From a virus: a stretch of DNA of 25,465 nt. Shown piece by piece: positions 1-25,465 of the stretch (the stretch's first letter is position 1; every line of letters starts with the position of its first letter). The position numbers were made by a program, and so were the translations under genes. The stretch lies in IMG/VR virus record IMGVR_UViG_3300006752_000199, positions 1 to 25,465 of that record, one strand, 5' to 3'. The notes beneath the pieces were generated by a model. That model was not told where the DNA came from, did not search any database, and saw only the letters and a program-made list of their open reading frames with translations.

Positions 1-4
1 AAAA

Positions 5-490
5 ATGCAAGTTCAAGAACAGTCTGATATTAATCAAGACTTAAAAGATATGAAGGTTGGGGCAGCAGCAGATCAACAACAAATATCAAGAGATTCTGAA
101 GAAGCGTCAGCAGCAGCAATGCAGCAAGGCGTTGCGTCAGTTGGGCAAGCAGTGCAAGGTGCTGCAGCAGCAATACCTTTATTTCCTCAAGGCGCAGCTG
201 ACAGAAGAATTAATAACATTGCTGATAGTTTAGATCAATCTAAATTATCAACATCAGTAGTAAATCCAAATGCAGACGCTGCATTGTATGCAAAATATTC
301 TACAAAAGGAGATAATTATGATATGAATAAAGCTGCACTTTACCAAGACATAAATACTACACCTTTAGGAAGAAATCAAGTTATAGAAAGATTAGGGTCA
401 AGATTTACTAAAGACCAATTAAAGGGATACAAAAAAACTGGTATATATGATCAAAATTTTTATGACATTTTGAACAGAATTGATAATTAA
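5..490 (+). CDS. Ala/Gln-rich putative internal virion protein, possibly 5'-truncated by the window
   Basis: I do not recognise a family. The product from the first ATG is 161 aa. Residues 18-60 are very rich in Ala, Gln and Ser (AAADQQQ, ASAAAMQQG, QGAAAAIPLFPQGAA), as in helical, surface-poor virion proteins. The C-terminal half is more ordinary and polar. The frame is open to the left edge of the window, so the true start may lie upstream. It is followed after 5 nt by the 767-aa gene and then the giant gene. This run of small Ala-rich, about 750-aa and giant proteins parallels T7 gp14-gp15-gp16, which form the ejection machinery inside the capsid. That role is inferred only from position, size and composition. 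Confidence 0.7.
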   Translation: MQVQEQSDINQDLKDMKVGAAADQQQISRDSEEASAAAMQQGVASVGQAVQGAAAAIPLFPQGAADRRINNIADSLDQSKLSTSVVNPNADAALYAKYSTKGDNYDMNKAALYQDINTTPLGRNQVIERLGSRFTKDQLKGYKKTGIYDQNFYDILNRIDN

Positions 491-495
491 AAGAT

Positions 496-2799
496 ATGGC
501 GGAAGATACATCAAGACCTTCAGGGGCAAATAAATATTCTATATATGCTCAAAGAAGTGTAGATAGCACTCAAATGGACTGGAACGCAGCGTCCAAAGAA
601 TTAGTGACTGGACTGCAAACCATACAGGCTGAAAGAGCTGTTCGTAAAGCTGCGATTGAAGAATCTACTCAGAACGCTATAGAGCAGTTAAGCAAGGTTC
701 CAGAGACTGGAACTCAAGACGCTGCATCTTTACTGATAAATGGTTCAAGTATGTCTGTAAAAGGTATACAAGAACAAAACAATTTATTAAAGCGTGGTTT
801 AATTAGTCCTTCAGATTATAAGCTGTATATGCAGCAACAAAAAAATGGCTATTCAAGTTTAAGTACAGCTGTAAAAGGATGGGATGACTGGGCTGTTAAA
901 GCAAAAGAAAGATTACAAGCTGCAAAAGATGGAGGTGCAACAGCTTCGGAGCTGGAAATATTTTCAAATTTATCTGTCGAAGCTTTAGGTAATTTAAAAA
1001 ATAAAAAACTATGGTCTAACCCTACTAATGGTAAAATGCAGTTAGTAACAATGGGTAAGAATTCAAAAACTGGCTTGTATGATGTAATGCCTGATTACGA
1101 AAAAAGAAAACAAGACTATCAGAATCCTAATCAGATAATGAACTTTATGAAGTTTGAGCAAGATAGGATTGATGTTGATGATATGGCAACAGCTCAAACT
1201 GCTCAAATAGCAGATATTGTAAAAATTACCATGAGTGGTAAAGCATATCAAAGACTAACAGGTGGTGGAAGACAGATAAGCAAAGAAGACTTTAGAAATT
1301 TAGGGGACTTTGGGACAGATGAAAATGGTAATGCTATAACATATGACATGTGGAAATCTACACAGATAGACGCTATGGTTGGAGCTAAAGGTGATTTAAA
1401 AAACGACAATGCCTCTCAAGTTTTAACTAATTCTGGAAGATACTTTTTTGCAGAAACAGAAAGTCAATTTAAAGAAAACCATCCAGGAGTAGATAAAAAA
1501 TATATGATAAAAGTTGATATGAGTTCAGGAACACCTGTTCCAATAATGACTGATCCACAACAAAAAGAAGCAAGAAAACTTGCTGATATTGCAATTGAAT
1601 CACAAGTAAGTCATATAGAGAAAGTTGCAGAAACAGCTAAATCAGCACAAGCACCAGTGCAACCAAGTCCTTCAAGCATTGCACAAGGCAAACTGGACAG
1701 AGCAATGGTTGGGTATATGGATGATGCAAATGCTCTTACGTCTGATGACGAATCAACATTTGATGCTACAGCACAAGATCGTATAGTAGCCTTAAATAAA
1801 GAAATGACAATGCGTAATGGTGATCCAAATAAATTGATTGATAGCATAACTCGTGATGATACATCTATTAAATTCACCTTAGCTGACGGAACAGTAGAAA
1901 CAATACCAAGACTTGAAAACGGTGTTCCAAGAAACGTTGAAGACGTTGTTAGAGAAGTTTATAGATTAATAACACCTCAAACAGCTGACTATCAAAACTC
2001 ATATAAAGACGCTGCAATATTATACAGACAAGAACCAGGTGGTGGTTTTAGAGGTGCAGATAGAGATATGACTGATGAGGAATTAATTGCAGCAGCATCT
2101 GAAAAGAAAAGTGTGGAACAGTTAAGAACTCAAGGAATTAAGCCACAAATAGAGGAAACTAATGCACAAGGTCAGTTAACTGGTAAAATGATTGAAAATC
2201 CAGCATACGAGCCAGCTCTTAAACAAGCAATTCTTGATAACACACCTAATATTACAGATACTGAAAAAGCAGCTGTAAAGAAAAGAATATTAAAAAATAT
2301 AACTGGAGAGAAATACAGAGCCTTAGCTCCTCTTCCACCTCTAAAACAAAATACTGCTAAAATTGGAGTTCTTACGGAAAACGGTACGCCATCACCAGCA
2401 ACTGGTACAGAGCTTATTGAGAAAAAAGTAGGACGAACACTGGATGCTATTGATTGGGTTGGTGGGGACGATAGTGTTGAAGTTAATGATGTTTTAAGTC
2501 AGGTTATGAATGACTACCTTCCGAACGGAATAAAAGGTGGTGCTAAAGTTGCGTTTAAAAAAGATACTGTAACGGATAAGTACATTATTGAAGTTTCTTA
2601 TTTTGATAGAGCTGGAAAACAACAATCACTCCCTCCAATATATCCAGAGGTAGGAACTATGTTGGCTGGGGGAGCAACACCGTCTGAGTTAAACGAAATC
2701 ATGCATATAGCAGCACAAAAAGTTTTAGACGAAGAAAATGCAAGACTTACAACAAGAAATCAAAGAGGTACTGGTAAAAAACGAAAAAAGTTTAATTAA
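496..2799 (+). CDS. putative internal virion / ejection protein (767 aa)
   Basis: No catalytic motif is visible. The protein is long, polar and predicted mostly helical, with an Ala/Gln/Lys-rich N-terminal 150 residues (TGLQTIQAERAVRKAAIEES region), a Pro/Ser/Gln-rich hinge near residues 385-400 (AQAPVQPSPSSIAQ) and a strongly basic C-terminus (GTGKKRKKFN). It has no signal peptide or membrane helix. The start follows the preceding stop by 5 nt, and its stop shares one base with the next start (TAATG), so translation of the giant protein is probably coupled. The length is close to T7 gp15 (747 aa) and the position is equivalent, so an internal-virion role is plausible. I see no convincing sequence similarity, so the call is contextual. 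Confidence 0.75.
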   Translation: MAEDTSRPSGANKYSIYAQRSVDSTQMDWNAASKELVTGLQTIQAERAVRKAAIEESTQNAIEQLSKVPETGTQDAASLLINGSSMSVKGIQEQNNLLKRGLISPSDYKLYMQQQKNGYSSLSTAVKGWDDWAVKAKERLQAAKDGGATASELEIFSNLSVEALGNLKNKKLWSNPTNGKMQLVTMGKNSKTGLYDVMPDYEKRKQDYQNPNQIMNFMKFEQDRIDVDDMATAQTAQIADIVKITMSGKAYQRLTGGGRQISKEDFRNLGDFGTDENGNAITYDMWKSTQIDAMVGAKGDLKNDNASQVLTNSGRYFFAETESQFKENHPGVDKKYMIKVDMSSGTPVPIMTDPQQKEARKLADIAIESQVSHIEKVAETAKSAQAPVQPSPSSIAQGKLDRAMVGYMDDANALTSDDESTFDATAQDRIVALNKEMTMRNGDPNKLIDSITRDDTSIKFTLADGTVETIPRLENGVPRNVEDVVREVYRLITPQTADYQNSYKDAAILYRQEPGGGFRGADRDMTDEELIAAASEKKSVEQLRTQGIKPQIEETNAQGQLTGKMIENPAYEPALKQAILDNTPNITDTEKAAVKKRILKNITGEKYRALAPLPPLKQNTAKIGVLTENGTPSPATGTELIEKKVGRTLDAIDWVGGDDSVEVNDVLSQVMNDYLPNGIKGGAKVAFKKDTVTDKYIIEVSYFDRAGKQQSLPPIYPEVGTMLAGGATPSELNEIMHIAAQKVLDEENARLTTRNQRGTGKKRKKFN

Positions 2800-5700
2800 T
2801 GGATAAGTTTACAGAGTTATATAATTACTTAAAGGAAGAAGGATTAACAGATTTATCGGCAGAAGAATTTAAAGCTGAGTATGCAGCAGGTACTGCTAAA
2901 AATGCTGAACTATATTCTTATTTAAAATCTGAAAAATTAACAGATTTAGATGCAGAAAAATTTAATATAGAGTATTTCCCTGGTGTTGAAAAAAAAAATC
3001 CAAACGACATTTCTCCTTCAAACACTCCAGAGGTTATTACGGACTCTACTACCGAAACTCCAGAGGTCGTAGATACTTCTTTGGATACGTCCACGATTAA
3101 AAAACCTTTAGGTGATAATACTGTAATAGATGTACAGGAAGAAGACTCTACAGTTACTGAGTTCCCTGCATACGACCCTCGTGAGCAGGGCAAGGAGATA
3201 AATGCCAATCCAATTACATATAACTCAAGCGACTCACAGTTTGATAAATCATTAGCTTTTATAACTAAAGATTTAATAGACAGAGAAGAAAGTGAAGTAG
3301 TCAACAGAATGAAATATCATTTTGAAGATTATGGTTTTGACTTTGAACAAGGTGGTGGTTTTATGAGTGGATTAGATGGAATGAAAGTTACATCTAAAGA
3401 TGACCCAACTAAAAGTATAAATATTAATCTTGATCCTGTTTTTGGAGATATTTTTGGTGGCGAGTCAGGACCAGCAAAAGAACTTAGAAAGTTTTTAAAA
3501 GAAAACAGAAGGACTGACCAGAGAATGGAAAGTCTTGATGCTTCATATGATAAAAACAGAAAAAAATACTTTAGTTCTGAAGCTACTAAAAAAGATATTC
3601 AGGCTGTAAGAAATTCAGCCAAGAATCTAAATTCTGATTATAAGGTTTACCAGGACAGAAAAACTATTCATGAAGCAGAAATTGATGCTTTATTAGGTCA
3701 GCCTAAAGAAATACAAAACACACCTGAATGGAAAATAAAATATCAGCAAACATTAGCAGCTGGTAAAAGGTTAAAGCAATTTAAAAATAGATTAACTGAC
3801 AACTATAATAGTTATAAAAAATTTGAAGGTCAAATAAATTCTTCTGTAGGTAATTACATTGACATGAAAGAAGCGGACGACAGTACGTTTTTTGGTGGTT
3901 TAGTAAATGATTTTGTTGGTCCTGGTGTTAGTGAAGTCCTTGCAAGCGTGTGGGGGGCTGGTGTTGATGGATTTTATAAAGCGGCACAGTTTTTTGACGA
4001 AGACTTTGGTATGACTGCTGAAGAAAAAAAAGATCGTTATATTGATATAGCAAAAGATCTTGGATATCCAGTACCTGAAAATATAGAAGACGATGCTGTT
4101 TATACAAAATGGTTAGAAGGTTTGCAGGAGCAAAAGTTTGAGGATGAAGAAGTAGAAGGTGAATTGTCATTTAATACGTTTCCTAAAGAAATAATCGAAC
4201 GACTTGAAGCTGATGGTTTTGATTTAACTAAGCCAACTTTAAATGGACAATACTTTAATAAAAATCAGTCAGGATTAAATAAGTTTTTAAATGGACAATA
4301 CATTGACCTTCCTGACTATGCTTATGATAAAACAAGAGGTGAACGATTAAAAAGATTAGTATTAGATCAAGAGGTAAAAGAAAATAAAAATCCACAAAAA
4401 GAATTTATTAAAAAATATTTTAATGAAATATTATCTGCAGATGATATCTCAGATGAAAAATACGCTAAACAATCTAATAGTAATATTGTTTACACTGGGC
4501 TTTCTGGTCTTGCTAAGTCACTTCCGTCTGTATTAACTACTTTCGCATCAAGAGGAAAGATAGCTCCAGCTGTTGGATTAGGAGCAGCAAAAAGAAATTT
4601 AATTGCAAGAGGATTAGGCTTAACAACAAAAGGAGGTATTGCCCAAACAGTTTCATTTGCTTTGTTACAAGCTGAAGCAATGAATGTTGAAATGAACAAT
4701 GATCCTGATTTTAAGTATGTTACTGAGTCAGAAAGAAAGAACATTGTAATACCAACAGCTATTACTGTTGGTATATTAGAGCGTTATGGGTTTAGAAATA
4801 TAGCAGGTAACAAAGCTATAATGACTGGTTTAATGAACAAGGTAACTAATATGTTACCTGCAGGAGCAACTGCAGCAATGTTTAAAAACCAAATGAATAA
4901 ACTTGTTCAAAGTAATATTGCAAAAGGAATTTTTTCAAACACAGCTGTAAAAGCTGCTGCAACTTTTACTGGTCGAGTTACTAAAGCTGCTTTAGCAGAA
5001 GCAGAAACAGGTGGTCTTCAGCAAATAGCTGAGATGGGTTATAAAGATGTATGGAATAACATGAATAATAAAGACATGTTTGAACAACCTGAATTATGGA
5101 CCAAAGAGTTTTGGGGAACAGTTGGACATGCTGCAGCTGCTGAAGCTGTAGGTGGTTTTGTAATGGGTGTTCCAGGAGCAGTAATTGCAGCGGCTAAAAA
5201 CAAGACTTCCGATTTACTTTCTGATGATCTTGTTGAAATGTTTGACATGATAAGAAATGATGAAATAACTGTAGAAGCTTATCAGACACAGTTAGACTTA
5301 GCCGTTTCTAATGGTAAAATAACATCAGAGGAAGCATCAAAACAGATGTTAGATTTTCAAACATTAAGTGGAGCTGCTAACACTCTACCAAGTGACTTAG
5401 ATGTTAACTCAAGAAAAAAAGGATTAGTATTAATCTTTGAGCAACAACAATTAGAAGCTGAAATGGAAAAAATGAATAAGAATTTAAATTCTTATAAAAC
5501 CAAAGAAGCCAGAGTTGAAGAAATAAAAAACGAAATTGGACAGCTTGGGACTAATCAAGCTCAAGCAAATACCAATCTAAGAAATGAGACTGAAGGAATT
5601 CAAGATTCTGTTTTAATTACAGAAGAAGATGCCACAAAATCTTTACAAGATAAGGGGGTGCAAAACCCTACAGTTGAACAAATTAAAACCGAACAAGATG

Positions 5701-8700
5701 CCCTACAAAAGCAAAGCACAACGAGCTTGGATGCACAAGAATCTTCCAGAAGTAGCGAAGAGGTGGGACAAAGCGTACCCAACAGCCAGTCTACCCAACA
5801 GAGTGAAACCGAAGACAAAGCTCAAGACAAAAAGAAGACCAAGGAGGAAGTAAGTCAAGAAGAACAAAATGATATAGACGATTTCTTTGGTGATGAAGTT
5901 TTAGACGACGTTGAAACCTCTTCAGATAATTTATCTATAAATAGAAAACAAGTAGAGGGAGATACAGAAATAGAGAACACAACTTTAGCATCAGCCGTAG
6001 TAAATAAAGCAAAAAAAGCTGCACGAGCAATTGCTAAAATAGCACCTGAAGTGAAGATAGTTTTACACGACACTCAAGCTGAATACGAAAAGTACGCAAC
6101 AAAAGGTAGTCGAGGGTATTACAACCCAAATAGTAAGGTTATACACATTAATTTAACTAAGGCTAAAGGAAACACAGTAGCTCACGAAGTTTTTCATGCG
6201 GTATTTTTAGATAAAATATCTGGTGGTGACGTTCAAGCTAAACAAGCAGCTTTGAAATTAATAACCTCTGTAAGAAAAACCTTACCAGCTGAATCATTGT
6301 TAGCTAAAAGAATAGATAATTTTGCTAAAAATTATGATGAAAACTTTAAGAACGAAGAGAAGTTAGCAGAGTTATTTTCTTTAATGGCTACTGAATATAA
6401 AACATTAAAGAAGCCAGGACAAAATAAAATTATAGAATTTATAAGATCAATGGCGGCCAAATTAGGCGTTACAATCCCTGGTGGTTTTGGTAAAACAGAC
6501 GAGTCAGTTATAGATTTTATGAATGCATTTTCTAAAAAAGTTAGAACTGGTACTGAAATAACAGAAGGTGATGTAGATGTTTTAAATAAAATAAATGAAG
6601 ATGTTATAGTTGAACAAGGAACCTTAGTTGAAGAGGCAGATGGTGTAATTCCAAATGAAATAGAAGACGATGGGCCTTCTATTGATTTTAGAGAGAATAG
6701 AGAGTCTCAAATAAATAGAGGAGGTATTGATATGGGTTCAATAAAACGTGGCTCTATTAACGAACTAAGCGGTACAAATGCATTTGTTTTTGCAGCTGAT
6801 CAAGCAACTTATGGTGAGGTTGAATCTCCATCTGGAAACAAATTTAAATTTGACGGTGGGTTTTTATACCCTTATGGGGCAGAAGCTGCAGGTAGTAAAG
6901 CCGCGTGGGTTTTTTCTACAGAAGGTGCTGCTAATAAGGTATTAAATAAAGTAAACGAAAGTGATGGTGTAGGTCTTGTTATGTCACAAGCTAAAAACGG
7001 AATTACAGGAAACTTGCAATTTTTAGAATACATAAATAGTGAAATTAATTACGCCATAGAAAAAGGTGCATCACCTCAAGAAATGCTTGCGTACATAAAT
7101 ACAAAATTAAAATTAACAAAAGTTGCTAACGGATTGAGTAAAAGAGGTTTCCCTTCTCAAATAAATAGTTTAGAACAATTATCAGAAATATTAACACCTT
7201 TGAATTTTGAACAAAGAGGTGAGTTTACTGAAAAATTTCTTAGCAAAGATTCTTATGAGAAGTTTAATATATCTCCTTTTTCTCCTTTAAAAACTGTTCC
7301 AACAAATACATCGGATGTTGTTAACGACCCAACTTTATCTAACATTGGATATGGAGATATTGTATCTGCAATTCAATTTGAAAAAAGTGGTAAGCCTTTT
7401 AAGTTAAGTAAAGGAGAGCCAGGTTATCATCCTGCATACCCTTGGGCAATCCCTGGAAAGGGACTTATGGTATTTAACAGAGGGGTTGATGTTAGAAAAG
7501 TATATCCTGAATCAAAACCTAAATCAAAAGAAGCTAATCAGACACCTTTAGGTAAAAGAACTAAACCAGCTGCTGCAAGATCTGCAATGGGCGGTCAGTT
7601 TACGGCTAAAGTTCCATCTAATATAAAAGTTGAAGGTTCTGAAATAAGACAAGGTAGAGAACAATTAACCGCTTCTAAATTAGAGTCTAATTTAGAAAGT
7701 AAATACAATGCTACTTTAGATATATATGAAAATAAAGGATTTTTAGAACTGGACAAAATTATTATTAGCGAGGACCAAAGAAATAAAGGTACTGGAACTA
7801 AAATGATGAAAGAAGTTATTTCTTTTGCTGATAGTAGAGGATTAACAATAGCTTTGACTCCAAGTAAAAGTTACGGAGCTACATCTGTTGAAAGATTAAA
7901 ATCATTTTATAAAGGCCTGGGGTTTGTAGAGAATAAAGGAAGTAATAAGGATTTTTCTACAAAGCAAAGTATGTTAAAATTACCCTCAAGACAAGGCAGG
8001 GAACAGTCTACTGAACAGCAAGTAAAAGATCAAACTGGAATGCCAGCAAGTGGGTTCTATAGCGCTCAAGCTATGGTGTCAGACATCCAACGTCAGTTTA
8101 ATAGAATTGGTCCAGGATATGTAGCGAAAAGAGCTAAACAAGGCGCTTATGGAGGTGGCGGTGGTGTATATGTCATTGGTCCTAATAAACGTATTGTAAA
8201 AAATCCTACACGAAAAGGACGTCAGCAGGCAATGGATAATGAAAACGATTTGCTTAGAATTATAATAGCTGGCCGAGAAGAAGGAGGTTTTGAAGATGCA
8301 GCTATAAAAGATTATTTAAAGAGAAGAAAAAGAAAGGTTGATGGTAAAACAGCAAGTGCTTATAGTGCAAAAGAAATTAATGCTGCATTCAAAGTTTTAG
8401 AAAGCGAAGCTTTTGATTCTTACATGTTTAGAGAATACCCTACAAGTTTTAATGACATAAAAGGTGGTTTTCTGGCTGGTCTTAAATTAATGAAAGATGT
8501 TGATACTTACTATAAAAAATTAGTTGAAAAGAATAATTTAATTAAAGATAGAGTTGCAAAAAACAGAAAGACAAAACAAGTTCCGCTGACTGACGAACAA
8601 ATTAATTTGAAAGTTTTAGATTATTTTATGTCGCTTCCAGGATACAAAAGCGTAGGGGTAAAAGGCAAAAGACAGACATCCCAGCAGCTCGCTATGGAAC

Positions 8701-11700
8701 GTGATATGTTAAACATACTGCTTCCTGATCCATTAAAGGCTAATCCTAAACGTATTGCAGCAATAAACAGAAGAATAAAAAACATAAAGTTTACAGAAAG
8801 AAACCTTAAAGGTGTTCAGAGAGCTTTAAGAAATTACATAAGAACAGTACTACCAAGGGATTTATATACTAAAAAAGAAATAACTGATTTAATTGATAAA
8901 GTGAATAGAGTAAACGCTACAAACTTTGAATCAGTTAAAGATGAGGTTTTTAAAATAGTTACTACAAAAACAAATAAAAGACTTGAGAGTGTTTTATTTA
9001 AGATGCTTGATAAAGCTTATACCACTATTCAAAGCGGTAGATTTAAAGGTGTTAAAATTGATAATGAAACTCGTAAAAAGTTAAATCGTATCAATAAATT
9101 AGTAGTGAACCCTAAGTCAACTGGCGATCAAATAATGGAAGCCAATGAAAAACTTTTAAAATTATATAATGAAGTTTCTACAGAAGAGGTGGTAGACGAA
9201 AAAGATAAAAAAAGTCGTAAGACTAAATCTACATTTAGTAAAAGTGATTTACAGCAGATGGCTGAAATTACATTAGCTATGCAGATAAACACATCTTTTA
9301 CTCAAGACATGAATGACTCTAATAAAACTACTCAGTTAAGCTCAGTAATCAATAGCTTAAAACAAATAGAAGAGTCTGGGAAAGCTAATTTTGAGTACGA
9401 ATTACTACAAGACGCTATACAATACAGAGAGAATGAGAGAGCTGTATACAAGGATATGACAGGTATAGATATTGATGCAAAACAATCACTTATTGACCAA
9501 GGTATACCTGAGAATGAAATTACTGAGTTTATGGTAAACGAAGAGTTTCAAAAAATTAAAAAAGATGTTTCACTTGATGCTAAAGAATCAGGTGGCTTAA
9601 AAGTAGAAGGTGTTATAAAAAGATTCAAAGGTTCACTAAATAGTTTAGCTACTAAAATTGAGCAAGGGTTATTTGGAAGTGCAGAGGATATGACAGGTTT
9701 AATAGACAGAATATCTACACAACCAGGAGAAATATTTGAAGGCGCAACTCAAGAACTTACACAGAAAAAAATACGTTCTTCTTCAAGAGTTTATAAGTCA
9801 AGAATGATTGGACAGCAATTAAGTCTTTCTAATAAAATGACAGAATTATTTGGCAACAAATGGGTTAACATAAACAGAAAAAACTCTCAGATGACTGAAT
9901 CTATTGTTCGTAGTAAGGTCAAAGATGATTTACTTCAAGGACAATTGAAAGAAGCTCAAGAAAATAAAACTTTAAAGAAAGGAGAACGAACAGCTTTAAT
10001 TAATTCAATACAAAAGGAGATTGATCAAAACACAGTAAACCTAAGTCAAAACCAATTGCTTTATTATTATTCACAGATGCAAGATCCTTCTTTAGAAGGG
10101 AGCATGATAAACACTTTTAATCCTACAAGAAAGGGAAATATAGTGTTTGACAATGAATTTAAGAGCAGAATAGAGCAAGAGATATCAGATAAATTAGATG
10201 AAAGATTAAAAGACTTATCTGAGTGGATGATAAAAGATTATTACCCATCTTCTTATGACCACTACAACAATACTTACAAGAAAATTTACAGGACTGATAT
10301 GCCTTGGAATCAAAACTATGCTGGTCGTGTGTATCGCCAAAACGAAAACGACATGGAAGCTTTAGATTTATTAGCCGACAGTCAATCATGGATTACAAAC
10401 GTTGGCTCTGCCAGTACTAAAGTAAGAGTTCAAAATACTAATCCAATAGAAAAAGTAGATGGTGTAGATGCATTACTTAATTATACCAAAGACATGGAGT
10501 ATTTTGCTGCATATGGTGTTGCTATAAGAGATATAAATAAAATATTTTCATCACCAATGATAAAAGAAACCATTAAAGAAAAATTTGGTTCTACTATTTA
10601 CACATACATTGATGATTCTATAAAAAAAATAGCAAACAAGGGAATACAATCACAAAGACAAATACAAGTAATAAATACCTTTAATAATACATTTTTGTTA
10701 TCTCGTTTAGGTTTAAACCCAACACTTATACTAAAACAAATGACATCTTTCATCACGTATGGAAATGACATTGGTTATATAAATTGGGTTAAAAATGCTG
10801 CCATGAGTACGACTCAAGCAAAAAAATTAGTAAACGAAGTTTTGGACAACTCAATTGTTCTACAAGACAGGTACGGACAAACAATTAAAAGAGCTGTAGA
10901 GACATATGCTGATGAAAAGTTTGAAAAAATGAATGGTGGTCTTTTAGAGCGTTTTGGATTAACAAACGCAAAGCAAGACAAGATTAGTAAAATTTTAATG
11001 TGGACCACAATGACAGGGGATAAAGGCGCTATACTTGTTGGTGGTGTTCCAAATTACTTATATTATAAAAATGAATTTAAAAAGAAAAACCCTGAAGCTT
11101 CAGAACAAGAGGTTATTGATCATGCAATAAAAAAGTTTGAAGCTGACACATTAAGAACTCAACAGTCATCTGATTTACAAGATAAAGATTACTTTCAAAC
11201 TAAAGGGGCGCTTATAAGAGCCTTTAATATGTTCTTGACAACTCCAAAACAATATTTCCGTAGAGAAATTATTGCAGCAAGAAACATGTATAGAATTGTT
11301 AAAAGTGGCGGTAAGCAGGGTAAAGGTGTTATAAAAGATAATGGAGAATTAAATTACTGGAAAAGTTTAGGTAAATCTGCAAGAAGTTTAGCAGTGTATC
11401 ATGTGGTGATGCCAGTGGTTTTTCAGTGGGTGTCTGCTGGATTGCCAGGTCTTTTAAGAGGGATGAATGATGAGGATAAAAAAGATTTAGGAATAGCCGC
11501 TCTTTTAGGTAACTTAAATGCTTTGTTTATTATAGGAAAAGTAGCCGAGACCCTTAAAGATGTTGCGTTAGGTAAGCCTTGGGCAAAAACTCCATCAACA
11601 ATTCCAATTTTAGGGCAAACATCACAGTTGGCAGATTTATACATGCGTGCGCAAAAAGCAAAAGGTGTAAAAAAAGAAGAAGCTATGAATAAATTCATGG

Positions 11701-12017
11701 CAGAAGCAATTGCCCTTACAGGTATACCAGCACCACAATTAAGAAAGTTTATGAAAAACTTTTCTGAAATTGGTGACTCAAAATCTATGGGTGAGTTCAT
11801 ATTAAAACTTTTTAATTTTTCTGAGTACCAGCAAAAGGGAGGAAATAAAAGTAAAGGGTTAAAGTTAACGAAAACTGAACTGAAAAGATATTTTCCAGAA
11901 CTATACCCAGACACTAATGAAGATGGACCGATGGAAGATTATCTTAAATTACAGAAAGAAGCTAAAGCAGAACAAAAACGTTTAAGAAAAGAGCTTCTTG
12001 ATCAGATTTATAATTAA
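2799..12017 (+). CDS. giant multidomain virion 'polyvalent' protein (3072 aa) with zincin-like peptidase and GNAT domains
   Basis: Probably packaged in the virion and injected with DNA, as proposed for large polyvalent phage proteins. Visible parts in order: two imperfect copies of a roughly 31-residue repeat (about 6-66, cores ELYNYLKEEGLTDL and ELYSYLKSEKLTDL); an acidic Ser/Thr linker (70-150); a hydrophobic Ala/Gly-rich region (about 560-810); a Gln/Glu-rich probable coiled coil (about 875-935); a low-complexity linker (about 940-1060) containing a nested reading frame; a zincin-like domain with HEVFH at 1129-1133 and a candidate third ligand E1191; an unrecognised domain (about 1340-1560); a GNAT acetyltransferase-like domain (about 1620-1725) with the CoA-loop pattern RNKGTG at 1661-1666; then about 1300 largely helical residues ending with hydrophobic segments (about 2860-2930) and a basic C-terminus. 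The peptide RQGREQ occurs at 1617 and 1731, flanking the GNAT domain. By position it is the T7 gp16 equivalent. The peptidase and GNAT calls rest on motifs only. Confidence 0.88.
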   Translation: MDKFTELYNYLKEEGLTDLSAEEFKAEYAAGTAKNAELYSYLKSEKLTDLDAEKFNIEYFPGVEKKNPNDISPSNTPEVITDSTTETPEVVDTSLDTSTIKKPLGDNTVIDVQEEDSTVTEFPAYDPREQGKEINANPITYNSSDSQFDKSLAFITKDLIDREESEVVNRMKYHFEDYGFDFEQGGGFMSGLDGMKVTSKDDPTKSININLDPVFGDIFGGESGPAKELRKFLKENRRTDQRMESLDASYDKNRKKYFSSEATKKDIQAVRNSAKNLNSDYKVYQDRKTIHEAEIDALLGQPKEIQNTPEWKIKYQQTLAAGKRLKQFKNRLTDNYNSYKKFEGQINSSVGNYIDMKEADDSTFFGGLVNDFVGPGVSEVLASVWGAGVDGFYKAAQFFDEDFGMTAEEKKDRYIDIAKDLGYPVPENIEDDAVYTKWLEGLQEQKFEDEEVEGELSFNTFPKEIIERLEADGFDLTKPTLNGQYFNKNQSGLNKFLNGQYIDLPDYAYDKTRGERLKRLVLDQEVKENKNPQKEFIKKYFNEILSADDISDEKYAKQSNSNIVYTGLSGLAKSLPSVLTTFASRGKIAPAVGLGAAKRNLIARGLGLTTKGGIAQTVSFALLQAEAMNVEMNNDPDFKYVTESERKNIVIPTAITVGILERYGFRNIAGNKAIMTGLMNKVTNMLPAGATAAMFKNQMNKLVQSNIAKGIFSNTAVKAAATFTGRVTKAALAEAETGGLQQIAEMGYKDVWNNMNNKDMFEQPELWTKEFWGTVGHAAAAEAVGGFVMGVPGAVIAAAKNKTSDLLSDDLVEMFDMIRNDEITVEAYQTQLDLAVSNGKITSEEASKQMLDFQTLSGAANTLPSDLDVNSRKKGLVLIFEQQQLEAEMEKMNKNLNSYKTKEARVEEIKNEIGQLGTNQAQANTNLRNETEGIQDSVLITEEDATKSLQDKGVQNPTVEQIKTEQDALQKQSTTSLDAQESSRSSEEVGQSVPNSQSTQQSETEDKAQDKKKTKEEVSQEEQNDIDDFFGDEVLDDVETSSDNLSINRKQVEGDTEIENTTLASAVVNKAKKAARAIAKIAPEVKIVLHDTQAEYEKYATKGSRGYYNPNSKVIHINLTKAKGNTVAHEVFHAVFLDKISGGDVQAKQAALKLITSVRKTLPAESLLAKRIDNFAKNYDENFKNEEKLAELFSLMATEYKTLKKPGQNKIIEFIRSMAAKLGVTIPGGFGKTDESVIDFMNAFSKKVRTGTEITEGDVDVLNKINEDVIVEQGTLVEEADGVIPNEIEDDGPSIDFRENRESQINRGGIDMGSIKRGSINELSGTNAFVFAADQATYGEVESPSGNKFKFDGGFLYPYGAEAAGSKAAWVFSTEGAANKVLNKVNESDGVGLVMSQAKNGITGNLQFLEYINSEINYAIEKGASPQEMLAYINTKLKLTKVANGLSKRGFPSQINSLEQLSEILTPLNFEQRGEFTEKFLSKDSYEKFNISPFSPLKTVPTNTSDVVNDPTLSNIGYGDIVSAIQFEKSGKPFKLSKGEPGYHPAYPWAIPGKGLMVFNRGVDVRKVYPESKPKSKEANQTPLGKRTKPAAARSAMGGQFTAKVPSNIKVEGSEIRQGREQLTASKLESNLESKYNATLDIYENKGFLELDKIIISEDQRNKGTGTKMMKEVISFADSRGLTIALTPSKSYGATSVERLKSFYKGLGFVENKGSNKDFSTKQSMLKLPSRQGREQSTEQQVKDQTGMPASGFYSAQAMVSDIQRQFNRIGPGYVAKRAKQGAYGGGGGVYVIGPNKRIVKNPTRKGRQQAMDNENDLLRIIIAGREEGGFEDAAIKDYLKRRKRKVDGKTASAYSAKEINAAFKVLESEAFDSYMFREYPTSFNDIKGGFLAGLKLMKDVDTYYKKLVEKNNLIKDRVAKNRKTKQVPLTDEQINLKVLDYFMSLPGYKSVGVKGKRQTSQQLAMERDMLNILLPDPLKANPKRIAAINRRIKNIKFTERNLKGVQRALRNYIRTVLPRDLYTKKEITDLIDKVNRVNATNFESVKDEVFKIVTTKTNKRLESVLFKMLDKAYTTIQSGRFKGVKIDNETRKKLNRINKLVVNPKSTGDQIMEANEKLLKLYNEVSTEEVVDEKDKKSRKTKSTFSKSDLQQMAEITLAMQINTSFTQDMNDSNKTTQLSSVINSLKQIEESGKANFEYELLQDAIQYRENERAVYKDMTGIDIDAKQSLIDQGIPENEITEFMVNEEFQKIKKDVSLDAKESGGLKVEGVIKRFKGSLNSLATKIEQGLFGSAEDMTGLIDRISTQPGEIFEGATQELTQKKIRSSSRVYKSRMIGQQLSLSNKMTELFGNKWVNINRKNSQMTESIVRSKVKDDLLQGQLKEAQENKTLKKGERTALINSIQKEIDQNTVNLSQNQLLYYYSQMQDPSLEGSMINTFNPTRKGNIVFDNEFKSRIEQEISDKLDERLKDLSEWMIKDYYPSSYDHYNNTYKKIYRTDMPWNQNYAGRVYRQNENDMEALDLLADSQSWITNVGSASTKVRVQNTNPIEKVDGVDALLNYTKDMEYFAAYGVAIRDINKIFSSPMIKETIKEKFGSTIYTYIDDSIKKIANKGIQSQRQIQVINTFNNTFLLSRLGLNPTLILKQMTSFITYGNDIGYINWVKNAAMSTTQAKKLVNEVLDNSIVLQDRYGQTIKRAVETYADEKFEKMNGGLLERFGLTNAKQDKISKILMWTTMTGDKGAILVGGVPNYLYYKNEFKKKNPEASEQEVIDHAIKKFEADTLRTQQSSDLQDKDYFQTKGALIRAFNMFLTTPKQYFRREIIAARNMYRIVKSGGKQGKGVIKDNGELNYWKSLGKSARSLAVYHVVMPVVFQWVSAGLPGLLRGMNDEDKKDLGIAALLGNLNALFIIGKVAETLKDVALGKPWAKTPSTIPILGQTSQLADLYMRAQKAKGVKKEEAMNKFMAEAIALTGIPAPQLRKFMKNFSEIGDSKSMGEFILKLFNFSEYQQKGGNKSKGLKLTKTELKRYFPELYPDTNEDGPMEDYLKLQKEAKAEQKRLRKELLDQIYN
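5698..5853 (+). CDS. nested KSKAQ-type small phage protein, out of frame inside the giant gene
   Basis: A 51-codon frame, shifted +1 relative to the giant gene, reads MPYKSKAQRAWMHKNLPEVA and continues KRWDKAY, then a Lys/Arg-rich tail ending KRRPRRK. The opening matches a very common family of tiny phage proteins with the pattern KSKAQ-R-(aromatic)-x-H...P(E)-x-A-K-x-W-(D/E)-K, whose function is unknown. The match spans about 25 residues, too long for chance. The giant protein in the same bases is a Ser/Gln/Glu/Lys linker without domain character. By my hand count 5701-5820 is about 49% GC, clearly above the AT-rich surroundings. The frame is also open upstream to an ATG at 5629. No strong ribosome site is visible, but genes here lack one generally. 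It may be an expressed overlapping gene or the relic of a gene swallowed by the giant frame. Confidence 0.6.
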   Translation: MPYKSKAQRAWMHKNLPEVAKRWDKAYPTASLPNRVKPKTKLKTKRRPRRK

Positions 12018-12022
12018 AATGT

Positions 12023-12262
12023 ATGGCCTTTAACGAACACCTTTGTATGCTGCAAAGCTATAGAATTTTGACTGGCAAAGACTCTTTTAGCACGTTGCTG
12101 GAAGAGTTTGATGAAGTTGAATTAGTGTTCGACCCTACACGAGCTGTGATTGTAATGGATGATGATGTATACGATTTAGTTAGGTATTATTTTGAGTCCA
12201 GGGAAGACTATGAGAAGTGTGCTGAAATACATTGGGCTAAGTGTAAAGCTAAAAATTCTTAG
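12023..12262 (+). CDS. small acidic protein of unknown function (79 aa)
   Basis: Not recognised. The sequence is acidic in the middle (EEFDEVELVFDPTRAVIVMD) and looks like a compact alpha/beta fold without membrane helix or metal motif. It starts 6 nt after the giant gene's stop, preceded by an A-rich leader (TAATTAAAATGT), so it is probably the last gene of the late transcript. ATG at 12023 is the first in-frame start; an ATG at 12019 is in another frame. Its last 14 bases overlap the 3' end of the convergent - strand gene, and no intrinsic terminator is obvious between the two operons. Confidence 0.75.
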   Translation: MAFNEHLCMLQSYRILTGKDSFSTLLEEFDEVELVFDPTRAVIVMDDDVYDLVRYYFESREDYEKCAEIHWAKCKAKNS

Positions 12263-12569
12263 AGAAATTTCTACGCTCCGCTTCCAGTTTATAATATAAA
12301 AACGCTTGAAATCCATTTACGTGAGAGTCTGTTGGGAAAAAATATTTCCATCCTTTGGACTTTCCTTTATTTATGTAGTAGAAAAATGCAACAGCTACTT
12401 TACCTCCTGTTTTTGAAAAATTTACACATGCGCTGTGGTCTGAGGTTGGTATAATTTCTTCTACCGAAAAAGATTCATTATTTACATTTCCTACTCTATT
12501 AACATTCGAGTATCTTTGTGCGATAGTTTCACAGAAATCTTGTAATTCTGTTGCTATTCCTTTATTCAT
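12249..12569 (-). CDS. conserved-looking phage protein of unknown function (106 aa)
   Basis: Not assigned to a family with a known role. The C-terminal half has a distinctive well-ordered core (AVAFFYYINKGKSKGWKYFF followed by PTDSHVNGFQAFLYYKLEAE) that I believe recurs in phage hypothetical proteins, though this was not searched. Aromatic and basic residues alternate as in a beta-hairpin plus helix. It is the last gene of the - strand replication operon, and its ATG overlaps the stop of the preceding 38-aa frame as ATGA, so translation is probably coupled. Its 3' end overlaps the + strand gene by 14 bp. Confidence 0.75.
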   Translation of the reverse strand: MNKGIATELQDFCETIAQRYSNVNRVGNVNNESFSVEEIIPTSDHSACVNFSKTGGKVAVAFFYYINKGKSKGWKYFFPTDSHVNGFQAFLYYKLEAERRNFSKNF

Positions 12570-12682
12570 AACTTTTGTTGTAGTTTCTGTATCTTTAATA
12601 CAATTTTAGAAGACTGTGGTAATTTTTTGAGTCTTAATATTTCTTTTATAACAGAAGGTCTTGTGTCTGTTTTAGATTTCAT
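12566..12682 (-). CDS. 38-aa basic mini-protein bridging two operon genes
   Basis: A short frame reads MKSKTDTRPSVIKEILRLKK and ends KIQKLQQKL. It is very basic and probably a single amphipathic helix. It is supported by context more than by sequence: its start overlaps the upstream gene's end by 11 nt and its stop overlaps the downstream ATG in an ATGA quartet, filling what would otherwise be the only large gap in a tightly packed operon. No family is recognised. It could instead be only a coupling peptide that carries ribosomes to the next gene. Confidence 0.55.
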   Translation of the reverse strand: MKSKTDTRPSVIKEILRLKKLPQSSKIVLKIQKLQQKL

Positions 12683-12866
12683 CTGACAAAGATTTTATTA
12701 GTTCACTCATAGTTTGGATAATATTTTTAGCTTTTTTTTTAGCTGCCTCGTGATCCCTGTCCATTAAGTCTTCGTAAATATTATCAGTTAATGAATGCAA
12801 GTTGTTAGTCACATAGTTGATATGTGTAATAGCTTGAATGTCATCAGCAGAAACAGGGTTTGACAT
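12672..12866 (-). CDS. 64-aa helical protein of unknown function
   Basis: Not recognised. The sequence is almost wholly predicted alpha-helical with heptad-like spacing (SLTDNIYEDLMDRDHEAAKK then AKNIIQTMSELIKSL), so a small helical hairpin or dimer is likely. The start shares one base with the preceding stop (TAATG), and the end overlaps the following 38-aa frame. It has no cysteines, signal peptide or membrane segment. It belongs to the cluster of small genes downstream of the helicase and nuclease genes, which suggests an accessory or early regulatory job, but nothing in the sequence shows which. Confidence 0.65.
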   Translation of the reverse strand: MSNPVSADDIQAITHINYVTNNLHSLTDNIYEDLMDRDHEAAKKKAKNIIQTMSELIKSLSDEI

Positions 12867-13096
12867 TAATCTAAGGAATTAAGTATTTGTTTTCCTACAG
12901 CTGCATTTATTTTGCCAATGGCTCTATAAAGTTTTCTTGACTTGACTTTAGTAGCGTGTCGTTCTGTTTGTGTGGATTCTTTACCCATGTTTGTGTAAAG
13001 ACAGCAGTCTATAAATAAAAGGGTATCAATTTTCTTTTTGTCAGACCAAGTTTTATAATTTAAAATTTTATCTATGTCTTCTACGCTATAATCCAT
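12866..13096 (-). CDS. 76-aa protein of unknown function
   Basis: No known domain recognised. The first half is acidic and helical (MDYSVEDIDKILNYKTWSDK). The second is basic, with a TNMGKESTQTERHATKVKSR segment leading into a probable amphipathic helix (KLYRAIGKINAAVGKQIL). The basic helix could contact nucleic acid, but that is speculation. It overlaps the end of the DnaA-like gene by 11 nt and hands over to the next gene through a TAATG junction, so it is cotranscribed with the replication genes. Confidence 0.68.
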   Translation of the reverse strand: MDYSVEDIDKILNYKTWSDKKKIDTLLFIDCCLYTNMGKESTQTERHATKVKSRKLYRAIGKINAAVGKQILNSLD

Positions 13097-13610
13097 TTAA
13101 ATATGTATTTACTTTTCGTTCAAAAGCTGAAAAATTGTTTCCTGTTCTATGTTCAATATCAGCGACCAGTTTATAGAACTTTTTATACTTACCAGTGTAG
13201 TGATTAACTTCCTTTCTCAAGTCACTTACCTCCAAATTTAACTTTTTATTTTGATTTACGAGAAATTTTATTCTGTTTTTTAAATCAGACTCAAGTAATG
13301 AGTCAAAGTTTTCAACATTTTCAAGCCAATTATTTACAATATTGTTGTATGAAAGTTGTATGTCAGGATCATATTTTATTATGTAAGGAAGTTGTTTTAG
13401 ACTATGCAATACAGTTGCATGGTTTTTGTTGAAAACTTTTGCAATATCAGTTAAGCTCATTCGCAAATGTTTTCGTAAAATATCGTATACAACAGCTCTT
13501 GCAAATATATACTCACGTTTTCTTGTATTTACCCTTGGGTCCAGTCCCAGTACTTCTTCTACATTTAGGATTATGGCCTCTATTGTTTTTTCTTTAAGAG
13601 ATGATTTCAT
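13086..13610 (-). CDS. DnaA domain IV-like DNA-binding protein with coiled-coil tail (174 aa)
   Basis: Residues about 25-80 resemble the C-terminal DNA-binding domain of the replication initiator DnaA: an N-terminal REYIFARAVVYDIL helix, a helix-turn-helix (LRMSLTDIAKVF) and the signature NKNHATVLHSLKQL at 61-74, comparable with the RDHTTVLHA motif that reads DnaA boxes. The AAA+ ATPase domain of DnaA is absent. The remainder (about 110-170) is a Lys/Glu/Asn-rich probable coiled coil, suggesting dimerisation. Such stand-alone DnaA-C proteins are known in phages of Bacteroidetes and others, and may bind the phage origin or host DnaA sites; the role here is inferred. The start overlaps the preceding stop (ATGA at 13607-13610). 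A second protein with the same fold is at 20341-20634. Confidence 0.8.
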   Translation of the reverse strand: MKSSLKEKTIEAIILNVEEVLGLDPRVNTRKREYIFARAVVYDILRKHLRMSLTDIAKVFNKNHATVLHSLKQLPYIIKYDPDIQLSYNNIVNNWLENVENFDSLLESDLKNRIKFLVNQNKKLNLEVSDLRKEVNHYTGKYKKFYKLVADIEHRTGNNFSAFERKVNTYLNGL

Positions 13611-13924
13611 TTTATATATGATTTTAAATTTATTAAATCTAAGTATTCATCAGATTCTATGATGTGAAAATCCGTTAGTGTAAGAAACTCCCCAGCAGAC
13701 CTTAAAATTTCTATTGCAAAATATACTGGTTCATCTCTATGTATTACAACCCCACCAACCACGTATGTTGTAAGTTCATTTATAGGGTACTCTTTTAGGT
13801 TGTTGTCTATATAGTCAGATATAAGTATTTTAAGAGTTATATCACTTAGTTCAGATAAAGAATCAATAAAATCATCTTCAACCTCATATCCTTTATCCTT
13901 TATATACTTCGGTTTTGAACCCAT
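13607..13924 (-). CDS. 105-aa acidic protein of unknown function
   Basis: Not recognised. The product is acidic and probably alpha/beta, with a central hydrophobic strand pair (TTYVVGGVVIHRDEPVYFAI) and an acidic C-terminal stretch (HIIESDEYLDLINL). There is no motif for catalysis, metal binding or membrane insertion. The start lies inside the end of the VRR-NUC gene (32-nt overlap), and the stop overlaps the start of the DnaA-like gene as ATGA, so it is translated as part of the replication operon. Confidence 0.7.
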   Translation of the reverse strand: MGSKPKYIKDKGYEVEDDFIDSLSELSDITLKILISDYIDNNLKEYPINELTTYVVGGVVIHRDEPVYFAIEILRSAGEFLTLTDFHIIESDEYLDLINLKSYIK

Positions 13925-14132
13925 GCTTTTCTAATTCTTTTAATCTATATTTTTGTAGCTCTGATAAAACTCCCTTTGGTTTTTTTATTTCTGAAAAAAG
14001 CACGTCACAATTTGGAGGTAAAGCAATTAAATCTGGAATACCATTTTTATTTGTAAGCTTGAGTTTTATAACATAATAACCTTCAGCTTCAAGTTCTTTT
14101 ATTCGTTTGTTTTGTATCTGTTGTTCCGTCAT
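13893..14132 (-). CDS. VRR-NUC family nuclease (79 aa)
   Basis: A stand-alone VRR-NUC domain, a PD-(D/E)XK-fold nuclease found in phages, where it is thought to resolve branched DNA during replication or recombination. The pattern is clear: N-terminal helix (QNKRIKELEAEGYYVIKL), then GIPDLIAL with the catalytic Asp at D34, then SEIKKPKG with the E48-x-K50 pair, then SELQKYRLKELEKHGF with Q60. The length is typical for phage versions. I chose the ATG at 14132 because the domain begins there; an in-frame ATG at 14249 would add 39 residues not expected in the family. The gene starts within the end of the preceding membrane-protein frame and follows the helicase gene, matching a phage helicase/nuclease pair. 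Confidence 0.85.
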   Translation of the reverse strand: MTEQQIQNKRIKELEAEGYYVIKLKLTNKNGIPDLIALPPNCDVLFSEIKKPKGVLSELQKYRLKELEKHGFKTEVYKG

Positions 14133-14313
14133 GTCCGTTTTGTTTCCAATCAATCCAAAAGCCAACCGCAACCATAACGTGTAAAAATATAGACAAAGCG
14201 TATTCATATAGGTCATGCCAGGTGGCAAAGTGTAAATGTACGTGTCCAATTATCCAAAAAGGTATCGCCATTTGTTGACTGTACCAAATTAAAAAAAATT
14301 TTATAAACTTCAT
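14089..14313 (-). CDS. small putative membrane protein (74 aa)
   Basis: No family is recognised. The N-terminus is hydrophobic and aromatic (MKFIKFFLIWYSQQMAIPFW) and a second hydrophobic stretch follows (YALSIFLHVMVAVGFWIDW), so one or two membrane segments are likely, with a polar basic C-terminus. Several His and Trp residues (IGHVHLHFATWHD) are unusual. The gene is supported by its ATGA overlap with the helicase stop (14310-14313). Its end overlaps the VRR-NUC start by 44 nt, a longer overlap than elsewhere in the operon, so the exact extent is less certain. Confidence 0.6.
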   Translation of the reverse strand: MKFIKFFLIWYSQQMAIPFWIIGHVHLHFATWHDLYEYALSIFLHVMVAVGFWIDWKQNGHDGTTDTKQTNKRT

Positions 14314-15539
14314 AGGGACAATAGATCTCTTTTAAAATGTCTTAGCGTATAATCTTTTTTCTTAGTTACAGTTTTGTAGATATCTTTTTCAATACCACCT
14401 CGTGAAAAAATCCAATAGACATCACTTTCAAGTCTGTCTTTTGTTGTCATTCTATCTCTTGACTGCCAGTAACTGGTTGCACTAAAATCAATATTGTAAT
14501 ACACCAAGCAAGCAGCTTTCCTCAAAGATATACCTTCTCTTCCACTTACTATTTGCAAAGCTATGGTTTTATCTGTACTATTAAATTCTTCAAGCTCTGT
14601 GCATAATTGTTTACCATAAACTTCTTTTAGTGCATTCAATTCTTCCTTAAATTTATAGAATATTCCTACTTGTACATCAGCAAAATTGTCATGGATAAAT
14701 TGTGCCTTACTTAAATCTAATATCATAGAGTTACCAGACTCGAATTTAACAGTACCAGAATACATTTGATGAAGTTTCATCATGAGCTTTACTGGTGTGT
14801 CAGCCAATATAACATCATTATTACCTTCAATAACTAAATGCTTTTTTAGTTTAGCTGTAAGGTCATAGGTCCTTGAATTCATCTCTACCTCTAATACATG
14901 TTCTTTGGTATTAACTTTGAACCCAGCTTCTTTTTGAGTGTATGAAATTGTATATGGTTTCATTTCGTCTATAATAGTTTGTAGGCCATCAGAATAATCG
15001 TTTATGTAAAGAGAATTGATTTTTCTTTGCTTAACGTTTACGTATTGTTTAGAAAACTTATAAAAGTTTACATAGTCACTAAATGGATGCTTACGAACTA
15101 CAGAAACCTGATGGTACATTTGACTAAATGATTCAGGTGTTGGTGTTCCTGACAGGAATATTACAAAAGGGTCGTTTTCCAAGATCAAAGAACGAACTTG
15201 TTTTGACCTTTTGTTTCTTTTTGGAAATGCTCCCATGCCATGAGCTTCATCACATATTACCATATCCCAACCTAATTGGTCTATTTTATGTAATGACTCG
15301 TAATTTATAACTGTAATGCTGTATGATGGATTAAGAAGTTTATAATCACTTTCAATACTGCTTATGGCTTTTTTCTTGGTAATAAACAAGAGGTTCGATA
15401 CTGGCAAAAGCGCACTTACACCCAAGCTCGTGAGAGTTTTACCAGTTCGTACCTCCATCGCAAGATAAACAAATTTATGTTTTTGCAACAAAGGTTTGGC
15501 TTTATTTATTATTGATGTTTGATAGTCTCTAAACTCCAT
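14310..15539 (-). CDS. SF2 DNA helicase (SNF2/DEAH-type), about 409 aa
   Basis: An ATP-dependent DNA translocase/helicase of superfamily 2. Counting from a possible earlier ATG at 15551, motif I is EVRTGKT (about 33-39), motif II is DEAH (101-104), motif III is SGTPTP (134-139), and a C-terminal RecA-like domain carries SGREGISLRKA and a motif VI-like SYWQSRDRMT. It is compact, like phage helicases such as T4 UvsW or the SNF2-like proteins paired with VRR-NUC. I prefer the ATG at 15539, one base after the primase stop, because MEFRDYQ begins the fold; the ATG at 15551 would add 4 residues and overlap the primase. It lies in the replication operon and probably remodels forks or recombination intermediates. 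Confidence 0.88.
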   Translation of the reverse strand: MEFRDYQTSIINKAKPLLQKHKFVYLAMEVRTGKTLTSLGVSALLPVSNLLFITKKKAISSIESDYKLLNPSYSITVINYESLHKIDQLGWDMVICDEAHGMGAFPKRNKRSKQVRSLILENDPFVIFLSGTPTPESFSQMYHQVSVVRKHPFSDYVNFYKFSKQYVNVKQRKINSLYINDYSDGLQTIIDEMKPYTISYTQKEAGFKVNTKEHVLEVEMNSRTYDLTAKLKKHLVIEGNNDVILADTPVKLMMKLHQMYSGTVKFESGNSMILDLSKAQFIHDNFADVQVGIFYKFKEELNALKEVYGKQLCTELEEFNSTDKTIALQIVSGREGISLRKAACLVYYNIDFSATSYWQSRDRMTTKDRLESDVYWIFSRGGIEKDIYKTVTKKKDYTLRHFKRDLLSL

Positions 15540-15540
15540 A

Positions 15541-17952
15541 TTAAAAATCAAAATTACCGTTAGTTTCTAACTCATGTTTTGTTCTAAAACGTAACCATCT
15601 ACCTACAGAATCTCTATCAGCTTCAGGCTTACAGTCATACTTAAACATTGAGTATGCTTCCAACCACTTATTAAACTTAGTTCTTGATACAGTCATTTTA
15701 GATTTAGGAGCAAAATCAGGATTGTCTTCTACAAAATCTAAATACAAATCATTTTTATAAACCTTGTAACCTTTTGCTAACTTTTCATTTATGTTGTTAG
15801 TTCCAATCAATCCACACCACTCTAAAAACTCATGACAGGTTGCAGCTGATAGCTGTCTGATTTTTAAGTTTACAAACTTTGATTTAATCAGTCCATGCAT
15901 CATGTATTGCTGTAGGCATCCAATCATGTAGTTATCAAACTTACACCACTCTTCATCATCCCACTCTCCAAACATAAGCTTACCAAATTCTTTTAATGGT
16001 GTTAAATCTTTAGTGTAGTATTGTGCTAACTCCAGCTCCCACTTTCTCCTGGCAAAAGATGAACCTTGACCTTTAATAGCGTAGTTAGTTGTAATGGCAA
16101 TTTTTGGAGACTTACTGAATGGTATCTTTATAGCATCTTTGTTCTTTTTCTCCAACACCAATCCCTCTGTTATAACACTAAACAATCTTTCAAAATCAAA
16201 ATGCTTTTTAACATCATCAAAACATAAAACCTGTGTGTCAACGCTAACAGTCTGATAAGCAAAGCTTTTCTCAAAATTAAAAGACTTACCATCTATAAAC
16301 ACTAACTTCTTCATGTGGCTTAGTGCATTCATAAATAAACCTTTACCTGTTCCACCTTCAGGATTATCAGAAATAACCTCATCATTTAAAATGACAGCTG
16401 GACAGTAGGATAAATTTTTCCATTGGTGCAGAAGATATCCTATAGTAGATTTCATAGATTTTATTCTGCTTTCATCCTGACCACATATGTTAGTAATGAA
16501 CTGCTGGTAGTCACATCCATCTCCATCACATAGTTGAAAATTTCTGTCAATTACATGATCACTCCAAACGTATCCTCCTAAGTCTAAATAATCAATCCTT
16601 GTTACAGAGTCATGTTTAACTTTAACAGCTCCGTTTTTATAGTACAAGTAAGCAGTATCTTTATTGTCCTCTATAAAGTAAACATCTATTGAAGATAGTA
16701 ACGTAAGAAACTCTTCTCTAAAATAACGTGTGTGTTCAGCAAAATAATTATAAACAGACAGGTCATCTACCTCCAGCAGATAATTAAGAATAAAATCTTT
16801 TATTTCTTTCTCTGAAGTGTGGTCTATTAAGTTGTTTGTTACTTTCACAAACACATAATTTTTACTGCCTTCAGGATTGAATTTAAAGAATCCATTTTCT
16901 TCTAAAAATTGTTTAAAAAGAATGTGTACTATTTTTATGACACCCTTATCGTTTTTAGTCCAAAACTGATTGTTTGCATTTTCTTGGTCTAATCTTGATA
17001 TGACATTCTCTATTGTCGTTGTTTCAACATCAGAGTTCTCAAGCTCAACTCTGATATCTTTTTTTGACACACCACGTTTTAACTTCATTCTCACGTTGTT
17101 AACCTTGTCCTCGTCTTCATAGTACTTAGTTCCGTGATTATGTTTCTGTGAGTATGCACTGTCTATAGTTCTTTTAATCTCTGATATTGTAAATGTTTTT
17201 GTTCTGTAGTTCATTAGCTGTGACTCAGCTAAAGACTTATAAATTCCAAAATCATTGAAAGCTGCAGCCAAAACATAAGCATTGTTATTTCTCTGCCCTT
17301 CATTCATTGGGTACTTTTTAGTCCACCACTTTACAAGTATGTCTACTATCTTGTTCTCATCTGTTAAAGGGATGGTAGGTATATCTGAGTGCTTATTTAT
17401 TTCTACGTACTCTTGCTCTTCAATTTTATCCCATAAACTTGATTGTGCATTAATGTGAATTAGTGGGTCATAAGACTCATAGCAGACACGTGAGACATTT
17501 TTACAGGTCTTATCGAAGTATTCGCTATCGAAGTAATTTTGAAGGCTTAAAAAGTAGCTTTTGTGGTTGTCTTGAATAGGTGGTATTTTTACCAGTACCT
17601 TTAATCCATTTCCACTTGGAGAAATAAATACAGAGTACACGTATTTATCTTTTGATAGCCTCTCTTTTTCTTGCAGCAAATCTCTGTTTGATTTGTAACC
17701 ATCAAAATCTAAGCAGATAAATCCACTGTGTTCCTTCAGTGCATTGTCAGCTCTTTTAGAAAATAGGCCACTGAAACAAATTGCTGGTAATTTTTGTTTT
17801 AAAATGTTTCTGTTTTCTTTGTCTTTCTCTGCTCTAATCTTTTTTACTATATCTTTTGAAGCTCCGTCCTGTATCCTTGTGAGTATTAAATTTATGTTTC
17901 TATAGAAGGGCTGTGATGTCTGTTTTATGTCTTTAAATATTGTAATGTCCAT
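15541..17952 (-). CDS. primase-helicase: VirE-N/BT4734-like primase domain plus SF3 (D5-like) helicase (803 aa)
   Basis: The replicative primase-helicase of the phage. Residues about 1-170 resemble the VirE-N/BT4734-like domain, an archaeo-eukaryotic-primase relative common in Bacteroidetes elements: LDFD at 81-84 (metal-binding acid pair), SPSGNGLK at 111-118 and SRVCYESYDP near 154-163. Residues about 205-275 look like a primase C-terminal helical domain (NEGQRNNNAYVLAAAFNDFG). The C-terminal half is a superfamily 3 helicase with Walker A PEGGTGKG (near 528), Walker B VLCFDD (near 575) and a sensor AITTNY segment near 630. Proteins of this architecture prime and unwind at phage origins. It begins an operon after a 190-nt AT-rich gap and is followed by the SF2 helicase. 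Catalytic competence of the primase domain is inferred. Confidence 0.88.
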   Translation of the reverse strand: MDITIFKDIKQTSQPFYRNINLILTRIQDGASKDIVKKIRAEKDKENRNILKQKLPAICFSGLFSKRADNALKEHSGFICLDFDGYKSNRDLLQEKERLSKDKYVYSVFISPSGNGLKVLVKIPPIQDNHKSYFLSLQNYFDSEYFDKTCKNVSRVCYESYDPLIHINAQSSLWDKIEEQEYVEINKHSDIPTIPLTDENKIVDILVKWWTKKYPMNEGQRNNNAYVLAAAFNDFGIYKSLAESQLMNYRTKTFTISEIKRTIDSAYSQKHNHGTKYYEDEDKVNNVRMKLKRGVSKKDIRVELENSDVETTTIENVISRLDQENANNQFWTKNDKGVIKIVHILFKQFLEENGFFKFNPEGSKNYVFVKVTNNLIDHTSEKEIKDFILNYLLEVDDLSVYNYFAEHTRYFREEFLTLLSSIDVYFIEDNKDTAYLYYKNGAVKVKHDSVTRIDYLDLGGYVWSDHVIDRNFQLCDGDGCDYQQFITNICGQDESRIKSMKSTIGYLLHQWKNLSYCPAVILNDEVISDNPEGGTGKGLFMNALSHMKKLVFIDGKSFNFEKSFAYQTVSVDTQVLCFDDVKKHFDFERLFSVITEGLVLEKKNKDAIKIPFSKSPKIAITTNYAIKGQGSSFARRKWELELAQYYTKDLTPLKEFGKLMFGEWDDEEWCKFDNYMIGCLQQYMMHGLIKSKFVNLKIRQLSAATCHEFLEWCGLIGTNNINEKLAKGYKVYKNDLYLDFVEDNPDFAPKSKMTVSRTKFNKWLEAYSMFKYDCKPEADRDSVGRWLRFRTKHELETNGNFDF

Positions 17953-17972
17953 TTTATGTCGATTTTATGTCG
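17951..17972. repeat. two perfect tandem 11-bp repeats at the primase start
   Basis: ATTTTATGTCG occurs twice head to tail (17951-17961 and 17962-17972), the first overlapping the primase start codon on the - strand; the primase's second codon begins a degenerate third copy. The repeat could be an operator or part of an iteron set for the adjacent AT-rich gap. The alternative is a simple slippage duplication. Confidence 0.7.
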
Positions 17973-18106
17973 TTTTAATTTTATCTATTTTACTGATATT
18001 TAACTATTTATATTATTTAATGTTGATAATGTTAATAATAATGTTAAAAATATAGATAAGTAATAGTTGATTTAATTTTTTTATTATAGAGTCCAGTATA
18101 ACCCCC
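17973..18106. other. AT-rich noncoding gap, candidate replication origin / primase promoter
   Basis: This stretch has no credible gene. It is extremely AT-rich, with repeated TAATGTT-like words (around 18019-18050: TTAATGTTGATAATGTTAAT and a further AATGTTAA). It sits between the tandem terminators of the recombination operon and the primase gene, which is where phage origins and replication-operon promoters often lie. On the - strand, TTTTTG and TATAAT are separated by 17 nt (about 18111 to 18084), but the -35-like part is poor and Bacteroidetes promoters differ (TAnnTTTG). The origin role is inference from position and composition. Confidence 0.4.
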
Positions 18107-18125
18107 AAAAAGTGACATTCGTCAC
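18107..18125 (-). terminator. second, weaker intrinsic terminator or palindromic operator
   Basis: On the - strand a 5-bp stem GTGAC/GTCAC with loop GAAT is followed directly by TTTTT. It lies about 17 nt beyond the stronger terminator, so it may be a back-up terminator. The same palindrome (GTGACATTCGTCAC on the + strand) could instead be a protein-binding site for the primase promoter. Confidence 0.45.
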
Positions 18126-18135
18126 AGTTTGAAGC

Positions 18136-18159
18136 AAAGAAAAGGGGCAAAAGCCCCTT
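18136..18159 (-). terminator. intrinsic terminator of the recombination operon
   Basis: On the - strand the stem AAGGGGC/GCCCCTT encloses the loop TTTT and is followed by TTTTCTTT. The hairpin is GC-rich in an AT-rich region and starts about 20 nt after the stop of the 85-aa gene at 18180, exactly where an operon end is expected. Confidence 0.8.
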
Positions 18160-18179
18160 CGTCTTATCGCTCCGTAAAT

Positions 18180-18437
18180 TTAAAAGTCAAGGCCGTCGCT
18201 TACCTCTTCTTTTACTTGTTGTTCAGGCTTGAACTGGTCAATAGCTACGTAGTGAGTCTTTCCATACTGGTCAGCCTCTCTCTTTTTCTGTACAATAAGC
18301 TTGACATACTTTTTGTTATTGTACTCAAAAATAAACTCTTTCGGAAGATCAGTTAAACATACCGATACAGCCACTTGGTCTCCATCGAACTTTGACTTTC
18401 CACTTCCTACGTAAATTTTCTCTTTTTGTTCACTCAT
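18180..18437 (-). CDS. small putative ssDNA-binding protein (85 aa) with acidic tail
   Basis: The core reads like a small beta-barrel: KIYVGSGKSKF, DQVAVSVCLTDLPKEF, KKYVKLIVQKKREAD, YGKTHYVAIDQFKP. It ends in an acidic, Phe-terminated tail (EEVSDGLDF) similar to the C-terminal tips by which SSB proteins recruit partners. Short proteins of this style are common beside phage recombination genes. I infer a single-stranded-DNA-binding or recombination-accessory role; the barrel and the tail are what is seen. It is the last gene of the operon that also encodes the annealing protein and exonuclease, starts 4 nt inside the preceding gene's end and is followed by the terminator. Confidence 0.75.
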   Translation of the reverse strand: MSEQKEKIYVGSGKSKFDGDQVAVSVCLTDLPKEFIFEYNNKKYVKLIVQKKREADQYGKTHYVAIDQFKPEQQVKEEVSDGLDF

Positions 18438-18622
18438 TTGATTTTAATTTTAATTGTTTGCTCCATATGGTTTAATGTAGATAGCATAATTTTATTTTTC
18501 TGCTCTACGCTGTTACAGGACATTGGAACTTCTATCCACATAACAGTTTCTTTTGGCGTTAACTTAAACAGTCTACAGAGTCTGTCTATGTATGTACGCA
18601 CTGATGTCTTCAGTTGATTCAT
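18434..18622 (-). CDS. 62-aa protein of unknown function
   Basis: Not recognised. From the ATG at 18622 it begins MNQLKTSVRTYIDRLCRLFK and ends in a basic tail (HMEQTIKIKIK). An in-frame ATG at 18649 would add nine residues but deepen the overlap with the exonuclease gene, so I prefer 18622. The N-terminal half is a probable amphipathic helix and there is one WIEVPMSC hydrophobic strand. Its stop overlaps the start of the next gene (ATGA-like junction near 18434-18437), the main support for its being real. The overlap with the exonuclease 3' end is 50 nt. Confidence 0.55.
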   Translation of the reverse strand: MNQLKTSVRTYIDRLCRLFKLTPKETVMWIEVPMSCNSVEQKNKIMLSTLNHMEQTIKIKIK

Positions 18623-19313
18623 TGCTAAAAAATTTATGGTAAACTTCAACAGCCTTCTCTACCTTCTCCTGTCCACCTTTCAAAAAAGTAGAAGAACAAT
18701 CGAAAATACCGAGTCTTGCAGTTCTCTTGTCGATAACAAAAAATACAAGAGGCTTATTAAACAGTCTCTGATAAATGTAAGCTTGACTGTCATAATTATA
18801 AGTCTTTGCACTGTACATAAATTTATCAATATCAGAACTGGTTTTGATGTCAATAATTAACTCGCTGCCGTTGTTTATAATATCAGCTTTTCCCTTCCAA
18901 TCTAAATTCATTATTTTTTGAATCTCAGGAACTTCAAACTGATTTCCTTCCTCATAGATGAGGTCACACATCTCCATGTTGGAGGTCATCTTAGTACACA
19001 GAAAATCAAGATGCTCTTTCTCTTTTTTAAGTAAAAGCATTTCTCCAACTTCAGCCTCCTTCTCTTTATAACGTACAGTATTACGTGACGCTACATCAAC
19101 AACTTGAAAGTCATCTAACTTGTGTGGTTCTAAAATTTTAGTATGGAAGTATCTGCCCTCTAACATGGGCTTTGTAAATTCAGAGCTAACTCTAAATTGC
19201 GTAGGATTCTTGAGCAGCTTACCTATGTCAGAGTTAGACAGGTATTGCTGTCCAAACTCTCCATAGTATTTGCTGTCATCCTCAAGAGCCTTGAGTATAT
19301 CTGCTTTAGTCAT
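18573..19313 (-). CDS. RecB/RecE-like PD-(D/E)XK exonuclease (246 aa)
   Basis: A phage recombination exonuclease that probably resects double-stranded ends for the neighbouring annealing protein. RecB-family nuclease motifs are visible in order: EGRYFH with H57, KGKADII with D144, IIDIKTS with the D155-x-K157 pair, and a QAYIY motif at 177-181 (Q-x-x-x-Y). The N-terminal LSNSDIGKLLKNPTQF helix is typical of RecE/DUF3799-like enzymes that recognise cargo near the active site. The length suits a stand-alone phage exonuclease. The start overlaps the end of the annealing-protein gene by 8 nt, giving the classic exonuclease-annealase pair. Confidence 0.85.
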   Translation of the reverse strand: MTKADILKALEDDSKYYGEFGQQYLSNSDIGKLLKNPTQFRVSSEFTKPMLEGRYFHTKILEPHKLDDFQVVDVASRNTVRYKEKEAEVGEMLLLKKEKEHLDFLCTKMTSNMEMCDLIYEEGNQFEVPEIQKIMNLDWKGKADIINNGSELIIDIKTSSDIDKFMYSAKTYNYDSQAYIYQRLFNKPLVFFVIDKRTARLGIFDCSSTFLKGGQEKVEKAVEVYHKFFSNESTEDISAYIHRQTL

Positions 19314-19929
19314 CCTTTATGTTTTTTTCGATTTCAGTTTTAACCTTAGCACTAATTTTATACTTGGTCTTAAGATTCTTTACTATTGTAGCTAACCCTA
19401 ACTCTTTGTTTTTAGAAACATAAGTCAGCACCTTGCTCCAGTTCGTGTCTCCAATATTAAGTTCGTATGTAGTGACAGTTTTTTTAGTGGCACTGGCTTT
19501 TGCTGGTGCTTTTTCAATATCCTGTCCTGTAGTCTCTAATAAGTCCTCTCCAGCATACAAGCTTAATCCAAGTCCATGCATAGCAATCGCTTTTGCTGTT
19601 GCTCTTTGAATAGCTGTGTTAACATCCATAGATGTAATCTTGTCAACTGTAATTGACTTGTTTCTAAAATCCTTAATTGGAAGATAATCAATATGCTCAA
19701 TATTGTTGACTACTACTCCAACCTTTACGTATCCTGTAACTCCATCAGTGAACCAGTTTAATCCAGTTTCAGGAGATTCGTATACATTTCTTTGTGCATC
19801 GGAATGCTGTAATTTTAGGTATGCCCACGCATTTGCCCATGATAGGTAATCGAGGTTACCTTTTTTCTCTACCTTGCTCTTTACATTTACTGCAACAAGC
19901 TTTTCAAAATAACTTTGTTTTGTACTCAT
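19306..19929 (-). CDS. single-strand annealing protein, DUF1071 / Sak3-like (207 aa)
   Basis: A Rad52-superfamily recombinase of the Sak3 (DUF1071) type that anneals complementary strands. Hallmarks: LDYLSWANAWAYLK (26-39), the central GVTGYVKVGVVVNNIEH strands (about 63-79), and the conserved helix DVNTAIQRATAKAIAMHGLG (102-121) followed by LSLYAGEDL (122-130). The C-terminal third (about 135-207) is a Lys/Ala/Thr-rich linker and a small basic helical domain (LATIVKNLKTKYKISAKVKT). The leader upstream is AATTAAAATCAA without Shine-Dalgarno. It is cotranscribed with the exonuclease and the putative ssDNA-binding protein, forming a complete recombination module. Confidence 0.88.
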   Translation of the reverse strand: MSTKQSYFEKLVAVNVKSKVEKKGNLDYLSWANAWAYLKLQHSDAQRNVYESPETGLNWFTDGVTGYVKVGVVVNNIEHIDYLPIKDFRNKSITVDKITSMDVNTAIQRATAKAIAMHGLGLSLYAGEDLLETTGQDIEKAPAKASATKKTVTTYELNIGDTNWSKVLTYVSKNKELGLATIVKNLKTKYKISAKVKTEIEKNIKDD

Positions 19930-19940
19930 TTGATTTTAAT

Positions 19941-20339
19941 TTAATTAATAATTGATTTTAATTTTAACTGCAGCTCTGCATACTTATTCAAAGCTACTTC
20001 TCTTCTATTTTTTAAGTTCTTAATGTGTTTGTCGTTTTTCCGTGTGTTCACTTCATTCTTGATTTTTGCCTCAATAAGCTCCAGCTTGTGCAGACAATTC
20101 GATATGCCTAATTTTACACAGCCCACGTTCCAACCATATTCATAGAAATAAGAATATTCTATTGGTGTACATTCTTTATAGTACGAACCACCCTTACCAG
20201 TATTTAGTATTTCGATTCGGTCACTAAATTTTTGAATCTTGACACCTCTTTTTATAACATTAAAACCGACAGGCTGGTCATTTATAACTGCCTGACTCTG
20301 TTCTGATGCTTGGTTCAATATTTCTTTTAGACTATACAT
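19941..20339 (-). CDS. 132-aa protein of unknown function, recombination-module neighbour
   Basis: No function known. The middle is distinctive (FSDRIEILNTGKGGSYYKEC then EYSYFYEYGWNVG), followed by a long charged helix with KNEVNTRKNDKHIKNLKNRR, probably a coiled coil. I believe related proteins occur beside annealing-protein genes in phages of Bacteroidetes, but could not search. It lies between the DnaA-like and annealing-protein genes with gaps of 1 and 11 nt, so it is almost certainly cotranscribed and may be a recombination or replication accessory factor. Confidence 0.75.
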   Translation of the reverse strand: MYSLKEILNQASEQSQAVINDQPVGFNVIKRGVKIQKFSDRIEILNTGKGGSYYKECTPIEYSYFYEYGWNVGCVKLGISNCLHKLELIEAKIKNEVNTRKNDKHIKNLKNRREVALNKYAELQLKLKSIIN

Positions 20340-20340
20340 T

Positions 20341-20634
20341 TTACTTTTTTAATACTTCTGTTATAAAGTTTTGAAAGTCAGCATCCCCATCAATCAACTC
20401 TTTAGCTTTCTTGTAGCTGTAAAGAATGTTGGAGTGTGTAACGGCGTGTCCGTTCTCTTCCATGAATCTTTTTATGTAGGAAACTCTAATTGGTCTCTCC
20501 ATACATAAATAATAAAGCAGCTGCCTTGCATCCACAATATCTCGTCTTCTGTTTTTTGTAAACATATCATCTAATGTGATATGAAATTTTTTTGCTATTG
20601 CTGTAGCATAAACATCAAATATGTCTCTCTTCAT
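20341..20634 (-). CDS. second DnaA domain IV-like protein (97 aa)
   Basis: The sequence matches the layout of DnaA domain IV: an N-terminal helix (YATAIAKKFHITLDDMF), then NRRRDIVDARQLLYYLCME (28-46), equivalent to the basic R-x-x-x-V/I-x-A-R helix of DnaA, then a helix-turn-helix ending NGHAVTHSNILYSYKKAKEL (61-80) in the position of the box-reading signature. No ATPase domain is present, and unlike the 174-aa relative at 13086-13610 there is no coiled-coil tail. The DnaA signature is looser (THSNILYSY in place of DHTTVLHA), so DNA specificity may differ. It begins immediately after the stop of the DUF3310-like gene and belongs to the recombination operon. Confidence 0.78.
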   Translation of the reverse strand: MKRDIFDVYATAIAKKFHITLDDMFTKNRRRDIVDARQLLYYLCMERPIRVSYIKRFMEENGHAVTHSNILYSYKKAKELIDGDADFQNFITEVLKK

Positions 20635-20886
20635 CTATTGGTTTTTTAGTTTGTTTAATTCAAAATTTAAGTGATCTATTGCTTTCTGAATATCCTCGTT
20701 CGGAGACTCGTGCTTTTTGTATGCTCTCAAGATATAAGTACACGCAGTTCCAAGGTTGTAATTTAAATCAAAATTGGTCACTACGTCTATAGCTTTGTAA
20801 TTATTTTTACCATCGTAGTAAGATGGCGTTTCAACCTTCCCTTGGTCAGAGCTGGTGGTTGTCCAGTATTCTTTGTTTATATCCAT
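20635..20886 (-). CDS. DUF3310-like phage protein (83 aa)
   Basis: The sequence fits the DUF3310 family, small phage proteins of unknown function often annotated loosely as nucleotide kinases: SYYDGKNNYKAIDVVTNFDL, then NYNLGTACTYILRAYKKH, then a DIQKAIDHLNFELNKL helix, equivalent to the family's Y-AI-VI...LGNA-KYI-RA-KK...DL-KA--YL pattern. I chose the ATG at 20886. An in-frame ATG at 20919 lies inside the 3' arm of a terminator-like hairpin and would add MGVFVVQNITK, which is foreign to the family. The next gene starts directly after its stop. Confidence 0.78.
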   Translation of the reverse strand: MDINKEYWTTTSSDQGKVETPSYYDGKNNYKAIDVVTNFDLNYNLGTACTYILRAYKKHESPNEDIQKAIDHLNFELNKLKNQ

Positions 20887-20907
20887 TTTCGTTATGTTTT
20901 GTACCAC

Positions 20908-20934
20908 AAAAACCCCCATGCGTTAACATGGAGG
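20908..20934 (-). terminator. terminator-like hairpin ahead of the recombination operon
   Basis: On the - strand CCTCCATG pairs with CATGGGGG (8 bp, one T-G wobble), the loop is TTAACG, and TTTTTG follows. It resembles an intrinsic terminator or attenuator between the 57-aa early gene and the DUF3310-like gene. A second hairpin with the same CCTC...GGGGTTTT plan and the shared tail GTGGTA lies at 22744-22771. Confidence 0.65.
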
Positions 20935-20973
20935 CGATTGTTTGAATCAACTACAATTCAGATTAATGGCTAA

Positions 20974-21147
20974 CTATATTCCCAGTGGGTAATCATCTTC
21001 TACTTCCTCATGCTCAACATCAATTGTGTTTTCTTCGTCGTCAACATTGTTTATTATATTTTGACACATAGCCATGTGGATAGCGTTGTTTCTTGTGATA
21101 GGGTCGCTTGGGTCAAACGACTCGAAAAGTTTTTGTAATATGCTCAT
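20974..21147 (-). CDS. 57-aa acidic protein of unknown function
   Basis: Reads MSILQKLFESFDPSDPITRN at the start and ends in a strongly acidic tail (NVDDEENTIDVEHEEVEDDY). The tail could mimic DNA or bind a basic partner, as in several phage anti-host proteins, but this is speculation. The gene has a good A-rich leader (TTTAATCAAATT before ATG) and follows a possible promoter and a tandem-repeat region. A terminator-like hairpin lies 40 nt after its stop, so it may form a short transcription unit. Confidence 0.68.
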   Translation of the reverse strand: MSILQKLFESFDPSDPITRNNAIHMAMCQNIINNVDDEENTIDVEHEEVEDDYPLGI

Positions 21148-21179
21148 AATTTGATTAAATTTTAATTATACTTGGTTTG

Positions 21180-21187
21180 TAAAGGTA
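21180..21187 (-). promoter_or_regulatory. possible Bacteroidetes-type -7 element
   Basis: TACCTTTA on the - strand matches 7 of 8 positions of the Bacteroidetes -7 consensus TAnnTTTG, about 32 nt upstream of the 57-aa gene. No convincing -33 TTTG is present about 19-21 nt further upstream, so the call is tentative. Confidence 0.3.
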
Positions 21188-21221
21188 CTATAAATATGTC
21201 ATAACTGCACTGTTTTTTTTA

Positions 21222-21265
21222 AAAAAGATACGACAGCGTACCCAAAAAGATACGCCGTTATACCT
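21222..21265. repeat. 22-bp tandem direct repeats next to a T8A6 tract
   Basis: AAAAAGATACG recurs exactly 22 bp apart (21222-21232 and 21244-21254); the 22-bp units 21222-21243 and 21244-21265 match at about 16 of 22 positions, and a third weak unit begins AAAAAACG at 21266. A T8A6 tract (21213-21226), likely intrinsically bent, overlaps the first unit. Two-turn spacing next to a possible promoter suggests an operator for a regulator binding one DNA face, or origin iterons. Confidence 0.6.
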
Positions 21266-21277
21266 AAAAAACGCTTG

Positions 21278-21880
21278 TTACGAATTAACAACAGAATTGC
21301 TTTCTAACACCATATCTATGAATTCTTTTATGTGTTTTTCTTCTGCATAATCATGTTCTTTCATAGCGTGTTCTAACTCCTCTCTGTCGGTTTCATCCTC
21401 GAAATTATAGTACAAGTTGTCCATCCAAGAACTGATATCATCATGGTATCTGTACTCATGATAAGTCATTTCTTGATGCTCTGTTATTCCATGTTTGTCA
21501 AACTTAGCTATCCCAGCAAAATCTTCTCCACACTCTTCGTACTCCATCTCAGCTGTTAAGCTGTAGTGTTGACATATTTGTTTAACTAACCTTACTGGAG
21601 GACTCCATGCACTGTCTCCAGCAACAGTAAAAGTTTCTTCATCATCACATGGATAGTCATTTAGATTAAAGTCCCACCAGCGTGTTCCGTAGTAGTAAAA
21701 ATCCTTATACTTTTTCTCAAGCTCCTCTTGAGTAACTCCAATCTTACCCTTGTCCAGTACGAAGTCTCCAAACTCTACGAAGTAATTGGTTTTATCATAC
21801 TCCTTGAACTTGTTTCTTAGTTTTTTTAATGCAGCAGCGTTTCCATTAAACGTTACGTAATTCCAACAATTGTTTGCCAT
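21278..21880 (-). CDS. YubB/DUF1281-like ferredoxin-fold phage protein (200 aa)
   Basis: The layout matches the YubB ferredoxin-like family (DUF1281-related, Api92-like) found in phages and plasmids: MANNCWNYVTFNGNAAALKK at the start (compare M-N-C-N-V-F-G), a central TRWWDFNLNDY, the family hallmark DSAWSPPVRLV (89-99) and EYEECGEDFAGIAKF. The biochemical role is unknown. An acidic helical extension (about 145-200) follows the core. The gene is preceded by the leader CATAACTTAAATTAAATAAA, also seen in near-identical form before 22702 and 24310, and by a tRNA-like mini-element 33 nt upstream. After its stop comes the 22-bp repeat region. Confidence 0.8.
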   Translation of the reverse strand: MANNCWNYVTFNGNAAALKKLRNKFKEYDKTNYFVEFGDFVLDKGKIGVTQEELEKKYKDFYYYGTRWWDFNLNDYPCDDEETFTVAGDSAWSPPVRLVKQICQHYSLTAEMEYEECGEDFAGIAKFDKHGITEHQEMTYHEYRYHDDISSWMDNLYYNFEDETDREELEHAMKEHDYAEEKHIKEFIDMVLESNSVVNS

Positions 21881-21913
21881 TTTATTTAATTTAAGTTATG
21901 TGACTTATGTCGT

Positions 21914-21953
21914 GAATAGGGAGGAATCGAACCTCCCAAGCACCATGCTATTC
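21914..21953 (-). ncRNA. 40-nt tRNA-like mini-element (acceptor stem + T-arm), copy 1
   Basis: On the - strand, GAATAG (21953-21948) pairs with CTATTC (21919-21914). Between them are an 11-nt connector CATGGTGCTTG and a T-arm with stem GGAGG/CCTCC and loop TTCGATT, directly stacked on the 3' acceptor strand as in tRNA. There is no anticodon arm and no CCA. GGTTCGATTCC is the canonical tRNA T-loop context, and the connector's TGG could act as the D-loop GG that docks with it. It starts 5 nt after the stop of the 121-aa gene and ends 33 nt before the next ATG. Acceptor/T-arm minihelices are minimal RNase P substrates, so an mRNA processing role is inferred. Confidence 0.6.
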
Positions 21954-21958
21954 TGTAA

Positions 21959-22324
21959 TTATTCTGCTGGTAGCATCACTGTAATATTATTATCCTCTAC
22001 AACAATAGTACCTGTGTCTCCCCACTCTTCTCCTCTCCATTCAATCTCTCCAGTCAGCTTTAATCCCCATCCTTTAAAGATGTACTTGATTACGTACTCT
22101 AACCACTTTACGTACTCGTAGAATTTTTCTCCACCATCCCATTCTAAGTAGTATTTGCCGTCCTGCTTTGTTATCTCCCACTGCAGCCATATTGATGGCT
22201 TTCCGTTTGGCTGGTAACCATCCTCGTGGCGTTGATTAGCAAACTTCTCATACGTTTCAACCATGTCGTTTGTTAATGGTTTGTTGAACTCTAATTGTCC
22301 TCTAAAATCTGTACTGTATCCCAT
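21959..22324 (-). CDS. conserved phage/bacterial hypothetical protein (121 aa)
   Basis: Begins MGYSTDFRGQLEFNKPLTND and contains the distinctive core SIWLQWEITKQDGKYYLEWD, GGEKFYEYVKWLEYVI and GEIEWRGEEWGDTGTIVVED, which I recognise as a recurrent hypothetical protein of phages and mobile elements. Its function is unknown. The many Trp, Tyr and Gly residues with alternating charge suggest a compact alpha/beta fold. It ends 5 nt before the 40-nt tRNA-like element. Upstream, 6 nt separate it from the small membrane-protein gene, so it is within the early operon. Confidence 0.78.
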   Translation of the reverse strand: MGYSTDFRGQLEFNKPLTNDMVETYEKFANQRHEDGYQPNGKPSIWLQWEITKQDGKYYLEWDGGEKFYEYVKWLEYVIKYIFKGWGLKLTGEIEWRGEEWGDTGTIVVEDNNITVMLPAE

Positions 22325-22330
22325 ATCTAT

Positions 22331-22465
22331 TTATTTTAATATTAAAATTATTAATGTTACTACTACACCTACGATTCCAACAAATATTGCAATCATGCTG
22401 TCGCTGTATTTTCTATCAGAACGTCCTTGTCTTGAACGATACTGTCTTGGTTTTTTATCTTTCAT
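22331..22465 (-). CDS. 44-aa single-span membrane protein
   Basis: The N-terminal half is basic and polar (MKDKKPRQYRSRQGRSDRKY) and the C-terminal half is one hydrophobic helix (IAIFVGIVGVVVTLIILILK), giving a typical small bitopic phage membrane protein with a positively charged cytoplasmic end. The function is unknown; superinfection immunity or host-membrane takeover are possible. It fits exactly between its neighbours, with gaps of 3 nt upstream and 6 nt downstream. Confidence 0.7.
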   Translation of the reverse strand: MKDKKPRQYRSRQGRSDRKYSDSMIAIFVGIVGVVVTLIILILK

Positions 22466-22468
22466 AGC

Positions 22469-22702
22469 TTACTTGTTTTTGATTGCACTACGATTAATAA
22501 AAGTCACTATTTGATTTAGCTCGTAAATCTCATCACTACCTATTCTTTGACTCCAGTCCAGTATTCCTTTGACTGCAGCTCTGACTTCATTTAAGTCTTT
22601 ACGTAATGATTTTACTTTCTTTTGAGACTCTAAATAGTCTCCCATTAATTCAGTGATTCTGTTGAAATCTCTGTCTTTTTGTGTTTCTTGATAACTGCTC
22701 AT
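22469..22702 (-). CDS. 77-aa helical coiled-coil protein of unknown function
   Basis: Predicted almost entirely helical, with a heptad-like central segment (MGDYLESQKKVKSLRKDLNE then VRAAVKGILDW), so probably a dimeric coiled coil. The C-terminus is basic (FINRSAIKNK). No family is recognised. The start codon is preceded by the leader CATAACTTAAATTTAATACA, nearly identical to that of the 200-aa gene, and by a terminator-like hairpin about 42 nt upstream, which may make this the first gene of a sub-transcript. Confidence 0.68.
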   Translation of the reverse strand: MSSYQETQKDRDFNRITELMGDYLESQKKVKSLRKDLNEVRAAVKGILDWSQRIGSDEIYELNQIVTFINRSAIKNK

Positions 22703-22743
22703 TGTATTAAATTTAAGTTATGGCATTATTGCCTTTTACCACC

Positions 22744-22771
22744 AAAACCCCACTCCGTTTTGGAAGTGAGG
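22744..22771 (-). terminator. terminator-like hairpin in the early operon
   Basis: On the - strand CCTCACT pairs with AGTGGGG (one T-G wobble), the loop is TCCAAAACGG, and TTTTGGTGGTA follows. A competing pairing CCAAAAC/GTTTTGG exists in the same bases. Plan and tail resemble the hairpin at 20908-20934. Partial termination or attenuation of upstream early genes is likely. Confidence 0.6.
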
Positions 22772-22797
22772 TAGGTGTGTTTAGGGATCTTTTTATT

Positions 22798-23022
22798 TCA
22801 CTCTTTGCTCTCTGTTATAGCTTGCTCAATATCATCAATTGTACTTTGTGAAAGTATGTCCCATATGCATACTCCACAGTGCGTGACAGCTGTAATATTT
22901 ATCTCAGCTGGACTACCACAATAGTCATGCGTCTGAGGTTCAGCGTGTGCATACTCATAGTATACATCAAGCTCTATGTCATCCACTTTGTAAGTGAATG
23001 TTTCGTCATTCCAAATGCTCAT
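22798..23022 (-). CDS. 74-aa acidic protein of unknown function
   Basis: Begins MSIWNDETFTYKVDDIELDV and continues with a Tyr/His/Cys-containing centre (YEYAHAEPQTHDYCGSPAEI then TAVTHCGVCIW) that could hold a metal with two Cys and several His, though no known metal motif is matched. I chose the ATG at 23022 because it overlaps the lipoprotein stop as ATGA; the in-frame ATG at 23031 adds only three residues. The C-terminus is acidic (DDIEQAITESKE). Confidence 0.68.
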   Translation of the reverse strand: MSIWNDETFTYKVDDIELDVYYEYAHAEPQTHDYCGSPAEINITAVTHCGVCIWDILSQSTIDDIEQAITESKE

Positions 23023-23186
23023 CGTCCCCATTTTGATTTTTTGTGTTTTTTACTGGACTTCCAGTAGTTATTCTTTGCCCATTTTTTCTTCATCTTGGAG
23101 GTCTTACATCGCTTTGAACTTCCACAGCTCGTTAACGTGGGTGTAGCTATAAGCATACACATCACAAACATTAAAATCTTCTTCAT
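23019..23186 (-). CDS. 55-aa lipoprotein with highly basic mature part
   Basis: Begins with a clear lipoprotein signal: MKKILMFVMCMLIATPTLTS followed by C21 and GSSK, i.e. lipobox LTSC-G. The mature peptide is only about 35 residues and very basic (KMKKKWAKNNYWKSSKKHKK). It should be lipidated and anchored in the envelope, exposed to the periplasm or surface. Small phage lipoproteins often block superinfection by binding receptors or channels, so an exclusion role is plausible but unproven. It starts one base after the preceding stop and overlaps the next start as ATGA. Confidence 0.78.
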   Translation of the reverse strand: MKKILMFVMCMLIATPTLTSCGSSKRCKTSKMKKKWAKNNYWKSSKKHKKSKWGR

Positions 23187-23187
23187 A

Positions 23188-23418
23188 TTATAGTTGGTTT
23201 AATTGGTTAATACTATCACTGAAATCTACTCCAGCAATCACATTTCCTTCCATTTCCACCCACTGGTCATGTGTTTTGTAGCCTACACGCACATAAATAA
23301 TAGACTCTAATGACTCTACATTTGTTCCGTTGATACTGCATACTAATCTCATTTCTTCCTCGGTTGCGATGGTCATTACATCGTCCCATACTTGATTGAA
23401 TTTGTCTTTGTTACTCAT
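23188..23418 (-). CDS. 76-aa acidic protein of unknown function
   Basis: Reads MSNKDKFNQVWDDVMTIATE, then a beta-rich middle (MRLVCSINGTNVESLESIIY, VRVGYKTHDQWVEMEGNVIA). No family is recognised. I chose the ATG at 23418, because AAAACTACAATT ATGAGTAA there is identical to the start region of the 164-aa gene at 24006; an in-frame ATG at 23442 would give a longer form starting MQIFKTTI. A 40-nt tRNA-like mini-element ends 36 nt upstream of this start. Confidence 0.7.
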   Translation of the reverse strand: MSNKDKFNQVWDDVMTIATEEEMRLVCSINGTNVESLESIIYVRVGYKTHDQWVEMEGNVIAGVDFSDSINQLNQL

Positions 23419-23454
23419 AATTGTAGTTTTAAATATCTGCATTATTGCATTGAT

Positions 23455-23494
23455 ACTGGAGAAGGAATCGAACCTTGCTTACAACCATTCCAGT
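23455..23494 (-). ncRNA. 40-nt tRNA-like mini-element (acceptor stem + T-arm), copy 2
   Basis: On the - strand, ACTGGA (23494-23489) pairs with TCCAGT (23460-23455). An 11-nt connector ATGGTTGTAAG leads to a T-arm CAAGG-TTCGATT-CCTTC, four pairs plus a C-C mismatch at the base. Total length (40), connector length (11), the ATGGT word, T-loop sequence and an A-A mismatch just outside the acceptor stem all equal copy 1 at 21914-21953, while the stem sequences differ yet still pair, which supports a conserved structure. It begins 17 nt after the stop of the 164-aa gene and ends 36 nt before the next start. No anticodon arm or full cloverleaf can be drawn. Confidence 0.6.
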
Positions 23495-23511
23495 TAGTCT
23501 GACAGCGTGTG

Positions 23512-24006
23512 CTAAACCTTGTAGCTATAGTTCTCTGCTACCCATGTACATAAAGTCTCTCTATTGCCCTCTGACAGCTCCATGAACAGGTTAAATACAT
23601 TAGCAGTTCCACCATGACCATTTCTCTTGTTGAGGTTCTGCCATTTAGCCTCTATATGATTAGCCAGTGACGTACCCTCTCCAAAAGCTTTTTGTATCCA
23701 TCCAGTTGGGAAGTTATACGCAAAGTACATGAAGTTAGTAATCGAGTCAGCTGCAGCATCTCTCTTCTCTTCTTCTTCATCATACTCGTCATACCATTCT
23801 GTCCATATGTACAGCTCCTGCTCGTGTGCATCGTCCAGTATGAACTCATCAGAGCAGTCAGTGTATGCTTCTTTGTAGTTCTCTTTCAACCAAGCTACTA
23901 AGCTGGTTTCATCTTTAATGGTTTCATCATTGTGCAGAAGGTAACCTTCATACATTCCTGCTCCAGTGATAATACATGTTCTTGGTTCTTTGTTTAAATT
24001 ACTCAT
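23512..24006 (-). CDS. 164-aa acidic protein of unknown function
   Basis: Not recognised. It is strongly acidic, with ELYIWTEWYDEYDEEEEKRD around 85-105 and an N-terminal CIITGAGMYEGYLLHNDETI. The general look (acidic, about 165 aa, early) recalls DNA-mimic anti-restriction proteins such as ArdA, but I do not see their sequence motifs, so this is only a hypothesis. Its start is 22 nt downstream of the predicted hammerhead cleavage site, so the mature transcript would begin just ahead of it. Confidence 0.72.
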   Translation of the reverse strand: MSNLNKEPRTCIITGAGMYEGYLLHNDETIKDETSLVAWLKENYKEAYTDCSDEFILDDAHEQELYIWTEWYDEYDEEEEKRDAAADSITNFMYFAYNFPTGWIQKAFGEGTSLANHIEAKWQNLNKRNGHGGTANVFNLFMELSEGNRETLCTWVAENYSYKV

Positions 24007-24022
24007 AATTGTAGTTTTTAAT

Positions 24023-24072
24023 GATTAAGACGCTTCACAGCGTTTCGACTATTTAAGTCTCGTCAGTTAATC
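24023..24072 (-). ncRNA. type I hammerhead ribozyme, copy A
   Basis: All core parts occur in order on the - strand: stem I 5' strand GATTAA (24072-24067), CTGACGA (C3-A9, matching CUGANGA), stem II GACT/AGTC with loop TAAAT, GAAA (24046-24043), stem III ACGCT/AGCGT (the A is the last of GAAA) with loop GTGA, cleavage triplet GTC, stem I 3' strand TTAATC (24028-24023). Stem I is the open helix, so type I. Predicted self-cleavage is between 24029 and 24028, leaving a 22-nt leader before the ATG at 24006. The 5' half also encodes the last codons of the 85-aa gene, whose TAA lies in the stem II loop. Every helix covaries with copy B. Confidence 0.92.
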
Positions 24073-24310
24073 TTTGAAAAACCAGCATACTCTTTTGAGT
24101 ATAAAGAATTTTCTCCTCCAGTGCCGACAGCACGTCATACATCATGTGTCTTTGTGTAGCATCATGAGTTACGTTCTTCTCGATTAGCTTGTACATAAGA
24201 AGTCCTACGTCTTCAGCACTTAAGCTATCCACTTGGTCTTGCCAGTCTACGTTTGTAAGTTCAACTGAAGACATTAATTGTTTGATTTGTGATTCTTTGG
24301 TATTTTCCAT
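24053..24310 (-). CDS. 85-aa helical protein ending inside a hammerhead ribozyme
   Basis: Begins MENTKESQIKQLMSSVELTN and is mostly predicted helical (EDVGLLMYKLIEKNVTHDAT, MYDVLSALEEKILYTQ). No family is recognised. The last six residues, RLTDET, are encoded by the stem I strand, catalytic core and stem II of hammerhead copy A, so ribozyme self-cleavage removes no coding bases but leaves the stop codon close to the new 3' end. The start is preceded by CACTTAAATTTAAACAC, the same leader type as at 22702 and 21880. Confidence 0.72.
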   Translation of the reverse strand: MENTKESQIKQLMSSVELTNVDWQDQVDSLSAEDVGLLMYKLIEKNVTHDATQRHMMYDVLSALEEKILYTQKSMLVFQRLTDET

Positions 24311-24332
24311 GTGTTTAAATTTAAGTGATTAA

Positions 24333-24548
24333 TTATATCCATTGTTTTGATTCCTGTAATTCTGTAATCTTCTCTTGCATCTCATTGATGACATCAAATA
24401 GCTCTGACCACTGGTCATCGTCTTGTAAATATTCATCTTCGATATGCTCCAGTACTAAGTTACACTGCGTGTCTAACTTGTTGATTTCTGTGCGTACATA
24501 TTCTTCTGTCTCTATTTTAGAGATTGTTTTGAAAAGCTTGTTACTCAT
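24333..24548 (-). CDS. 71-aa acidic coiled-coil protein of unknown function
   Basis: Highly charged and helical throughout (SKIETEEYVRTEINKLDTQC, VLEHIEDEYLQDDDQWSELF, INEMQEKITELQES), consistent with a short antiparallel or dimeric coiled coil. It is acidic overall. No family is recognised. The start is 2 nt after the stop of the 46-aa gene, so translation is likely coupled. Start residues MSNK are shared with the 76-aa gene at 23418, but similarity does not extend further. Confidence 0.7.
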   Translation of the reverse strand: MSNKLFKTISKIETEEYVRTEINKLDTQCNLVLEHIEDEYLQDDDQWSELFDVINEMQEKITELQESKQWI

Positions 24549-24550
24549 GA

Positions 24551-24691
24551 TTAAAATGGATTAGATGTTACGAAATAGCTTAGTGCTATTACATTTTTCT
24601 TTACTTGTTCTAATTCGTACAGCTTTTGAGCTGTCTTGATTAATGCACAGTCAATACGTACATACTTAATTACTGTTTTTGATTTACTCAT
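24551..24691 (-). CDS. 46-aa protein downstream of hammerhead copy B
   Basis: Reads MSKSKTVIKYVRIDCALIKT and continues AQKLYELEQVKKNVIALSYF, ending VTSNPF. It is basic, with a probable central amphipathic helix. No family is recognised. Support comes from the ATGAGTAA start type shared with its neighbours, the 22-nt spacing to the hammerhead cleavage site, and the tight 2-nt junction with the next gene. Confidence 0.65.
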   Translation of the reverse strand: MSKSKTVIKYVRIDCALIKTAQKLYELEQVKKNVIALSYFVTSNPF

Positions 24692-24707
24692 TGTAGTTGA
24701 ATTTTAA

Positions 24708-24757
24708 AGTTAAGACGCCTCTCGGCGTTTCGTCCTATATGGACTCATCAGTTAACT
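24708..24757 (-). ncRNA. type I hammerhead ribozyme, copy B
   Basis: On the - strand: stem I 5' strand AGTTAA (24757-24752), core CTGATGA (24751-24745), stem II GTCC/GGAC with loop ATATA, GAAA (24731-24728), stem III ACGCC/GGCGT capped by a GAGA tetraloop, cleavage triplet GTC, stem I 3' strand TTAACT (24713-24708). This is a full match to the hammerhead consensus. Cleavage is predicted between 24714 and 24713, giving a 22-nt leader before the ATG at 24691, the same length as for copy A. Compared with copy A, stems I, II and III have changed on both strands and still pair. The first two bases overlap the stop codon of the upstream 124-aa gene. Confidence 0.93.
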
Positions 24758-25130
24758 ATAGACTTAGACCTGCGAACTTCTCCAGCTCTGCCCAGTCTTT
24801 ACCAGCATCGCTTTTGGTTTTTGCTTCTTGGTATTTTCCGAGTATTCTTCCCATCTCAACCGATACCTGTGGTTCCATGGATGATGCTGACATTACATTT
24901 TTACCTCTTGCATTAGTCACAGAAAAACCCCATGTTCTAACTCCGTGTCTTAGTACGTCCAGTGGACACACATTCATCCAGTATCTAAGTGTCATTGTAA
25001 ACTCTGGAGTGCTTACTTTAATCGACCATACATTGTCCTTAGCTGTCATGGTTACATTGCATGCTGCTTTAGATAGTAATGTGTTTAACACTTTGATTTC
25101 ATCTCTGTTACTTAGTTGTTGTTTACTCAT
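24756..25130 (-). CDS. 124-aa protein of unknown function, first early gene in the window
   Basis: Begins MSKQQLSNRDEIKVLNTLLS and contains a probable beta-rich centre (VTMTAKDNVWSIKVSTPEFT, MTLRYWMNVCPLDVLRHGVR), ending in an acidic/basic helix (GKDWAELEKFAGLSL). No family is recognised. I chose the ATG at 25130 (ATGAGTAA start type) over the in-frame ATG at 25142, which would add MQST. Its stop codon overlaps the first bases of hammerhead copy B. A structured element lies 35 nt upstream of the start. Confidence 0.7.
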   Translation of the reverse strand: MSKQQLSNRDEIKVLNTLLSKAACNVTMTAKDNVWSIKVSTPEFTMTLRYWMNVCPLDVLRHGVRTWGFSVTNARGKNVMSASSMEPQVSVEMGRILGKYQEAKTKSDAGKDWAELEKFAGLSL

Positions 25131-25165
25131 AGTTGATTGCATAATAATTAAATTTAAAAGTTAGT

Positions 25166-25213
25166 TATCGGTACGAGTATTGCTCTCGCTGGTCTGTCAA
25201 TCAGATACCGATA
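25166..25213 (-). ncRNA. unknown three-way-junction RNA element upstream of the early operon
   Basis: A perfect 8-bp inverted repeat (TATCGGTA at 25166-25173, TACCGATA at 25206-25213) encloses two hairpins. On the - strand they are TCTG-ATTGA-CAGA and, after CCAG, CGAG-AGCAATA-CTCG, the latter with a 7-nt loop and stacked directly on the closing stem. The layout resembles an anticodon-less tRNA, but the T-loop consensus is missing. It is not a hammerhead, since CTGANGA and GAAA are absent. It ends 35 nt before the ATG at 25130, like the tRNA-like mini-elements (33 and 36 nt). The fold is symmetrical enough that the strand is uncertain. Confidence 0.45.
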
Positions 25214-25465
25214 TTAGTGTCGTAAATTTCACTCTCAAGGCTCGCACATTAACTCCATCCACAGATGGTTAAAGAGATGTCAGTCGCTCTACAGAATCCT
25301 CAATTAAGGGATGCCAAACTTTTATCCTTGAAATCATTTTTACTTTATGTAAGACCTATGAACACCTTAGTGCTAACTACTTCGCTTGATAGATATGGAT
25401 AGAGAGATAATCTTAACAGAATCGTTAAGTGATTGATTATCAGCAGTCTGCGTGAAGCACAGTTA
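25214..25465. other. noncoding region upstream of the early operon
   Basis: I see no convincing gene here; the longest - strand frame I noticed from an ATG is 22 codons. It holds a hairpin CCATC-CACA-GATGG flanked by TTAA words (about 25244-25267), which contains CATCCACAG, a 7-of-9 match to the DnaA box, and other short inverted repeats (ATCC...GGGAT near 25298-25312). The content looks like an untranslated leader, promoter region or RNA gene rather than decayed coding sequence, but I cannot name a promoter. Confidence 0.4.

Follow-up and report, generated by a model that had tools for sequence, protein, structure and literature searches.

Type I hammerhead ribozymes and anticodon-less tRNA-like hairpins at gene junctions of a phage operon and its relatives

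Introduction

In phage T7, RNase III sites between the early genes cut the early polycistronic RNA into defined mRNAs. Mitochondrial transcripts are punctuated by tRNAs, and RNase P accepts minihelix substrates. Tandem hammerhead ribozymes have been described that flank single genes in prophages of Agrobacterium tumefaciens (around ardA), Clostridium scindens and Azorhizobium (Perreault et al. 2011, PMC3088659). In that report, the tandem phage hammerheads proved active in vitro, and one of the sets in E. coli as well, and transcript processing was proposed; in the haloviruses HF1 and HF2, HHphage is located 13 nt upstream of the start of an early gene and the 5' end of the mRNA lies within 3 nt of the cut (PMC3088659). 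On this account, the role suggested here had been put forward for tandem hammerheads in phages by 2011. Hundreds of bacterial hammerheads came to light in that year, and what hammerheads do in phages has not been settled since.

Here, we analyse a viral contig of 25,465 bases, referred to in full length as the window, in which two hammerhead ribozymes are located between small genes. As in the prophage sets of the 2011 report, same-strand hammerheads flank single genes or short blocks of genes, both in the window and in records with multiple copies; by contrast, a fixed distance from cut to start, stop codons inside the ribozyme, more than 10 copies per phage and a second boundary element are not described in the accessible part of that report (PMC3088659). 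HHphage of HF1 and HF2 differs in that it has a variant core with insertions and belongs to archaeal viruses (PMC3088659). The window copies share the core, the three stems and the type I topology with the Rfam family Hammerhead_1 (RF00163), and their sequences identify them as canonical type I members. T7 RNase III sites depend on a host protein nuclease, whereas the window RNA would cut itself. In the searchable literature, which includes few subscription journals, we did not find the fixed 22-nt rule, in-ribozyme stops, up to 14 copies or a coexisting tRNA-like element.

Results

The primase encoded in the window is 67% identical to the primase of an uncultured podovirus and ~39% identical to Flavobacterium elemo phages (N-terminal part), and this similarity makes a member of the Bacteroidota the probable host. 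A 3072-aa protein (2799-12017, + strand) contains ~300 residues related to a structural protein of Flavobacterium elemo phages, and a small protein with a DnaA C-terminal DNA-binding domain (PF08299) is encoded at 13086-13610 (- strand) beside phage replication genes. The hammerheads are part of a minus-strand operon of a dozen small genes that runs from near 25142 toward the replication genes; that this is an early operon is a reasonable inference from its layout. Hammerheads occupy only 2 of its ~11 junctions (Table 1), and no DNA similarity of the hammerhead region to deposited phages was found.

Table 1. Features of the hammerhead-bearing operon. R1, covariance model from 50 phage hammerheads, 2 of which are identical to the window copies; R2, model of the tRNA-like element built without window sequences.
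Feature	Coordinates	Strand	Remarks
128-aa gene, upstream of ribozyme 1	24756..25142	-	stop codon overlaps stem I
Hammerhead ribozyme 1, type I	24708..24757	-	predicted cut 24714/24713; RF00163 35.9 bits; R1 64.6 bits
Leader after cut 1, 22 nt	24692..24713	-	A/T-rich, without Shine-Dalgarno sequence
46-aa gene, directly downstream of ribozyme 1	24551..24691	-	ATG 24691
71-aa gene, between the two ribozymes	24333..24548	-	
85-aa gene, 3' end enters ribozyme 2	24053..24310	-	stop in loop II
Hammerhead ribozyme 2, type I	24023..24072	-	predicted cut 24029/24028; RF00163 30.0 bits, E 9e-4; R1 71.1 bits
Leader after cut 2, 22 nt	24007..24028	-	A/T-rich, without Shine-Dalgarno sequence
164-aa gene, directly downstream of ribozyme 2	23512..24006	-	ATG 24006
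tRNA-like element 1 (acceptor and T arm, no anticodon arm)	23455..23494	-	36 nt before ATG 23418; R2 44.8 bits, E 5.5e-8
tRNA-like element 2 (acceptor and T arm, no anticodon arm)	21914..21953	-	33 nt before ATG 21880; descriptor: 6 acceptor and 5 T-stem pairs

Both window copies contain the hammerhead core CUGANGA ... GAAA ... UH, and the cmscan alignments place the open end in stem I in both. The original prediction of two type I cores on the minus strand, with 685 nt between the predicted cuts, is correct in its coordinates. It had proposed the Rfam type I model as a check, and here the outcome is split: copy 1 exceeds the gathering cut-off of 34 bits, and copy 2, like most phage copies, scores below it. 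The core pattern matches twice in the window, and none of 100 shuffled windows contained two matches. The two copies differ by two pairs in stem I, two in stem II and one in stem III, each time on both sides, which bears out the claim that all three stems have changed and still pair. Loop II of copy 1 is ATATA and a clear partner in loop I is absent; most of the hammerhead family is TNAAT-like in loop II.

The equal spacing of 22 nt from cut to next start that had been noted is exact for ATG 24691 and ATG 24006. The stop codons lie as proposed: TAG of the upstream gene (24758-24756) shares nucleotides with the first base pairs of copy 1, and TAA (24055-24053) is inside loop II of copy 2. Copy 2 is, as had been recognized, partly coding, in that the last codons of the 85-aa gene pass through its stem I, its core and half of its stem II.

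The 164-aa gene downstream of ribozyme 2 was found at 16 viral loci, and hammerheads were present in 10 records. In relatives, ribozyme 1 is located directly upstream of the 46-aa gene, and the preceding gene varies, encoding a 128-, 112-, 169- or 140-aa protein. Ribozyme 2 has paired variants in four relatives (L006-L009), as exemplified by the compensated stem II GUCC/GGAC in L006; it is missing in L005 and L010-L012, where the upstream gene differs, and in these relatives sequence likeness resumes right after the position of the cut site. Both hammerheads are absent and both tRNA-like elements are retained in L005, L011 and L012. Since L011 (a 56-kb record) and L012 (a 20-kb record) have related genes without either hammerhead, the cuts would be dispensable. 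In L005, L011 and L012, the 46-aa protein exists as a 76-aa form, and loss of ribozyme 1 is thus accompanied by a longer reading frame.

To address how far the arrangement extends, viral DNA was searched with the pattern CTGANGAG..CGAAACG..CGTCTTAA (which contains TTAA), giving 115 matching stretches; when GATA replaced GAAA in the pattern, viral DNA gave no matches. All three stems pair in 88 of the 93 first-pattern matches checked, a pairing that the pattern does not demand, and in 95 of 98 matches to a second pattern that is not restricted to the stem I of the first (among the matches listed). A descriptor recognized 164-167 unique sequences in the first set and at least 121 more in the second, with no matches in the reversed sequences of the first set. 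At least 257 distinct ribozymes fall within stricter stem limits, and in total ~280 hammerheads were examined. For 50 diverse members, preselected by a descriptor that demands pairing so that the non-circular evidence is the 88/93 and 95/98 given above, covariation is 0.852 compared to 0.172 when shuffled and at most 0.149 when slid; 14 pairs are 99.9% paired across the 50 members, and 12 pairs have changed on both sides. A chance origin is ruled out by the shuffles and by the lack of matches to the broken-core pattern and in reversed sequence. The ribozymes are also not remnants of mobile repeats, as stems and flanks vary with compensation and the genomic position is conserved.

Because the core is invariant while all stems vary with compensation, these data indicate that selection acts on the hammerhead core and stems as RNA and not on DNA identity. 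This bears on two alternatives. The conserved blocks could be linkers at the DNA level that provide homology for the reshuffling of small genes, with ribozyme activity being incidental; the differing gene content around the ribozymes among relatives, and the homology that resumes just past the cut site where the upstream gene differs, are in agreement with this idea, but selection on RNA rules it out as the sole function, and we regard it as improbable. Alternatively, the uncut fold could serve as a non-catalytic hairpin module, i.e. as a 3' stabiliser or a translation insulator. From the fold, stems II and III would indeed shield the upstream 3' end; however, a plain hairpin does not need the CUGANGA/GAAA core, and the GATA variant of the core is absent, which makes this possibility highly improbable.

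The position of the ribozymes relative to genes is similarly constrained. Counting as ATG the start of a frame of at least 25 codons, the distance from cut to ATG in the first set has a median of 22 nt (quartiles 21-24), and 147 of 163 distances are within 18-30 nt; this range captures 8% of random positions and, on the opposite strand, a single case out of 167. The distribution breaks off sharply at its lower end, and distances below 18 nt are very rare. In the second set the median is 28 nt (among the matches listed). Leaders are A/T-rich and without a Shine-Dalgarno sequence in the first set, and many in the second set contain GGAGG (among the matches listed). In 120 of 148 cases in the first set, the upstream stop is located at -10 to +24 of the core, the commonest positions being -3 (53), -8/-9 (28), +1 (21) and +11 (10); the -3 stop is a TAA that ends stem I, the +1 stop is the TGA of the core and the +11 stop is in loop II, i.e. 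three different frames are used. Since the first pattern includes TTAA, it over-represents the -3 TAA class; the second set shows the same stop positions (among the matches listed).

In one hammerhead (L167:3590-3639, - strand), a GGAGG Shine-Dalgarno sequence lies within stem I, 14 nt before the ATG, and cleavage could therefore release the ribosome site. In L169, L181, L188, L203, L205 and L208, the hammerhead is followed by a conserved GGGGAATAA(C/A)TGG hairpin block instead of a nearby start codon; these hammerheads represent a separate context, probably with another type of element.

Because stops and starts are so close to the ribozymes, cleavage controlled by ribosomes has to be considered. 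Folding would be blocked by a ribosome that terminates within stem I or the core or by one that initiates 22 nt further downstream, and cutting would then occur only on poorly translated RNA and set the ratio of neighbouring genes. The clustering of upstream stops in the ribozyme in the first set (n=148) and likewise in the second (among the matches listed), the stop of the window's 85-aa gene in loop II and the GGAGG within stem I of L167 are what such a switch predicts. However, overlap of elements is normal in compact phage genomes and, with TGA always included in the invariant core, some overlap comes for free. We consider a translation-coupled switch unlikely.

Model R1 detected up to 14 hammerheads per record (in a 22-kb and a 40-kb contig) and nine in a record of 51 kb, and in the multi-copy records listed all hammerheads are on one strand. 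In the 22-kb contig with 14 copies, nearly every gene junction of one stretch is occupied. At nearly every junction along 6 kb of L238, a stop codon is followed after a few bases by a hammerhead, then by 13-20 bases that include a Shine-Dalgarno sequence, and then by the start. The proposal that hammerheads punctuate small genes is supported, and the geometry recurs in many other phages. The oddity attached to two copies falls away: two tandem copies had been thought unusual against sporadic phage hammerheads, the arrangement is widespread here, and tandem sets appear in the 2011 report (PMC3088659). Cultured carriers are Cellulophaga phi19:3, Flavobacterium elemoA and Agrobacterium OLIVR1. 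A reading of the hammerheads as a bacterial rather than a viral feature is unsupported, with a strong match in 1 of 396 Bacteroidota genomes (E 1e-4) and two stretches in the GTDB collection. A 5.8-kb contig of an Aliivibrio MAG (L147, JAAGZR010000219.1) carries seven or eight hammerheads and probably belongs to a phage that was assigned to the wrong bin.

Hammerheads are able to catalyse ligation, and in retrozymes they serve circular RNAs. Flanked by two same-strand ribozymes, the 685-nt fragment of the window could be excised, and its 5'-OH and cyclic-phosphate ends could join to form a circular three-gene mRNA. Set against this, the copy number is one or irregular in many records, and in the 2011 report spliced or circular products were sought and none were found (PMC3088659); excision and circularisation therefore appear extremely improbable.

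Further downstream in the operon, two other junctions contain tRNA-like hairpins (Table 1). The hairpin comprises 40 nt and consists of a 12-bp acceptor/T helix, a T loop and a link of 10-11 nt (AATGGTTGNA) that replaces the D and anticodon arms. Element 1 is present in the relatives examined; for element 2, model R2 recovers the T arm alone (22 bits, E 0.046). The elements at 23494 and 21953 do not form a cloverleaf with an anticodon arm, ARAGORN found no tRNA genes in the window, and Rfam gave no tRNA match for the elements at E up to 5. As far as Rfam 15 was searched, the tRNA-like family is absent from it.

Among the listed matches of a link and T-loop pattern on viral contigs, 76 of 113 fit the minihelix, five are ordinary tRNAs and 32 are neither. 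With a gap of 4 in the commonest register, 6 or 7 of the 7 acceptor positions are paired in 34 of 45 distinct matches (among those listed), and for gaps of 4 and 5 together 69% of acceptor positions are paired compared to 40% after swapping strands between sequences (among the matches listed). Covariation in 31 chosen members is 1.115 versus 0.193. On this sequence evidence, the anticodon-less hairpins are a covarying family at phage gene junctions. Ordinary tRNAs are ruled out for most matches by ARAGORN and by Rfam. Fragments of tRNA genes from integration sites (PMC9897764) are unlikely, given that both acceptor strands are present and covary and that copies recur at successive junctions.

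Matches to the tRNA-like element fall between genes of cultured Mycobacterium, Streptomyces and Streptococcus phages, with Mycobacterium phages Konstantine and Fowlmouth among the carriers, and also on contigs of more than 100 kb (family loci including L294, L303 and L358-L361). In L294 (2408-3498) four elements occupy four successive places, each ~20 nt before a start, and in L303 a hammerhead is at one junction and a tRNA-like element at the next. The next start is within 60 nt in 31 of 44 cases on the same strand and in 10 on the opposite strand, a looser spacing than that of the hammerheads. Co-occurrence of the two elements is modest; on the partial contigs analysed, both types were present at a handful of ~195 hammerhead loci and at 3 of 96 loci with a tRNA-like element. 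As in mitochondrial tRNA punctuation and RNase P minihelices, an acceptor and a T arm are placed at gene junctions; the difference is that the anticodon arm is lacking and the short link takes the place of the D and anticodon arms. The 12-bp acceptor/T helix and T loop fit the RNase P substrate ruler, and the elements are candidate substrates of this enzyme.

Discussion

Combining the structure of the ribozymes with their placement, we suggest that the hammerheads probably cut the polycistronic RNA cotranscriptionally into short mRNAs of one or a few genes. In this model, (i) the minus-strand operon would be transcribed and each hammerhead would fold and cut its own transcript, (ii) in accordance with the type I topology, the catalytic part would remain on the upstream piece, and the upstream mRNA would terminate with the hairpin of stem III and a 2',3'-cyclic phosphate, and (iii) the downstream mRNA would begin with a 5'-OH, followed by an unstructured leader of 22 nt that is A/T-rich and approximately matches the footprint of an initiating 30S subunit. 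In total, these steps would convert the polycistronic RNA to short mRNAs with uniform ends independently of a host nuclease. The tRNA-like hairpins in the same operon may do the same job by means of host RNase P and/or RNase Z. The benefit would be that small genes in a region of shuffled gene content have mRNAs whose stability and translation are set independently. The further effects that had been proposed, a stability governed by the 5'-OH and an escape from triphosphate-dependent decay, would be speculative.

Several observations count against cutting. Only 2 of the ~11 junctions of the operon have a hammerhead, and L011 and L012 do without either copy. Ribosomes that terminate at a stop codon within the ribozyme could unfold it, and the contact between loop I and loop II that is required for fast cleavage is not evident in the sequence of copy 1. 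We favor transcript cutting over regulation by the fold or DNA-level readings because the hammerhead and a structurally unrelated hairpin resembling a minimal RNase P/Z substrate share their placement and have similar geometry. More tentatively, and with less confidence than for cutting by the hammerheads themselves, we propose that many dsDNA phages may share a scheme of RNA punctuation in which a hammerhead or an anticodon-less tRNA-like hairpin (a site for host RNase P/Z) would act as interchangeable cutters at the boundaries of small early genes, with the stop in or beside the element and the start following at a distance of ~20 nt (hammerhead) or 20-40 nt (tRNA-like).

Constant geometry, high copy numbers in single phages and a second, unrelated element in comparable places point to one function, i.e. 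the separation of transcripts at gene boundaries. This yields the quantitative prediction of 5'-OH ends ~22 nt before starts, and the cultured carriers (phi19:3, elemoA and OLIVR1 for the hammerheads; Konstantine and Fowlmouth for the tRNA-like elements) make transcript separation testable. If true, phages would define the ends of their mRNAs by RNA structure, partly without host nucleases.
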